DNA from: Oceanibaculum nanhaiense
Lineage (GTDB): Bacteria; Pseudomonadota; Alphaproteobacteria; Oceanibaculales; Oceanibaculaceae
Direction of reading: 5' to 3'
Assembly (NCBI RefSeq): GCF_002148795.1
Contig: NZ_MPOB01000007.1
Location: 62,001 to 126,000 of the forward strand
DNA length: 64,000 nucleotides
Shown: one piece after another, positions 1 through 64,000 of the stretch
Position numbering within the stretch: position 1 is the first letter of the stretch
How the letters are laid out: the number at the start of each line of letters is the position of its first letter
Made by a program: the position numbers and the translations under genes
Notes under the pieces: generated by a model
The model's database searches: none
Told to the model about the DNA's origin: nothing
What the model saw: the letters and a program-made list of their open reading frames with translations, nothing else

Positions 1-2
1 TC

Positions 3-230
3 GATGTGGCGGCGGCGATTATCGCCGAATCGACGCTGTCCTTCCTTGGCCTGGGGTTCCCGCCGGACATCCCGACCTGGGGTCGGCTGCTGTATGACGC
101 CAAGGATTATCTCGATTTCGCGCCGCATTGGGCGATCTTTGCCGGGGCGGCGATCTTCCTGGCGGTGCTCACCATCAATTTCATTGGCGACGGGCTGCGC
201 GACGCGCTCGACCCGCGCAAGGTCATGTAG
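3..230 (+). CDS. ABC transporter permease, C-terminal part (partial)
   Basis: This is the end of an inner-membrane permease of a peptide/nickel-type ABC importer; its start lies upstream of the window. The visible 75 codons contain the family signature of DppC-like permeases: [10 protein letters not shown] followed by a PTWG motif, a final hydrophobic segment, and the ending [11 protein letters not shown]. This end is nearly invariant in DppC/OppC proteins. The gene stops 13 bases before the first ATPase gene, so the three genes form one operon with the substrate-binding protein and the other permease expected upstream. The substrate cannot be told from this fragment; dipeptides or oligopeptides are most likely. 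Confidence 0.9.
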
Positions 231-243
231 GGAGTTGCCGAGG

Positions 244-1236
<993 letters not shown>

Positions 1237-1254
1237 TCCGGGGGATTGGACGCG

Positions 1255-2229
<975 letters not shown>

Positions 2230-2234
2230 GTCCG

Positions 2235-2585
2235 TCAGCTTCTGGTGCGACCGGCCAGCCACAGAACCGGCAGCAGCACGACCCCGACGGCTGTTCCGAT
2301 GCCGACCGCACCGCCGATCAGCGCGACGTAATCCGCCAGCACGGCGATATGGCGGAAGCTGGCATCTGTCCAGAGCGGCAGCAGCAGCGCCGTCAGCAGC
2401 GCCGCGGCGATGCCTGCCAGCAAGGCGATAAAACGCGGCTTGCCGCGATCCGCTGGCGGTGCCGCGCGCAAGGCCAGGATTGACAACACGATCCAGCCGG
2501 CGGCCAGCGCCACCAGCAGGTAGAGCCAGGCGCCAAAAAATTCCAAGGCGCTGAAATAGACGGTTCCCATCGACAAGCCGGACAT
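2235..2585 (-). CDS. Small three-helix membrane protein, sqr-linked
   Basis: This is a 116-residue hydrophobic protein with three predicted membrane helices (about residues 14-36, 49-70 and 84-110), no cysteines and no motif I recognise. It starts 11 bases after the sulfide:quinone oxidoreductase gene and is very probably co-transcribed with it. Its job may relate to membrane anchoring or electron transfer in sulfide oxidation, but that rests on gene neighbourhood only. It might belong to one of the small DUF families of uncharacterised membrane proteins; I cannot assign it. Confidence 0.7.
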   Translation of the reverse strand: MSGLSMGTVYFSALEFFGAWLYLLVALAAGWIVLSILALRAAPPADRGKPRFIALLAGIAAALLTALLLPLWTDASFRHIAVLADYVALIGGAVGIGTAVGVVLLPVLWLAGRTRS

Positions 2586-2596
2586 GGCGTTCTCCC

Positions 2597-3934
2597 TTAA
2601 CCGAAACCGCGCAGCATGGCGGCATAGACCGGCCGCAGCGCCTTTTCCTCGACAATCCAGGCGGCCCAGCTTTCCGCCAGCGGGTCGATCAGCGGCAGGG
2701 TTGGAATCAGCCGCCCTTCATAATCGAACTCGACCAGCATCGCCTGACCAATCCGGGTGATCATCGGGCAGGAGGTGTAGCCGTTATAGACGGCGGACGG
2801 CGGCTTGCCCGCCATGGTGTCGATCAGATTCTGCACCGCGACCGGCGCCTGCCACTTCACGCTGGCGGCCGTCTTGCCGCGCGGCACGCCATTCACGTCG
2901 CCGACGCCGAAGATGTTGGGATAGCGGCGGTGCTGCAGCGTGTCGCGGTCCACCTCCAGCCAGCCCTGGGCGGCGAACGGGCCTTCCTTCCAGCTCAACG
3001 GGCCATCGGCGACCGGCGGCGCGGCGCGCATCGGCGGTACCACATGCAGGAAGTCATAGCGCATCTCCACACTCTCCGCCCCGTGGCGGAAGCGGGCGAT
3101 GCGGCGGCCGGGATCGACGGCTTCCAGCACATGGCTGTAGGCGACCGAGATATCGCGCCCGGCGAACAGCTCCTTCACCTTCTCGTTCACCGGCTTCACG
3201 CTGAACAGCGTGCCGTCATGCGCGGCATAGGTCACTCGCGCGCGGGACCGCATGCCGGTCTCGCGCAGCCGGTCGTCCGTGATGAAGGTCATCTTCAGCG
3301 GCGCGCCGGCGCATTTCAGATCACCGGGCGGGCGGGTGAACACGGCGTCGCCGCCCTGCTCGCGGAAATGCGCCATCGCCTGCCAGGTGCGGAACGCGGC
3401 CTCCGGACCGGCATAGACGCTGCCGATACGATGCTCCGTGCCGATCAGCCCCTTTTCCATGCCCTCGATCAGGTCGTAGCGCAGATCGAGGCCGGTGGCG
3501 ACGATCAGGAAATCGTAGGGTACCGCCGTGCCGTCCTTGGCCACGACACGGTTCGCCTCGGGATCGAATTCGGCGACCTGTGAGCGCACCCAGCGCACGC
3601 GGGAGGGAATGTAACGCTCATTCGCCCACTGCACCCGATCCGGACTCCACAACCCCGCTGCCACCAGCGTGAAACCCGGCTGGTAGAGGTGGGTGATGCG
3701 GTCGTCGATCAGGGTGATCTCCGCCCGGTCCAGACGGCGTGCCAGTTGCGCCGCTACCGCCAGGCCGGCGGCACCCGCCCCGGCGATGGCGATGCGGGCC
3801 GGTGTCTTTTGCGCCAGCGCCTGGGTACTGGCGCGTGACGAGGCAAGGGGAAGGCCCGCCGCCGCAACCGTTACCGCCAGCGTGGCCCTCAGGAAGGCGC
3901 GGCGGTCGAGCCGCGAGAAATCAATGTCCGGCAT
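2597..3934 (-). CDS. sqr: Sulfide:quinone oxidoreductase with Tat signal
   Basis: This FAD enzyme of 445 residues oxidises sulfide to (poly)sulfur or persulfide and passes electrons to quinone. Residues 48-57 hold the FAD-binding GAGAAG fold. The two conserved redox cysteines sit in KCAGAP and TSCP contexts, the latter in a GYTSCP...EFDYEG stretch typical of SQR. An N-terminal twin-arginine signal (RRAFLRA at residues 11-17, then a hydrophobic stretch) is unusual, since most SQRs lack a cleavable signal; a flavocytochrome-c sulfide dehydrogenase is the alternative, but the cysteine contexts favour SQR. The ATG at 3934 is chosen because GGAGG lies ten bases upstream. An FNR box and an AT-rich palindrome lie in its promoter region. 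Confidence 0.9.
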   Translation of the reverse strand: MPDIDFSRLDRRAFLRATLAVTVAAAGLPLASSRASTQALAQKTPARIAIAGAGAAGLAVAAQLARRLDRAEITLIDDRITHLYQPGFTLVAAGLWSPDRVQWANERYIPSRVRWVRSQVAEFDPEANRVVAKDGTAVPYDFLIVATGLDLRYDLIEGMEKGLIGTEHRIGSVYAGPEAAFRTWQAMAHFREQGGDAVFTRPPGDLKCAGAPLKMTFITDDRLRETGMRSRARVTYAAHDGTLFSVKPVNEKVKELFAGRDISVAYSHVLEAVDPGRRIARFRHGAESVEMRYDFLHVVPPMRAAPPVADGPLSWKEGPFAAQGWLEVDRDTLQHRRYPNIFGVGDVNGVPRGKTAASVKWQAPVAVQNLIDTMAGKPPSAVYNGYTSCPMITRIGQAMLVEFDYEGRLIPTLPLIDPLAESWAAWIVEEKALRPVYAAMLRGFG

Positions 3935-3992
3935 GGGGCGCATTCCTCCATTTCCGAGGGGTGGGTGATTGCCGCCCCTCGCCATTATCGGC

Positions 3993-4010
3993 TTATATTT
4001 GAAAATATAA
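3993..4010. promoter_or_regulatory. AT-rich palindrome over the sqr -10 region
   Basis: Two 8-base arms, TTATATTT at 3993-4000 and AAATATAA at 4003-4010, form a perfect inverted repeat with a two-base centre. It overlaps a candidate -10 (TATATT on the minus strand, 4004-4009) for sqr. A repressor bound here would block the promoter. The BigR/SqrR-like repressor encoded at 14.3 kb is the natural candidate, but this link is inference. Confidence 0.55.
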
Positions 4011-4032
4011 AGATATGAGCCCGATGCGCTCA

Positions 4033-4046
4033 TTGATCTGGATCAA
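4033..4046 (-). promoter_or_regulatory. FNR box upstream of sqr
   Basis: TTGAT-CTGG-ATCAA matches the FNR/FixK consensus TTGAT-N4-ATCAA at all ten positions. Its centre (4039.5) lies about 42 bases upstream of the start site expected from the TATATT -10 at 4004-4009, the classical position for an activator at a class II promoter. It therefore most likely drives sqr when oxygen is low. Confidence 0.8.
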
Positions 4047-4096
4047 GCGGCCGGTCTGGAGGGTGATTCGGCCTTATACCGTCCGGGAAGACGCGG

Positions 4097-4849
4097 TCAG
4101 CCCTGTTCCGCCAGTTCCTCCAGCGCATCGAAATCGCGGATGTCGATATGGCTGGAGGGCAGCAGGGCGATCACGCCGCTCTGCTTCATCTTGGTGAAGA
4201 CGCGGCTGGTGGTCTCGATGGTGAGACCGAGATAATCGCCGATTTCCGACCGCTTCATCGCCAGCGGGATCGGGGTCGGCTTCTGGCCGCGCCGCTCGGC
4301 CCGCCTGGAGAGCATCAGCAGGAAGGAGGCCAGCTTTTCCTGCGCCGTCTTGCGGCCCAGCAGGACCATCTGGTCCTGTGCCGCCGCCAGTTCGTTGCTG
4401 GCCATGCCGAACAGCCGTTTTTCCATCGTCGGGAATTTCTCCAGCGCCTCCTGCAGGGCCGGGCGCTTGAAACGGCAGACGGTTGCCGGCGTCAGCGCCT
4501 CGGCGCTGTAGCGATAGGTATGGTCGCTGCCCAGCCCCAGAAAATCCCCCGGAAACAGGAAGCCGGTGATCTGCCGCCGGCCGTCGGTCAGCAGCCGATA
4601 GACCATGATCGTGCCGGCGGTGATGTTGAACAGATGGTCGGCGGGGTCGCCCTCGCTGAACAGCGTACCGCCCGGCTCCAGCTGGCGTTCGCTGACGATA
4701 CTCACCATGTGCTGCAAATCATCGTGGGTCAGCGGCGCACAGATGGTCAGGCCACGGACCTGACAGGCATTGCAGGGCGAACCGAGTGCCCCTTCCTGCC
4801 AGTCGCAATGGAGTTTTCCTGTGCTTGTCGCGCCGGTCACGAAAACCAT
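4097..4849 (-). CDS. fnr: FNR/CRP-family oxygen-responsive regulator
   Basis: This is a transcription regulator with a cyclic-nucleotide-fold sensor and a C-terminal helix-turn-helix. From the ATG at 4849 (250 residues, the same as E. coli FNR) the N-terminus carries Cys26-x2-Cys29-x7-Cys37, and a central cysteine lies at 125: the four ligands of an oxygen-labile [4Fe-4S] cluster in the FnrL arrangement. The recognition helix reads ETTSRVF, keeping the E..SR contacts that read TTGAT half-sites. An in-frame ATG at 4894 would add 15 residues; GGTGGAAGG just before 4849 favours the shorter form. Perfect FNR boxes lie on both sides of the gene, suggesting autoregulation and direct control of its neighbours. 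Confidence 0.9.
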   Translation of the reverse strand: MVFVTGATSTGKLHCDWQEGALGSPCNACQVRGLTICAPLTHDDLQHMVSIVSERQLEPGGTLFSEGDPADHLFNITAGTIMVYRLLTDGRRQITGFLFPGDFLGLGSDHTYRYSAEALTPATVCRFKRPALQEALEKFPTMEKRLFGMASNELAAAQDQMVLLGRKTAQEKLASFLLMLSRRAERRGQKPTPIPLAMKRSEIGDYLGLTIETTSRVFTKMKQSGVIALLPSSHIDIRDFDALEELAEQG

Positions 4850-4935
4850 CCTTCCACCGAAGGGCAAAGAGCCCCTGCGGGAACAGCAAGCCATCTCTGC
4901 CCGTCAAGTTCCAATGTTCATTCGGAACCGTAGCG

Positions 4936-4949
4936 TTGATGCAAATCAA
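4936..4949. promoter_or_regulatory. FNR box between fnr and the small acetyltransferase gene
   Basis: TTGAT-GCAA-ATCAA is a perfect FNR half-site pair. It sits in the divergent gap between fnr (minus) and the gene at 5009 (plus). A -10-like CAGTAT at 4972-4977 on the plus strand would place the box near -41.5 for the plus-strand gene. On the fnr side it lies roughly 90 bases before the start codon and could mediate autoregulation. Confidence 0.75.
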
Positions 4950-5008
4950 TGCCCTGCTTTCCGGACGATATCAGTATGCCCCACTAGGCACAACAAGGGG
5001 TGGCAGAG

Positions 5009-5461
5009 GTGCGTGCGTTTTCCATACGCCCGGTGACAGCGAATCTGGTCGAACAGGCCTTTCCTGTCGTGCAGGCGGCCGCGCCGGAAGTTACGCTCGA
5101 ACAATGGCGGGCCTATGCCACCGGCTCGCCAGAAGAGGGGGCTACCGGCCTGACCGGCGCCTTCAACGAGCAGGATTATATCGTTGGCCTGTTTGCCTAT
5201 CAGCGCGAGCAGCATCTGCATTATGGGCGCATCCTGCGCATCTGCCATCTGGCGGCGGTCGATCTGATCGATGCCGAACCGGTGCTGCTTGCACTGCTGC
5301 AGGCGATCGACGATCTGGCGCAGTCGCGGGGATGCGGGGCAATCCTGATGGCGACGCCGTCGAACTACATGAAGGTCGCGGCACATTGGCTGCATCCGCT
5401 GTTTGCGGCGCGCGGCTACCTGCTCGACAATCCGCAGATCCGCAAGGTGCCGACCTCCTAA
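5009..5461 (+). CDS. Small GNAT-like protein
   Basis: This is a roughly 150-residue protein whose second half resembles a GNAT acetyltransferase fold: a helix with DDLAQSRGCGAI, then a strand and an ARGY segment near the end, as in acetyl-CoA-dependent N-acetyltransferases. The canonical Q/RxxGxG/A acetyl-CoA loop is not obvious, so catalytic activity is uncertain. I prefer the GTG at 5009, with AAGGGG eight bases upstream; a GTG at 5000 is also possible. A perfect FNR box precedes it. Its stop overlaps by four bases that of the convergent acyl-CoA synthetase/acetyltransferase gene. Confidence 0.6.
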   Translation: MRAFSIRPVTANLVEQAFPVVQAAAPEVTLEQWRAYATGSPEEGATGLTGAFNEQDYIVGLFAYQREQHLHYGRILRICHLAAVDLIDAEPVLLALLQAIDDLAQSRGCGAILMATPSNYMKVAAHWLHPLFAARGYLLDNPQIRKVPTS

Positions 5462-8166
5462 ATCTGCAGCACCATGCGCGCCAGGGCGGGGTCTTCCTCC
5501 GACTCCATCGCGGTGAATCCCAGGTCGCGGCAGAGCTGCAGCATGGGCTGGTTCTCGCGCAACACATCGCCGAACACTTCCCGGATGCCGCGCTGCCGTG
5601 CGTGCGCGATGATGAGATTCATCAGCCCATAACCGATGCCGCGCCCTTTCAGATCGCTGCGCACCAGGATGGCGTATTCCGCGCGTTCATTATCCGGGTC
5701 GCAGCTGATGCGCACCACGGCGGATATCTCCGCCTCCGGCGCCTGGCCATGCCCGGGGGTGGGGCTGAGGATGGGGCTGGCGATCAGCGCCATTTCCCGG
5801 TCATAGTCGATCTGGGTCAGGCGCGCGGCCAGCGCCGGCGGCAGCGATTTCAGCGGCGAGAAGAAGCGCATGCGGATATCCTCCGGCGCCAGCCTGGCGA
5901 ACAGCGCCTGCAGCGCCGGGCCGTCCTCCGGCCGGATCGGCCGCACGGCATAGCGGCTGCCGTCGCGCACGACCATCTCCTGCTCCAGCTCCTGCGGATA
6001 GGGCCGGATCGCCAGCCTTGCGGTGCCGCTCCGCTCCGGCTTGGCCACCCGGATGCGGGCATCCAGCGCGATCACGCCCTTCTCGTCTGCCAGCAGCGGA
6101 TTGATATCCAGCTCGGCGATCTCGGCAAAATCGCACACCAGCTGCGATATCTTGATGAGGGTCAGCGCGATGGCGTCCAGGTCGGCGGCGGGCCGGTCGC
6201 GGTAGCCGCGCAGCAGCCGGATGATCCGGGTTTCGGCCATCGTCTCGTGCGCCAGCTTCATGTTCAGCGGCGGCAGGGCGAGCGCCTTGTCGTCCAGCAG
6301 TTCGACCGCCGTGCCGCCCTGGCCGAACAGCAGCACGGGGCCGAACTGGCGGTCGTCGGTCATGCCGACGATCAGCTCGTGCGCATGCGTCCGGCGGATC
6401 ATCGGCTGCACGGTGAAGCCCTCCAGCCGGGCCTTCGGCTGCCGGCGGCGGATCGTGGCCAGCATCGTCTCGGCCGCCAGGCGGGCTTCCTCCGGCGTTT
6501 CGAGATTCAGCGCCACGCCGCCGGCATCGGATTTATGGGTGATGTCGGGCGACAGGATTTTCAGCGCCACCGGCCCGGCCATCTCCTCGGCATGGGTGGC
6601 GGCCTCGGCCGGGGTGCGGGCGATGCGGGTCGGCACGACGGGGATCTGGTAGGCGGCCAGCACCTCTTTCGCCTCGGATTCCGACAGCCAGTCGCGCCCC
6701 TCGGCCAGGACCGCACCGAGAATTTTGCCGGCGCGGTCGCGGTCCGGCACGAAATTCTCCGGCAGCGAGGGCGGGGTTTCCATCAGCAGCGCCTGATTGC
6801 GCCGGAACTGCACCAGATCCATGAAGCCGCGCACCGCCTGTTCCGGTGTGGCGTAGGTCGGGATGCGCTGCTCGGTGAACAGGTGGCGGGCCTCGGCGGC
6901 GGCCGGATCGCCCAGCCAGTTGGTCAGCAGGGTACGCTTCGAGCCTGCCGCGGCGTCGATGATGGCGCGGGCGACCTCGGTGCTGTCGGCCACCGCCGTC
7001 GGGCAGTTCAGCACCAGCACGGCATCGCTGTTCGGGTCGGCCAGCAGCGCCTTCAGCGCCTCGGCATAGCGTGCCGGCGGGGCGTCGCCGATGATGTCCA
7101 CCGGATTGCCGCGCGACCAGGTGGCGGGCAGCGCCGCGTCCAGCCGGGCCATCGTCTCCGGCGCCAGCTCGGCCAGCGTACCGTGGAAATCGATCAGCGC
7201 GTCGGTGGCCAGCACGCCGGGCCCGCCGCCATTGGTCAGGATCGCCAGCCGCTCGCCCTGCGGCGGCCGGGCCGTGGCCAGCGTCTCCACCGCATCGAAC
7301 AGTTCGCGCATCTCATAGACGCGCAGCGCGCCGGCCCGCCGGAAGGCGGCGTCATAGACCGCATCGGACCCGGCCAGTGCGCCGGTGTGCGAGGCAGCCG
7401 CCCTTGCCCCCTCCGCATGGCGGCCGGCCTTGATGATGATGACCGGTTTCAGGCGGGCGCAGGCCCGCGCCGCCGACATGAATTTCCGCGCGTCGGTAAC
7501 CGCTTCGATATAGAGCAGCACCGCCCTGGTGCCGGGATCGGCGGCCAGATAATCCAGCATGTCGCCGAAATCCACATCCGCCATGTCACCCAGCGACACG
7601 AAATGCGAGAAGCCGACGCTGCGTGCCGCCGCCCAGTCCAGCACGGCGGTCACCATGGCGCCCGACTGGGTGACGAAGGCGATGTCGCCGGCGCGCGGTG
7701 CTATATGTGCGAAGCTGGCGTTCAGCCCGGTGCCCGGCGCCATGATGCCCAGGCAGTTCGGCCCGACGATGCGCAGCAGGTGCGGTTTTGCCGCATCCAG
7801 CGCTGCCTGCCGCAGTGTGCCGCCGTTCCCGTTGCCATTGTGGTCGGGCGCACCCAGGCCGGCGGTGATGATGATGGCGGCTTTCGTGCCGCGCGCGCCC
7901 AGCTCGGCGATCAGGCCGGGCACGCTGTCCGGCGGGGTGCAGATCACCGCCAGATCGGGCGTCAGCGGCAGGCTGGCGACATCCGGGTAGGCCAGCACCC
8001 CTTCCACCGCGCGATGCTTCGGGTTGACCGGCATGACAGGCCCTTTGAATCCGGCGTTGAACAGGTTGCGCGCCACCACCGCGCCGACCGATCCGGCCCG
8101 CGTGCTGGCGCCGATCAGGGCCACCGAGGCGGGCTTGAAGAGATGTTCCAGATTGCGAACGCTCAT
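5458..8166 (-). CDS. ADP-forming acyl-CoA synthetase fused to GNAT acetyltransferase (Pat-like)
   Basis: This is a 902-residue fusion. Residues 1 to about 460 are the CoA-binding and ligase part of an NDP-forming acyl-CoA synthetase. Roughly 490-700 are an ATP-grasp domain (LKILSPDITHKSDAGGV). The last 170 residues are a GNAT domain with an RGIGYG acetyl-CoA loop. Family members include protein lysine acetyltransferases of the Pat type. Many Pat proteins have lost the ligase's phospho-histidine, but here His260 is kept in SHTGALAGS, which I judge to be the equivalent position. It may therefore still make ATP from acyl-CoA, ADP and phosphate. It is the last gene of a four-gene operon, 22 bases after the symporter gene. 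Confidence 0.9.
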   Translation of the reverse strand: MSVRNLEHLFKPASVALIGASTRAGSVGAVVARNLFNAGFKGPVMPVNPKHRAVEGVLAYPDVASLPLTPDLAVICTPPDSVPGLIAELGARGTKAAIIITAGLGAPDHNGNGNGGTLRQAALDAAKPHLLRIVGPNCLGIMAPGTGLNASFAHIAPRAGDIAFVTQSGAMVTAVLDWAAARSVGFSHFVSLGDMADVDFGDMLDYLAADPGTRAVLLYIEAVTDARKFMSAARACARLKPVIIIKAGRHAEGARAAASHTGALAGSDAVYDAAFRRAGALRVYEMRELFDAVETLATARPPQGERLAILTNGGGPGVLATDALIDFHGTLAELAPETMARLDAALPATWSRGNPVDIIGDAPPARYAEALKALLADPNSDAVLVLNCPTAVADSTEVARAIIDAAAGSKRTLLTNWLGDPAAAEARHLFTEQRIPTYATPEQAVRGFMDLVQFRRNQALLMETPPSLPENFVPDRDRAGKILGAVLAEGRDWLSESEAKEVLAAYQIPVVPTRIARTPAEAATHAEEMAGPVALKILSPDITHKSDAGGVALNLETPEEARLAAETMLATIRRRQPKARLEGFTVQPMIRRTHAHELIVGMTDDRQFGPVLLFGQGGTAVELLDDKALALPPLNMKLAHETMAETRIIRLLRGYRDRPAADLDAIALTLIKISQLVCDFAEIAELDINPLLADEKGVIALDARIRVAKPERSGTARLAIRPYPQELEQEMVVRDGSRYAVRPIRPEDGPALQALFARLAPEDIRMRFFSPLKSLPPALAARLTQIDYDREMALIASPILSPTPGHGQAPEAEISAVVRISCDPDNERAEYAILVRSDLKGRGIGYGLMNLIIAHARQRGIREVFGDVLRENQPMLQLCRDLGFTAMESEEDPALARMVLQI

Positions 8167-8188
8167 GCGTGCTCTCCTGTCGGGGCGG

Positions 8189-9631
8189 TTAGCGTTTGCT
8201 CAGGCCACGCGCTTCATAGTCGCGCAGCGCCGCGCGGATCACCGGGGCCAGAATGTACAGTCCGGCCAGATTGGCCAGGGACATGGCGAAGATCATAGAG
8301 TCGGAGAATTCCAGCACCGATTCCAGATTCATTGTCGCGCCGATCACCACGAAGCCGCAGAAGATCAGCTTGAACAGAATGTCCAGCATGCGGTTCTCGC
8401 CCAGCAGATACGCCCAGCATTTGCTGCCGTAATAAGACCAGGCGACCAGGGTCGAAAAGGCGAACAGATTGACCGCCAGCGCCAGCACTGCCGGGAACCA
8501 GGAAAACGCGCTGGCGAAGGCGCTGGAGGTCAGCGCCACGCCGTTCACCGCACCGGGCGGCGGGATGACGCCGGTCACGATGATGACCAGCGCCGTCAGG
8601 GTGCAGATCACCACCGTATCGATGAAGGGCTCCAGCAGGGCGACATAGCCTTCGGTCACCGGCTCCTTCGTCTTCACCGCCGAATGGGCAATGGCGGCGG
8701 AACCGATGCCGGCCTCATTGGAGAAGGCGGCGCGCCGGAAGCCCTGGATCAGCGTGCCGAGGAAGCCGCCGGTCACCCCTTCCGGCGAGAAGGCGCCGCT
8801 GACGATCATGCCGAAGGCCCAGGGAATCCGGTCGTAATTGAGGATCAGGATGAGAAGGGCGGCGGTGCAGTAAACCGCGGCCATCAGCGGTACCAACTTC
8901 GAGGTGACCCGCGCGATCGAGCGGATGCCGCCGATGATGACGAGGCCGACCAGAACCGCCACGATCAGCCCGTACAGCCAGGCCTTGTCGGCGAAGAAGC
9001 TGGATGCGCCGCCGGTCGCGCCGACGAACTGGCTGTAGGCCTGGTTCACCTGGAACATGTTGCCGCCGCCCAGCGACCCGCCGATGCAGCAGACTGCGAA
9101 GAAGGCTGCCAGGAATTTTCCCAGCCGGGGCAGGCCGCGATCCGCCAGCCCGTGGCTGAGGTAATGCATCGGTCCGCCGGAAACCGACCCGTCTTCATTC
9201 ACCCGCCGGTATTTCACGCCCAGCGTGCATTCGGCGAATTTCGAGGACATGCCGAGCAGGCCGGCGAGGATCATCCAGAAGGTCGCTCCCGGCCCGCCGA
9301 CCGAGACGGCGACCGCCACGCCGGCGATGTTGCCCAGGCCGACCGTGGCGGCCAGCGCCGTCGAGAGCGCCTGGAAGTGCGAGACCTCGCCCGGCGCGCG
9401 GCTGGGCTCGCGCACCTTGCCGGTGACCAGCCGTACGGCATGGCCGAAGCCGCGCAGATTGACGAAACCCAGATAGCCGGTGAAGAAGCAGGCGCCAAGG
9501 ATCAGCCAGACCACGATCAGGCTGATATCGGCACCGGCGACGCGCACTGAATAGAAGACGATGCCGGCGACCGCATCGGCATAGGGCGACAGCCGGTCGT
9601 CGATATAGCTATCCAGCGAGGCGAGGCTCAT
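8189..9631 (-). CDS. Sodium:alanine symporter family protein (AGCS)
   Basis: This is a 480-residue inner-membrane transporter with about eleven helices. Family signatures are clear: [25 protein letters not shown] near residues 95-120 (the AGCS sodium/amino-acid site region), SGGPMHYL, and [15 protein letters not shown]. Known members import alanine or glycine with sodium. Its start overlaps the stop of the upstream metallo-beta-lactamase gene by four bases (ATGA, 9628-9631), so the two are probably translationally coupled. In this operon it may bring in alanine as fermentable carbon and nitrogen, which is inference. Confidence 0.92.
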
Positions 9632-11241
9632 TTCGGGGCCGCTTCGACCATGCGCTGCAGCTTGCGCATGAGGCGTTTGCGCGCCGCATCGTCCTCCATG
9701 CCGCGCAGCCGCTGCTGTACGTGCAGCATCAGTCGCGCATAGTCATTGTGCCAGTCATGCCCGGCCAGCGCCTCTGCCTCGGCATAGCGGTCGAGGCGGC
9801 GTGGCGCACCATCCGGCGGAATCCGTACGGGGCGCTTGCCGTCCAGCCGGTAGCTCTCGTCGATATGCGGCACGGTGATGGCGGATAGCTCCTCCTTCCA
9901 GCCGGCAATCGCGCCGCGCAGGCTGGCTGCCGCCTCCACTTCGCCATGCGTCAGGAACAGGCCGCGCCGGACCGGCAGCCTGTCGCGCAACCAGTCCAGC
10001 AGCTCGTCATGGTCGGCGTGGCCGGAATAGATTTCCAGCCTGCGGATGCGCGCCTTGACCGCGATCTCGTCGCCCTGGATGCGTACCCTGCGCTCGCCGG
10101 CATCCAGCAGCGCGCCCAGCGTGCCCGGCGCCATATAGCCGATCAGCAGTACGGTGGCGTTGGCGCGCCACAGATTGTTCTTCAGATGATGGCGGATGCG
10201 CCCGGCATCGCACATGCCGCTGGCCGAGATGATGATCGCCCCGCCCTTCACCTTCTCGATCTCCATGCTTTCCTGAACCGTACGGGTGAAGCGCACATTG
10301 CCGGCGGCGAAGGGCTGCGGCGTTGGGGTGCGCACGCCGCCCTCGGCGTTGAGAAAGCGGGTAAACACCTGGGTAATCTGGGTAGCGAGCGGCGAATCGA
10401 CGAAGATTGGTACGCTGGGCACGGTGCCGTCGGCGATCAGCTTGTTCAGGTCGGCCAGCAGCTCCTGCGTGCGCTCCACCGCGAAGGCGGGGATCACGAG
10501 GTTGCCGCCGGCCGACAGTGCGGCATTGACCTCTCCGGCCAGCACGGCGCGGCGCTGCAGCGGGTCCAGCTTCGGCCGGGTGCGCCCGCCATAGGTCGAT
10601 TCCATGACCAGGATGTCGAGGTCGCGCGGCGCTTCCGGGCTTTTCACCAGCGCCTTGTTTTCCGGCCCGATATCGCCGGAGAACAGCAGCTTCATCGGCT
10701 TGCCGTTGCCCTGCGCCAGCGCCAGCTCGATGGAGGCCGCGCCCAGGATGTGGCCGGCGTTCCAGAACCGCGCCTGGATGCCGGGGGCCACCTCGAACCA
10801 GGTCTCGTATTCCCGCGTCTCGATCTGCGCCAGCGCGTCATGCGCGTCCTGCTGGGTATAGATCGGTTTCAGGGCCGGCAGGCCGCGGCGCTGGTTGCGC
10901 CGGTTCAGCCGCTCCACCTCCATCTCCTGGATCGAGCCGGAATCCGGCAGCATGAAGCGCAGCAGCTCCGCCGTGCCCTCGGTGGCAATGATGGGCCCCT
11001 TGTAGCCGGCCCGGGTCAGTTTCGGAATCAGGCCGCTATGGTCGATATGGGCATGGGTCATCAGCACCGCGTCGATCCGCTTCGGGTCGAACGGCCAGGA
11101 ATCGTAGTTCAGCTGCTTCAGCGTCTTGTCGCCCTGGAACATGCCGCAATCGATCAGCAGGCTCTTCTTGCCGACATCGAGGCGGTAGCAGGAGCCGGTG
11201 ACGGTGCCGGCGGCTCCATGGAAGGTGAGGGTGATGCTCAT
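9628..11241 (-). CDS. MBL-fold beta-CASP RNase-like protein
   Basis: This is a 537-residue metallo-beta-lactamase of the beta-CASP nuclease class (CPSF73/RNase J relatives; bacterial YsH1-type). The zinc site HAHIDH is at residues 63-68, with a further histidine in NAGHILGA, an aspartate in FSGDIG, and the beta-CASP motifs [11 protein letters not shown] and SGHADHDE. Members cleave RNA, as endonuclease, exonuclease or both. The C-terminal 90 residues are charged and specific to bacterial homologues. It overlaps both neighbours by four bases, which suggests its product works with the phosphorylase and symporter encoded alongside. The RNA substrate is unknown. Confidence 0.9.
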
Positions 11242-12740
11242 GCCGTTTCCGCGACTCCATCCACGAGATAGCCCGTGTCCTGTCCCGCCAGTTCGGCGGC
11301 GAAATCCAGATCCGCCTTCAGCCCGGCATGGATGCGGTACAAAGGCTCACCCGCGCGCACCGGGTCGCCGGCTTTTTTCAGCAGATCGACGCCCGCCCCC
11401 TTGAAGGCCGGCGCACCGGCCATGCGGGCGACACGGGCGATGCGCAGGCAGTCGATGGCCTCCACAATACCGGCGCGCGGCGCCACCACCTCATGGCATT
11501 GGGTGCTGGGCTCCAGCTTCTGACTGGCCGGTCCCTGCGCGTCGATAATGCGCTCCATGGCCTTCAGCGCTTCCCCGTTTTCCAGCAGTTCTCGGGCGCG
11601 GCGGATGCCTTGCCCGCCCTTCACATTGCGGTCGCTCTCGATCAGCGCGCCGGCCAGCAAAAGGCTGCGCTCGCGCAAATCCGATGGGGCCTCGGGATCG
11701 TTGCGCAGCACCGCCATGACGTCGCGCGCCTCCAGCACCGGGCCGACGCCGCGCCCGATGGGCTGGCTGCCATCGGTGATGATCGTCTCCAGCGTCAGCC
11801 CGACCGCACCGGCGATGTGCTCGAACAGCTTGCGCAGCCGGATCGCCTCGCCCTGCGAGCGCACCTTGGCGGTGGGGCCGACCGGAATGTCGAGCACCAG
11901 ATAGCGCGAGCCGGCGGTCAGTTTCTTCGACAGGATGGAGGCCACCATCTGCTCGCGCGTGTCGATGCCGAGCGGGCGTTCCACCGTGATCATCACATCG
12001 TCGGCGGGCGACAGATTCACCCGGCCGCCCCAGACCAGGCAGCCGCCGATGCGCTCCACGATGGCGCGCATCTCGTCTGTCTCGATATCGACCCGGGCCA
12101 GCACCTCCATCGTGTCGGCGGTGCCGGCGGGGGAGGTGATGGCGCGTGACGAGGTTTTCGGAATAATGAGGCCATGCGCCATCACCAGCGGCACCACGAT
12201 CATCGAGGTCCGGTTGCCGGGGATGCCGCCGATGCAGTGCTTGTCCACCACCCATTTGTCGCCCCAGTCCAGCCGGTGGCCGACGGCGGCCATGGCGCGG
12301 GTGAGGTTCAGCACTTCCTCCGTGGTCATGAAGCTGGCGCAGGCCACCAGGAAGGCGGCGATCTCCATCTTGGAATAGCGCAGCGCGGCGATGTCGCGGA
12401 TGACGGCATTGTAGTCGGCGGCCGACAGCACATGGCCCTGCGCCTTGGCGCGCACGGCTTCCAGACTTTCCAGCGGCCGGGGATGGCCGATGGAAACCGG
12501 TGTGCCCTCGGGCAGGCGGAACAGGCGGAAGGCTTCCTCCGACAGGCCCAGCTCGTCCGGCGTCAGCAATTCAGGATCATCGACGATGTTCAGCGTCGCC
12601 GGCATCTGCCGGCCCGGCCCGACCACCTCGATCTTGGCCAGCGCCTGGAATTCCTCCGGTTGATAGAGGGTACAACCGCGATTGAGATAGACGATGCTCT
12701 CGCGGTGGGTGTCGATGCCGATGCGTTTGAGTTTCAACAT
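11238..12740 (-). CDS. Archaeal-type thymidine/AMP phosphorylase family protein
   Basis: This is a 500-residue nucleoside or nucleotide phosphorylase. It has the extended N-terminal domain of the archaeal AMP phosphorylase group rather than the roughly 440-residue form of E. coli DeoA. Residues 167-180 carry the phosphate/sugar-binding KHCIGGIPGNRTSM motif, followed by PKTSSRAITSPAGTADTME. Archaeal relatives convert AMP and phosphate to ribose 1,5-bisphosphate and adenine. Bacterial members are usually annotated only as thymidine phosphorylase family. It heads a four-gene operon. No Shine-Dalgarno precedes the ATG at 12740; a TAGTTT -10 at 12747-12752 and an FNR-like box imply a leaderless transcript. 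Confidence 0.9.
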   Translation of the reverse strand: MLKLKRIGIDTHRESIVYLNRGCTLYQPEEFQALAKIEVVGPGRQMPATLNIVDDPELLTPDELGLSEEAFRLFRLPEGTPVSIGHPRPLESLEAVRAKAQGHVLSAADYNAVIRDIAALRYSKMEIAAFLVACASFMTTEEVLNLTRAMAAVGHRLDWGDKWVVDKHCIGGIPGNRTSMIVVPLVMAHGLIIPKTSSRAITSPAGTADTMEVLARVDIETDEMRAIVERIGGCLVWGGRVNLSPADDVMITVERPLGIDTREQMVASILSKKLTAGSRYLVLDIPVGPTAKVRSQGEAIRLRKLFEHIAGAVGLTLETIITDGSQPIGRGVGPVLEARDVMAVLRNDPEAPSDLRERSLLLAGALIESDRNVKGGQGIRRARELLENGEALKAMERIIDAQGPASQKLEPSTQCHEVVAPRAGIVEAIDCLRIARVARMAGAPAFKGAGVDLLKKAGDPVRAGEPLYRIHAGLKADLDFAAELAGQDTGYLVDGVAETA

Positions 12741-12774
12741 GCGTGCAAACTAGCCGTTCGCCGGTATGGTGAGG

Positions 12775-12788
12775 TTGATCTGGGTCAA
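12775..12788 (-). promoter_or_regulatory. FNR-like box before the phosphorylase operon
   Basis: TTGAT-CTGG-GTCAA matches the FNR/FixK consensus at nine of ten positions. Its centre is 41.5 bases upstream of position 12740, where a start site is expected from the TAGTTT -10 at 12747-12752, again the class II activator position. The divergent symporter gene starts 105 bases the other way and may also be affected. Confidence 0.7.
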
Positions 12789-12892
12789 GGATCGCCAACC
12801 GAAGATGCATTTGGTTCTGGCAAGGCTGTCGTCGGCAGCATTTCGTCCCATCATGCCGATCACAGCGTCCATCCTCCCGTCGGGAAAGTGCC

Positions 12893-14227
12893 ATGACGTT
12901 ACACGATACCAACCCGCTTGAGCAGCGCTCGCTGATTCACAATACCGCACCGCTCGGCCGGATGAGCCGGGAAAGGCTGTGGCTGAAGGTGCTGGCCGGG
13001 CTGGCTATGGGCATCGCCGTCGGCACATTCCTGGGGGAGACGACGCTGCTGCCGTCATACTGGATCGCCCGCCTGGTGGAATGGCTGGCCTTTCCCGGCC
13101 ATCTGTTCCTGGCGCTCATCAAATTCGTCGTGGTGCCGCTGATCCTGGCGTCGGTGGTGCGGGGTATCGCCGCCGGCGGTGATATCGACACGCTGCGGGC
13201 AATGGGCGGGCGCGTGGTGGCGATCTTCACCGCCATGACCGCGCTGGCCGTGGTGATCGGTATGGCGCTGGCCTTTGCGCTGCAACCCGGCCTGCAGATC
13301 GACAGCGGGTTGATCGCCTCGATGGCGGGTGACACTTTGGTCTCCGGCATCGCGCCGGTGGGCGGCGATCTTCCGCTGACCGACCGCATCATCGGAATCA
13401 TTCCGCAGAATCCGTTTTCCGATCTGGCCGAGGGCTCGATGCTGCAGATCGTCATCGGCGCGGCGTTGATCGGTGGCGCCTTGCTGATGGTGCCGGGCGA
13501 GCAGGCACGGCCGTTCTTCGATCTGATGGGGTCGATCCAGGCCGCCTGCATGGTGGTGGTCGGCTGGGTCATGAAGCTGGCCCCCTTTGCGGTGTTCGGC
13601 CTGCTGTGCGAAATCACGGCGAAGGTCGGGCTGAGCGCCATTGTGGGCGTGGCCGCCTATGTCGGCACCGTGCTGCTGGGGCTGGGGCTGCTGTACGCGG
13701 CCTTCATCCTGCTCGCCTGGCTGGCAGGTGGGCGGCGACCGCTCACTTATCTGAAGGCGGTGCGCGAGGTGACGCTGCTGGCCTTTTCGACCTCCAGCTC
13801 GGCTGCGGTGATGCCGATGTCGCTGCGCACGGCGGAAGACAAGCTGCATGTCAGGTCGGCGGTGTCGCGTTTCGTGGTGCCGCTGGGCACCACCATCAAC
13901 ATGTCGGGCACCGCCCTGTATCAGGGCGTGGCCGCGGTGTTCCTGGCGCAGGTGTTCGGCATCGAACTGGGCCTCGCCGCTCTGGTGCTGATCGTGGTGA
14001 CGGCGGTCGGCACCTCCATCGGTTCGCCCGGCACGCCCGGCGTGGGGATCGTCATTCTGGCGACGATCCTGACCGGTGTCGGCATCCCGGCGGCCGGTAT
14101 CGCGCTGATCATCGGGGTGGACCGGCTGCTCGACATGTGCCGCACGGCGGTGAATGTGAACGGCGATCTGGTGACGGCGCTGCTGATCGAACGCTGGTCC
14201 GCGCGGGAGGATGAGACACCGGCCTGA
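12893..14227 (+). CDS. Dicarboxylate/amino acid:cation symporter (DAACS family)
   Basis: This is a 444-residue membrane symporter of the glutamate/aspartate/C4-dicarboxylate family (GltP, DctA). The serine-rich re-entrant loop AFSTSSSAAVMP and the second loop SPGTPGVG are present. The last transmembrane segment, GVDRLLDMCRTAVNVNGD, keeps the aspartates, arginine and asparagine that bind the acidic substrate and sodium. The normally invariant NMDGT motif reads NMSGT here, so the aspartate that binds a cation in GltPh is replaced by serine; coupling ions may differ. It is divergent from the phosphorylase operon and is followed by the repressor gene on the same strand. Confidence 0.9.
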   Translation: MTLHDTNPLEQRSLIHNTAPLGRMSRERLWLKVLAGLAMGIAVGTFLGETTLLPSYWIARLVEWLAFPGHLFLALIKFVVVPLILASVVRGIAAGGDIDTLRAMGGRVVAIFTAMTALAVVIGMALAFALQPGLQIDSGLIASMAGDTLVSGIAPVGGDLPLTDRIIGIIPQNPFSDLAEGSMLQIVIGAALIGGALLMVPGEQARPFFDLMGSIQAACMVVVGWVMKLAPFAVFGLLCEITAKVGLSAIVGVAAYVGTVLLGLGLLYAAFILLAWLAGGRRPLTYLKAVREVTLLAFSTSSSAAVMPMSLRTAEDKLHVRSAVSRFVVPLGTTINMSGTALYQGVAAVFLAQVFGIELGLAALVLIVVTAVGTSIGSPGTPGVGIVILATILTGVGIPAAGIALIIGVDRLLDMCRTAVNVNGDLVTALLIERWSAREDETPA

Positions 14228-14303
14228 CCGGAGACCAGACGCACGGTGGCGGTGATCAGGAAGCCGGCGTGCCGCCTTGCCGCGCGCTTGCCGACGCCGG
14301 GAG

Positions 14304-14331
14304 ATTTCCATATATACGAACAAATGGAAAT
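14304..14331. promoter_or_regulatory. Inverted repeat at the start of the ArsR-type gene
   Basis: ATTTCCAT (14304-14311) and ATGGAAAT (14324-14331) are perfect inverted arms separated by twelve bases, with an AT-rich centre that resembles the palindrome over the sqr -10. The right arm contains the probable start codon of the repressor gene. The arrangement suggests autorepression. Confidence 0.5.
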
Positions 14332-14641
14332 GACGCGACTCTCTGCGGCGGCGGAACAGGCCAGCGAACTGCTGAAGGCACTGTCCAACCCGACTCGCCT
14401 GAAAATCCTGTGCAGCCTTGTCGAATCGGAAAAATCGGTGGGGCAGATCGCCGATGTGCTGGACGTGCGGGAGAACAATGTCTCCCAGCATCTGGCCCTG
14501 CTGCGCAAGGACAGGCTGGTCAGCACCCGGCGCGACGGGCAGACGATCTATTACCGCATCGACGATCCGGCGGCGCAGCAGGTCATCGCCCTGCTGCACG
14601 ATCTGTTCTGCGGACCGGAAGAGATATCCCGGCGGCGATAA
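14324..14641 (+). CDS. ArsR-family repressor, BigR/SqrR-like persulfide sensor
   Basis: This is a winged-helix repressor of 105 residues from the ATG at 14324. It has helix-turn-helix VGQIADVLDVRENNVSQHLALLR and wing TRRDGQTIYYRI. Two cysteines, Cys30 (LKILCSLVE) and Cys96 (DLFCGPE), are 66 residues apart. That is exactly the spacing of the reactive pair in BigR (42/108) and SqrR (41/107), which form a disulfide or tetrasulfide on exposure to reactive sulfur and release DNA. The start is uncertain: no clear ribosome site precedes 14324, and upstream TTG/GTG codons at 14288 and 14246 stay in frame. A role in controlling sqr, 10 kb away, and the neighbouring symporter is inferred. Confidence 0.85.
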   Translation: MEMTRLSAAAEQASELLKALSNPTRLKILCSLVESEKSVGQIADVLDVRENNVSQHLALLRKDRLVSTRRDGQTIYYRIDDPAAQQVIALLHDLFCGPEEISRRR

Positions 14642-14653
14642 ACGGCAGGACCG

Positions 14654-15082
14654 TCAGGCGCCGCTTACATAGGCCGCCATCTGGCGCACTTCCTCCTGCG
14701 CTTCCTCCAGCCGCCATTTCACCACATCGCCGATGGAGATCATGCCGGCAAGGTGGCCGTCCTCGACCACCGGCACATGGCGGAACCGGCCTGTCGTCAT
14801 CAGCTCCATGACGTCGCCGATCGACTGATCCGGCCGGCAGGTCACCACCTTGGCGGTCATCAGCCGCGAGACCGGGCCGTCCAGGCAGCTTGCCCCTTCG
14901 GCGGCCAGCGTGCGCACGATGTCACGCTCGGACAGGATGCCGGCGATCTTCTCCTTGTCCAGCACCAGCACCGAACCGATGCGCTTTTCCGCCAGCAGCT
15001 TTGCCGCGTCGGACACCGCCATGGTCGGCGGCACGGCGACGACGTCGGAGCCTTTGGTCTTCAGAATATCGGATACCAGCAT
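14654..15082 (-). CDS. Tandem CBS-domain protein
   Basis: This 142-residue cytoplasmic protein consists of a pair of CBS motifs (about residues 7-60 and 72-125), each with the GILSERDI / GMISIGDVV type ending. Such pairs bind adenine nucleotides and act as energy sensors; no catalytic domain is attached. The ATG at 15082 has GGAGG nine bases upstream, and the longer open frame is not needed. It converges on the repressor gene. Stand-alone CBS proteins of this form often accompany anaerobic or stationary-phase genes, which would fit the block upstream, but no FNR box is visible here. Confidence 0.85.
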   Translation of the reverse strand: MLVSDILKTKGSDVVAVPPTMAVSDAAKLLAEKRIGSVLVLDKEKIAGILSERDIVRTLAAEGASCLDGPVSRLMTAKVVTCRPDQSIGDVMELMTTGRFRHVPVVEDGHLAGMISIGDVVKWRLEEAQEEVRQMAAYVSGA

Positions 15083-15264
15083 GGCCTTATCCTCCCGTCT
15101 GTTTCTGGCCGTCTTTTGCAGGCGGGCGCCCGGGGCCACGCGGAAGAGACAGCGCCGGAACCGGGCGACCCGATTCTCTATAGACGTATTTATTGTTTCT
15201 AATGTTCCGATGATGGCCCGGAACAGGCGGCTTGGCAATCGCGGCAGGCCGAGAAGTGGACAGG
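15083..15264. other. Intergenic gap upstream of the CBS gene
   Basis: This 182-base gap lies between the CBS gene start and the end of the DoxX gene. It includes an AT-rich patch around 15175-15215, which probably holds the CBS promoter. I find no FNR box, strong hairpin or open reading frame with a ribosome site. Confidence 0.4.
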
Positions 15265-15708
15265 TCAGCCCTGCAGTCGCCGGAAGATCAGATGGTCCAG
15301 CGAGAAACGGCCCGGCCCCAGCGCCAGCACGGCGAACAGGATGGAAGCCCAGAACATGTGATGCGACACCCAGGCGTCGGGATAGACGAAAAGCTGGATC
15401 ACCAGGGTCATGGTGAGCAGGCCCAGCGCGCCCAGCCGGGTCGCCAGCCCCAGCACCAGCAGCACCGGCAGGATATGTTCGGCCAGCGTGGCGAGATGGG
15501 CGGACAGCACCGGGAAGGGCAGGCCGTATTCATGCTCGAACAGGAAAAAGGCGCTGGGGCTGGGGGCGAAGATGTTCCAGCCCTCCACCTTGGTGCGGGC
15601 CGAGGCCCAGAACACCCAGGCGACCGGCAGGCGCAGCGCGAGCAGGGCGAAGGGCTGAAGACGGTCGGTTATGGCCTGGCCAGCAGCGAGAAGCTGGTGC
15701 GGTGTCAT
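15265..15708 (-). CDS. bufD: DoxX-family membrane protein, bufferin operon (BufD-like)
   Basis: This 147-residue membrane protein has four hydrophobic helices and the DoxX pattern ([20 protein letters not shown], then [20 protein letters not shown]). Its start overlaps the stop of the DUF2063 gene by four bases. It is the last gene of a set found together in bufferin-type operons, where the membrane protein is thought to assist maturation or redox handling. The symbol is assigned by operon context. Confidence 0.8.
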
Positions 15709-16472
15709 GCTGTGTCTCCGGTCGGCAGGGTGAAAATCGGCAGCGCGGCCAGACGCTGGAAACGCGCGACCAGCCCCGCGCCTTCCTGCTGCGGCGGGCA
15801 GGTTTCGGCGATGCGGGCAAGGGACCAGCCAGCCTTCAGGCGGCGCAGCAGGTGCAACTCGGCGACGGTGATTTCGGTGTATCGGACGGCAGGCCCGTCG
15901 CGATAGATCAGCACGGATTGCGGCCGGTCCTCGATCTCTTCGTCACCCGTTGTGTCACCGCTGTTGGCGGCATGGATGGCGAGGGCGGGATGGCGCGAGG
16001 CGATCAGCCGCACGGCGGGATGCAGCGGCAACGGTATTTCCGCGAGGCTCTCGCCCAGCGCCAGCAGATCGTACGGCGTCGCGGCGGGGGCGTCGGCGGC
16101 ATGCAGCACCTCCAGCGCGGCGCGTTCCAGCCGCGCCACATCGGCCAGATAGGGCAGGGTGCGGGCCGGTGGAAACCGGTACAGGAAAGCCGGGAAGCGG
16201 TCGCCATAATGGGTGAGGCCGCGCGTGCGCGGCAGGTTCTCCGCCACATAGAGCCGCGCCATGGCGGAGAAGAAGTCGTCACCGACCAGCCGCCGCACCA
16301 CCGGATAGGCATCGGCCAGCGCCTGGGTCAGCCCGTGATGCACATTGTTCAGATAGACCGCGAAGCGCCGGGTCAGCGGGTGCCTGCCCTGCGGATCGTC
16401 GACCAGACCGGCGGGAGGTGTGTCCTGCCAGCGCAGCGCAGCGGCGAAGTTGGCCTGAACGATTTCAAGCAT
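15705..16472 (-). CDS. bufC: DUF2063-family partner of the MNIO enzyme (BufC-like)
   Basis: This is a 255-residue protein. Its N-terminal half matches the putative DNA-binding/partner domain DUF2063 ([30 protein letters not shown]). In known MNIO systems this domain does not act on DNA; it presents the peptide substrate to the iron enzyme. The C-terminal half ends in a winged-helix-like segment ([18 protein letters not shown]). The ATG at 16472 lies inside the end of the upstream MNIO gene, overlapping it by eight bases, so the two are likely made together and act as a complex. Confidence 0.85.
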
Positions 16473-17325
16473 GAGCCGGCTCCCGCGCCAGCGCGGCGAT
16501 AATCCCGTCGGCCTTTTGCACCTCGGCGGCCAGCACCGGCCAGGAGGGCACGTCATTGTCCCATTCGATCAGCGTCGGGCGCGGGCCGATGCGGGCAATC
16601 AGCGCCTCATAGAGCTGCCAGACCGGAGCCGGCACGGCGGTGGAATGAGTGTCGATCAGCAACTCGCCTTCCGGATGGCGTTCGATTGTGTGGCCGGCGA
16701 GATGGATCTCGCCGATCAGATCACCGGGAAAAGCATCGAGATAGGCGGCGGGGTCGTACTCCATATTGCGGCCGCTGACATAGGCGTTGTTCACGTCCAG
16801 CAAAAGGCCGCACCCGGTGCGCCGGGCGAGCTGGATGAGAAATTCAGGCTCGTCCATTTCCGCCCCCTCGAAGCCAACATAGACCGACGGGTTCTCGATC
16901 AGCAGCGGGCGGCGCAGCACATCCTGCGCGATGACGATGTTGCGGCAGACAATGTCCAGCGCCTCTTCGGTGAGCGGCAGCGGCAGCAAATCGGCGAAAT
17001 AGGTACCACCCTCGGCCGACCAGGATAGATGGTCGGAAATCAGGCCGGGATCGAAGCGGTCGATCAGCCGGCGAAATTCTTTCAGATGCCCCAGATCGGG
17101 CGGCGCCGCGCTGCCCAGCGACAGCCCGACGCCATGCAGCGACAGCGGATAATCGGCGCGCAGGCGCGTGAGCGCGGCCAGACGCGGCCCGCCCTCGACC
17201 ATGTAATTTTCGGGATGCACCTCGAACCAGCCGATATCGGGACGGTCGTGCGCGATGTCGGCGGCATGCCCCAGCTTGAAGCCGGCGCCGGCGCGGGCAG
17301 GGATGGTCGGGTTGCCATGGGTCAT
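16465..17325 (-). CDS. bufB: DUF692 multinuclear non-heme iron oxidase (BufB-like)
   Basis: This 286-residue TIM-barrel enzyme belongs to the MNIO family (MbnB, TglH relatives). The iron-ligand motifs are all visible: HPENYM, LHGVGLSLGS, SDHLSW, IENPSVY, LDVNNAYVS, EIHLAGH, DTHS and IEWDND. MNIOs use iron and oxygen to rebuild cysteine residues in a ribosomal peptide; in bufferin systems they make 5-thiooxazoles. Its substrate is almost certainly the DUF2282 peptide encoded 62 bases upstream. A terminator-like hairpin in that spacer may keep enzyme levels below peptide levels. Confidence 0.92.
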   Translation of the reverse strand: MTHGNPTIPARAGAGFKLGHAADIAHDRPDIGWFEVHPENYMVEGGPRLAALTRLRADYPLSLHGVGLSLGSAAPPDLGHLKEFRRLIDRFDPGLISDHLSWSAEGGTYFADLLPLPLTEEALDIVCRNIVIAQDVLRRPLLIENPSVYVGFEGAEMDEPEFLIQLARRTGCGLLLDVNNAYVSGRNMEYDPAAYLDAFPGDLIGEIHLAGHTIERHPEGELLIDTHSTAVPAPVWQLYEALIARIGPRPTLIEWDNDVPSWPVLAAEVQKADGIIAALAREPAHA

Positions 17326-17344
17326 GGGTGCCTCGCGGGATCGA

Positions 17345-17373
17345 AAAGGGCGGCACCCCCGGCACCGCCCTTT
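17345..17373 (-). terminator. Hairpin between bufA and bufB (partial terminator)
   Basis: AAAGGGCGG (17345-17353) pairs with CCGCCCTTT (17365-17373) around an eleven-base loop. Read on the minus strand the stem is followed by TTTT. It lies in the 62-base bufA-bufB spacer and could end a share of transcripts after bufA, or protect that mRNA's 3' end. Confidence 0.65.
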
Positions 17374-17387
17374 CCGTGGTCCGGCTT

Positions 17388-17690
17388 TCAGCTCGGCAGG
17401 TTACGCTTCAGCGCCGTCAGGCTGCCCTTCACTTCCTTACCGTCCATCGTCTTGATGACCATGGATTCGCAGGTGCCCTTCGGGACCAGCTTCCAGGCAT
17501 TGCCCTGATAATCCACCTTCGAGGTGCCGGCGCAGGTGGTGCCGGGGCCGGCGGCGCAGTCATTCTTGCCGGCCATCGAGACGCCGAAGCACTTCTCCAT
17601 ATTGGCGGACTGGGCCTGCACGCCGTTGGCGGCGGTCAGGGTGAGGGCGGAAACCAGGGCGGCGCCCAGGGCCATGCTGTTGAGCTTCAT
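17388..17690 (-). CDS. bufA: DUF2282 peptide, bufferin-type precursor (BufA-like)
   Basis: This is a 100-residue precursor with a Sec signal peptide (residues 1-26, ending VQA). The mature part carries four cysteines at 34, 45, 53 and 74 in the conserved contexts EKCFGV, KNDC, TTCAGTS and GTCES. In characterised bufferins the two central cysteines are converted to thiooxazoles and the outer pair forms a disulfide. The product is exported to the periplasm, where it binds copper and gives copper tolerance. GGAGG lies seven bases before the ATG. It is the first gene of the operon bufA-bufB-bufC-bufD. No copper regulator is encoded beside it. Confidence 0.9.
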
Positions 17691-17882
17691 CGTGATCCTC
17701 CTTCATGTCGCGGCGCGCGGCGTTGCCGCGTCTTCCGCAGATTTCGCATTAGTCGGCAACAAATACTGGGCAATGCTTTATTTGGCGTATGCCCGTTTAT
17801 CGCCGGCACAGAATGGCGAATTACTGGAAGGGAGGAAAATCAACAGCAATCACGCTGATGTGAGGCGTGCGTGATCTCTTTA

Positions 17883-17915
17883 ATGGCGCGGAAAACCGGA
17901 AGAATCCCGCGCCAT
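17883..17915 (-). terminator. Hairpin after the racemase-like operon
   Basis: ATGGCGCGG (17883-17891) and CCGCGCCAT (17907-17915) form a perfect nine-base stem with a fifteen-base loop, 19 bases beyond the end of the minus-strand gene at 17934. The following ATTAAAGAG is only weakly U-rich, so it may be a Rho-assisted or 3'-end-stabilising hairpin. The rest of the gap 17691-17882 is AT-rich and probably contains the bufA promoter; a TTGCCC / TAATGC pair can be seen there on the minus strand. Confidence 0.45.
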
Positions 17916-17933
17916 GTCCTGTGCCGTTCCCGG

Positions 17934-18599
17934 TCAGGAATCGAGCAGTCCGCGCAGTTTCGTGACCGCGCTGTCGGGTGTCGTGAACACCGGCAGGCCG
18001 GTCGCTTGCGCTATCGGCCCGGCCATATGCGCCAGCGAGAACTGCCCCAGCACCAGCGCGTCGAGCGGCGGCAGGTTCTTTGCCGCCTCCAGCGCCAGCC
18101 GGTCATGCTCGGCGACATTGCCGGATTGCAGCGCGGCGATGGCGCCATCCACCAGGATGCCGTGGATATCGAGCGGCCTGCCCTTCTTCGCGGCGATGGC
18201 GGTCAGCTCGTCGCCCAGCAGCGTCAGCGAGACCGGGAAAGTGACCATCAGCCCGATGCGGCAGCCCTTTTCAAGCGCCGCCTCGAAGGCTGCCTCGCTG
18301 GGGCTGAACACCGGGATGGAGAGGTCCCGCTTCACCGCCTCGATGGCCGGGCCGAAGGCGGAGCAGGTGAACTGGATCGCATCCGCCCCGGTGCCGGCGG
18401 CGTAGCGACCCAGCGTCAGGAAACGTTCGATCATGTCGTCGGTCAGCTTGCCGCGCGCCGCGACATCGGCCGACAGCGAATCGTCGAGCAGATTGAAGAT
18501 GCGGGCTTGGGGCCAGCCTGCCTCGAAGGCGCGCCAGGCGGGCACCTGCGATTCGCGCAGCGCGTGGATCAGCATGATGCGGGGCGTGGGGTCGGTCAT
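17934..18599 (-). CDS. Asp/Glu racemase superfamily protein with one catalytic cysteine
   Basis: This 221-residue protein has the aspartate/glutamate racemase fold. The first catalytic cysteine is present (Cys79 in QFTCSAFGP), but the second site, usually LGCT, reads LGQFSLAH at 184-191. It therefore cannot work as a standard two-cysteine racemase. Single-cysteine relatives include arylmalonate decarboxylase, maleate isomerase and hydantoin racemase variants, though these differ in which cysteine remains. The ATG at 18599 has GGAGAG upstream. It sits 16 bases after an SDR gene and appears to be the last gene of a three-gene catabolic operon; the substrate is unknown. Confidence 0.8.
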   Translation of the reverse strand: MTDPTPRIMLIHALRESQVPAWRAFEAGWPQARIFNLLDDSLSADVAARGKLTDDMIERFLTLGRYAAGTGADAIQFTCSAFGPAIEAVKRDLSIPVFSPSEAAFEAALEKGCRIGLMVTFPVSLTLLGDELTAIAAKKGRPLDIHGILVDGAIAALQSGNVAEHDRLALEAAKNLPPLDALVLGQFSLAHMAGPIAQATGLPVFTTPDSAVTKLRGLLDS

Positions 18600-18615
18600 G
18601 ATTTCTCTCCGGCGC

Positions 18616-19410
18616 TCAGGGCGTGGTGGCGGTGATGCCGCCATCGACGACGATCTCGGTCGCGGTCACATATTTCGCCTCGTCGGAGGCGAGGAACAGC
18701 ACGGCGTTGGCAATGTCCCAGGCCTCGCCCATATGGCCCATCGGCACTTGGGCGTTGCGCTTGGCGACGAAGCCATCGAAATCGCCGCCGGCATATTTGT
18801 CGGCCAGCCTTGTGACCAGCGGCGTGAAGATCAGGCCGGGCACCACGCAGTTCAGCCGCACCTTCTTCGCCGCGTGGATCACGGCGGTGGTCTTAGTGAA
18901 CTGGATCAGCGCCGCCTTTGCCGCCGCATAGGCGACCTGCGGCTTGCCGATATAGCGCAGCCCGGCGACCGAGGAGATGTTCACGATGGCCCCGCCGCCC
19001 TGGCGCTCCATGACGGGGATCGCCGCCTTGCAGCCATTATAGGCGGTGGTGAGGTTCAGCTGCAGCTGCCGGTCCCAGACCTCCGGCGCCATCTCGACCG
19101 GGCCGCCCGGCTCCGACTGGCCGACATTGTTCACCAGAATGTCGAGCCGCCCATGGCGCGCGACGATGCCGTCCACCAGCGCCTGCACCTGCGCCAGGTC
19201 GGTGACATCGCAGCTGGCGACCTCGCAGAGGCCGCCCTCGCCTTCGATGATCTTCTTCGTCTCCTCGGCGGCGGCGAGATTGATATCGACGCCGACGACG
19301 ATGGCGCCCTGGCGCGCGAACAGGGTGGCGATGGCCTTGCCATTGCCCCAGCCGGGGCCGCTGGAGCCGCAGCCGGTGACCAGCGCCACCTTGCCTTTCA
19401 GACTGAGCAT
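18616..19410 (-). CDS. Short-chain dehydrogenase/reductase
   Basis: This 264-residue Rossmann-fold oxidoreductase has the NAD(P) motif TGCGSSGPGWGNG (a slightly expanded TGxxxGxG loop), NNVG, a catalytic serine in ISSVAG, and YAAAK. An aspartate follows the second strand (GVDIN), favouring NAD(H). It lies between a MaoC-like hydratase and a racemase/decarboxylase-like gene, 25 and 16 bases away. The trio resembles a short route that hydrates and oxidises an acyl or carboxylate intermediate. The substrate cannot be deduced. Confidence 0.88.
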   Translation of the reverse strand: MLSLKGKVALVTGCGSSGPGWGNGKAIATLFARQGAIVVGVDINLAAAEETKKIIEGEGGLCEVASCDVTDLAQVQALVDGIVARHGRLDILVNNVGQSEPGGPVEMAPEVWDRQLQLNLTTAYNGCKAAIPVMERQGGGAIVNISSVAGLRYIGKPQVAYAAAKAALIQFTKTTAVIHAAKKVRLNCVVPGLIFTPLVTRLADKYAGGDFDGFVAKRNAQVPMGHMGEAWDIANAVLFLASDEAKYVTATEIVVDGGITATTP

Positions 19411-19435
19411 TCTTGTGTTTTCCTTCGTTTCCGGA

Positions 19436-19912
19436 TCACGCCTTGCCGCGCAGCTTTATCAACCGCAGCGGCGTATAGACCAGCACTTCGCGTCCATCCT
19501 GGTCGCGTACGCTGTTGCGGGTGCGCACCAGCCCGCGGTCGCCGCGCGAGGTCAGCCGATGCTCAATCACCTCGCAGAACACGGTGATGGTGTCGCCCAC
19601 GCGGGTCGGCGCCTTCACGTCGAGTTCCATATGCAGGAAGGCGAGGCCGGTATCCTGCATCATCGGCAGCATCAGCCCCTCACAGAAGGAATAGACCAGC
19701 GCCCCCGGCACCACGCGCTCCGTCAGCGCCATCTCGCCGCGATGGGCGGTGTTGGTGAACAGCTCCTCGGTCAGCCAGGTCATGTTGCAGAAATTGACCA
19801 GGTCGGCCTCGGTCAGCGTGCGGCTGGCGGTGCGGAACCGCATGCCCTGGTGCAGATCCTCGAAATGAAAGCCGACCCCGATTTTCGGGATGTCATCGTG
19901 CCCGTCGCTCAT
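19436..19912 (-). CDS. MaoC-family hot-dog dehydratase
   Basis: This 158-residue single hot-dog-fold protein is related to MaoC enoyl-CoA hydratases (ASRTLTEADLVNF, VVPGALVYSFCEG, DVKAPTRVGDTITV). MaoC proteins hydrate 2-enoyl-CoA or dehydrate 3-hydroxyacyl-CoA. The usual D-x-N-x(4)-H hydratase motif is replaced by T-E-A-D-L-V-N-F, with a phenylalanine where the catalytic histidine is expected, so activity is uncertain. It is the first gene of the operon with the SDR and the racemase-like protein. Confidence 0.82.
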   Translation of the reverse strand: MSDGHDDIPKIGVGFHFEDLHQGMRFRTASRTLTEADLVNFCNMTWLTEELFTNTAHRGEMALTERVVPGALVYSFCEGLMLPMMQDTGLAFLHMELDVKAPTRVGDTITVFCEVIEHRLTSRGDRGLVRTRNSVRDQDGREVLVYTPLRLIKLRGKA

Positions 19913-19991
19913 GGGAGTTCCCCGTGGATGTTTTGCGGTGCTTTTCTCGTTGCGCGGAACGGTAAGGGCAGAAACCGGATATCGCCAGTGT

Positions 19992-20054
19992 CTTCATGAC
20001 ATGGGGGCCTTCATGACATGAGTGCCTTCATGACATGGGGGCCTTCGTGACATG
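19992..20054. repeat. Four direct repeats with a 17-base period
   Basis: CTTCATGACATG begins at 19992, 20009 and 20026, and a variant CTTCGTGACATG at 20043, giving an exact 17-base period. Each copy contains the palindrome TCATGA. The array lies in the divergent gap between the MaoC operon (minus) and the small hypothetical gene (plus), where a regulator-binding array would be expected. It may equally be slipped-strand duplication. Confidence 0.8.
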
Positions 20055-20128
20055 GCTTGGTCTCTCTCGACATCGGCGGGCATGGGTCCAGTATAAGAAG
20101 GATCGTTTCGAACAACGCCGAGGTTCCT

Positions 20129-20482
20129 TTGGCCAAAACCCTTCCCTTCACCGCCCACACCCAGACCGGGGCGGTTCTCGATTTCTCCTTCCCGCTGCAC
20201 AAGGACACTGCCTCGCCGATGCGGGTGTCGCAGCTGGTGAACACCCTCCTGGGCGCGCTCGACCGCGATGTCCGCACGCTGGGCGAGACCGCGAATGGCG
20301 ACATTCTCCAGGCACTCGCCATGGCGCTGGCGGTGCGCACGGCGATGATCCCGGCACCGGCGCTGACCACCACGGCGATGGCGCATCAGCTGGTCGATGA
20401 GGCGCTGGGCGCGGTGGAGAGTGTCGTGCGTTCTGGCCCCGATGCTGGTCCCGATTCTGGCCCCGATAGCGGAACCGCCTGA
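20129..20482 (+). CDS. Hypothetical protein, about 117 residues
   Basis: I do not recognise this family. The predicted product is a small soluble, mostly helical protein (residues 30-90: LVNTLLGALDRDV, ILQALAMALAVRTAM, AMAHQLVDEALGAVESVV) with an unusual tail of three SGPD-type repeats. I prefer the TTG at 20129, with GAGG five bases upstream, over an earlier in-frame TTG at 20057. The codon pattern is typical of neighbouring genes, which supports a real gene. It is followed 41 bases later by a cupin gene on the same strand. Confidence 0.6.
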   Translation: MAKTLPFTAHTQTGAVLDFSFPLHKDTASPMRVSQLVNTLLGALDRDVRTLGETANGDILQALAMALAVRTAMIPAPALTTTAMAHQLVDEALGAVESVVRSGPDAGPDSGPDSGTA

Positions 20483-20523
20483 TCCCCTCTAGGATGGCGG
20501 AAACGGCAGTGAGGGAGGATGAC

Positions 20524-20934
20524 ATGGCGGAACTGGACAAGCCGGCAAAACGGCCCGCAGATGATTTCGTGGTGACGCATGCCGACGCGGCCGGGTTCGA
20601 TGGCGGCCTGCGCGAATTCTTCGATTACCGCGATCTCGGCATGGCCGGGGTCAGCGGCGGCAAGGTGCAGGCGCATGTGATCCGCGCCAAGGACGGCCAC
20701 AAGGCGACCGGCGGCTGGCATTATCACAATCTCGATTTCCAGATGGTCTATGTGCTGAAGGGCTGGGTGCGCTTCGAGTATGACGGCGTCGGCGAGGTGG
20801 TGCTGAAGCCCGGCTCCTGCGTCTATCAGCCGCCCGGCATCAAACACCGCGAGATTGAGCATTCGGCGGATCTGGAGCTGATCGAGATCGTCAGCCCTGC
20901 CGAATTCGAGACCGTGGCGATCGAGGCACCTTGA
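20524..20934 (+). CDS. Cupin-domain protein
   Basis: This 136-residue protein has a single cupin barrel. The first metal motif is visible as GGWHYHNLDFQMVYVLKGW (two histidines and a possible Gln/Asp ligand), the second as GSCVYQPPGIKH (one histidine). Cupins with this compact form are often sensors or small dioxygenases/isomerases; no specific reaction is indicated. The ATG at 20524 follows GGGAGG by about seven bases. The stop codon overlaps the start of the pseudouridine synthase gene. Confidence 0.85.
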   Translation: MAELDKPAKRPADDFVVTHADAAGFDGGLREFFDYRDLGMAGVSGGKVQAHVIRAKDGHKATGGWHYHNLDFQMVYVLKGWVRFEYDGVGEVVLKPGSCVYQPPGIKHREIEHSADLELIEIVSPAEFETVAIEAP

Positions 20935-21638
20935 AAGCCGAGGAGTTGCAGGCCCGGGTGCTGCATCGTGACGGGCTGATGCTGATCATCGACAAGCCGG
21001 CGGGGCTGCCCTGCCATGCCGGACCGAAGGGCGGCCCCAATCTGGAGGCGCTGTTCGACGCGCTGCGCTTCGGCCTGCCGAAGCCGCCATCGCTCGCCCA
21101 CCGGCTCGACCGCGACACCAGCGGCTGCCTGGTGCTGGGCCGGCACCGCAAGGCGCTGGCGAAGCTGGGACGGCTTTTCTCCTCCGGCGGCATCGACAAG
21201 ACCTACTGGGCGGTGGTCGCGGGCGGCCCGGCCGAGGAGGCCGGCCATATCGACAAGCCGCTGTCGAAACTCAACAAGAAGAGCGGCTGGAAGATGGTGG
21301 TCGATCCGGAAGGCCAGCCCTCGCAGACCGACTTCCGCGTGCTGGGCCGGGCCGATGGCCCAAATGGTGGGGTGACCTGGCTGGAGCTGAAGCCGCTGAC
21401 CGGCCGTACCCATCAGCTGCGCATCCATTGTTCTTCGATGGGCTGGCCGATTCTCGGCGACCCGGTCTATGGACCCGTGCCGGGCCAATTGGGGGGAGAA
21501 ACTGGCGGCGTGCCGCTGCATCTGCATGCCCGTGCTGTCAGCGTGCCGCTCTATCCGAAGCGCGACCCGGTCTCTGTCACCGCCGAACCGCCCGCGCACA
21601 TGCTGAAGGCGCTCCGGGCGTGCGGGTATGGCGGCTGA
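20931..21638 (+). CDS. RluA-family RNA pseudouridine synthase
   Basis: This is a 235-residue enzyme converting uridine to pseudouridine in rRNA or tRNA. The catalytic motif HRLDRDTSGCLVLG holds the active aspartate, and the C-terminal GRTHQLRIHCSSMGWPILGDPVYG is the second RluA signature. No S4 RNA-binding domain precedes the catalytic domain, as in RluA/TruC-type single-domain enzymes. The TTG at 20931 overlaps the cupin stop (TTGA), implying coupled translation. The exact RNA position modified cannot be inferred. Confidence 0.9.
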   Translation: MKAEELQARVLHRDGLMLIIDKPAGLPCHAGPKGGPNLEALFDALRFGLPKPPSLAHRLDRDTSGCLVLGRHRKALAKLGRLFSSGGIDKTYWAVVAGGPAEEAGHIDKPLSKLNKKSGWKMVVDPEGQPSQTDFRVLGRADGPNGGVTWLELKPLTGRTHQLRIHCSSMGWPILGDPVYGPVPGQLGGETGGVPLHLHARAVSVPLYPKRDPVSVTAEPPAHMLKALRACGYGG

Positions 21639-21731
21639 TATGCACCGCCCGCGCTTGGCACCCGGGCGGGCTTCGTGCTTTGCTGGCGGCAACGAAGATC
21701 AACCAGACCCCCAGACCCAAAAGGCAGGCCG

Positions 21732-22916
21732 ATGAGCATTCTCGAGAAGATTTCCGCCTATCACGACGAACTGACCGCGATCCGCCGCGACATCCACATG
21801 CACCCCGAGCTGGGCTTCGAGGAGGAGCGCACCAGCGACATCGTCGCCGAGAAGCTGAAGGGCTGGGGCTGCGAGGTGGCGCGCGGCATCGGCAAGACCG
21901 GCGTCGTCGGCACGCTGCGCGTCGGCAACGCGCATAAATCGATCGGCCTGCGCGCCGACATGGACTGCCTGCCGATGCAGGAGACGAACGGCCTGCCGCA
22001 CGCCTCGAAGTTCGACGGCAAGATGCATGGCTGCGGCCATGATGGCCACACCACCATGCTGCTCGGGGCGGCGCGCTATCTGGCCTCGACCAAGAATTTC
22101 GACGGCACGGTGCATTTCATCTTCCAGCCGGCCGAGGAAGGGCTGGGTGGCGCCGACGCCATGCTGGCCGACGGGCTGTTCGACAAGTTCCCCTGCGATG
22201 CCATCTTCGGCATGCATAACCGCCCCAGCCTGGAACCGGGCAAGTTCGCCATCCGTACCGGCCCGATGATGGCCGGCGGCGCGTCCTGGGACATCAACAT
22301 CAAGGGCAAGGGCGCACATGGCGCGCGCCCCGAATCCGGCATCGACCCGGTGGTCGTCGCGTCCTATATCGCCACGGCGCTGCAGACCATCGTGTCGCGC
22401 AACATGCGTCCGCAGGATACGGCGGTGCTGTCGATTACCCAGATCCATGCCGGTGACGCCTACAACGTCATCCCGGAAACGGCGGTGATGCGCGGCACGG
22501 CGCGTTGCTTCACCAAGGAGAACATGAAGCTGATCGAGGACAATATGCGCCGCATCGCGGCCTCGGTCGCGGAGGGCTTCGGCGCCACGGCGGAGCTCAG
22601 CTTCCGCGGCAAGTTCCCGCCGCTGGTGAACCATCCGGAGGAAACCGACCTCTATGCCGATTGCGCCGCCGCACTGGTCGGCGAGGAGAATGTGGAGCGC
22701 AACGGCAATCTGGTCATGGGGTCGGAGGATTTCGCCTCCATGCTGCTGGAGCGTCCGGGTGCCTACATGCTGATCGGCGGCGGCGGCAACAGCGTCGGCG
22801 AGACCTCCTGCGAGGTGCACAATCCGGGCTATGACTTCAACGACAAGATCCTGCCGCTGGGGGCTGCCCTCTACGCCCAGACGGTGGAGCGCTTCCTGCA
22901 GAAGGAAGGCGTGTAA
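21732..22916 (+). CDS. M20-family amidohydrolase (hippurate hydrolase type)
   Basis: This 394-residue metallopeptidase-fold amidohydrolase has MHPELGFEE near the start, the metal-binding GCGHDGHTTMLLGAARYLA, FQPAEEG, and the dimerisation-domain motif GKGAHGARPESGIDPV. Relatives remove acyl groups from N-acyl amino acids such as hippurate, N-acetyl-L-amino acids or indole-acetyl conjugates. The ATG at 21732 has AAAGGCAGG upstream. It stands as a single gene with the next genes converging on it. Confidence 0.93.
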   Translation: MSILEKISAYHDELTAIRRDIHMHPELGFEEERTSDIVAEKLKGWGCEVARGIGKTGVVGTLRVGNAHKSIGLRADMDCLPMQETNGLPHASKFDGKMHGCGHDGHTTMLLGAARYLASTKNFDGTVHFIFQPAEEGLGGADAMLADGLFDKFPCDAIFGMHNRPSLEPGKFAIRTGPMMAGGASWDINIKGKGAHGARPESGIDPVVVASYIATALQTIVSRNMRPQDTAVLSITQIHAGDAYNVIPETAVMRGTARCFTKENMKLIEDNMRRIAASVAEGFGATAELSFRGKFPPLVNHPEETDLYADCAAALVGEENVERNGNLVMGSEDFASMLLERPGAYMLIGGGGNSVGETSCEVHNPGYDFNDKILPLGAALYAQTVERFLQKEGV

Positions 22917-22923
22917 GCCACGG

Positions 22924-23658
22924 TTAGCCGTCGCGGCGGCAGGCGATCAGCAGGAAGGGCGGGCGGTCGCGTTCGGCCGCCCAGTCCGGCCGTTCCGCGA
23001 TCTGCGCCGCGTCTGGCCCCCACTCGTCGATGAAGGTCAGCGCGAAGCCCGCCTGCATCAGCAGCGTCAGATAGGTTGCGACGGTGCGGTGCTGCTTCAC
23101 CACGCCGGGGGCCAGCCAGTCGGTCACGCGCGGCCCCTCACCGAGATACATGTCCAGCGGCCAGGTCCGCTTGCCGTCCTTGTCCGTCACCCAGCCGGGG
23201 CGGGAGGGGGCGGTGAACAGCGGATGCTCGACCGAGAAGACGAAGCGCCCACCCGGCGCCAGCCCGGCATGTAGGCGCGCGAACAGCCCCGCCAGATCGC
23301 GGATGTAGTGGAAGGCCAGCGAACTGTAGGCGAGGTCGATGGAACCCGGTGCGATGGCGAAGCTTTCCAGGTCGGCGCGTTCGTAGGTGATTGCCGAATC
23401 GGATGTTTCCGTGCGGGCGCGCGCCAGCATGCGCTCCGACACATCGACGCCGTGCATGCTGGCCGCACCCTGCTCCCGCGCCCAGCGGCAGAACCAGCCG
23501 AAGCCGCAGCCGAGATCGAGCACCCTGAGCCCCTTCATGTCGGGCAGCTGCGCACGCAGCGCCGGCCATTCCGGCGCCGCCGCCAGCCCGTGTACGGAAC
23601 GCGGCAGCTGGCTGTAGCCCTCGAAGAAGCCGGAATCGTCGTAGATATTCTGGGTCAT
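22924..23658 (-). CDS. Class I SAM-dependent methyltransferase
   Basis: This 244-residue methyltransferase has SAM motif I VLDLGCGFGWFCRWA, an acidic residue after strand two (GVDVSERML), and motif FSVEHPLFTAPS. It resembles uncharacterised small-molecule methyltransferases of the UbiE/biotin-synthesis-like group. It starts ten bases after the ubiG stop codon and is presumably co-transcribed with it. The substrate is unknown. Confidence 0.85.
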   Translation of the reverse strand: MTQNIYDDSGFFEGYSQLPRSVHGLAAAPEWPALRAQLPDMKGLRVLDLGCGFGWFCRWAREQGAASMHGVDVSERMLARARTETSDSAITYERADLESFAIAPGSIDLAYSSLAFHYIRDLAGLFARLHAGLAPGGRFVFSVEHPLFTAPSRPGWVTDKDGKRTWPLDMYLGEGPRVTDWLAPGVVKQHRTVATYLTLLMQAGFALTFIDEWGPDAAQIAERPDWAAERDRPPFLLIACRRDG

Positions 23659-23668
23659 GACCGCGTTT

Positions 23669-24400
23669 TCAGGGCCGCGTCGCGAAAGCCAGATAGTTCA
23701 CGCCGAGATCGTCGCCCAGCGAGAAGCGGTCGGCCAGCGGGCTGTACTCGATGCCGGTCAGGTCCGTCATCTCCAGCCCCTGCCGGCGCAGCGCTGCCGC
23801 CAGTTCGGACGGGCGGATGAATTTCTTCCAGTCATGCGTGCCGCGCGGCAGCCAGCGCAGCACATATTCCGCGCCGACGATGGCCATCAGGTAGGATTTC
23901 GGCGTGCGGTTCAGCGTGGACAGCGCCAGCGCCCCGCCCGGCCGGGTCAGGTCGCGGCATGCGGCCAGGAAGGCATCGACATCGGCGACATGCTCCAGCA
24001 CCTCCATGGAAATGACGGCGTCGAAACTCTCTCCCGCCGCGACCAGCGATTCGGCGGTGGCGGCGCGGTAGTCGATCTCCAGCCCGACCGCTTCGGCATG
24101 CGCCCTGGCGGCGGCGATGCCTTCCTCGGCGGCGTCGATGCCGGTGACGGTCGCCCCCATCCGGGTCAGCGGTTCGCACAACAGTCCGCCGCCGCAGCCG
24201 ACATCGGCGAGGCGCAGGCCAGCCAGCGGTTTTGGCGCCTCGGAATCGAGTCCGAAATGCGCGCACAGATTGTCGCGGATATAGCGCAGCCGGACCGGGT
24301 TCAGCCGGTGCAGCGGCTTGAACGCGCCTTCCTCGTCCCACCAGGCATCCGCGATGGCGGCGAACTGCGCGATTTCCCTTGCGTCAACCGTGCTGCCCAT
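23669..24400 (-). CDS. ubiG: Ubiquinone biosynthesis O-methyltransferase UbiG
   Basis: This 243-residue enzyme catalyses both O-methylation steps of ubiquinone synthesis. Diagnostic segments are AWWDEEGAFKPLHRLNPVRLRYI near the N-terminus, the SAM site LADVGCGGGLLCEPL, ISMEVLEHV and the AFATRP-type end with GVNYLAF. The ATG at 24400 (MGSTVDAREI) has AAAGG upstream and gives the normal length. It is divergent from lysC, an arrangement common in alphaproteobacteria. Confidence 0.95.
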   Translation of the reverse strand: MGSTVDAREIAQFAAIADAWWDEEGAFKPLHRLNPVRLRYIRDNLCAHFGLDSEAPKPLAGLRLADVGCGGGLLCEPLTRMGATVTGIDAAEEGIAAARAHAEAVGLEIDYRAATAESLVAAGESFDAVISMEVLEHVADVDAFLAACRDLTRPGGALALSTLNRTPKSYLMAIVGAEYVLRWLPRGTHDWKKFIRPSELAAALRRQGLEMTDLTGIEYSPLADRFSLGDDLGVNYLAFATRP

Positions 24401-24549
24401 TGCTGTTGCCTTTCGTCGAAAAAGGTAAGTCTGGCTGTCCCGGCAGCCTTGCTCCGGCACAACCCACAGAGTATGTATGGGCCCGGCTTGCGCCCGGCAA
24501 CCGCTTTCGAGGGGGCCATCGGCGCGGGGACTTGGCCGAAGGGGCTGTT

Positions 24550-25770
24550 ATGGCGCGTATCGTGATGAAATTCGGCGGCACATCGGTCGCCGACATGACC
24601 CGCATCAAGGCGGTGGCAGAGCGCGTGAAGCGCGAGGTTGATGCCGGTAACGAGGTGGCGGTGGTGGTTTCCGCCATGTCGGGCGAGACCAACAAGCTGG
24701 TGGCGTATGCGCGCGAAGCGGCGGCGATGCACGATGCGCGCGAATATGACGCCGTCGTCGCCTCGGGCGAGCAGGTGACCGCCGGCCTGACCGCGCTGGC
24801 GCTGCAGGCCGTGGGCGTGAATGCGCGGTCCTGGCTGGGCTGGCAGATTCCGGTGCGCACCGACGGCGTGCACGGCAAGGCGCGTATTCTGGGGATCGAC
24901 ACCGGCGATCTCGTCAAGCGCATGAAGGATGGCCAGTTCCCGGTCGTCGCCGGTTTTCAGGGGCTGGGGCCGGACAATCGAATCACCACGCTGGGGCGCG
25001 GCGGGTCGGATACCTCCGCCGTGGCGCTGGCTGCCGCGCTGAATGCCGACCGCTGCGACATCTTCACCGACGTGGATGGAGTCTATACGACCGATCCGCG
25101 CATCGTGACGAAGGCGCGCAAGCTGGATAAGATCACCTATGAGGAGATGCTGGAAATGGCATCCCTCGGGGCGAAGGTGCTGCAGACCCGCTCGGTCGAG
25201 CTGGCAATGAATCACGGGGTGCGGGTGCAGGTGCTGTCCAGCTTCGTGGATGCGCCCGGCACCATGGTAGTCGATGAGGGAGAGATCGTGGAACAGCAAG
25301 TCGTCAGCGGCATCGCCTATTCCAAGGACGAGGCGAAGATCACCCTGGTGAAGGTCGCCGACCGGCCGGGCATCGCGGCGGGCATCTTCGGGCCGCTGGC
25401 CGATGCGGCGATCAATGTCGATATGATCGTGCAGAACGTGTCGGAGGACGGTAAATCCACCGACCTTACCTTCACCGTCACCAAGGCGGATCTCGACCGT
25501 ACCGTGCAGGTGCTGGAATCGCGCAAGGCCGATCTGGACTACAAGGCGATCACGCCGGACCCCAATGTCGTGAAGGTTTCGGTCATCGGCGTGGGCATGC
25601 GCAGCCATGCCGGCGTCGCGCAGACCATGTTCAAGACGCTGGCCGACCGCGGCATCAACATCCAGGTCATCTCCACCTCGGAGATCAAGATCAGCGTGCT
25701 GATCAACGAGGAATATACCGAGCTCGCTTTGCGCGCGCTGCACACCGCCTACGGGCTGGACGCCGCCTGA
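24550..25770 (+). CDS. lysC: Aspartate kinase
   Basis: This 406-residue enzyme phosphorylates aspartate, the first step toward lysine, threonine and methionine. The N-terminal KFGGTSVAD motif, the TLGRGGSDTSAVALAAAL substrate loop and two C-terminal ACT domains (from about residue 265) that give feedback control by lysine/threonine are all present. The ATG at 24550 is the conserved start; the frame is open upstream but not coding. The downstream neighbour ptsP is the standard alphaproteobacterial arrangement. Confidence 0.97.
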   Translation: MARIVMKFGGTSVADMTRIKAVAERVKREVDAGNEVAVVVSAMSGETNKLVAYAREAAAMHDAREYDAVVASGEQVTAGLTALALQAVGVNARSWLGWQIPVRTDGVHGKARILGIDTGDLVKRMKDGQFPVVAGFQGLGPDNRITTLGRGGSDTSAVALAAALNADRCDIFTDVDGVYTTDPRIVTKARKLDKITYEEMLEMASLGAKVLQTRSVELAMNHGVRVQVLSSFVDAPGTMVVDEGEIVEQQVVSGIAYSKDEAKITLVKVADRPGIAAGIFGPLADAAINVDMIVQNVSEDGKSTDLTFTVTKADLDRTVQVLESRKADLDYKAITPDPNVVKVSVIGVGMRSHAGVAQTMFKTLADRGINIQVISTSEIKISVLINEEYTELALRALHTAYGLDAA

Positions 25771-25903
25771 CGATGATCCATGCCGCCGCCCTCGCGATGA
25801 CCGGAACTGCCGATCGGCAGGCCTGTCAGCGCGCCGGTGGCGCCATGGTCTGGCGCGGCCCGCGACCCCTCCTCAAGCCGGGCCGGCTCGGGATTCTTCG
25901 CTG

Positions 25904-28174
25904 ATGTCACCTGCAAGCGTACGTCCCCAGCCGCGTCAGATGTTGAAGCGGCTGCGCGATGTCATGGCCGGACCTGGCAGCGCGCAGGAACGCCTCGAAC
26001 AGGTCGTGACGGTGATCGCCGCCGACATGGTGGCCGAGGTGTGCTCGGTCTATATCAGGCGCGCCGGCGAGCTGCTGGAACTGTTCGCCACCGAAGGCCT
26101 GAATCCCGAGGCGGTGCACCGCACGCGGCTGCGCATCGGCGAAGGCCTGGTAGGCGATATCGCCGCGCATGCCCGGCCGCTGGCGCTGGCCGACGCGCAG
26201 GCCCATCCGCAATTCGCCTATCGCCCGGAAACCGGGGAAGAAGTCTATGCCTCGCTGATGGGCGTGCCGATTCTGCGCTCCGGCAAGGTGCTGGGCGTGC
26301 TCGCCGTGCAGAACCGGACGCGCCGGCAATATACCGAGGAAGAAGCCGAGCATCTGGAAACCATCGCCATGGTGCTGGCGGAACTGGTTGCCACCGGCGA
26401 ACTGATCAAGCCGGCCGAGATGCTCTCGACCGAGGGCAATGCCATGCTGCCCTCGCGGCTGGAGGGCGTGAAAATCAATGGCGGGCTGGCCATCGGCCAG
26501 GCCGTGCTGCACCAGCGCCAGGTCGTCATCCGCCGCGTGGTGGCCGAGGATGCGGAGGAGGAGTTGTTGCGCTTCCGCACCGCGCTGGCCGGCATGCAGT
26601 CGGCGATTGCCCGGATGATTGATGCGGTGGACAGCGATATCGATGCGGGCGAGCATCGCGACATTCTGGAATCCTATCGCATGTTCGCCGAGGATCGCGG
26701 CTGGATCGGTCGTATCGCCGAGGCGATCCGCACCGGCCTCACCGCCGAGGCGGCGGTACAGAAGGTGCAGAACGACACCCGCGCCCGCATGAACCAGATC
26801 ACTGACCCTTACCTGCGCGAGCGGTTATTGGATCTCGACGATCTGGCCATGCGGCTGCTGCAGCATCTGTCCGGCGATCCCGATCTTCTTGTCGATCTGC
26901 CGCCGAACGATGTGGTGCTGATCGCGCGCTCGATGGGACCGGCGGAGCTGCTGGACTATGACCGCGCCAGCCTGCGCGCACTGCTGCTGGAGGAGGGCTC
27001 CGTCACCTCGCATGTCGCCATCGTTGCGCGGGCGCTGGACATTCCCGTGATCGGCCGCGTGTCCGGCATCGTCGCCCGGGTAGAGAGTGGCGACCAGATC
27101 GTCGTCGATGGCGATAACGGCCTGGTCATGGTGCGGCCGGGCGAGGATGTGCTGGAGCATTTTGCGGCGGCTATGGGCGCCCGCAAGCAGCAGAAGGCGG
27201 GCTATGCTGCGCTGCGCGACCTGCCGGCACGCACCAAGGATGGCGTCGATGTCGGGCTGCTGCTGAACGCCGGCATGCTGGCCGACCTGACCCATGTCGA
27301 GGAGACCGGGGCGGCGGGGATCGGCCTCTACCGCACGGAAATTCCGTTCATGATCCGCTCGGCCTATCCCGACATGCAGAGCCAGGTGGAGATTTATGCC
27401 CGCGCGCTGGAACGTGCCGGCGACCGTCCGGTGGTGTTCCGCACGCTGGATGTCGGCGGCGACAAAAGGCTGCCCTATTTCAGCTATGACGATGACGAGA
27501 ATCCGGCGATGGGCTGGCGCGCCATGCGCATTTCCATCGACCGGCCGGCGATGTTGCGCCAGCAGCTGCGCGCGATGATCCGCGCGGCGGCGGGGCGGCC
27601 GCTGTCGGTGATGTTCCCGATGGTGGCGGAGGTCGCGGAAATCGATGTGGCGCGCGCCGTGCTCGATATGGAAATGACGCGCGAGGCGGCGGCCGGGCGG
27701 CCGCTGCCGCAGCCCCTGTCGGTCGGGGTGATGATCGAGGTGCCGTCGCTCTACTGGCAGCTCGACCAGGTTTTGCAGCGGGTCGATTTCCTGTCGGTCG
27801 GCAGCAACGATCTGTTGCAGTTCTTCTTCGCCAGCGACCGCGGCAGCCCGCTTCTGGCCGATCGTTATGACTGTCTCGCACCAGCCATGCTGTGCTTCCT
27901 GCGCGGGATCGTGGAGAAGGCGGATGCCGCCGGCAAGCCGATCACCGTGTGCGGCGAGATGGCAGGCCGGCCGCTGGATGCGATGGCGCTGCTGGCGCTG
28001 GGGTTCCGCCGCCTGTCGATGAACCCGGCGGGAATCGGTCCGGTGAAGAGCATGGTGCGTAGCCTGGACCTGGCACAGGCCCAGGAATACATCCTGACGC
28101 TGCTGCACCAACCCGATCATTCCCTGCGCCGCAAACTCCGTTCTTTCGCAAAAGATTACGGCGTTATTTTGTAG
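25904..28174 (+). CDS. ptsP: Nitrogen-PTS enzyme I (PtsP)
   Basis: This 756-residue phosphotransferase starts the nitrogen PTS: it takes phosphate from PEP and passes it to NPr. An N-terminal GAF domain (about residues 20-170) senses small molecules, in known cases glutamine. It is followed by the enzyme I domains with the active histidine in GSVTSHVAIVAR and the PEP-binding stretch GAAGIGLYRTEIPFM, SVGSNDLLQFFF and ITVCGEMAG. The pathway signals nitrogen and potassium status and does not import sugar. It lies 133 bases after lysC; that gap holds no feature I can name. Confidence 0.96.
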   Translation: MSPASVRPQPRQMLKRLRDVMAGPGSAQERLEQVVTVIAADMVAEVCSVYIRRAGELLELFATEGLNPEAVHRTRLRIGEGLVGDIAAHARPLALADAQAHPQFAYRPETGEEVYASLMGVPILRSGKVLGVLAVQNRTRRQYTEEEAEHLETIAMVLAELVATGELIKPAEMLSTEGNAMLPSRLEGVKINGGLAIGQAVLHQRQVVIRRVVAEDAEEELLRFRTALAGMQSAIARMIDAVDSDIDAGEHRDILESYRMFAEDRGWIGRIAEAIRTGLTAEAAVQKVQNDTRARMNQITDPYLRERLLDLDDLAMRLLQHLSGDPDLLVDLPPNDVVLIARSMGPAELLDYDRASLRALLLEEGSVTSHVAIVARALDIPVIGRVSGIVARVESGDQIVVDGDNGLVMVRPGEDVLEHFAAAMGARKQQKAGYAALRDLPARTKDGVDVGLLLNAGMLADLTHVEETGAAGIGLYRTEIPFMIRSAYPDMQSQVEIYARALERAGDRPVVFRTLDVGGDKRLPYFSYDDDENPAMGWRAMRISIDRPAMLRQQLRAMIRAAAGRPLSVMFPMVAEVAEIDVARAVLDMEMTREAAAGRPLPQPLSVGVMIEVPSLYWQLDQVLQRVDFLSVGSNDLLQFFFASDRGSPLLADRYDCLAPAMLCFLRGIVEKADAAGKPITVCGEMAGRPLDAMALLALGFRRLSMNPAGIGPVKSMVRSLDLAQAQEYILTLLHQPDHSLRRKLRSFAKDYGVIL

Positions 28175-28419
28175 GATCGCCTGAGGGTGTGTAGTGTTTG
28201 CTAATACTATATCTCTGGTGTATGCTCCATTATATTGATTCTGTTTGATTCTCGTTACGACGTGCTTTGCGCTAGAGACTGAGTCGCAAGGTGCTACGTC
28301 TTCCTCTGGGCAGGACGCGTGATTTGGCGTTTTGACTGCCCGGACAGCGCGGCGCAGTGGCGCGCTGTCAAAGTCTTGTTTCGCCGGTGAATCCCGAACC
28401 GGCGGCGGTGAGGAAGGCG
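28175..28419. other. Promoter and 5' leader region of the rodZ-like gene
   Basis: This 245-base gap has an AT-rich part (28195-28260) that probably carries the promoter, and a leader with a nine-base stem, GACAGCGCG (28343-28351) with CGCGCTGTC (28361-28369). The stem is not followed by a clear T-run, so it is a leader structure rather than a terminator for ptsP. Confidence 0.5.
28237..28285. promoter_or_regulatory. Cluster of three GANTC (CcrM) sites
   Basis: GATTC occurs at 28237-28241 and 28247-28251, exactly ten bases apart, and GAGTC at 28281-28285. GANTC is the CcrM methylation target, and in alphaproteobacteria clusters in promoters allow cell-cycle control through GcrA. The gene downstream is rodZ-like, a cell-shape factor. 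Confidence 0.5.
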
Positions 28420-29886
28420 ATGGGTGGGGAAGGCGTAAGCGTTGAGGGCGATGTGCTGAAAAGCAAGAACCGTCTGAATTTCCTGGAGATTGAGGAAGTG
28501 TCCGGTGCGGCCAAATCGGCGGAGACGCCGAACGGCGTCGGGCTCCGGTTGGCCCAGGCCAGGGAGGGTGCCGGCTATTCGATTGCCGATGTGGCCGGTT
28601 ATCTGCGGGTCCGGAAAAACTACCTCGAAGCCATCGAGGCGGAGCGCTATGACGCGCTGCCGGGCCGTACTTATGCGATCGGCTTCGTGCGCGCCTATGC
28701 CGAATTGCTGGGGCTGGACGCCGCCCGGCTGGTCAATGAATTCAAGGCCGAGACCACGGCCCTGAAGGGCCGCACGGAACTGGTCTTCCCCTCGCCGCCG
28801 CCCGAAGGCCGGATTCCCGGCGGGGCCATCCTGTTCGTCTCGGTGCTGGTCGCGCTGCTGGCCTATGGCGGCTGGTATTATGTTTCGGTCACGGAAAAAG
28901 GCGTGGCGGAACTGGTGCCGGCAGTCCCTGAACGGCTGGTCGCCCTGCTGGAAGGCGGTCGTGCGGCGGAACCGGTCGCGACGGAACCGGTCGCGACGGA
29001 AGAGCCGTCGGCCCGCCAAGCTGTCGCGGCGACTGCCCGCGACGAAGAACCGCCACTGCCTGCTCCCGCCACCGCAACATTGCCGACCCCTGCTCTGACG
29101 GGGCCCGCTGTTACAGCGCCTGCCGCGACGGTGGCACCAGTGCCGCCGCGAGCGGCGGACCCGGTGCCGTCGCAGGCTACCCCGCAGGCTACCCCGCAGG
29201 CCACCCCTCTGGCTGCCCCGCAGGCCGTGCCGCAACCGGTGCCGCAGGCCGCGACCGATATCGTCGCCGCGCCGTCTCTTGCCCCGGCCGCCCCAGCAGC
29301 CCCGACAGTCAGCGCGCCGGCCGGCGCGCCTGCCAGCGAGGAGGAGAGCACGCCCGAGCCCTCCAGCATTTCCGGCACGCCGACGAATTCCGGCCCGGCC
29401 CTGGCTGCCCGCGAACCGGCCGCCAGCGAGGAGCGCGTGCCTGCGCCTGTCACGGCCCAGAACTCCGCGACCCAGAACTCTGCGACTCAGGCGCCGGCTG
29501 CCGCTCCTGAACCATCCCAGACTTCAGCATCCCAGACTTCAGCGCCCCAAACGCTCGCCAGCCTGCCGGCTGCCTCCGCTGGCGCCAGCGCTGCGCCGGA
29601 AGCTGGCCCGACGGTCGGGCCGCGCATCGTGCTGAACGCGACCGACGAGGTCTGGCTGCAGATTCGCGATGGCGACAATGCGCTGGTCACCCGCATCCTG
29701 CGCAAGGGCGACAGCTACCGCGTGCCGAATCGCAGCGGCCTCACCCTGCTGACTGGCAATGCCGGCGCGCTGGAGATCCTGGTCGATGGCCAGCCGGCGC
29801 CGACGCTGGGGCCGCTGGGCGCTGTCCGGCGCGATGTGGCGCTCGATCCGAAGTCGCTGCTGGCGGGGGCCAGCGCGCGGCAATAG
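28420..29886 (+). CDS. rodZ: RodZ-like cell-shape protein with HTH and DUF4115
   Basis: This is a 488-residue membrane protein. Residues 40-105 form a cytoplasmic helix-turn-helix (VGLRLAQAREGAGYSIADVAGYL, with the conserved YLEAIEAERYDALPGRTYAIGFVRAYAELLG). One membrane helix follows (about 128-148). Next is a long Ala/Pro/Thr/Gln-rich periplasmic linker (about 165-395) and a C-terminal DUF4115 domain (ATDEVWLQIRD..., LTGNAGALEI). RodZ links MreB to the wall-synthesis machinery. The linker contains several short in-frame repeats (ATEPV, QATP, QNSAT, SQTSA), a sign of slippage-driven length change. The ATG at 28420 has GAGGAAGG upstream. Confidence 0.88.
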   Translation: MGGEGVSVEGDVLKSKNRLNFLEIEEVSGAAKSAETPNGVGLRLAQAREGAGYSIADVAGYLRVRKNYLEAIEAERYDALPGRTYAIGFVRAYAELLGLDAARLVNEFKAETTALKGRTELVFPSPPPEGRIPGGAILFVSVLVALLAYGGWYYVSVTEKGVAELVPAVPERLVALLEGGRAAEPVATEPVATEEPSARQAVAATARDEEPPLPAPATATLPTPALTGPAVTAPAATVAPVPPRAADPVPSQATPQATPQATPLAAPQAVPQPVPQAATDIVAAPSLAPAAPAAPTVSAPAGAPASEEESTPEPSSISGTPTNSGPALAAREPAASEERVPAPVTAQNSATQNSATQAPAAAPEPSQTSASQTSAPQTLASLPAASAGASAAPEAGPTVGPRIVLNATDEVWLQIRDGDNALVTRILRKGDSYRVPNRSGLTLLTGNAGALEILVDGQPAPTLGPLGAVRRDVALDPKSLLAGASARQ

Positions 29887-30011
29887 GGCGTTCGGCAATA
29901 AGGCGCTGGCGACTTCCGCCTTTTCATCCTTCGGCCTCTTGATCCGCGGCGCCGGAACGCGCAGCTTAAGCACTGGTTTCACCCAACCGCCCGGGACGGG
30001 AGAGACGACGC

Positions 30012-31142
30012 ATGAGCGTTCGCCCTTATCGTGATATCCAGCGCCGCAAGTCGCGGCTGATCCATGTCGGCTCCGTGCCGGTCGGCGGCGATTCGCCGAT
30101 CAGCGTGCAGACCATGACCAACACGCTGACGCCCGATGTGGCGGCGACGGTCGCCCAGGTGCAGGCCGCCGCCGAGGCGGGGGCCGATATCGTACGCGTC
30201 TCCTGCCCGGACGAGGAGTCCACGGCGGCACTGGCGGAGATCGTGCGCCAGTCGCCGGTACCGATCGTCGCCGATATCCATTTCCACTATAAGCGCGCCA
30301 TTGAGGCGGCGAAGGCCGGCGCGGCCTGCCTGCGCATCAATCCCGGCAATATCGGCTCCGCCGCGCGGGTGCGCGAGGTGGTGCAGGCGGCGAAGGATCA
30401 TGGCTGCTCCATGCGCATCGGCGTGAATGCCGGTAGCCTGGAAAAGCATTTGCTGGATAAATATGGCGAGCCCTGCCCCGAGGCGATGGTGGAAAGCGCG
30501 CTCGATCATGCCCGCATCCTGGAAGACAATGATTTCTTCGAATTCAAGATCAGCGTGAAGGCGTCCGACGTGTTCCTCGCCGTCGCCGCCTATCAGGGGC
30601 TGGCCGATGCCTGCGACTATCCGCTGCATCTGGGCGTGACCGAGGCCGGCGGCCTGCGCGCCGGCACCATCAAATCCTCCATCGGCCTCGGCAGCCTGCT
30701 GTGGGCCGGCATCGGCGACACGATCCGCGTGTCGCTCTCGGCCGATCCGGTCGAGGAGGTGAAGGTCGGTTACGATATTCTGAAGTCGCTGGGGCTGCGC
30801 CGGCGCGGCGTCACGGTGATTTCCTGTCCGTCCTGCGCGCGCCAGCAATTCCAGGTCATCAAGACCGTCGAAGTGCTGGAGGAGCGGCTGGCCCATATCA
30901 CCACGCCGATGACCGTTTCGGTGATCGGCTGCGTGGTGAACGGGCCGGGCGAGGCGCGCGAGACCGATATCGGCTTCACCGGCGGCGGCAACGGCACCCA
31001 TCAGGTCTATGTGAACGGCCTGCCCGATCACCGGTTGAAAGACGCGAATATCGTTGACCATCTGGTCTCGCTGATTGAGAAGAAGGCGGCGGAGATCGAC
31101 GCCGCCGGCCAGCAACCGGCACAGCCGACCGCCGCCGAATAG
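30012..31142 (+). CDS. ispG: 4-hydroxy-3-methylbut-2-en-1-yl diphosphate synthase (IspG)
   Basis: This 376-residue [4Fe-4S] enzyme is the penultimate step of the MEP isoprenoid pathway. The N-terminal TIM barrel ([28 protein letters not shown]) is followed by the cluster-binding cysteines in SCPSCAR and [10 protein letters not shown]. The length and absence of the plant/chlamydial insert identify the bacterial two-domain, flavodoxin/ferredoxin-dependent form. GGGAGA lies upstream of the ATG. A short stem (29900-29905 with 29917-29922) and T-run in the gap before it may be a weak terminator for the rodZ-like gene. Confidence 0.96.
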
Positions 31143-31172
31143 AGATTTTCCCGTTCCAGGAGACTGAACAGC

Positions 31173-32417
31173 GTGGCTTCCCTGCAGCCGGCCCGCGGCA
31201 CCCACGATCTGTTGCCGGACGATTTCCGCCGGCACGCCCGCGTCATCGATATCGCCCGCGAGACCGCGTCGCTGTATGGCTTCGCGCCCATCGCCACGCC
31301 GATCTTCGAGTTCACGGAAGTGTTCCAGCGCACGCTGGGCGACACCTCGGACATCGTGACGAAGGAAATGTACACCTTCACCGACAAGGGCGGGGAGCAG
31401 GTGACGCTGCGCCCGGAAAACACCGCTGGCGTGGCCCGCGCGCTGATCTCCAACGGTCTGTCGCAGCATCTGCCGCTGAAATATTTCTATGCCGGGCCGA
31501 TGTTCCGCTATGAGCGGCCGCAGAAGGGGCGGCTGCGCCAGTTCCACCAGATCGGCGTGGAGCTGCTGGGCGTGCCGGGGCCGCAGGCCGATATCGAGGT
31601 GCTGGCGCTGGGCCAGCATATCCTCGAAGGGCTGGGTGTGTGGGAGCATACGCATCTGGAACTGAACACGCTGGGCGATCCGGAAAGCCGCGATGCCTAC
31701 CGCAAGGTGCTGGTCGCCTATTTCCAGGATCATCTCGACAGGCTGTCGAAGGACAGCCAGGAGAGGCTGCACCGCAACCCGCTGCGCATCCTCGATTCGA
31801 AGGATGAAGGCGACCGCGCGCTGATCGCCGATGCGCCGGTCTTCGCCGATTATCTGAACCAGGCCTCGCAGGATTTCTTCGGCGCGGTGAAAGCGGGTTT
31901 GGAGGCGCTGGGCATCCCCTATACCGTCAACCCCCGGCTGGTGCGCGGCCTCGACTATTATACCCACACCGCCTTCGAGTTCGTGACCGAGGCGCTGGGC
32001 GCGCAGGGCACGGTGATGGCCGGCGGGCGTTATGACGGGTTGGTCGGTATGATGGGCGGGCCGGAGACGCCGGGCATCGGCTGGGCCGCCGGCATCGAGC
32101 GTCTCGCCCTGCTGCTGACGGAAACCCCGCAAGCGCCGCGTCCTGTCGCCATCATCCCGGTGAGTGCGGCGGAGGAGCCGGCGGCGCTGGCCCTGGCCGA
32201 CCGGCTGCGCCGCGCCGGCCATGCGGTGGAGATGGGCTATGGCGGCAATGTCGGCAAGCGCATGAAACGCGCCAACAAGCTGAACGCCCGTGCGGCAATT
32301 CTGCTCGGCGAGAGCGAGCTTGCCCGTCAGGTCGCGACGCTGCGCGATCTCGACAGCGGCGAGCAGGTGGAGGTTCCCCTGGAGCTGCTCGCGGATCGCC
32401 TCACCAGCTTGCGTTAG
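31173..32417 (+). CDS. hisS: Histidyl-tRNA synthetase
   Basis: This 414-residue class II synthetase charges tRNA-His. Motif 1 region ([14 protein letters not shown]), motif 2 ([17 protein letters not shown]), the histidine-specific [15 protein letters not shown] and motif 3 ([15 protein letters not shown]) are intact, followed by the C-terminal anticodon-binding domain. It starts with GTG preceded by AGGAGA. It lies between ispG and hemA, 30 and 15 bases away, in a single-strand run of housekeeping genes. Confidence 0.96.
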
Positions 32418-32432
32418 CATGTGCGCGGCGCC

Positions 32433-33737
32433 ATGACCGCCAGCATTTTTACCGTCGTCGGCGTCAATCGCCGGACCGGACCGGCGGAGCTGCGCGACCG
32501 TCTCTATGTCGAGGATGAGGCTGTGCCGGCGCTGCTCGATCGGCTGTGCGCGGCCGGCATGGCCGAGGCGATGGTGCTGTGCACCTGCGACCGGGTGGAA
32601 ATCTGGGGTGCCGGGGACACGCCAGACGGGGGAGCGGCAGCCTTCGCCCTGCTGGCGGAAAACGCCGGGATGGAGCCGCGCGCGCTGTTGCCGCAGCGCT
32701 TTCTGGAAACCGGCGAGGCGGCGCTGCGCCATGCCTTCGCGGTCGCCGCTTCGCTCGACAGCGAGGTAATCGGCGAGCCGCAGGTGCTGGGCCAGGTGAA
32801 GGCGGCGCACCGGCTGGCGCGCGATGCCGGCCGGGTCGGCCCGCATCTCGAACCGATCCTGCAGGCGGCCTATCAGGCGGCCAAGCGCGTGCGCAATGAG
32901 ACCGCCATCGGCCAGCGCCCGGTGTCGCTGGCGGCTGCCGCCTGCCAGCTTGCCCGCGATGTGCAGGGCGATCTGTCGCGCTGCCGGGCGCTGTTGATCG
33001 GCGCCGGCGACATGGGCGAGTTCCTGATGCAGCAGCTGCTGGCCTCCGGGCTGGGCGGAGCGACGGTGATTGCCCGCACCGCGCGCCGGGCGGAGGCGCT
33101 GGCGCGCCGGCTTGGTAGCCATTACGCGCTGCTGGAGGAGTTGCCGGATCGCCTGGCCGAGGCCGATATCGTCGTGGCGTGCCAGGGCGAAGGGCGCTAT
33201 ATGCTGAGCGCCGACATGGTGGAGGGCGCGCTGCGCCGTCGCCGGCGGCGGCCGGTCTTCCTGGTCGATCTGGCGGTGCCGGGCGACATCGAGCCGGCGG
33301 TAAACCGGCTGGAAGACGCCTTTCTGTACGATCTGGACGAATTGGAGCAGGTGGCGCTGCAAGGCCGCGCCGAACGCGAGACGGCAGCCGGTGCTGCCTG
33401 GGCGATCCTGGAGACGGAGCTGGCTGGCTTCCGGCAACGCCAGGCCGAGCGTGAGGCGGTGCCGACGCTGGTGGCGCTGCGTGCGGGATTCGAGGCGGCA
33501 CGCCAGGCGGTGCTGGCGGAACTGCCGCCGGACGATCCGGCGCGGCCGGCGCTGGAGCGCGCGACCCAGTTGCTGGTGAACCGGCTGCTGCATCGGCCGA
33601 TGGCGGAATTGCGCCGGATGGCCGTGACGGGACCAGGGGCGGCAGAAGAACAGGTGGCGGCCGAAGCGCTGTTGCGGCGGCTGTTTCTGGATGTGCCGGC
33701 TGACGATACGCCTGACGATACGAAGTATGAGGAGTAG
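32433..33737 (+). CDS. hemA: Glutamyl-tRNA reductase
   Basis: This 434-residue enzyme reduces glutamyl-tRNA to glutamate-1-semialdehyde, the first step of C5-pathway tetrapyrrole synthesis. The catalytic cysteine is Cys52 in CTCDRVEIW; the usual STCNR motif thus has Asn replaced by Asp and an additional cysteine two residues earlier. The NADPH-binding GAGDMGEF, the [12 protein letters not shown]...LYDLDEL signature and the C-terminal dimerisation helix are normal. The order hemA-prfA-prmC is as in E. coli. Most alphaproteobacteria instead make ALA with ALA synthase, so this gene is notable. The ATG at 32433 is taken as start; a GTG at 32421 is possible. Confidence 0.9.
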
Positions 33738-33741
33738 GTCG

Positions 33742-34818
33742 GTGGACCTGAATCACAAACTGAACCGCGTGGTTGCCCGGCATGACGAGCTGCGGGCGAT
33801 GTTGTCGTCGGGCGGGCCGATGGATGCCCAGCGCTTCGCGCGCATGTCGAAGGAATATTCCGACCTGGAGGCCGTGGTCGAAAGCATCAACGCCCTGCGT
33901 GCCGGCGAGGCGGAGCGCGACGGGCTGGTCCAGATGCTGGCCGATCCGGCGACCGATGCGGAAATGAAGTCGATGGCCGAGGACGAGCTGTCCGTCCTGG
34001 AGGATCGCCTGACGAAGCTGGAGCAGGCGGTGAAGATCGCCCTGCTGCCGAAAGATGAGGCAGATGCGAAGAACGCCATCCTGGAAGTCCGCGCCGGCAC
34101 CGGCGGCGACGAGGCCGGGCTTTTCGCCGCCGAACTGTTCGAGATGTACCGCCGTTATGCCGTGCTGCATGGCTGGCGCTTCGAGGTGATGGAAGTCTCG
34201 GAGAATGATGTCGGCGGTATGAAGGAAGGCATTGCCACCATCACCGGCGCCAATGTCTTTGCCCGGCTGAAATATGAATCCGGCGTGCATCGCGTTCAGC
34301 GCGTGCCGGCAACCGAGAATCAGGGCCGCATCCACACCTCCGCCGCCACCGTCGCCGTGCTGCCGGAAGCCGAGGAAGTGGACGTGAATGTCGAGGACAA
34401 GGATCTGCGCATCGACGTGTTTCGGGCCAGCGGGCCGGGCGGCCAGTCGGTGAACACCACCGACAGCGCGGTGCGCATCACCCATCTGCCAACCGGGCTG
34501 GTTGTTATCCAGCAGGACGAGAAATCGCAGCTGCGCAACAAGCAGAAGGCGATGCGGATCTTGCTGTCCCGACTGTACGATCTGGAACGCGGCAAGCTGG
34601 ACGCCGAACGCTCCGCCGCGCGCAAGAGCCAGGTCGGCTCCGGCGACCGGTCGGAGCGCATCCGGACCTATAATTTCCCGCAAGGGCGCGTCACCGATCA
34701 CCGCATCGGCCTGACCCTGCACAAGATCGAGAAAGTCATGCTGGGCGAGGCGCTGGACGAGGTGATCGACGCGCTGACCGCCGAGGATCAGGCGGAGATG
34801 CTGGCGGAACTGACGTGA
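33742..34818 (+). CDS. prfA: Peptide chain release factor 1
   Basis: This 358-residue factor reads UAA and UAG stop codons. The GGQ motif ([18 protein letters not shown]) and the preceding [18 protein letters not shown] domain are typical; the anticodon-like PAT motif occurs within [13 protein letters not shown]. The start is GTG at 33742, five bases after the hemA stop, with GAGGAG upstream. It overlaps prmC, the enzyme that methylates its GGQ glutamine, by four bases. Confidence 0.97.
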
Positions 34819-35699
34819 CGCCTGCCGTCGCTCTGCTGCGCGATGCCGCCGTGCAGCTGGAGGCCGCCGGGGTGGAAGAGGCACGGCGCGATGCCCGCCT
34901 GCTGCTGGCCGAGGCGCTGGGGGTGGAGGCGCACCGGCTGATCCTGGAGCCGCAGACCAATGTCCCGCCCGCGGCCGCTGACCGCTTTGCCGGTTTCGTG
35001 GCGGCGCGCGCGGCGCGTGTGCCGGTCTCGCGTATCCTGGGGCGGCGTGAATTCTGGGGGCTCACCTTCCGGCTGTCGCCGGCGACGCTGGACCCCAGGC
35101 CGGACAGCGAGACGCTGGTGGAGGCGGTGCTGAAGGCCTTCCCGGACCGGACGGCGCCCTTGCGCGTGCTGGATTTCGGCACCGGCACCGGCTGTCTGCT
35201 GCTGGCGGTGCTGTCGGAATATCCGAATGCTACCGGGCTTGGCATCGACAAGGCGGAGGACGCGGTGGCGACGGCCAGTGCCAATGCTGTTGATCTGGGC
35301 CTTGCCGGCCGGGCGGAAATCCGGCTGGGCGACTGGGGCCAGGGTCTTGGGGGCCAGGGTCTTGGGGGCCAGGGGGTGGGGGAGCCGTTCGACATCATCC
35401 TGTCCAACCCGCCTTATATCGAGGCGGCTGTGGTGCCGGCGCTGGCGCCGGAAGTGGCACGGCATGACCCGCTGCTGGCGCTGGCCGGCGGTGCGGACGG
35501 GCTGGATGCCTATCGCCGGCTGCTGCCCGATGTGGCGCGGTTGCTGGCAGCGCAGGGACATGCGTTTCTGGAACTGGGGCAGGGTCAGGCAGCGGATGTC
35601 GCGGCGCTGGCGCAGCAGTGCGGGCTGATACAGCGGGCACTGCATGCCGATCTGGCCGGGATCGCGCGGTGCCTGGAACTGGTTCCCGGAAGTGGTTAA
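34815..35699 (+). CDS. prmC: Release factor glutamine methyltransferase PrmC
   Basis: This 294-residue SAM enzyme N5-methylates the glutamine of the GGQ motif in RF1 and RF2. SAM motif [14 protein letters not shown] and the substrate glutamine-binding SNPPY are present, with the [10 protein letters not shown]-terminal motif. The GTG start overlaps the prfA stop (GTGA). Between the third strand and the NPPY motif is an added Gly/Gln-rich loop from three copies of a 15-base unit (35337-35381), absent from typical PrmC proteins. Confidence 0.94.
35337..35381 (+). repeat. Three in-frame 15-base repeats inside prmC
   Basis: The unit GGCCAGGGTCTTGGG occurs at 35337-35351 and 35352-35366, with a diverged copy at 35367-35381. 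In frame it encodes GQGLG-type pentapeptides in a surface loop of PrmC. The frame is preserved. Confidence 0.85.
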
Positions 35700-35756
35700 C
35701 GCCGCCTGCCGGTAAACGGTCCTGACAAATTTGCCGGCCAAAACGTAAAAAAATGT

Positions 35757-35785
35757 TGGACAGGGCGGAATTAGCGACTAGGTTG
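35757..35785 (+). promoter_or_regulatory. Candidate promoter for the DUF4167 gene
   Basis: TTGGAC (35757-35762) and TAGGTT (35780-35785) are separated by 17 bases, in the only AT-rich part of the gap after prmC. Transcripts would carry an mRNA leader of about 135 bases. Confidence 0.5.
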
Positions 35786-35928
35786 AACGCGGCTGAACGC
35801 CCGGCGGCCCAGCGTTGAAAAACGCCAAGCCAAGCTCTCCCGAATATCGGTGGTTCGTCCTGTTGAGACGCACCTTTCGTGCTGCCGGCCCGGCGTGTGA
35901 TGCCCATTACAACGTGTAGAATGGTGCC

Positions 35929-36855
35929 ATGAGACAAGGTCCTCATCAGAAGCGCTCCCGCGGGCGCGGCAACGGCGGACGCAAGCCGCATTCGTCGCCC
36001 CGGAACCATACGTATGACAGCAATGGTCCCGAGGTCCGTATCCGGGGAACCGCCTATCAGGTTCACGAGAAATACATGGCGCTGGCGCGCGACGCGTCGG
36101 CGTCGAGCGATCGCGTCCGCGCCGAAAACCTGCTGCAGCATGCCGAGCATTATCTGCGCATTATCCAGGCCGAAGAGGCCGCGCAGGCGGAGTATGACGA
36201 GAACCAGCAGCGCCATAATGGCAACCGCAATCAGGGCGGCGAGCGCTCCTTCGAGCAGCGCGGTGACCGTAACCGTGACGATCGCGGGCGCGACGAACGG
36301 GGCCGCGACGACCGGCAGACCGGCGATGGCGATGCCAGCGACGAGTCAGACGAGGATGGTGACGGCCAGGTCGTCATGCTGAACCGGCATGGCGAGGCCG
36401 AGGACGAGTCCGATGACCGTTCCGACCGCTCGGACAGGTCCGACCGTTCGGACAGGTCTGATCGCTCCGACCGTTCCGAGCGTCGCCAGGCCGCACCTCA
36501 GGGCGAGCGCCGTCCGCGTCCGCCGCGTGACGAGCGCCGGAACGAGTCCCGGGACGAAGATGATGCCGACGGGCTGCAGCGCATGATGGGCCTGGGTGGC
36601 GGGTCGCCGGCCAGCACCAGCAGCGCGCAGGGCGAGGGCGATGAGGATACGGCGCCGCGGCGCGGTCCGTTGCGCCGCCCGCGCCGGCCGCGCGATGCCG
36701 ACGCGGCACCGGCGGAAGCCGCTGCCGCGCCGGAGGCTGTTGAGACGGCAGAGCCGCAGGCGGCCCCGGTGCGCCGCCGCCGCGCCCCGCGCTCCCGGAG
36801 TGCCGATGCCGAGCAGGGCACCCTGCCGGTGGAAGAGGAAAGCGGCGCAGCCTGA
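35929..36855 (+). CDS. DUF4167-domain protein, disordered and highly charged
   Basis: This 308-residue protein has an alphaproteobacteria-specific DUF4167 domain at residues 25-100 (IRGTAYQVHEKYMALARDA...RAENLLQHAEHYLRI). It is followed by a long arginine/aspartate-rich disordered region and a basic, alanine-rich tail. The middle contains about eight back-to-back copies of a Ser-Asp-Arg tripeptide (DNA 36409-36481). The basic, RGG-like N-terminus suggests RNA binding, but no function is established that I can name. It follows prmC in many alphaproteobacteria and is closed by a strong terminator. Confidence 0.9.
   Translation: MRQGPHQKRSRGRGNGGRKPHSSPRNHTYDSNGPEVRIRGTAYQVHEKYMALARDASASSDRVRAENLLQHAEHYLRIIQAEEAAQAEYDENQQRHNGNRNQGGERSFEQRGDRNRDDRGRDERGRDDRQTGDGDASDESDEDGDGQVVMLNRHGEAEDESDDRSDRSDRSDRSDRSDRSDRSERRQAAPQGERRPRPPRDERRNESRDEDDADGLQRMMGLGGGSPASTSSAQGEGDEDTAPRRGPLRRPRRPRDADAAPAEAAAAPEAVETAEPQAAPVRRRRAPRSRSADAEQGTLPVEEESGAA
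36409..36481 (+). repeat. Nine-base tandem repeats encoding (Ser-Asp-Arg)n
   Basis: About eight copies of a nine-base unit of the type TCCGACCGT / TCGGACAGG encode Ser-Asp-Arg repeats. Third positions vary between copies, which shows selection on the peptide rather than very recent duplication. Confidence 0.85.
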
Positions 36856-36876
36856 CTGGCCATGCTGTAACGGTAC

Positions 36877-36909
36877 AAAAAAACCCCCGGGATCGCTCCC
36901 GGGGGTTTT
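36877..36909. terminator. Bidirectional intrinsic terminator
   Basis: CCCCCGGGA (36884-36892) pairs perfectly with TCCCGGGGG (36897-36905) around a TCGC loop, flanked by seven A on the left and four T on the right. It ends the DUF4167 transcript on the plus strand and clpB on the minus strand. Confidence 0.95.
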
Positions 36910-36932
36910 GCTTTGCGCGGGTATGGATAGCG

Positions 36933-39530
<2,598 letters not shown>

Positions 39531-39641
39531 GCGATTGTCTCCTGTTGCGACACATCGATCCGCCTGCCCCTCAGGCCATTTCCGAGAGTGCGGCCCCGCC
39601 TGGCGGCGGCCGCTTCGGAACCGGATCCATGCTCTTTGCTA

Positions 39642-39670
39642 GAGATGGCGTGTCCTTTGTGTCACACAAG
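39642..39670 (-). promoter_or_regulatory. RpoH (sigma-32)-type promoter for clpB
   Basis: On the minus strand CTTGTG (-35 type, CAAG at 39667-39670 on the plus strand) is followed after 18 bases by CCATCTC (39642-39648). This matches the alphaproteobacterial RpoH pattern CTTG-N17/18-CyTATnT moderately. The position upstream of clpB supports it. Confidence 0.55.
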
Positions 39671-39740
39671 AGGCAGGCGCGCGAATAAGCGACTGGAATC
39701 GCGCGTTGACAGGTCAGCCTATAGGTTTAGAGAGTGACGC

Positions 39741-40508
39741 ATGTCCGATTCGCCGACCCTTACCCGCCTGTGCCGCTACCCCGTGAAGGGGATGAGCGCG
39801 AATGAGCTCGATTCGGTGGCGCTTTCCGTGGGAATGGCGATGCCGCATGACCGGCGTTTCGCCATCGCCCATGGCTCGACCACCGACCTGCCGCCGGATG
39901 GCGGGTGGGCACCCAAGGCGAATTTCGTCACGCTGGTGAACTGCGCCAAGCTGGCCGGCATCGAGGCCGGCTTCGATGCGGAAACCGGCTTTCTGACGTT
40001 GAAGCGCGACGGCAGGCAGGTGGCACGCGCCGATATCAGTACGCCGCTCGGTCGCACCATCGTCGAGGATTTCCTGCGCGCCTATCTGGCAGGCGAGGTT
40101 CGCGGCGCGCTCCGGCTGATCGAGGCGAAGGAGGATGCCTTCACCGATTCGCGCGAAGGCAAGCTGTCGCTCATCAACCTCGCCAGCATCCACGATCTGG
40201 AGAGGGTGACCGGCCATCCGGTCGATCCGATCCGGTTTCGCGGCAATCTCTATATCGAGGGCTTGCCGGCCTGGGCGGAATTCGGCTGGACCGGGGACAC
40301 GAAAATCCGGCTGGGCGGGGTGGAGTTCCGGCTCTACAAGCGCATCGGCCGCTGTGCGGCGACCAATGTGAATCCGGCGACGGCGGAGCGCGACGCCAAT
40401 CTGCCGCTGGCGCTGCGCCGCGGCTTTGGCCATCTCGACATGGGTGTCTATCTGCAGGTGACGGAACCCGGCACCGTGCGGGTCGGGGACGCGCTGGCGG
40501 TTTCCTGA
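39741..40508 (+). CDS. MOSC-domain protein
   Basis: This 255-residue protein has an N-terminal beta-barrel MOSC_N domain (LCRYPVKGMSANELDSVAL) and a C-terminal MOSC domain with the sulfur-carrying cysteine in GRCAATNVNP. Relatives include the mARC/YcbX molybdenum enzymes that reduce N-hydroxylated compounds and the C-terminal domain of Moco sulfurases. There is no ferredoxin domain. A TTGACA hexamer lies 35 bases before the ATG, but its -10 partner is poor. Confidence 0.9.
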   Translation: MSDSPTLTRLCRYPVKGMSANELDSVALSVGMAMPHDRRFAIAHGSTTDLPPDGGWAPKANFVTLVNCAKLAGIEAGFDAETGFLTLKRDGRQVARADISTPLGRTIVEDFLRAYLAGEVRGALRLIEAKEDAFTDSREGKLSLINLASIHDLERVTGHPVDPIRFRGNLYIEGLPAWAEFGWTGDTKIRLGGVEFRLYKRIGRCAATNVNPATAERDANLPLALRRGFGHLDMGVYLQVTEPGTVRVGDALAVS

Positions 40509-40517
40509 CTTCCCTGC

Positions 40518-40546
40518 TTGACCCGGCAGCGAGGGGCGGGTAGGAC
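40518..40546 (+). promoter_or_regulatory. Promoter of the MATE leader
   Basis: TTGACC (40518-40523) and TAGGAC (40541-40546) are spaced by exactly 17 bases. The expected start site is at about 40552-40554, only two to four bases before the ATG of the leader ORF at 40556, so the leader would be almost leaderless, as reported for rhizobial trpL. Confidence 0.65.
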
Positions 40547-40555
40547 AGGATCATT

Positions 40556-40648
40556 ATGGCAAAGCGCACCTTCATCAGGCTTGTGACCGTCCCGTTCTCG
40601 GCAGTCAAAGAGGACTCCCGGGACGAGTCCGCCCGCCGCGCGCCATAA
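40556..40648 (+). CDS. 30-codon leader ORF before the MATE pump
   Basis: This short frame encodes 30 residues, beginning MAKRTFIRLV and ending SARRAP, with ATG at 40556 and TAA at 40646. It lies immediately downstream of a 17-base-spaced promoter; AGGA also precedes the ATG by five bases. Its last codons overlap an RNA segment that can pair with the terminator upstream of the efflux gene. There is no run of a single amino acid, so any stalling signal would be drug- or sequence-dependent rather than amino-acid starvation. That it is translated is inferred from this arrangement. Confidence 0.6.
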   Translation: MAKRTFIRLVTVPFSAVKEDSRDESARRAP

Positions 40649-40685
40649 TTCAACGCTGATATAAGAACAGCCGAGCGCGCCGGAC
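40612..40685 (+). promoter_or_regulatory. Mutually exclusive pause and antiterminator hairpins
   Basis: Segment 1 GGACTC (40612-40617) pairs with segment 2 GAGTCC (40625-40630). Segment 2 can alternatively use GTCCG (40627-40631) and GCGCGC (40638-40643) to pair with segment 3 GCGCGC-CGGAC (40675-40685), 11 base pairs with one bulge. Segment 3 in turn is the left arm of the terminator. This is the 1:2, 2:3, 3:4 layout of classical ribosome-mediated attenuators. Confidence 0.6.
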
Positions 40686-40706
40686 CCTGACGAAGGCGCG
40701 CTTTTT
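40674..40706 (+). terminator. Intrinsic terminator in the MATE leader
   Basis: AGCGCGCC (40674-40681) pairs perfectly with GGCGCGCT (40695-40702) around a 13-base loop, followed by TTTTT and CTT. It lies between the leader ORF and the MATE start codon, 73 bases upstream of the latter, so the pump is expressed only when it is bypassed. Confidence 0.85.
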
Positions 40707-40778
40707 CTTAATCGCCAGGCTTCTTGCCTCCAAAATCCAGCGCCCTCGTCTTCCGGCCCCTCGGCGGAGGAACAAGAG

Positions 40779-42185
40779 ATGTCCGTCGCTGCCAGTCTGC
40801 TGAGAGACACGCGTCCGCCCGCCGAAAGCGGCCGGCCCAACTGGGACGAAACCCGCGCCACCCTGAAACTGGCGCTGCCGCTGATTCTGGCGCAGCTCGC
40901 CCAGATGGCGATCAACACAACCGATGTTGTGATGACCGGCTGGCTGGGGCCGGAGATGCTGGCCGCCGGCACGCTGGCGACCAACTATATGTTTCCGCTG
41001 TTCTTCCTGGGCATGGGGATTCTGGCGGCGGTTGCGCCGCTGATCTCGCAGGCGCTGGGGGCGCGGCAGTTCCGCAATGTCCGGCGCAGCGTGCGCCAGG
41101 GCTTCTGGGCCGGTGCCGCGCTGTCCGTGCCCTATTTCTTCCTGCTGCTGTTCTCGGCGCCGATCATGGCGCTGCTGGGTCAGAAGCCGGAGGCGGTGGC
41201 CGAGGCGGAACGCTATCTGCATGTATCGATGATCGCCATTCCCTTCGTGCTGTGGCTGATTCCGCTGCGCATCCTGCTGGCCTCGCACGGCAAGGCGCAT
41301 CTGGTGCTCATCAGCTCCACCACCGGCTTCTTCCTGAACATTCTCGGCAATTACACCTTCATGTTCGGCAATTTCGGCTTTCCGAGGCTGGAGCTGGTGG
41401 GGGCGGCGATCAGCTCCGTGCTGGTGAACGTCGCCATGTTCTCGGTCCTGCTGGCCTATTGCCTGACGAACCGGCGGCTGCGGCGCTATCGCATCCTGGC
41501 GCGTTGGTGGCGGCCGGACTGGCCGCGCTTTGCCACCATTTTCCGCATCGGCGTGCCCAGCGGCCTGACCAACCTGGCGGAGGTCGGGCTGTTCTCGGCG
41601 GCCAGCTTCCTGATCGGCGCGATCAGCATCCAGGCGCTGGCGGCGCACGCCATCGCCCTGCAATGCGCGGCGCTCAGCTTCATGGTGCCCTATGGGCTGT
41701 CGCAGGCGACGACGATCCGTGTCGGGCTGGCGGCAGGGGCGGAGAACCGGCCCGGCGTGCGCCGTGCCGGGGTGATCTCGCTGTCGCTGGGGCTGGGCTA
41801 TGCGGTCGCTGCGGCGCTGGGCCTCTGGCTGGCGGGCGACTTCATCGCCGGGCTGTTCCTCGATCATCACGATCCGAAAAATCTGCCGGTCATCGAGATC
41901 GCGGTGCGGCTGCTGCTGATCGCCGCCTGGTTCCAGCTGTTCGACGCCACCCAGACCATCGCGCTGGGGGCGTTGCGCGGTCTGCGCGATACCGCCGTGC
42001 CGATGGCCTATGCGATTGCCGGCTATTGGGGGCTGGGCTTCACCGGCGCGGTGATCCTGGGCTACTGGGTCGAGATCGCGCCGGGCTGGGGCGGCGTCTA
42101 TGGCGTGTGGCTGGGTTTCGTCATCGGGCTTGCCAGCGTGGCGGTGGCGCTCATCCTGCGCTTTCTTGCCCGCACGCGGGTTTAG
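40779..42185 (+). CDS. MATE-family multidrug efflux pump
   Basis: This 468-residue inner-membrane exporter has twelve helices and the NorM-type MATE pattern: LKLALPLILAQLAQMAINTTDVVMTGWLG near the N-terminus and a repeated half with RIGVPSGLTNLAEVGLFSAASFLIG. Such pumps expel cationic drugs and dyes using Na+ or H+. GGAGG lies eight bases before the ATG. It is expressed behind a leader ORF and terminator, pointing to induction by translational stress. accA follows after 82 bases. Confidence 0.93.
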   Translation: MSVAASLLRDTRPPAESGRPNWDETRATLKLALPLILAQLAQMAINTTDVVMTGWLGPEMLAAGTLATNYMFPLFFLGMGILAAVAPLISQALGARQFRNVRRSVRQGFWAGAALSVPYFFLLLFSAPIMALLGQKPEAVAEAERYLHVSMIAIPFVLWLIPLRILLASHGKAHLVLISSTTGFFLNILGNYTFMFGNFGFPRLELVGAAISSVLVNVAMFSVLLAYCLTNRRLRRYRILARWWRPDWPRFATIFRIGVPSGLTNLAEVGLFSAASFLIGAISIQALAAHAIALQCAALSFMVPYGLSQATTIRVGLAAGAENRPGVRRAGVISLSLGLGYAVAAALGLWLAGDFIAGLFLDHHDPKNLPVIEIAVRLLLIAAWFQLFDATQTIALGALRGLRDTAVPMAYAIAGYWGLGFTGAVILGYWVEIAPGWGGVYGVWLGFVIGLASVAVALILRFLARTRV

Positions 42186-42267
42186 GCGAAAACCCCTGAC
42201 TTGTGCCGAGGCGGCGGCGCCGGTATGGTGCCGCCGACTTCGCGACTGAACAGGTCACTGGGGACGC

Positions 42268-43224
42268 ATGCGCAGTTTTCTGGATTTCGAGAAGCCGATT
42301 GCCGAGGTCGAAGGCAAGATCGAGGAGCTTCGGCATCTGTCCGGCGGCAGTGAGATCAACATTGCCGAGGAAGTGGCGCGGCTGGAAGGCAAGGTCGAGC
42401 GTCTGCTGCTGACCACCTATCAGAAGCTCACGCCCTGGCAGAAGGTGCAGGTGGCGCGCCATCAGGACCGGCCGCGCTTCAGGAACATCATCTCGCATCT
42501 GATCGAGGAATTCACGCCGCTGGCGGGCGACCGCAACTTCGGCGAGGATTCCGCGCTGCCGGGCGGGCTGGGCCGGTTCCGCGGCCATTCCGTCGTCGTC
42601 ATGGGGATGGAGAAGGGTTCGACCACCGAAGAGCGCGTGCGCTACAATTTCGGCATGGCCAAGCCCGAGGGCTACCGCAAGGCCCGCCGGCTGATCGAGC
42701 TGGCCGACCGGTTCGGCCTGCCGATCGTGACCTTCATCGACACGGCGGGCGCTTACCCCGGCGTCGGCGCGGAAGAGCGCGGCCAGGCCGAGGCCATCGC
42801 GCGCTCCATCGAGGCCTGCCTCGCCGTCAAGGTGCCGGTGATCGCCTGCATCGTCGGCGAGGGCGGTTCCGGCGGCGCCATCGCGCTGGCCGCCGCCGAT
42901 CACATCATCATGTTCGAACACTCGGTCTATTCGGTGATCTCGCCGGAAGGCTGTGCCTCGATCCTGTGGCGCAGCGCCGATCAGTCGCAGGTCGCCGCCG
43001 AGGCGCTGCGGCTGACCGCGCAGGATCTGTACAAGCTGGATGTGATCGACGAAATCGTGCAGGAGCCGGTGGGCGGCGCGCACCGCCGCCCTGACGAGGC
43101 GCTGACGGCGCTCGGCGATTCCATCGAGAAGGCGCTGAAGATTCTGCTGCCGCAGAATGGCAAGGACCTCAAGGCGAAGCGCCGTGAGAAATTCCTCGCC
43201 ATGGGCAAGATCGGCCTGTCCTGA
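42268..43224 (+). CDS. accA: Acetyl-CoA carboxylase carboxyltransferase subunit alpha
   Basis: This 318-residue subunit of acetyl-CoA carboxylase transfers carboxyl from biotin to acetyl-CoA, making malonyl-CoA for fatty acid synthesis. Typical segments are FLDFEKPIAEVEGKIEELR, QKVQVARHQDRPRF, GMAKPEGYRKARRL, FIDTAGAYPGVGAEERGQAEAIA and GGSGGAIALAAAD. GGGGA precedes the ATG. It stands alone from accD, as is common. Confidence 0.97.
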   Translation: MRSFLDFEKPIAEVEGKIEELRHLSGGSEINIAEEVARLEGKVERLLLTTYQKLTPWQKVQVARHQDRPRFRNIISHLIEEFTPLAGDRNFGEDSALPGGLGRFRGHSVVVMGMEKGSTTEERVRYNFGMAKPEGYRKARRLIELADRFGLPIVTFIDTAGAYPGVGAEERGQAEAIARSIEACLAVKVPVIACIVGEGGSGGAIALAAADHIIMFEHSVYSVISPEGCASILWRSADQSQVAAEALRLTAQDLYKLDVIDEIVQEPVGGAHRRPDEALTALGDSIEKALKILLPQNGKDLKAKRREKFLAMGKIGLS

Positions 43225-43243
43225 TCGGCTTTGAGGGGCTGTG

Positions 43244-44926
43244 TTAGAACAGCCCCTCGATTTCGCCCTTCTGGTTCACATAGATCGAATTGGCCGCCGG
43301 CACGCGCGGCAGGCCGGGCATCGTCATGATGTCGCCGCAGATCGCCACCACGAATTCGGCGCCTGCCGACAGCCGGACCTCGCGCACCGGCACGATATGG
43401 CCGGCGGGCGCGCCGCGCGCTGTGGCGTCGGTTGAGAAGCTGTATTGCGTCTTGGCGATGCAGACCGGGAAATGCCCGAAGCCGTCCGCCTCCATCTGCT
43501 CGAAACGGCGGGCGACGGTGGCGTCGAAGGCGATGTCCTCGGCGCCGTAGATCGACCGGGCAACGGTACGCACTTTTTCCGCCAGCCGCATCTCGTCAGG
43601 ATAGAGGGTCTTGAAGTTGGACTGGCCGCTATCCGCCAGTTCGGCCACGCGCGCGGCCATCGCCTCGATGCCCGCACCACCCTCGGCCCAGTGCCGGTTC
43701 AGGAAGCAATCGACGCCCTGCGCCCGGCAATATTCCAGCACCGCCGCCGTTTCCGCCCCGGTATCGCCGGTGAAGGCATTGATGCCAACCACCAGCGGGA
43801 CGCCATATTTCCGCACATTGGCGATATGCCGGCCAAGATTGGCGAGGCCGGCCTCGACGGCGGCGACATTCTCCTGCCCCAGATCGGCCTTGGCCACGCC
43901 GCCATGCATCTTCAGCGCGCGGATGGTGGCGACGATGACGGCGGCGTCCGGCGCCAGCCCGGCCTTGCGGCATTTGATGTCGAAGAATTTCTCCGCCCCC
44001 AGATCGGCGCCGAAGCCGGCCTCAGTGACCACGTAATCGGCCATTTTCAGCGCTGCCTTGGTGGCGATGACCGAATTGCAGCCATGCGCGATGTTGGCGA
44101 ACGGGCCGCCATGCACCAGGGCCGGGTTGTTCTCCAGCGTCTGCACCAGATTGGGCATCAGCGCATCGCGCAGCAGCGCCGCCATCGGGCCGGCGGCCAT
44201 CAGCTCCGCCGCGCGCACCGGCCGGCGTTCGCTTGTGTAGCCGACGACAATGCGGCCCAGCCGCGCGGTCAGGTCTTCCAGGTCCGTCGCCAGGCAGAAG
44301 ATCGCCATCACCTCCGACGCTACGACGATGTCGAACCCGTCCTCGCGCGGATAGCCGTTGGCGGGGCCGCCCAGCGAGCTGACGATCTGGCGCAGCGCCC
44401 GGTCGTTCATGTCCAGCACCCGGCGCCAGGTGACGCGGCGGGTGTCGATGCCGATTTTGTTGCCCCAATGGATGTGATTGTCGATCAGCGCGGCCAGCAG
44501 ATTGTTCGCCGCCGCGATGGCGTGGAAATCGCCGGTGAAATGCAGGTTGATATCTTCCATCGGCACGACCTGGGCGTGACCGCCGCCGGCGGCCCCGCCC
44601 TTCATGCCGAAGCACGGGCCGAGGCTGGGCTCGCGCAGGCAGATCATCGTCTTCCGGCCGATCCGGTTCAGCCCGTCACCGAGACCCACCGTGGTGGTGG
44701 TCTTGCCCTCGCCGGCGGGCGTCGGGCTCATCGCCGTTACCAGGATCAGCCGGCCGTCCGGCCGGTCCTTGAGGGAGGCGATATAGGCCAGGTCGATCTT
44801 CGCCTTGGTCGGCCCGTACCGGTACAGCTTGTCGGCCGGGATCGCCAGGCGCGCGGCAATGTCCTCGATGGGCTTCAGCCGGGCTTCGCGGGCAATCTCG
44901 ATATCGGATTTCGGGCTGCTCGACAC
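43244..44926 (-). CDS. fhs: Formate--tetrahydrofolate ligase
   Basis: This 560-residue enzyme makes 10-formyl-tetrahydrofolate from formate, THF and ATP. The P-loop-like [19 protein letters not shown], the [15 protein letters not shown] and [21 protein letters not shown] signatures are intact. GTG at 44926 is chosen because GGGGGAG lies upstream and it gives the family's length (about 556-560). It is a stand-alone gene converging on accA, and could supply C1 units when formate is available. Confidence 0.96.
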
Positions 44927-45131
44927 CTGTGGTCTCCCCCTGTTTTTGTTTTCCCGGTGGCCGCGGCGATCTGACGCTGGCATTCTGTCGGAAGGGTTTT
45001 CTGAATATCGGCGGCCACTATGGCGAATGTTGCTGGCTTTCGTCCAGCAAGGCCTTGTTAACCTTTGCTTAAGCCAAGCGAATTTAGTCTAGTGCGATGC
45101 GGCCGGCGTGCGCCGCCTGTGGGGAGCGACA
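44927..45131. other. Divergent promoter region fhs / cheZ-like
   Basis: This 205-base gap between divergent genes contains a full CtrA-type box at 45057-45072. Its fhs-proximal half shows no distinct element. Confidence 0.5.
45057..45072. promoter_or_regulatory. CtrA-type box upstream of the CheZ-like gene
   Basis: On the minus strand TTAA-N7-TTAAC is an exact match to the CtrA consensus (on the plus strand GTTAA at 45057-45061 and TTAA at 45069-45072, seven bases apart). It lies 60-75 bases before the start codon of the CheZ-like gene. CtrA controls motility genes widely in alphaproteobacteria. Confidence 0.7.
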
Positions 45132-45668
45132 ATGTCCGGCAATAATTCGAACGACCTGAAGCCCGAAATCCTGAAGCTTTTCGCCTTCACTCAGAAGATC
45201 CGGAACGAGCTTGCCGCGATTCGCAAGCCGGGCGAGGATTCGGACCGGTTCAACAGCATGTCGCAGGAACTGGACGCCATTGTTGCGGCGACCGAGGATG
45301 CGACCAACACGATCCTGGAAAGCGTCGAGGAGATCGACGCCATCGCCCAGGATATCCGCGCCATGGCACCGGACAACAAGCCGATGACCGCGAAGCTGGA
45401 TGCCATTGGCGACCGCATCGGCGCGGTGTTCGAGGCCTGCACCTTCCAGGACATCACCGGACAGCGCGTCTCCAAGGTCGTGACCTCGCTGAAATTCATC
45501 GACGAGAAGCTGAACACCATGGTCAGCCTGTGGGGCAAGGACGAGCTGGCGCGCCTGTCCAAGGAGATCGGCGAGGATGTGCGCGAGGGCGACAAAGCCC
45601 TGTTGAATGGCCCGCAATTGAAGGGCCAGGGCGTCAGCCAGGACGATATCGACCGCCTGTTCGACTGA
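45132..45668 (+). CDS. CheZ-like chemotaxis phosphatase
   Basis: This 178-residue, mostly helical protein has the CheZ active-site pattern ACTFQDITGQRVSKVV (the aspartate and glutamine that dephosphorylate CheY-P) and a C-terminal SQDDIDRLFD segment like the CheY-binding tail. It should dampen chemotaxis or a related two-component signal. The ATG at 45132 follows GGGGAG. No other chemotaxis gene lies in the window. Confidence 0.85.
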   Translation: MSGNNSNDLKPEILKLFAFTQKIRNELAAIRKPGEDSDRFNSMSQELDAIVAATEDATNTILESVEEIDAIAQDIRAMAPDNKPMTAKLDAIGDRIGAVFEACTFQDITGQRVSKVVTSLKFIDEKLNTMVSLWGKDELARLSKEIGEDVREGDKALLNGPQLKGQGVSQDDIDRLFD

Positions 45669-45677
45669 CCGGAGACG

Positions 45678-46094
45678 ATGGGCATGGGGCCGGCCCATCT
45701 CGGCCGCGTCGCGTCAGGGCGCGGTTTCGCCAGCGAGCGCATGGCGCTGCCCCAGGTACAGCAGGGATTGCAGGCGCTGGGCGGCGGCATCGCCATGGTG
45801 CCTGGCACGCTGAACCTGCTGCTCGATCTGCCATTTGCCGGGGTCCTGCCCTTCTATGTGACGGAGGCCGATCTGGGCGGCGTCATCTGGTCGGACCATG
45901 TGCCCGGCCGCAAGGGGTTGTCGATCGGACGGGCGCTGATCGCCGAGCGTTATCGCGGGCTGGTGCTGCGCGGCGACGAGCCGGCCTATCCGGCGAATCA
46001 GGTGGAGATCGCCTGCGAGGTGCGGCTGCGCGACACTTTGGGGCTGGCCGATGGCGCCCGCCTGGATTTCCGCCTGGTCGATAGTTTCAGATAG
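45678..46094 (+). CDS. DUF120 protein, archaeal riboflavin-kinase-like
   Basis: This 138-residue protein matches the archaeal CTP-dependent riboflavin kinase fold: a glycine-rich start (GRVASGRGFASERM), PGTLNLLLDLPF, and the closing RDTLGLADGARLDFRL, which corresponds to the conserved LR..LGL.DGD segment. Bacteria normally make FMN with RibF instead, so this may be an extra flavin kinase or a repurposed nucleotide-binding module. GGAGA lies upstream and the gene begins nine bases after the CheZ-like gene, suggesting co-transcription. Function here is not established. Confidence 0.75.
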   Translation: MGMGPAHLGRVASGRGFASERMALPQVQQGLQALGGGIAMVPGTLNLLLDLPFAGVLPFYVTEADLGGVIWSDHVPGRKGLSIGRALIAERYRGLVLRGDEPAYPANQVEIACEVRLRDTLGLADGARLDFRLVDSFR

Positions 46095-46102
46095 CAGCGC
46101 CG

Positions 46103-46399
46103 TCAGGTTATCGCCCAGCCGATCAGGGCGGCGCCGATGACAAGCTGGAAGATGCCGCCGACAATCCGGGCCGCGATGAAGGCCTGCAGCGCGCCGACGA
46201 AGAACAGCGCCCCCAGCCCCATCAGCACCCAGGCGAACAGCGTGGCGTCACCCATGCCGGAACCGGCGGCAACGCCGTCGAAGAAATCCGCCAGCACCGT
46301 GCGCAGCGTGTTCAGGGCACCCAGCACCGTGTCGGCGACCCAGGCCAGTGCCGCACCGATCATCGCCCCCAGATCGTGCAGCAGATTCGCTTCGGCCAT
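46103..46399 (-). CDS. Small membrane protein, unknown function
   Basis: This 98-residue hydrophobic protein has perhaps three membrane helices (about residues 8-28, 50-72 and 74-96) and small-residue-rich loops. No motif identifies it. GGAAGGA about ten bases before the ATG supports translation. It converges on the DUF120 gene and is divergent from the PilZ gene across an AT-rich regulatory region. Confidence 0.65.
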   Translation of the reverse strand: MAEANLLHDLGAMIGAALAWVADTVLGALNTLRTVLADFFDGVAAGSGMGDATLFAWVLMGLGALFFVGALQAFIAARIVGGIFQLVIGAALIGWAIT

Positions 46400-46457
46400 G
46401 ATCGGAAATCCTTCCCCGGCGGAGATAATAAGGCCGCGTTCTCAATATTTTGCGGCG

Positions 46458-46488
46458 TTAACGATTGATTCAGCTTAACCGTGTTTAA
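46458..46488. promoter_or_regulatory. CtrA-like TTAA cluster with a GANTC site
   Basis: TTAA occurs at 46458-46461, 46475-46478 (as TTAACC) and 46485-46488, and GATTC at 46467-46471. The last two TTAA are six bases apart, one short of the CtrA consensus, so CtrA binding is only possible. The region precedes a PilZ gene. Confidence 0.4.
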
Positions 46489-46542
46489 TTGTTTCGTGGC
46501 GAACATTTGAGACGTTGGGCCACGGAAAGGCAAGATAGGGTC

Positions 46543-46902
46543 ATGTTCGCGAAACTGAAGCAAATGCTCACGGTCGATGATCGCCGGATCGCCCCGCGCG
46601 TCGAGCCGGTTGGCGACTGTTTCGTGGAACTCGATGGCCATCGCTTTGCCCTGAAGAACTGGAGCCTCACCGGCCTGTTCTTCGGCCCGTGCGATCTGGT
46701 CGTGCCGAAGCAGAAAATCTATCTGCGGCTGTGCGTGAAGGACGAGGCGGTCGATATCGACTTTCCGGTCGAGGCGGTGGTGGCACGCGTGCAGCCTGAC
46801 GGCATGGTCGGCGCCTTCTTCTACAGCATGAATCCGGGGCTGAAGAAGCAGATCATCAAATATTTCACGCATCAGCGCGAACTCGTCGGCGACGAGAATT
46901 AA
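46543..46902 (+). CDS. PilZ-domain protein
   Basis: This 119-residue single-domain protein carries RRIAPRVEP at residues 11-19 and LKNWSLTGLFF at about 40-50. These correspond to the RxxxR and (D/N)xSxxG elements with which PilZ domains bind cyclic di-GMP; here D is N, so ligand binding should be tested. Likely a motility or envelope effector. The ATG at 46543 is preferred. It lies close to a CheZ-like gene, fitting a motility theme. Confidence 0.85.
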   Translation: MFAKLKQMLTVDDRRIAPRVEPVGDCFVELDGHRFALKNWSLTGLFFGPCDLVVPKQKIYLRLCVKDEAVDIDFPVEAVVARVQPDGMVGAFFYSMNPGLKKQIIKYFTHQRELVGDEN

Positions 46903-46914
46903 CAGCTTCGCCGA

Positions 46915-47346
46915 TCAGAGGCCGCCTGCGGCCGCCCTCGCGATGGCGCGGCGATAGCCTTCCGGCAGGGCGAGGCCGGATAAGGCATCCCCGGACAGAT
47001 CATCGACCGAAAATAATCCGACATCGAGGTGCTCATCGCTGAAGCTGAGCGCCCCCAGATCGTGCTTTAGCCGGCAGGCATAGCTGACGATCACCACTTC
47101 TCCAATCGGTTCTGGCCGATCCACCTGCGCGATGCGGTAGGTCCAGCAATCCAGCAGCGCCCCCACCGCGACATCAAGATACAATTCCTCGAAGATTTCC
47201 CGATGCAGGCAGGCTTCCGGCTGCTCGCCTGGTTCCAGCCTGCCGCCCGGCAATTCCCATTCCGCGCGCTCGTTGCGCAGCAGGATGACCTGCCCGCGAT
47301 GCAGGATCACCCCCTTGATCGATACCGGAAAGACAGGCCCGGCCAT
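46915..47346 (-). CDS. Nudix hydrolase
   Basis: This 143-residue pyrophosphatase has a full Nudix box, G-x5-E-x7-REIFEEL (GRLEPGEQPEACLH then REIFEELY), in a small alpha/beta fold. It cleaves nucleoside diphosphates linked to another moiety; the substrate is not evident. It begins five bases after the LysE gene's stop and may be its operon partner. Confidence 0.88.
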   Translation of the reverse strand: MAGPVFPVSIKGVILHRGQVILLRNERAEWELPGGRLEPGEQPEACLHREIFEELYLDVAVGALLDCWTYRIAQVDRPEPIGEVVIVSYACRLKHDLGALSFSDEHLDVGLFSVDDLSGDALSGLALPEGYRRAIARAAAGGL

Positions 47347-47350
47347 CGGT

Positions 47351-47995
47351 TCAGCCCTGGCTGGTGATGGCGGCGGCGCCGAAGCCGATCAGCAGCGCGC
47401 CGGCGAAGCGGTTGATCCAGGGCAGCGCCGTGTCCGGTATCCGCCCGCGGATTGCCGTCACGACACCGGACAGCAGCACCCACCACAGGGCGGAGCCGAC
47501 AAACACCCCGACCGCCAGGGCGACCGACTGGCCGGTCTCGCCGCCGGCATGCATCAGCCCCAGCCCGGCGAAGATCGCGATGAAGGACAGGATGGTCATC
47601 GGGTTGGTGAGGGTCAGCGCGTAGGTCGTGGCAACCTCGCCCGCCAGCCCCAGCTTCCCGCCGGGAGAAAGGAAGGGGAGGCCGGGGCGCTTCGGCGCCG
47701 GCCCGGTATCGGGATAGATCAGGAAGGCCTTCACGCCGAGCAGGATCAGGAAGACGCCGCCGCCGATTTTCAGCACATCCTGCCAGAGCACGAAGAAATC
47801 CATCACCGACACCAGCCCGAAGGCGGCGATGGCGCCATAGGTGCCATCCGCGAGCGCGGCGCCCAGCCCGACGGCAAGCCCCGCCGGCAGGCCGCGCTTC
47901 AGCGTGCGCTGGATACACAGTGCGCCAATCGGGCCAACGGGAGCGGCGATCGCGAAGCCGACAGCCAGTGCCTTGTAGAAGAAAAGCAGATCCAT
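47351..47995 (-). CDS. LysE-family amino acid exporter
   Basis: This 214-residue membrane protein has six helices and the family's N-terminal AIAAPVGPIGALCIQRTLKRG. Such proteins export basic or neutral amino acids (LysE, ArgO, RhtB). The ATG at 47995 is the family start; the longer frame upstream is not needed. It is divergent from an Lrp-type regulator gene, which probably controls it. Confidence 0.9.
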   Translation of the reverse strand: MDLLFFYKALAVGFAIAAPVGPIGALCIQRTLKRGLPAGLAVGLGAALADGTYGAIAAFGLVSVMDFFVLWQDVLKIGGGVFLILLGVKAFLIYPDTGPAPKRPGLPFLSPGGKLGLAGEVATTYALTLTNPMTILSFIAIFAGLGLMHAGGETGQSVALAVGVFVGSALWWVLLSGVVTAIRGRIPDTALPWINRFAGALLIGFGAAAITSQG

Positions 47996-48117
47996 TGAGG
48001 GTCCGATCGGGTGCTGCCGGCTGATTGTTTTCGCGGTGGCTGTGGAAAATGTTGATGAAACTGTGGATGGAAAGTAAAGTAAAAAAAATATCCTTAAAAC
48101 CAAACTCCCCAGATAAT

Positions 48118-48597
48118 ATGGCTTTCGATTCGGAAAGTGTTCTAGACAAGGTTGGGTGGCAACTCCTGCGTGCTTTGCAGGAAGATGCCCGTTTATCCTT
48201 CAGCGAGCTGGGACGCCGCGTGGGTTTATCCTCACCCGCCGTGGCCGAACGCGTGCGCCGCATGGAGGATATGGGCATCGTCGCCGGCTATCGCGCGACC
48301 ATCGACCCGACGCGTCTGGGCTTTCCGACCCTGGCCTTCATCCATCTGCGGTTGAACGGCGATCAGTATGCCCGTGTCGCCGCGATGGCCCGCAATCTCA
48401 GCGAAGTCATCGAATGCCACCATGTCACCGGCATGGACTGCTTCCTGTTCAAGGTGCTGGTGTCTTCCCCGGCGCATCTGGAGGCGGTGATCGCCCAGCT
48501 GCGCACCTTCGGCCAGACCAGCAGCTCCATCGTGCTGTCCTCGCCGGTAAAGAGCAAGATGCTGTTGTCCGGGCCCAGCGTGCGCATCGAACCTTGA
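48118..48597 (+). CDS. Lrp/AsnC-family transcription regulator
   Basis: This 159-residue regulator has an N-terminal helix-turn-helix (LGRRVGLSSPAVAERVRRMEDMGIV) and a C-terminal RAM domain (LAFIHLRLNG...VTGMDCFLFKVLV) that binds amino acids. The ATG at 48118 fits the family, though no ribosome site is obvious; the AT-rich sequence upstream (48030-48115) is the shared promoter region with the LysE gene. It likely senses an amino acid and switches on the exporter. Confidence 0.88.
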   Translation: MAFDSESVLDKVGWQLLRALQEDARLSFSELGRRVGLSSPAVAERVRRMEDMGIVAGYRATIDPTRLGFPTLAFIHLRLNGDQYARVAAMARNLSEVIECHHVTGMDCFLFKVLVSSPAHLEAVIAQLRTFGQTSSSIVLSSPVKSKMLLSGPSVRIEP

Positions 48598-48627
48598 GGC
48601 CGCGTTAAAGAATCCAGCGCGGACGAC

Positions 48628-48656
48628 TTGACGGGGCTGGCGGGAACGGCTACAAA
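48628..48656 (+). promoter_or_regulatory. Promoter of rpmB
   Basis: TTGACG (48628-48633) and TACAAA (48651-48656) are exactly 17 bases apart, about 105 bases before the rpmB ATG. This is a good sigma-70-type match for alphaproteobacteria. Confidence 0.65.
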
Positions 48657-48759
48657 CCGCGCTCCCCGCGCCGGATCACCGGCTCGGAACGCTATTTGTG
48701 GGGCGGAAGCCCGATCAACCGTCAGGGCTTGCCCTGCCTTAGGAATTCGGAGACGAGAT

Positions 48760-49053
48760 ATGGCGAAACGCTGCACGATCACCGGCAAGGGCGTGCTGGT
48801 CGGCAACAACGTCAGCCACGCCAATAACAAGACCCGCCGCCGGTTCCTGCCGAACCTGCAGGAAACCTCGCTGCTGTCCGATGTGCTTGGCATGGTGCGT
48901 GTGCGCCTCAGCACCAACGCGATCCGCACCATCGAGAAGAATGGCGGCATCGACGCCTATCTGCTGAACGCCCGCGCGACCGCGCTGACCACCGAGGCGC
49001 GTCAGCTGAAGCGCCGCGTGGTGAAGGCGATGGAGAAGAAGCAGGCCGCCTGA
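48760..49053 (+). CDS. rpmB: 50S ribosomal protein L28
   Basis: This 97-residue basic ribosomal protein begins [11 protein letters not shown] and has [19 protein letters not shown], the L28 signature. The alphaproteobacterial form lacks the zinc-binding cysteines of some L28 paralogues. CGGAGA precedes the ATG at 48760. It is transcribed alone, with its own promoter and terminator. Confidence 0.97.
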
Positions 49054-49078
49054 TAAGCGCCGCTTCCAGAGAGATGCG

Positions 49079-49105
49079 AAGGCCCGCTCTTGCAGCGGGC
49101 CTTTT
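49079..49105 (+). terminator. Intrinsic terminator of rpmB
   Basis: AAGGCCCGCT (49079-49088) pairs with AGCGGGCCTT (49094-49103) around a five-base loop, followed by TTTTG and further T. It also separates rpmB from the convergent mmcB. Confidence 0.93.
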
Positions 49106-49116
49106 GCTTTTGGGGC

Positions 49117-49581
49117 TCAGCAGGCTTCCGGGTCGCGCATCCGGGTCAGGCGCTGGCTGCCCAGCAGCGCGAATTTCAGGGTCAGCGCCTTGCGGCGCGC
49201 CGGCGCCAGGCGCGTCTCGGGCGCATCGCGCAGGATTGCCGCGCCGAAGCGGTCGGCGACGATCAGTCCGGGCTCGCCGGGCAGGATGTCGTGCGGGAAG
49301 CCTTCACCCACGGCGAAGAAGAACCGGTCGCAGAAGTCGAGATAGTCCCGCCATTTGCGGTCGCTGCGGAAATCCTGCACCGAGGATTTCACCTCGACCA
49401 CGGCAATACCGCCATCCGGCGCCAGCGCCATTACATCGACCCGGCGGCCGGTGCGCAGTGTTACTTCCGTCAGCGTGCCATAGCCGTGGGCGGCCAGCAG
49501 CCGGCAGGTGCCGCGCACGATGTCGCCGGCAAGGAGAGGGCTGGCAAGGGGCGGGTAGGGGCTGGCCGCCAGGTCGCTCAT
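49117..49581 (-). CDS. mmcB: MmcB-family DNA repair protein
   Basis: This 154-residue protein of the PD-(D/E)xK nuclease-like MmcB family is associated with mitomycin C (DNA crosslink) survival in alphaproteobacteria. The motif RRVDVMALAPDGGIAVVEVKSS carries the D..E.K catalytic pattern, followed by FRSDRKWRDYLDFCDRFFFAV. The ATG at 49581 overlaps the pentapeptide gene's stop by four bases (ATGA), so the two are made in step. Confidence 0.9.
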   Translation of the reverse strand: MSDLAASPYPPLASPLLAGDIVRGTCRLLAAHGYGTLTEVTLRTGRRVDVMALAPDGGIAVVEVKSSVQDFRSDRKWRDYLDFCDRFFFAVGEGFPHDILPGEPGLIVADRFGAAILRDAPETRLAPARRKALTLKFALLGSQRLTRMRDPEAC

Positions 49582-50930
49582 TGCCGGATCCCCTTGGCAC
49601 CCCGCAGGTCGCATTCTTCGAGATTGGCGCCGCGCAGATCGGCGTCGGTGAAATCGGCGTCCTGCAGGTCGGCCCCCGACAGATCGGCATTGCGCAGCAC
49701 CGCCTTCACGAAGCTGGCGTTGCGGGCGACGGCCTTGCGCATGTCGATGCCGGACAGATCAGCCTCGATGAATTTCGCGTGCTCCAGCTGGCTGGTCCAG
49801 AACTGGGTCACCGCGCCGAAGATCGGCACCGGGTTCATCTTGGCGGCGACCAGCCGGGCGCCGGTCAGGTTGGCGCGCTTCAGATTGACCCCGCGCAGAT
49901 CGGAGCGCGACAGGTCGGCGCCGCGCAAATCGGCGAACCCCATATCGGCCATCAGCAGCTCGCATTTCTGCAGGTCGGTATTGGCGAGCACCGCGAATTC
50001 GAAGGCGCCGGCGGAGAAGTTCAGCTCCGCCAGCTTCATGCCGCTGAGATCGACCCGCGTCAGGTTGGCGCGCTTGCCCTTCTTGCCGGCGGTGCGGATC
50101 CAGTCGAAATGCTGGCGGACCAGGGTTTGCAGCGTAATGTCCAGCGTATCGAAATGCACCGGCTTCAGCGCGTTCTGGAAATTGGCGGCGCCGTAATCGA
50201 CGGTGCCGAACACGGCCCCGGCCAGATCCGCACCGGCGAAGGATGTCTCGCTCAGGATGGCGCCAATCAGGATCGCGCCATGCAGGATGGCGCCGTCGAA
50301 GGTCGCCTCCGTCAGGTCGGCCCCTTCCAGGTTCGAGCCGGTGAGGTTGGAGTTGCTGAGGTCGGCGCGCACCAGCTTCACATTGCGCAGGATGCAGTCG
50401 GTCAGGTCGGTCTGCACGATGAAGGCATTCGACATCTTGGCGTTCGACAGGTCGGCGCGCGCCATGATCGCAGAACCGACATCGGTGGTGCGCGCATGCT
50501 GGCCGATGCCGACCAGATTGCCCTTCTTGTCGGGGCGCATCAGCAGCCCGTCGCGCAGGTCGCATTCGACCATCATGGCATCGGTCAGGTCGGCGCCGCG
50601 CAGATGTACGCCGCGCAGATCGGTGCGGGTGAGGTTGGCGCCGCGCAGATTGGCCTGTGTCAGGTCGGCGCCGAACAGGCAGGCCGCGCGCAGATTGACG
50701 CCCTCCAGAACGGCATGGTGCAGCCGCGCGCCCGACAGGTCGGCGTTGGACATATCGCGCTCCGAGAAATCCAGATAGGACAGGTCATGCAGCAGGAAGT
50801 TTGCGCGCTGTCCACCCATGCGGCCGCCGATGAACTGCTCATGCAGGTCGAGCGCGCGGTCGAGCTCCTGCTGGGTCAGCCGCTTCCACTCGAAGCCGCC
50901 ATCATTGTCCGCTGATGGTGTCGTCTTCAT
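49578..50930 (-). CDS. Pentapeptide-repeat protein
   Basis: This 450-residue protein is mostly pentapeptide repeats of the A(D/N)LxX type, forming a right-handed quadrilateral helix. The repeats run from about residue 55 to 250 and from 275 to the C-terminus (for example ADLSGARLHHAVLEGVNLRA). A short helical N-terminal part (residues 1-50) precedes them. Some relatives mimic DNA and protect gyrase (Qnr, MfpA), but most have unknown functions. It overlaps mmcB by four bases, so a DNA-related role is possible; that is inference. Confidence 0.9.
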   Translation of the reverse strand: MKTTPSADNDGGFEWKRLTQQELDRALDLHEQFIGGRMGGQRANFLLHDLSYLDFSERDMSNADLSGARLHHAVLEGVNLRAACLFGADLTQANLRGANLTRTDLRGVHLRGADLTDAMMVECDLRDGLLMRPDKKGNLVGIGQHARTTDVGSAIMARADLSNAKMSNAFIVQTDLTDCILRNVKLVRADLSNSNLTGSNLEGADLTEATFDGAILHGAILIGAILSETSFAGADLAGAVFGTVDYGAANFQNALKPVHFDTLDITLQTLVRQHFDWIRTAGKKGKRANLTRVDLSGMKLAELNFSAGAFEFAVLANTDLQKCELLMADMGFADLRGADLSRSDLRGVNLKRANLTGARLVAAKMNPVPIFGAVTQFWTSQLEHAKFIEADLSGIDMRKAVARNASFVKAVLRNADLSGADLQDADFTDADLRGANLEECDLRGAKGIRQ

Positions 50931-50999
50931 GCGCGTTCCAGGCGAACTTTCATGAAGCCAGACTGGCGCGCTTCTGTGGCTTTGTCGAGGCGCCTCAGC

Positions 51000-51059
51000 C
51001 TACAGGGTTAGGGCCTACAGGGTCTGGGTCTAGAGGGTCTGGGTCTAGAGGGTTTGGGC
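51000..51059 (-). repeat. Four 15-base repeats across the terC stop codon
   Basis: Four consecutive 15-base units (51000-51014, 51015-51029, 51030-51044, 51045-51059) vary around CTAgAGGGTcTGGGt on the plus strand. On the minus strand each ends in TAG, so the terC stop codon and three in-frame copies of it follow one another. Confidence 0.9.
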
Positions 51060-51719
51060 CGCCGCCATGATCTGCATCCCGCCCTCATAGATCATCGCCA
51101 GCGCCACATAGAGGATGATGACGAGGCCGACATAGGCGATCCAGCGATAGCGGTTCAGCAGATTGGCGATCAGGCTGGCGGCCAGCCCCATGAAGGCAAC
51201 CGACAGGATCAGGCCGATCACCAGCACTTCCGGGTGTTCGCGCGCCGCCCCCGCGACCGCCAGCACATTGTCCAGCGACATCGAGACGTCGGCCAGCACG
51301 ATCTGCAGGGCGGCCTGGGCGAAACTCTTGCGCGGCAGTTCCGGGGCGGTTTTGCTCGCCGGGTCCTGGGAACTGCCATCGGCGCTGTCCAGCGCCGCAT
51401 TGGCGGCGGCCACCTCGGCCGCGTGGCCGGCGCGCAGCTCGCGCCACATCTTCCAGGACACCCACAGCAGCAGGATGCCGCCGGCGAACAGCAGCCCGAT
51501 CACCTGCATCAGCTGGGTGGTCATCAGCGCGAAGACGATACGCAGCACGGTCGCCGCCGCGATGCCCAGCATGATGACCTTCACGCGCTGGTCTTTCGGC
51601 AGGCCAGCCGCGGCGAGGCCAACGACGATGGCATTGTCGCCGGCCAGCACGATATCGATCATCAGCACCTGGAAGAAGGCGCTCAACAGGTCCGGCGTCA
51701 GCCAGTCGAAGCCCAGCAT
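51045..51719 (-). CDS. TerC-family membrane protein (YjbE type)
   Basis: This 224-residue membrane protein has seven helices and the TerC metal-binding patterns: LAGDNAIVVGL near residue 26 and DVSMSLDNVLAVAG in the second half. TerC/Alx/YjbE proteins export or handle manganese, or tellurite in some contexts, and help metalate exported enzymes. A polar, Ala/Asp-rich loop (about 105-130) separates the halves. Its 3' end is made of short DNA repeats. It lies downstream of the TRAP genes but is probably separate. Confidence 0.88.
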   Translation of the reverse strand: MLGFDWLTPDLLSAFFQVLMIDIVLAGDNAIVVGLAAAGLPKDQRVKVIMLGIAAATVLRIVFALMTTQLMQVIGLLFAGGILLLWVSWKMWRELRAGHAAEVAAANAALDSADGSSQDPASKTAPELPRKSFAQAALQIVLADVSMSLDNVLAVAGAAREHPEVLVIGLILSVAFMGLAASLIANLLNRYRWIAYVGLVIILYVALAMIYEGGMQIMAAAQTL

Positions 51720-51787
51720 GGGAAGGGGTCTCTAAGCGGCGGGAGGCCCTTACATCGCATGCCGGCCCCTTCTCTACAAGTGGGGCG

Positions 51788-53113
51788 CTACCAACCGATC
51801 GCCGCGGGCAGCCAGGTCGCGGTCTGCGGCATCAGGAAAACGATGGCAATGCCGATCATCTGCAGCAGCACGAAGGGCACCACGCCGCGATAGATGTCGC
51901 CGGTGGTCACGCCGGGCGGGGCGACGCCTTTCAGGAAGAACAGTGCCCAGCCGAAGGGCGGCGTCAGGAAGCTGGTCTGCAAATTCACGCAGATCAGCGT
52001 GCCCAGCCACACCAGATTCACGTCCTGCGCGATGAAATAGGGCAGGAACAGCGGCACCGCGATGTAGCTGATCTCGATCCATTCCAGGAAGCAGCCCAGC
52101 ACGAACAGCAGCAGCATCAGGAAGATCAGGCTGCCGGTCACGCCGCCGGGCGCCCAGTCGAACATGTGCTCGACCAGCTTCTCGCCGCCCAGCCCGCGAA
52201 ACGCCAGGCCGAACACCTGCGACAGGATCAGGATCAGGAACACCATGCCGGAAATCGACAGGCTGGACCGTGCCGCATCGCGCAGCAGCGCGTAGTTCAG
52301 CTTGCCGGAGACGGCGCAGACGATGATCGCCCCCAGCGCCCCCATCGAGGCCGCCTCGGTCGGTGCGGCGACGCCGCCGATGATCGCCCCCAGCACGGCG
52401 ACCACCAGCAACAGCGGCGGCAGCACCACCTTGAACAGCTTGGCGTAGAGCTGCCGGCGTGGCATTGCCGCGCGCTCCTCGGCGGAGATTGCCGGGGCGT
52501 GGGCAGGCCGGAAATAGGCGGTGGCGAGGATATAGAGCACATAGAGCCCTGCCAGGATCAGGCCGGGGAACACGGCGGCGGCGAACATGGTGCCGACCGA
52601 TTCGCCCAATATATCGGCCAGCAGCAGCAGGATCAGGCTGGGCGGAATGATCTGCCCCAGCGTGCCCGAGGCGCAGATCGTGCCGCAGGCCAGCCCCTTG
52701 TCGTAGCCGCGCCGGAGCAGCGCCGGCAGGGTCAGCAGGCCCAGCGTCACGATGGTCGCACCAACAATGCCGGTGGAGGCCCCCATCAGCACGCCGACCA
52801 ACACGATGGCGATGCCCATGCCGCCGCGCATCGAGCCGGAGAGATGGCCGACAACGTCCAGCAGTTCCTCCGCCAGCTTCGATTTTTCCAGCATCACCCC
52901 CATGAAGACGAAGAGCGGGATGGCCAGCAGCGTGTAGTTCGAGACCACGCCGAAGATGCGCGCCGGCAGCAGATTGAACAGCAGCGGGCCGAAGCCGATA
53001 TAGCCGAACACAAAGCCGGAGACGGCGAGCCCGACCGCGACCGGCACGCCCACCATCAGCAGGGTGAAAAAGGAGACGACCGTCAGGATCGCCAGGATCT
53101 CGTTCGGGGACAT
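51788..53113 (-). CDS. dctM: TRAP transporter large permease (DctM type)
   Basis: This 441-residue membrane subunit of a tripartite, ATP-independent importer has twelve helices. Family patterns include GVPVAVGLAVSGFVFGYIGFGP, IPLFVFMGVMLEKS, and GATIVTLGLLTLPALLRRGYDKGLACGTICASGTLGQIIPPSL. It carries substrate with sodium. Gene order P-Q-M with short gaps is standard; substrate preference is set by the P subunit. Confidence 0.93.
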   Translation of the reverse strand: MSPNEILAILTVVSFFTLLMVGVPVAVGLAVSGFVFGYIGFGPLLFNLLPARIFGVVSNYTLLAIPLFVFMGVMLEKSKLAEELLDVVGHLSGSMRGGMGIAIVLVGVLMGASTGIVGATIVTLGLLTLPALLRRGYDKGLACGTICASGTLGQIIPPSLILLLLADILGESVGTMFAAAVFPGLILAGLYVLYILATAYFRPAHAPAISAEERAAMPRRQLYAKLFKVVLPPLLLVVAVLGAIIGGVAAPTEAASMGALGAIIVCAVSGKLNYALLRDAARSSLSISGMVFLILILSQVFGLAFRGLGGEKLVEHMFDWAPGGVTGSLIFLMLLLFVLGCFLEWIEISYIAVPLFLPYFIAQDVNLVWLGTLICVNLQTSFLTPPFGWALFFLKGVAPPGVTTGDIYRGVVPFVLLQMIGIAIVFLMPQTATWLPAAIGW

Positions 53114-53149
53114 GGTGGCCCTTGAAAGGTAGATCAGGGGAGAAGGGGG

Positions 53150-53671
53150 TCAGCGGGAGGGGGTGAGCCTGAGGACAGCTTTCAGCGTTTCCGCCAGTGC
53201 CTGCAGGCACAGCACGGCGAAGCCCAGCGGGATCAGCCCCTTCAGCAGGAAGCGGTGGGGGATGCCATCCGGGTTCGGTGAGCCTTCGCCCATATTGTAG
53301 GATTGCAGCACGAAGGGGATCGACAGCTTCACCAGCAGGGCGGCGATCACCGCCATCGCAAGGCCGGAGACGATGTCGATGGCAAGGCGCAGGCGCGCGG
53401 GAAAGCGCTGGTACAGCCCATCGACACGCAGCGGCTCGCCGTTCAGCAGGGCGTAGGACATGCCGAACAGCGCGATCGGCGCGATCAGGTGCCACTCCAG
53501 CTCCTGCAGCCAGATCGCACCGGTGTGCAGGAAATAGCGCACCAGCACATTGCCGGCGACCAGCAGCACCAAGGCGATGCTGATCCAGGCGGCGAGGCGG
53601 CCGAACAGCTCGACCACGAGGTCGAGCCGCCCGGCCAGTTTCGCCAGCGTTTGTTTTTGCTGTGCGGTCAT
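53150..53671 (-). CDS. dctQ: TRAP transporter small permease (DctQ type)
   Basis: This 173-residue, four-helix DctQ-family subunit stabilises the large permease. The WLQELEWHLIAPIALFGMSYALLNGEPLRVD segment is characteristic. It starts five bases before the DctP stop codon's downstream end and precedes dctM by 36 bases. Confidence 0.9.
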   Translation of the reverse strand: MTAQQKQTLAKLAGRLDLVVELFGRLAAWISIALVLLVAGNVLVRYFLHTGAIWLQELEWHLIAPIALFGMSYALLNGEPLRVDGLYQRFPARLRLAIDIVSGLAMAVIAALLVKLSIPFVLQSYNMGEGSPNPDGIPHRFLLKGLIPLGFAVLCLQALAETLKAVLRLTPSR

Positions 53672-53676
53672 GGGCC

Positions 53677-54783
53677 TCAGCTGCCGAGGGCAGCGCTCTG
53701 GAAGGCACCTTCGCTAAGCTTCGCCCATTTATCGTGCTTCTTCTTGAAGCCCATATAGCTGTCATGGACCTTCTTGGTCAGCGGGTCTTTCGCCGCCTCG
53801 GCCGCCAGCGTGTCGTAGGTGGCTTCCTTCAGCCGCGCGATGACCGCGTCGGGCAGCGGCTTGGCGGTGACACCGTCCTTCTCCACCAGCTCGGTCAGCG
53901 CCTCGCCGTTCACCGCTTCGCTCCAGGTCAGGCTTTCCAGCACGCAGGCCATCGAGGCGACCTTCACCATCTCCTTCAGATCGGCCGGCAGCTTCTCCCA
54001 GGCCGCCAGGCCGATGATCAGCTCGCCGGTGGTGGCGGGTTCGTGCCAGCCGGTGGTGTGGTAGAACTTGGCCGCCTTCTGCAGGCCGAGGCGGCGGTCC
54101 TGGAACGGGCCGACGAATTCCGCCGCATCGATCACGCCGCGCTCCAGCGCCGGGAAGATTTCGCCGCCGGGCAGCAGTCGGGCATCGACGCCGAGCTGGC
54201 CATAGACCTTGCCGGCCAGGCCCGGAATGCGCATGCGCAGGCCCTTCAGATCCTCGACGGTCTCCACCGGCTTGCGGAACCAGCCGGTCATCTGCACGCC
54301 GGTATTGTTCATCGGGAAGGCGACCATGTTGAAGGGCTTATAGACCTCCTGCCACAACTCCATGCCGCCGCCGTGATACAGCCAGGCCATGTGGCCCTGG
54401 AAGCTCATGCCGAAGGGCACGGTGGTGAAATACTGTGCGGCGAACACTTTGCCGGACCAGAAATAGGAGTTGGCGGCGTTGCTCTCGACCGTGCCGGCGG
54501 CGACCGCGTCGAAGCCCTCCAGCGCCGGGATCAGCTCGCCTGCCGCGAAATGCTGGATCTTCAGCCGACCGCCCGACATGGTCTCCAGCTTCTTCGCCAT
54601 GTCGGTCGGGCTGCCCGGGCCGACGACATAGAACGGCGCGTTCGGGCCATAGGCGTTGGTCATCTTCCAGGTGATGCTGGACTGTGCCCGCGCGACGGTG
54701 GGGGCGGCGAGCGCGGCGGTCGCGCCCACCGTGCCGGCAAGGCCGGCCTTGATGCCAGCCTTGATGAAGGAACGGCGTTCCAT
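53677..54783 (-). CDS. dctP: TRAP substrate-binding protein (TakP-like), Tat-exported
   Basis: This 368-residue periplasmic receptor of the TRAP system has a twin-arginine signal (ERRSFIKAGIKAG, then a hydrophobic stretch ending at ARAQ). The closest pattern is the alpha-keto acid-binding TakP group: RMRIPGLAGKVYGQLGVDA, GGEIFPALERGVIDAAEFVGPFQDRRLG and TTGWHEPATTGELIIG, with the conserved arginine that anchors the carboxylate. Likely ligands are monocarboxylic 2-oxo acids, possibly as a metal complex as in TakP. GAGGAG precedes the ATG at 54783 by eight bases. Confidence 0.92.
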   Translation of the reverse strand: MERRSFIKAGIKAGLAGTVGATAALAAPTVARAQSSITWKMTNAYGPNAPFYVVGPGSPTDMAKKLETMSGGRLKIQHFAAGELIPALEGFDAVAAGTVESNAANSYFWSGKVFAAQYFTTVPFGMSFQGHMAWLYHGGGMELWQEVYKPFNMVAFPMNNTGVQMTGWFRKPVETVEDLKGLRMRIPGLAGKVYGQLGVDARLLPGGEIFPALERGVIDAAEFVGPFQDRRLGLQKAAKFYHTTGWHEPATTGELIIGLAAWEKLPADLKEMVKVASMACVLESLTWSEAVNGEALTELVEKDGVTAKPLPDAVIARLKEATYDTLAAEAAKDPLTKKVHDSYMGFKKKHDKWAKLSEGAFQSAALGS

Positions 54784-54998
54784 GTGAAGTGCTCCTCTGT
54801 CCGTCTGTTTTGCTTGGGAGCCTCGCAACGAGGCTTCGCCGTACAAACTGCAAGCCGCGTGCCATTGGTAGGACCAGCGACAAAAGGACAGAAGATCAGG
54901 AGGTTAGGTGGCAATAGCGGGCCGGACGACGCGGGCCTATATGCGCGACTGGCGATGAAAGCGTGGGCAATGCCGCGCTGCGCTGCACAATTTCGGGG
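54784..54998. other. Leader and promoter region of the TRAP operon
   Basis: This 215-base gap contains a hairpin, AGCCTCG (54819-54825) with CGAGGCT (54829-54835), in the 5' untranslated region of dctP. It is not followed by T-runs in either direction. No other element is distinct. Confidence 0.45.
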
Positions 54999-55772
54999 CT
55001 AATACGCCATCCAGCCGCCATCGACCATGAGGTTCTCGCCGGTCACATAGCTGGCATCGTCGGAGGCGAGAAACAGCGCGGCACTCGCCACATCGTCGGG
55101 CGTGCCGAGGCGCGGCATCGGCGTGCGCGATTCGGAATAGGCGAGGATCTCGGGAGCGACGGCGCGGCCGGTCTTGCCGGTCAGAATCTTGCCCGGCGCC
55201 ACGGCGTTGCACAGGATGTGGTGCTTCGCATAATCCACCGCGATCTGCCGCGTCATATAGACCAGGCCGGATTTGGACACGCCATAGGCGATGTCGTTGG
55301 GGGCGGCGACCATGCCGTGCTGCGAGGTGATGTTCACGATCCGCCCGCGCACGCCCTGCACGATCTCCTGTGTCAGCATCTGCCGAACGGCGGCGCGCGC
55401 CATCAGGAACGGGCCGGTCAGATTCACCGCCATGACGCGGTTCCAGTCGCCCAGCGGCGTGTCGGTCAGGGGCGTGTCGGTGCCGATGGCGGCATTGTTC
55501 ACCAGGATGTCCAGCTTGCCGAAGGCGGCCACGGCGGTATCGACCGCTGCCTGCGCCTGGCTTTCGTCGGAAACATCGGTGGCGACGAAGCGCACGGGAT
55601 GGCCACCAGCCTCGATCAGCGCGCGAGTCGGCTCGCCGCCCTCGCGCACACTCTCGGACAGGTCGGCGATGACGATGGCGGCCCCTTCGGCGGCGAAGCG
55701 CCGGGCGATGGCCCGGCCAATGCCGGAAGCCGCTCCGGTGATCAGCGCCACCTTGCCGTCCAGCCTGCCCAT
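54999..55772 (-). CDS. Short-chain dehydrogenase/reductase
   Basis: This 257-residue SDR has TGAASGIGRAIARRFAAEGA, NNAAIG, ITSQHG and YGVSK, an aspartate after the second strand (IADLS) favouring NAD, and the common C-terminal YVTGENLMVDGGWM. It resembles sugar-alcohol and 3-oxoacyl-type dehydrogenases; no specific substrate is indicated. GGAGG lies upstream of the ATG. It is placed between the TRAP operon and the LPS sugar genes; either could be its context. Confidence 0.88.
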   Translation of the reverse strand: MGRLDGKVALITGAASGIGRAIARRFAAEGAAIVIADLSESVREGGEPTRALIEAGGHPVRFVATDVSDESQAQAAVDTAVAAFGKLDILVNNAAIGTDTPLTDTPLGDWNRVMAVNLTGPFLMARAAVRQMLTQEIVQGVRGRIVNITSQHGMVAAPNDIAYGVSKSGLVYMTRQIAVDYAKHHILCNAVAPGKILTGKTGRAVAPEILAYSESRTPMPRLGTPDDVASAALFLASDDASYVTGENLMVDGGWMAY

Positions 55773-55798
55773 GTCCCTGCCTCCTATACCCGCGTGCC

Positions 55799-57274
55799 CT
55801 ACGCCTTCCTGCCGGTCAGCTTGCCAATCGTGCCGGTGGTGCTGAAGCCTTCCTCAAGCGTCGCCAGCACGATCCTGCCGCCATAGGATTGCACGATCTC
55901 GGCGCCGACAACGGTGTCCACGGTGTAGTCTGCGCCTTTCACCAGCACGTCGGGGCGCAATGTCTCGATCAGGTGGATCGGCGTGTCCTCGGCGAAGATC
56001 ACCACCATATCGACGCTGGCCAGCGATCCCAGCACGGCGGCGCGCGCGGCTTCCGACTGCACCGGCCGGTCCTCGCCCTTCAGCCGCTTCACAGAGGCAT
56101 CGCTGTTGAGGCCGACCACCAGCCGGTCGCAGGCCTTGCGGGCCTGCGCCAGCAGCGAGACATGGCCCGGATGCAACAGGTCGAAACAGCCGTTGGTGAA
56201 GCCGATCTTCAGGCCATGCGCGCGCCAGCCGCGCACCGTCTCGGCGGCGCTGGACAGCGGCAGGGTCTTGCGGTCCATCGACATCAGGCTGGTGGCGTGC
56301 TGCGCGTTCAGGATTTCGCCCGGCGTGGCGACGGCGGTGCCGGCCTTGCCGACGACGATGCCGGCGGCGAGGTTGGCCAGTTCCGCCGCGCGTTCGACCG
56401 GGATGCCGGCGGCCAGCGCGGCGGCCAGCAAGGCGACCACCGTGTCGCCGGCGCCCGATACGTCATAGACCTCGCGCGCGGCGGCCTTCAGATGCAGCGG
56501 CGGGGCGTCGGCCTGAACCAGCGTCATGCCGTCCTGGCTGCGCGTCACCAGCACCATGGCGACGTCGCAGGTCTCGATGATCTTGCGGGCGGCTGCCTCC
56601 ACCTCGTCGTCGGTGCCGGCTGGCAGGCGGCTGGCCTCGGCCAGTTCCTTGCGGTTCGGCGTCAGGATGGTGGCGCCGCGATAGCGCCCGAAATCCGCCC
56701 CCTTGGGATCGACAATGATGGGCCGGCCGGCGGCACGCGCCATCTCTATCAGCCGGGTGACGACCGCATCGGTCAGCACGCCCTTGCCGTAATCGGACAG
56801 GATCAGCCCGCCGCTGGTCGCCAGATCGGTCTCGGCGCGCGACAGCAGATCGGCGACATTGGCGGGGGAGATCGCGGCCACCAGCTCGTCATCGGCGCGC
56901 AGCAGCTGCTGGCCGCTGGCGATGTAGCGGCGCTTCACCGTGGTGCGGCGGTTCTCCTCGAACAGCAGCTGCGCCTCGATCCGGGTTTCCTCGCCGACCA
57001 GCCCGATCAGCATGCGGCCGGCCTCGTCGCGGCCCAGCACGGTCAGGAAGCAACTCTCGGTGCCCAGCGCTGCCAGGTTGCGCGCCACATTGCCGGCACC
57101 GCCCAGCATTGCCTGCTCGCGCTGAATCTGCAGCACTGGGATCGGCGCTTCCGGCGAGATGCGGTCTACGCTGCCATAGATGAAGCGGTCCAGCATGGCA
57201 TCGCCGACGCACAGCAGACGGGCGCCGGCGATACGCTCCAGATCGGCGGTGAAATCGGTGGTTTCCTCGGTCAT
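55799..57274 (-). CDS. hldE: Bifunctional heptose kinase/adenylyltransferase HldE
   Basis: This 491-residue enzyme makes ADP-heptose for lipopolysaccharide. Residues 1-330 are a ribokinase-type heptose-7-phosphate kinase (GGAGNVARNLAALG; SGAGDTVVALLAAAL). Residues 360-490 are the nucleotidyltransferase (IGFTNGCFDLLHPGHVSLL, the HxGH motif). The ATG at 57274 overlaps the gmhA stop (ATGA), which fixes this start although the frame is open further upstream. It works with GmhA, encoded just before it. Confidence 0.96.
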   Translation of the reverse strand: MTEETTDFTADLERIAGARLLCVGDAMLDRFIYGSVDRISPEAPIPVLQIQREQAMLGGAGNVARNLAALGTESCFLTVLGRDEAGRMLIGLVGEETRIEAQLLFEENRRTTVKRRYIASGQQLLRADDELVAAISPANVADLLSRAETDLATSGGLILSDYGKGVLTDAVVTRLIEMARAAGRPIIVDPKGADFGRYRGATILTPNRKELAEASRLPAGTDDEVEAAARKIIETCDVAMVLVTRSQDGMTLVQADAPPLHLKAAAREVYDVSGAGDTVVALLAAALAAGIPVERAAELANLAAGIVVGKAGTAVATPGEILNAQHATSLMSMDRKTLPLSSAAETVRGWRAHGLKIGFTNGCFDLLHPGHVSLLAQARKACDRLVVGLNSDASVKRLKGEDRPVQSEAARAAVLGSLASVDMVVIFAEDTPIHLIETLRPDVLVKGADYTVDTVVGAEIVQSYGGRIVLATLEEGFSTTGTIGKLTGRKA

Positions 57275-57852
57275 CCGACCAGCCCCAGCTTCTGTTCGAT
57301 GGCGCCGCACAACATCTGGCCCAGCGTGATGTGCATCTCCTGGATGCGCGCGGTGGTCGAGGACGGCACGATCAGCAGCGGGTCGGCAAGGCCAACCAGA
57401 TCGCCGCCATCCTTGCCGCTGAGCGCCGCCGCGCCCGCGCCGATGGCTTTCGCCGCCTGCAGCCCCTTGATGACGTTGGCGCTGCGCCCGGAGGTGGAGA
57501 TGCCGATCACCATGTCTTCCTTGCGGCACAGCGCCTCGATCTGCCGGGCGAACAGCTGCTCGAACCCCAGATCATTGCCGATGGCGGTCAGCGCCGAGCT
57601 GTCGGTGGTCAGCGCCAGCGCCGGGATCGCCTTGCGGTCGGTGATGTAGCGCACCGACAGTTCGGTCGCCAGATGCTGCGCGTCGGCGGCGCTGCCGCCA
57701 TTGCCGAAGAAGATCAGCTTGCCGCCGGCCTGGACGGAAGCACAGCACGCCTCGACCAGCGCCGCGAAGGGTTTCGCCAGCGCATCGCGCGTCGCCGCCG
57801 TGACGTCCGCATGCTCCGCGAATTCCGCCGCGTAGAAGGATGCAAGATCCAT
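57271..57852 (-). CDS. gmhA: Sedoheptulose 7-phosphate isomerase GmhA
   Basis: This 193-residue SIS-fold enzyme isomerises sedoheptulose 7-phosphate to heptose 7-phosphate, the first step to ADP-heptose. GNGGSAADAQHLATELSVRY, ALTTDSSALTAIGND and GISTSGRSANVIKGLQAAK are the GmhA signatures, with histidine and glutamate zinc ligands near MHITLGQMLCGAIE. It overlaps hldE by four bases. Confidence 0.96.
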   Translation of the reverse strand: MDLASFYAAEFAEHADVTAATRDALAKPFAALVEACCASVQAGGKLIFFGNGGSAADAQHLATELSVRYITDRKAIPALALTTDSSALTAIGNDLGFEQLFARQIEALCRKEDMVIGISTSGRSANVIKGLQAAKAIGAGAAALSGKDGGDLVGLADPLLIVPSSTTARIQEMHITLGQMLCGAIEQKLGLVG

Positions 57853-57884
57853 TACCGCCCCGTTCGGGTTAAGGAGTTCCGAAT

Positions 57885-58835
57885 TCAGACTGTGGCGGTT
57901 TCCCTAGCACAATTCTCCCGGTACCAGCGATAGGTCTGTTCGATTCCACGGCGCAGATCGATGGCGGGATACCAGTCCAGCGCCGTGATGCGCGTGATGT
58001 CGAGGCGCTTTTCCGGCGTGCCGTCGGGCCGGGATGGATCGAAGTGGATGGCGCCGCGATAGCCGACGATGTCCGCGATCAGCTCTGCAAGCTCGCGGAT
58101 AGAGATGTCGCTGCCGCTGCCGATATTCACCGGCATCGCGTCCGAATAGCCGCGCAGCATGGCGAGGCAGGCCGTTGCCAGATCGTCGGCATGCAGGAAA
58201 TCGCGGCGCGGCGTGCCGCTGCCCCAGACCGTCACATCCGGCGCGCCTGCCTCTTTCGCCTCATGGAAGCGGCGCAGCAGCGCCGGCAGCACATGGCTGC
58301 TCTCCGCATCGAAGCGGTCGTGCGGGCCATAGAGGTTGGTCGGCATCGCTACGATGGCGTCGAACCCGTGCTGCCGGCGGTAGGCCTGGCAGAGTTTCAG
58401 CCCGGCGATCTTGGCGATGGCATAGGCCTCGTTGGTCGGCTCCAGCGCGCCGCTCAGCAGCGCCTCCTCGCGGATCGGCTGCGGTGTCAGGCGCGGGTAG
58501 ATGCAGGAGGAGGCGAGATAGAGCAGTTTCGCCGCCCCGTGCCGCCAGGCGGAGTCGATGACATTGGCGGCGATGCGCAGATTGACCGACAGGAACTCGG
58601 TCGGAAAGGCGGCATTGGCGGCGATGCCACCCACCTTCGCGGCGGCGAGGATGACATGGCTGGGCCGTTCGGCGGCGAAGAAGCGCTCCACAGCGCGTTC
58701 GTCGGTCAGATCAAGGTCGGCATGGGTGCGCAGGATGAGGTTTCGGTAGCCCACTGCCTCCAGCCTGCGACAGATCGCCGATCCGGCCAGCCCGGTATGG
58801 CCAGCCACGTAAATCCGGCTGTCCGGTCCCGGCAT
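57885..58835 (-). CDS. fcl: GDP-L-fucose synthase
   Basis: This 316-residue SDR-fold epimerase/reductase converts GDP-4-keto-6-deoxy-mannose to GDP-L-fucose. AGHTGLAGSAICRRL, SSCIYPR, NEAYAIAKIAGLKLCQAYRRQ and TNLYGPHDRFD are typical. The catalytic Ser-Tyr-Lys triad is complete. It lies three bases after gmd, which supplies its substrate. Confidence 0.95.
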   Translation of the reverse strand: MPGPDSRIYVAGHTGLAGSAICRRLEAVGYRNLILRTHADLDLTDERAVERFFAAERPSHVILAAAKVGGIAANAAFPTEFLSVNLRIAANVIDSAWRHGAAKLLYLASSCIYPRLTPQPIREEALLSGALEPTNEAYAIAKIAGLKLCQAYRRQHGFDAIVAMPTNLYGPHDRFDAESSHVLPALLRRFHEAKEAGAPDVTVWGSGTPRRDFLHADDLATACLAMLRGYSDAMPVNIGSGSDISIRELAELIADIVGYRGAIHFDPSRPDGTPEKRLDITRITALDWYPAIDLRRGIEQTYRWYRENCARETATV

Positions 58836-58838
58836 GGC

Positions 58839-59873
58839 TCAGGCGGTCATCAGCCGTGGCGCGGGCTGGGCCGCCTGGACCGGCTGCAGCCCGAGGCGGG
58901 CGAGGTCGGCTTCCATCATCTCCGCGATCAGCGCCTCGAACCCGATGGTCGGGCGCCAGCCCAAAAGCCGCGCCGCCTTGCCGGCATCGCCGCACAAATG
59001 ATCGACCTCCAGCGGGCGACGACAGGCAGGATCGGCCACCACATGCCGCCGCCAGTCCAGTCCGGCCTGGCCGAAGGCGATCTCCAGCAATTCGCCGATG
59101 GCATGCGACTGGCCGGTGGCGATGACGAAATCCTCCGGCTCCTCCTGCTGCAGCATCAGCCACATGGCGCGCACATAATCGGCGGCGTGGCCCCAGTCGC
59201 GGCGTACGGACAGATCGCCCAGCGCCAACCGGTCCTGCATGCCGGCGGCGATGCGGGCGGCGGCTAGCGTCACCTTGCGGGTGACGAAGTTTTCGCCCCG
59301 GCGCGGGCTTTCATGGTTGAACAGGATGCCGTTGCAGGCGAACAGCCCGTAGGCGTCGCGGTAGACCGCGGTGGCGTTATGCGCGGCCAGCTTGGCCACG
59401 CCATAGGGACTGCGCGGGTGGAAGGGCGTGTCCTCGTTCTGCGGCGGCGGCGACGCGCCGAACATCTCTGACGATCCGGCCTGATAGAACCGCACCTGCC
59501 GCCCGCTGGCCCGGCAATGCGCGTGCAAAGCTTCCAACACCATGGCCGTGCCGGTGGCGATCACCGCCATGGTGCGGGCGGGCTGCACGAAGGACAGGCC
59601 GACATGGCTCTGGCCGGCGAGGTTGTAGAGCTCGTCCGGCTGCGTCTCGTCAATCAGGCGGCGCAGGAAGCCGGCGTCCAGAATATCGCCCTCATGCAGG
59701 AAGAAACGGCGTTCCGTCTCGTCGCTTTCGGCCAGCAGAGGCGCGAGGCGCCAGATGGCGCCACCCTCGATGCGCCGCGCCAGACCATGCACGGTATAGC
59801 CCTGTTCCAGCAGGAATTCCGCGAGGTAGGACCCGTCCTGACCGGCCACGCCGGTGATCAGGGCGGTCTTCAT
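58839..59873 (-). CDS. gmd: GDP-mannose 4,6-dehydratase
   Basis: This 344-residue NADP-dependent dehydratase makes GDP-4-keto-6-deoxy-D-mannose. TGVAGQDGSYLAEFLLEQGY, SSEMFGASP, YGVAKLAAHNATAVYRDAYG and FNHESPRRGENFVTRKV are the family signatures. With fcl it yields GDP-L-fucose for surface polysaccharide. An AT-rich upstream region (59885-59960) presumably holds the promoter for the gmd-fcl-gmhA-hldE run. Confidence 0.95.
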   Translation of the reverse strand: MKTALITGVAGQDGSYLAEFLLEQGYTVHGLARRIEGGAIWRLAPLLAESDETERRFFLHEGDILDAGFLRRLIDETQPDELYNLAGQSHVGLSFVQPARTMAVIATGTAMVLEALHAHCRASGRQVRFYQAGSSEMFGASPPPQNEDTPFHPRSPYGVAKLAAHNATAVYRDAYGLFACNGILFNHESPRRGENFVTRKVTLAAARIAAGMQDRLALGDLSVRRDWGHAADYVRAMWLMLQQEEPEDFVIATGQSHAIGELLEIAFGQAGLDWRRHVVADPACRRPLEVDHLCGDAGKAARLLGWRPTIGFEALIAEMMEADLARLGLQPVQAAQPAPRLMTA

Positions 59874-59980
59874 GGCTCAGGTCCGGGGCAGGGGATGATT
59901 CATAAGAGTAGTATAATAAAAAAATATTCTATTAAAAGAGAGAATCGACACTCAATATACGCCAATGACGTAGGTTCCGA
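59874..59980. other. AT-rich junction between gmd and the toxin gene
   Basis: This 107-base stretch is strikingly AT-rich compared with its surroundings, with runs of A and T (59917-59938). It probably carries promoters for gmd (minus) and the toxin-antitoxin pair (plus), and marks a compositional break. Confidence 0.6.
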
Positions 59981-60328
59981 TTGACGCACCCTGGCTACAT
60001 AAGCATCATTGAAACACCGCGCTTTATCGCGGATGCAAAGTCGCGCCTGAGCAGCGATGAGAGAGACGCGCTGATCGTTACGCTTGCCCGCAATCCGGCA
60101 GCCGGTGTTTTGATCGATGGCGGTGGCGGTCTCCGCAAGCTCCGCGTGGCGACCGGTGGGAGGGGAAAAAGTGCGGGCGCGCGGGTGATCTATTATTTTT
60201 ATGATCACACAGTGCTGGTTTTCCTGCTGACGGTATTTGCGAAGAATGAAAAGGCGGATCTAAGCAAACGCGATCTCGCAATTTTGGCCAAGAGCTGCAA
60301 GGCGCTGGCATTACGATATGGTCGGTGA
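59981..60328 (+). CDS. higB: RelE/HigB-type toxin
   Basis: This 115-residue protein of the HigB-2/RelE toxin superfamily is presumably a ribosome-dependent mRNA interferase. ETPRFIADAKSRLSSDERDALIVTLARNPAAG, LRKLRVATGGRGKSAGARVIYYFYD and LTVFAKNEKADLSKRDLAIL follow the HigB pattern. It starts with TTG (TAGG seven bases before); a later start is possible. It overlaps the antitoxin gene by 11 bases, and the order toxin then antitoxin is the HigBA form. Confidence 0.85.
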   Translation: MTHPGYISIIETPRFIADAKSRLSSDERDALIVTLARNPAAGVLIDGGGGLRKLRVATGGRGKSAGARVIYYFYDHTVLVFLLTVFAKNEKADLSKRDLAILAKSCKALALRYGR

Positions 60329-60629
60329 AATGGGTAAGGACGCTTTCAATCGCATCATGGAAGGGCTGGAAGACGCGCTGGCCTATGCTGATGGAGATAA
60401 GTCGCGCGGGCGGGAAACGCGGATCGAACTGCCAATTCCGGATGTCGCGGTGCTACGTGCGAAACTTGGTTTTACCCAGCAGGAATTTGCCAGCTACTGC
60501 AAGGTTAGCGTTCGGACGATCCAGAATTGGGAACAGGGGCGCCGCCTGCCTGAAGGGCCGGCGCGCGTTTTGCTGACGATTATCGACAAAGAGCCTCAGG
60601 CCGTTCGCCGGGCTTTAGAGGCCGCCTAA
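60318..60629 (+). CDS. higA: HigA-type antitoxin with Xre helix-turn-helix
   Basis: This 103-residue protein has an Xre-type helix-turn-helix (AVLRAKLGFTQQEFASYCKVSVRTIQNWEQGRRLP) that should neutralise the toxin and repress the pair. Its stop overlaps the end of the convergent glcF gene by four bases. ATG at 60318 or 60330 can start it. Confidence 0.87.
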   Translation: MVGEMGKDAFNRIMEGLEDALAYADGDKSRGRETRIELPIPDVAVLRAKLGFTQQEFASYCKVSVRTIQNWEQGRRLPEGPARVLLTIIDKEPQAVRRALEAA

Positions 60630-61918
60630 CCCCGTTCCAGCGCCTGCGGCTTGGGGCCGCCGGTCGCCCAGTCCAGCAACTCGACCGTATGGAGGATGGG
60701 GATGTCCGTGGCGCTGCCGATCTGCGTCATGCAGCCGAGATTGCCGGCGGCGATGATATCGGGCTGCGTCCGCTCGATATTCGCCAGCTTGCGGTCGCGC
60801 AACCGCTTGGCGATTTCCGGCTGCAGCATGTTGTAGGTGCCCGCCGAGCCGCAGCAGATATGCCCTTCCGGCACGTCCTTCACGGTGAAGCCGGCCTGGG
60901 TGAGTAGCGCCTGCGGCAGGGTCTTGATCTTCTGGCCGTGCTGCATCGAGCAGGCGGAGTGGTAGGCCACAATCTGGCCGGTCTCCACCGAGGGGGAAGC
61001 CAGGCCCAGCTCTTCCATCAGCTCGGTCACATCCTTCGTGAGAGCCGAGACCCTGGCGGCTTTTTCCGCCCAGTCCGCATCCTCGCGGAACATGAAGCCG
61101 TAATCCTTCACCGTGGTCCCGCAACCCGAGGCGTTGATCACGATGGCATCCAGCCCCTCGCCCTCGATCTCGCGGGTCCAGGCGGCGATGGTGGATTTGG
61201 CGAGGGCATGGGCGCTGTCCTCGCGGCCCATATGATGGGTCAAGGCACCGCAGCAGCTTGCCCCAGCCGCCACCACCACTTCGCAGCCATGGCGGGTGAG
61301 CAGGCGGATGGTCGCCTCGTTGATGCCGGGTGCGAGCACCGGCTGGGCGCAGCCCGACAGCAGCGCCACGCGCTTGCGGCGCGGCCCCTGCGCGGGAAAG
61401 GTCTGCGGTCGGTCCACCGGGGAGGGGCTGGGGATCGCCTTCGGCGCCAGCGCCAGCATCGCTCCGAGCCTTCCCGGCAGGACATTGCGCAGCGGCCTTG
61501 CCAGCCAGGCGCCGATCAGCGCGAGGCGGAAACGGTCCGGATAGGGCAGCAGATTGGCCAGCAGTGCGCGCATCGCGCGGTCGAGGAAGGGCCGCTTGTA
61601 GGTCTTCTCAATATGGCTGCGCGCGTGATCGACCAGATGCATGTAATGCACGCCGGACGGGCAGGTGGTCATGCAGGACAGGCAGCTGAGGCAGCGGTCG
61701 ATATGCTTCGCCACCTTCTCGGTCGCCGGGCGGTCACCTTCCAGCATCTCCTTGATCAGGTAGATGCGGCCGCGCGGGCTGTCCAGCTCATCCCCCAGCA
61801 GCACATAGGTCGGGCAGGTCGCGGTGCAGAAGCCGCAATGCACGCAGGACCGCAGAATATCGTTGGCAACGGCGATGTCCGGGTCGGCGAGCTGCGCCAG
61901 GGAGAAATTCGTCTGCAT
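60626..61918 (-). CDS. glcF: Glycolate oxidase iron-sulfur subunit GlcF
   Basis: This 430-residue subunit of the membrane-bound glycolate oxidase has two 4Fe-4S motifs, CVHCGFCTATCP (near residue 26) and CLSCLSCMTTCP (near 76). Two CCG-type heterodisulfide-reductase-like domains follow (GASCCGALTHH, GHICCGSAGTYN). It passes electrons from the GlcD/GlcE flavoproteins onward, probably to quinone. It starts five bases after glcE. Confidence 0.95.
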   Translation of the reverse strand: MQTNFSLAQLADPDIAVANDILRSCVHCGFCTATCPTYVLLGDELDSPRGRIYLIKEMLEGDRPATEKVAKHIDRCLSCLSCMTTCPSGVHYMHLVDHARSHIEKTYKRPFLDRAMRALLANLLPYPDRFRLALIGAWLARPLRNVLPGRLGAMLALAPKAIPSPSPVDRPQTFPAQGPRRKRVALLSGCAQPVLAPGINEATIRLLTRHGCEVVVAAGASCCGALTHHMGREDSAHALAKSTIAAWTREIEGEGLDAIVINASGCGTTVKDYGFMFREDADWAEKAARVSALTKDVTELMEELGLASPSVETGQIVAYHSACSMQHGQKIKTLPQALLTQAGFTVKDVPEGHICCGSAGTYNMLQPEIAKRLRDRKLANIERTQPDIIAAGNLGCMTQIGSATDIPILHTVELLDWATGGPKPQALERG

Positions 61919-61923
61919 CTGGC

Positions 61924-63153
61924 TTACACCCCCGGATAGAGCCGGCCGGGGTTCAGCACCCCGCGCGGATCGAACGCATCCTTCACCCGCCGGCTGATGG
62001 CGGCGAGGCCCGGTTCCTGTGGCTGAAACATATCGATGGCGGTGCGCACATCCGCGGATGCCCGGATCAGCGTGGCATGGCCGCCGCCGGATGCCGCCAC
62101 GGCGGCGCGCACGGTCCCGGCATGGGCGTCGGGGACGGGCGGCATGCCCAGCCAGACCAGCCCGCCCTGCCAGTCAAGATAATGCACCGCGCCCGGCGCG
62201 GCGGCAGTGATCGCGGCGGCGACACCGGCGCCTGCCATCGGCGCCACGGAAATCCGCCAGAGCTGCAGCTCCGGTCGGGCGACGAAGGGTGCCACATCGG
62301 CCAGCTCGCGCCACAGTGTCTTCGAGTTATGTGTGTGCAGCTCCTCGGTCGGGCCGAGACTGCCGAGCAGGGTGCGCAGTTCGCGGCAGCGATGCTCGAC
62401 CGACGGGCCTGGCCCCTCGACGCGGATCGCGGTCACCGACGCGCCGGCCTCGCGCAGATAGGAGACGGCGGAGCCGCCCGCGATGTCGGCGGGCAGATGC
62501 GCGGCGCTGGCGACCTCGTGCGGACTGCCCATCGCCAGCGCCATGGCGCGGGTGGCGGCGGCACCGTCGAGGCCGAGCACCAGCACCGTATAGGTCTTCT
62601 CCGGTGCCGGCAGCACCTTGAAGGTCAGTTCCGAGGCCACGGTCAGAGTGCCATGGGAGGAGCAGAACAGCTTCGGCAGATCGTAGCCGGTGACGTTCTT
62701 CACCACCCGGCCGCCGGCCTTGTAGATTTCGCCGCGCCCGCTGACACCCTTGAAGCCCAGTATATGGTCGCGCGCAGCACCTGCCTTCAGCCGGCGTGGA
62801 CCGGCGATGTTGCAGGCGAAGATGCCGGCGATGCTGCCGGCACCCGCCTTCTGGCCCAGCAGCGGCCCCCAGTCGCCGGGCTCGAAGGCCAGCTGCTGGT
62901 TCTTTTCCGCCAGCGCCGCCTCGATCTCGGCCAGCAGCGTGCCGGGGCCGGCGCTCATCACCAGCTCGTCGGCTTCGTACAGGCTGATGCCGCTGAAGCC
63001 GCTGGTATCCAGCGTGTGGCCGGCCTGCACCGGGCGGCCCAGGCCGCGCTTCGTGCCGCGTGCGACAATCTCCAGCGGCTGTTCCTCACCCACCGCCCAG
63101 GCGACGGCGTCGCGCAGCTGCTCCAGCGTTTCGGGGCGCATCACATCGCTCAT
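61924..63153 (-). CDS. glcE: Glycolate oxidase FAD-binding subunit GlcE
   Basis: This 409-residue FAD-linked subunit has a PCMH-type FAD domain (KRGLGRPVQAGHTLDTSGFSG, GAGSIAGIFACNIAGPRRLKAGAARDHILG, GGRVVKNVTGYDLPKLFCSSHGTLTVASELTFKVLP). It is shorter than GlcD and lacks the full C-terminal catalytic part, as GlcE does. It oxidises glycolate to glyoxylate together with GlcD and GlcF. Gene order glcD-glcE-glcF on this strand is standard. Confidence 0.95.
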   Translation of the reverse strand: MSDVMRPETLEQLRDAVAWAVGEEQPLEIVARGTKRGLGRPVQAGHTLDTSGFSGISLYEADELVMSAGPGTLLAEIEAALAEKNQQLAFEPGDWGPLLGQKAGAGSIAGIFACNIAGPRRLKAGAARDHILGFKGVSGRGEIYKAGGRVVKNVTGYDLPKLFCSSHGTLTVASELTFKVLPAPEKTYTVLVLGLDGAAATRAMALAMGSPHEVASAAHLPADIAGGSAVSYLREAGASVTAIRVEGPGPSVEHRCRELRTLLGSLGPTEELHTHNSKTLWRELADVAPFVARPELQLWRISVAPMAGAGVAAAITAAAPGAVHYLDWQGGLVWLGMPPVPDAHAGTVRAAVAASGGGHATLIRASADVRTAIDMFQPQEPGLAAISRRVKDAFDPRGVLNPGRLYPGV

Positions 63154-63163
63154 GACCGGGGCC

Positions 63164-64000
63164 TCAGAAGCGCGGAAGGTCGGGGAACGGCAGCTGGCCG
63201 CGATGGATATGCATGCGGCCCAGCTCGGCGCAGCGGTGCAGCTGCGGGAACACCTTGCCGGGGTTCAGCAACCCGTCCGGGTCGAAGGCGCATTTCAGCC
63301 GCTGCTGCTGCGCAAGGTCGATCTCGGTGAACATGGCCGGCATCAGGTCGCGCTTCTCGACGCCGACGCCATGCTCCCCGGTCAGCACCCCGCCGACCTC
63401 GACGCACAGCCGCAATATGTCGCTGCCGAACTCCTCCGCCTTTTCCAGCTCGCCCGGCTTGTTGGCGTCGTACAGGATCAGCGGATGCAGATTGCCGTCG
63501 CCGGCATGGAACACATTGGCGACGCGCAGCCCGTACTGGTTCGACAGTTCGGTCATGCGGGCCAGCACCTCGGGCAGGCGGCCGCGCGGGATGGTGCCGT
63601 CCATGCAGTAATAATCCGGCGAGATGCGCCCGACCGCCGGGAAGGCGGCCTTGCGCCCGGCCCAGAAATTCAGCCGCTCGGCCTCGCTCTCGCTGACCCG
63701 GTTATAGACCGCGCCATGGTCGGCGGCGATCGCGGCCACGCGCTCGATCAGGTAATCGACCTCGACCGCCGGCCCGTCCAGCTCGACGATCAGCAGCGCC
63801 TCGACATCGCGCGGGTAGCCAGCATGCACGAAATCCTCGGCGGCGTGGATCGCAGGCTTGTCCATCATTTCCATGCCGCCGGGAATGATGCCGGCGCCGA
63901 TGATGGCACCGACGCAATTGCCGGCACTCTCGCTGGTCGGAAAACCCAGCAGCACGGCGCGGGCGACCGCCGGCTTCTGCAGGATGCGCACGGTCACTTC
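63164..64000 (-). CDS. glcD: Glycolate oxidase subunit GlcD, C-terminal part (partial)
   Basis: This is the C-terminal 278 residues of the catalytic FAD-linked subunit; the N-terminal FAD-binding half lies beyond the window edge. The substrate/cofactor motifs VFHAGDGNLHPLILYD and GGVLTGEHGVGVEKR are visible, followed by FDPDGLLNPGKVFP. It starts the glcDEF operon, with glcE ten bases downstream. The pathway uses glycolate from phosphoglycolate salvage or the environment. Confidence 0.95.
   Translation of the reverse strand, partial: EVTVRILQKPAVARAVLLGFPTSESAGNCVGAIIGAGIIPGGMEMMDKPAIHAAEDFVHAGYPRDVEALLIVELDGPAVEVDYLIERVAAIAADHGAVYNRVSESEAERLNFWAGRKAAFPAVGRISPDYYCMDGTIPRGRLPEVLARMTELSNQYGLRVANVFHAGDGNLHPLILYDANKPGELEKAEEFGSDILRLCVEVGGVLTGEHGVGVEKRDLMPAMFTEIDLAQQQRLKCAFDPDGLLNPGKVFPQLHRCAELGRMHIHRGQLPFPDLPRF

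Follow-up and report, generated by a model that had tools for sequence, protein, structure and literature searches.

A putative ribosome-responsive transcription attenuator in the leader of a MATE efflux pump gene of Oceanibaculum nanhaiense

Regulation of MexXY in Pseudomonas aeruginosa involves the PA5471.1-armZ leader, where full translation of the leader ORF reportedly leads to formation of a 3:4 terminator, and attenuation is relieved by ribosome-targeting drugs with efflux as the outcome (PMC13041342). The multidrug pump BmrCD of Bacillus subtilis, whose genes are preceded by the bmrB leader peptide, is reported to be under ribosome-mediated transcriptional attenuation (PMC4191407). In the alphaproteobacterium Sinorhizobium meliloti, the first nucleotides of the trpL mRNA are the start codon of the leader ORF, and a choice is made between terminator and antiterminator (PMC7298713), and attenuation at the duf1127 uORF of the same species requires translation of the uORF and is relieved by tetracycline (PMC12218461). 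Searches of open-access papers yielded no report of a leader attenuator for a MATE gene, in agreement with the first-pass annotation of the present DNA, which knew of none on an alphaproteobacterial MATE gene.

The DNA analysed here is a stretch of 64,000 nt from O. nanhaiense (henceforth called the window); all features given below lie on its forward strand. The pump gene at 40779–42185 encodes a NorM-like MATE efflux transporter of 468 aa, which scored 225.2 bits against the TIGR00797 (matE) model and was placed among the NorM/MATE multidrug transporters via the curated cut-off of this model (147.4); the score against the NorM family NF001214 was 324.5 bits and lies under the narrower equivalog cut-off of 449. 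Its start codon at 40779 is preceded by the Shine-Dalgarno sequence GGAGG (40766–40770). We consider it probable that the leader of this gene is a ribosome-mediated transcription attenuator, by which the pump is raised when translation falters. The case is built on the anatomy of the leader, on the fact that three species share it, and on a predicted fold that depends on ribosome position; actual termination, translation of the uORF, and the inducing signal are inferred.

The order was represented by four genomes of a single genus (G000, i.e., the genome of the window, G001, G002, and G003). The pump was found in three of the four and the leader in all three pump carriers, the pump proteins of G003 and G001 being 94% and 81% identical to that of the window, respectively. 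A DNA search of the four genomes returned no leader copies beyond these three. In G002, which is 91% complete, pump and leader were both absent at the thresholds used.

The promoter consists of a -35 box TTGACC (40518–40523), identical in the three species, and a -10 box TAGGAC (40541–40546; TACAGA in G001), whose position is kept in the relatives and whose match to the consensus is weak; the spacer is 17 nt long in all three. The ATG of a uORF follows nine nucleotides past the -10 box at 40556, so that a 5′UTR of about 2–5 nt is expected. This near-leaderless uORF of 30 codons (MAKRTFIRLVTVPFSAVKEDSRDESARRAP; 40556–40648) has the same start, frame, and length in G003 and the same start and frame in G001, where it comprises 33 codons; sequence comparison hence gives a uORF, start codon, and promoter distance that are conserved in three species. 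Downstream, a stem formed by 40673–40681 and 40695–40703 (segments 3 and 4; hairpin 40673–40703) contains eight Watson–Crick pairs and one G-U pair, closes a loop of 13 nt (40682–40694), and runs into UUUUUC, with the U-tract at 40702–40706. Its core stem is invariant in the three species, and it is predicted from the sequence to be an intrinsic terminator ahead of the pump gene. Against this function count the long loop and the interrupted U-tract of G001 (GCUUUU). Simple scans of the window called neither element, as the promoter reached 8 of 12 matches (threshold 9) and the hairpin loop exceeded the limit of 8 nt; taken singly both are weak, and they are credible because they are conserved in three species.

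The competing antiterminator is composed of two helices, i.e., segment 2a (GUCCG, 40627–40631) with 40681–40685 and segment 2b (GCGCGC, 40638–40643), located at the last codons of the uORF, with 40675–40680. Both segments are invariant in the three species. A small hairpin GCUG/CAGC (40655–40671; 40655–40658 with 40668–40671) is predicted within the antiterminator in all three, with a differing loop. In the fold model, formation of the antiterminator would exclude the terminator, and its 5′ arm would be covered by a ribosome at the end of the ORF. Promoter, 30-codon ORF, terminator, and 2:3 pairing were thus found where the first-pass annotation had put them; the 1:2 hairpin it had added (40612–40617 with 40625–40630) exists in the window, and its sequence is not retained in the other two species.

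The following course of events is proposed. Transcription would start a few nucleotides ahead of the mini-ORF, so a ribosome could load on the 5′ end immediately. Under normal translation, it would proceed through the final seven codons to the stop codon and cover segment 2 (40627–40643), which would leave segment 3 free for pairing with segment 4 and lead to release of the polymerase near 40706, at the U-tract. With a slow ribosome, a ribosome stalled within the initial two thirds of the uORF, or no translation at all, segment 2 would pair with segment 3, the terminator would be blocked, and the pump would be transcribed. Faltering translation, caused by, e.g., ribosome-targeting drugs, would hence raise the pump. 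Such drugs are the natural guess at the signal of a NorM-like pump, and a shortage of charged tRNA would be the main alternative.

Conservation was compared across the three species of the one genus. Between G000 and G001, 40 of 41 bases paired in the antiterminator or terminator are identical in the 3′ half of the leader, vs 24 of 42 unpaired bases (p = 9e-6). The fourfold degenerate sites of the pump gene are 72.6% identical between the same genomes, and the chance of such conservation of the 41 bases at this rate (0.726) is about 2e-6. Within the terminator loop, the 5′ half (GGACCC), which contributes some of its bases to the antiterminator, is kept and the 3′ half has diverged. The retention of the paired bases and of this half of the loop is as predicted by a switch between 2:3 and 3:4 pairing. 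Within the uORF, codons 1–8 are identical to G000 at 23/24 nt in G003 and 18/24 nt in G001, codons 9–22 are hypervariable (24/42 and 17/42 nt), and codons 23–30 are again conserved (23/24 and 20/24 nt). The middle part diverges beyond the fourfold sites of the pump gene (p = 8e-5 and 8e-6), with most of its changes being non-synonymous, whereas the changes at K3 (AAG/AAA) and R8 (AGG/CGG) in the conserved first part are synonymous. As an observation aside, each version of this fast-diverging stretch (40580–40618; p = 8e-5) can form some local hairpin, predicted to be a different one in each of the three species. The ORF and the hairpins were therefore recovered in every pump-bearing genome of the genus, as the first-pass annotation had proposed to check; the covariation it had also proposed to look for was not observed, because the antiterminator helices are invariant across the three species. 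This invariance, and a base of three species from one genus compared by sequence and fold prediction only, count against the attenuator. It is nevertheless the conservation, rather than the fold model, that carries the argument for the predicted switch.

For the fold model, the ribosome was assumed to keep the RNA from pairing as far as 14 nt from where the A-site codon starts, and the probability of the terminator was computed for each ribosome position. The model describes the equilibrium only and takes no account of transcription speed or of RNA that the ribosome has already passed. With the ribosome between codon 24 and the stop codon, the modelled terminator probability was 0.92–1.0 in all three species. 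Before codon 24, it was mostly 0.03–0.4 in G000, about 0.0–0.9 in G003, and 0.02–1.0 in G001, i.e., many early ribosome positions in the latter two still permit the terminator. In ribosome-free RNA, the terminator was predicted to be absent in G000 and G003 and present in G001. The mixed early positions and the predicted termination of untranslated RNA in G001, unlike in G000, speak against the attenuator reading. Accordingly, the earlier claim that an early stall gives read-through and full translation gives termination is borne out clearly in the window species and less clearly in the other two; a stalled ribosome is moreover not needed in the window species, where read-through is predicted for the leader without translation as well. 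Since absent translation suffices there, the predicted behaviour departs from the trp-type scheme of four segments, and a classical attenuator of this type was rejected on the grounds that the 1:2 protector is unconserved and that untranslated RNA is predicted to terminate in G001 only.

Shuffling of the sequence before segment 3 produced an equally large switch in 10 of 300 cases for G000, 58 of 300 for G003, and 19 of 300 for G001 (p = 0.033, 0.19, and 0.063, respectively). The switch is hence modestly unusual and not rare in GC-rich leaders, which, taken by itself, weakens the attenuator reading; the result of the fold model is supportive, short of proof. The minimum free energy of the leader had a z-score of -3.1, with 1 of 200 shuffles being equally stable. 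Codons 4–8 are predicted to pair at long range with arm 4 and the loop of the terminator (14, 13, and 12 of 16 pairs); this pairing is not claimed, because the changes between species both preserve and disrupt it.

A different signal could be read by the same switch. The leader might respond to a shortage of charged tRNA by stalling of the ribosome at the Arg codons, with the MATE protein exporting a metabolite rather than drugs. In favour of this, R4 and R8 of the uORF are common to all three species, with the synonymous change AGG/CGG, and the switch logic would be identical. We regard this as rather unlikely, given that the uORF lacks the consecutive copies of a single rare codon typical of classical leaders, that five Arg in 30 codons are unremarkable at this GC content in our judgement (not a computed value), and that the pump falls in the multidrug MATE/NorM group. 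A leader peptide of the type controlling amino-acid biosynthesis was rejected, since the three peptides (MAKRTFIRLVTV..., MAKRTFIRIEAV..., and MDKRITIRLQAL...) are without a run of codons for a sensed amino acid.

The gene upstream of the leader in G000 and G003 is one which we take to encode a MOSC domain (the domain name is our own assignment, and an NCBIfam profile search of this gene gave no match), and the gene at this place in G001 is, in our own reading of the ORF, a class I lysyl-tRNA synthetase. The terminator is kept with the pump when the neighbour changes in G001, and it therefore belongs to the pump and not to the end of the upstream gene; the assignment of the leader to the MATE gene in the first-pass annotation thus held up. 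This makes it improbable that the hairpin simply terminates the upstream gene or a small RNA and that the ORF is a product of chance, in which case expression of the pump would rely on read-through or on another promoter. No promoter-like site was found in a scan of the stretch between terminator and pump, and the invariance of segment 2 inside an ORF whose preceding codons are hypervariable is at odds with this explanation as well. In its favour are the frequency of switch-like folding in shuffled sequences and the size of the terminated RNA (150 nt), which could serve as an sRNA like rnTrpL (PMC7298713).

Additional control could act on translation or via Rho. A block CCGGC...CUCGGCGGAGG (40753–40770), which includes the Shine-Dalgarno sequence of the pump, is conserved in the three species and complementary to segment 3 (GCCGAG/CUCGGC), and an alternative 3:5 pairing between the two is predicted beside the Shine-Dalgarno sequence. 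The block may, on the basis of this predicted pairing, provide an extra translational layer. Dominance of such control, or of Rho acting on the leader, with the hairpin being secondary, would be in line with this conserved complementarity and with the existence of a uORF attenuator in Alphaproteobacteria for which Rho dependence has been proposed (PMC12218461). We nonetheless deem it quite unlikely, because the U-tract follows a GC-rich stem and the accessibility of the Shine-Dalgarno sequence hardly changed with the modelled ribosome position; for the latter reason, masking of the Shine-Dalgarno sequence as a second layer was dropped. A further reading takes the 30-aa peptide as the actual product, e.g., a small protein with a membrane or regulatory role whose synthesis begins at the 5′ end. 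It would explain the conserved start, frame, and ends of the uORF and is highly improbable, as codons 9–22 outpace the fourfold sites of the pump with mostly non-synonymous changes and the peptide is conserved at its C-terminus just where the RNA segment lies.

Beyond the genus, no counterpart of the leader was recovered. No Rfam match above the gathering score was present in the window, nor anything meaningful at a relaxed threshold. A covariance model of the core, searched against 385 alphaproteobacterial genomes, gave the three true matches and no credible copy outside the genus; the best outside match (9.7e-6 in G167) was rejected because of its position within a long coding frame, and those other outside matches that were inspected were rejected because their setting is not leader-like. 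Most other alphaproteobacterial MATE genes sampled are without a comparable leader. The upstream regions of approximately 110 MATE loci contained about nine near-leaderless short ORFs vs about four expected in shuffles, and single cases therefore carry little weight.

In a second alphaproteobacterial family, f35, most of the sampled MATE loci start with a mini-ORF a few nucleotides past a -10-like box. At eight of them (L018, L147–L150, L153, L156, and L157), an ORF of six codons occupies the same place, about 180–270 nt upstream of the pump; the peptides are MITRTH, MITRIH, MLLRAA, MFIGIV, MLTQTA, MLQHTA, MLKRTI, and MIRRIA, with varying stop codons. For seven of these eight, a helix between the ORF and a segment further downstream is predicted, enclosing two hairpins, and cognate pairing beats non-cognate pairing (71 of 5040 permutations were as good). 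A ribosome on the mini-ORF would disrupt this helix. Complementary downstream segments are also present for the mini-ORFs of L160 and L161 (MQKGISRMMRT and MQTGMVHMLRT), and a third kind of mini-ORF (FHRMQSxPGIAGR-like) occurs at L158, L159, and L162–L164. An intrinsic terminator is not evident in the f35 leaders, and they have no sequence in common with the window leader, so any likeness between them is one of logic. It is quite possible, if a little short of probable, that near-leaderless mini-ORFs sensing translation arose repeatedly on alphaproteobacterial MATE genes via unrelated RNA folds.

Other arrangements were seen at single loci or in small groups. Four MATE genes of Rhizobiaceae (L065, L074, L085, and L088) carry a promoter-like site TTGC-17-TA in the last 100 nt, followed immediately by a GC-rich hairpin with a T-run 10–20 nt before the Shine-Dalgarno sequence of the gene; these hairpins are possibly a different attenuator. 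At L058, a near-leaderless ORF (MRTRVIYLQQRS) with TTGAAA-17-TATATA lies 206 nt upstream of the pump match, and ACGCGCGT, which is repeated downstream, could pair with the ORF.

If the attenuator reading is true, a MATE pump would be controlled directly by ribosome activity in a Gram-negative lineage for which such leaders have hitherto been described mainly for amino-acid genes, and the locus would offer a compact and testable case of a resistance-type gene behind a near-leaderless uORF attenuator. Taken with the f35 leaders, it would suggest that some alphaproteobacterial lineages may commonly couple MATE pumps to translation sensing, which has stayed hidden because ORFs of six to thirty codons are rarely annotated.

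Among the described systems, PA5471.1-armZ shares the Gram-negative background and the switch logic with the window leader (leader sequences aside) but controls the gene of an anti-repressor and not the pump itself, the pump being of the RND and not the MATE type. The bmrCD system has in common a multidrug pump under ribosome-mediated attenuation and differs in being Gram-positive and in its ABC pump. The trpL leader is alphaproteobacterial, has its ORF at the start of the mRNA, and chooses between terminator and antiterminator; its Trp codons serve to sense tryptophan and its target is trpE(G), whereas the window leader has no repeated sensor codon and would control a pump. The duf1127 leader is an alphaproteobacterial uORF attenuator too, but with a proposed Rho-type mechanism, a uORF led by a Shine-Dalgarno sequence, and another gene downstream, in contrast to the predicted intrinsic terminator of the window leader. 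The switch logic is already known from PA5471.1-armZ, bmrCD, and the amino-acid leaders; for its putative use on a MATE gene, the open-access papers searched gave no precedent.
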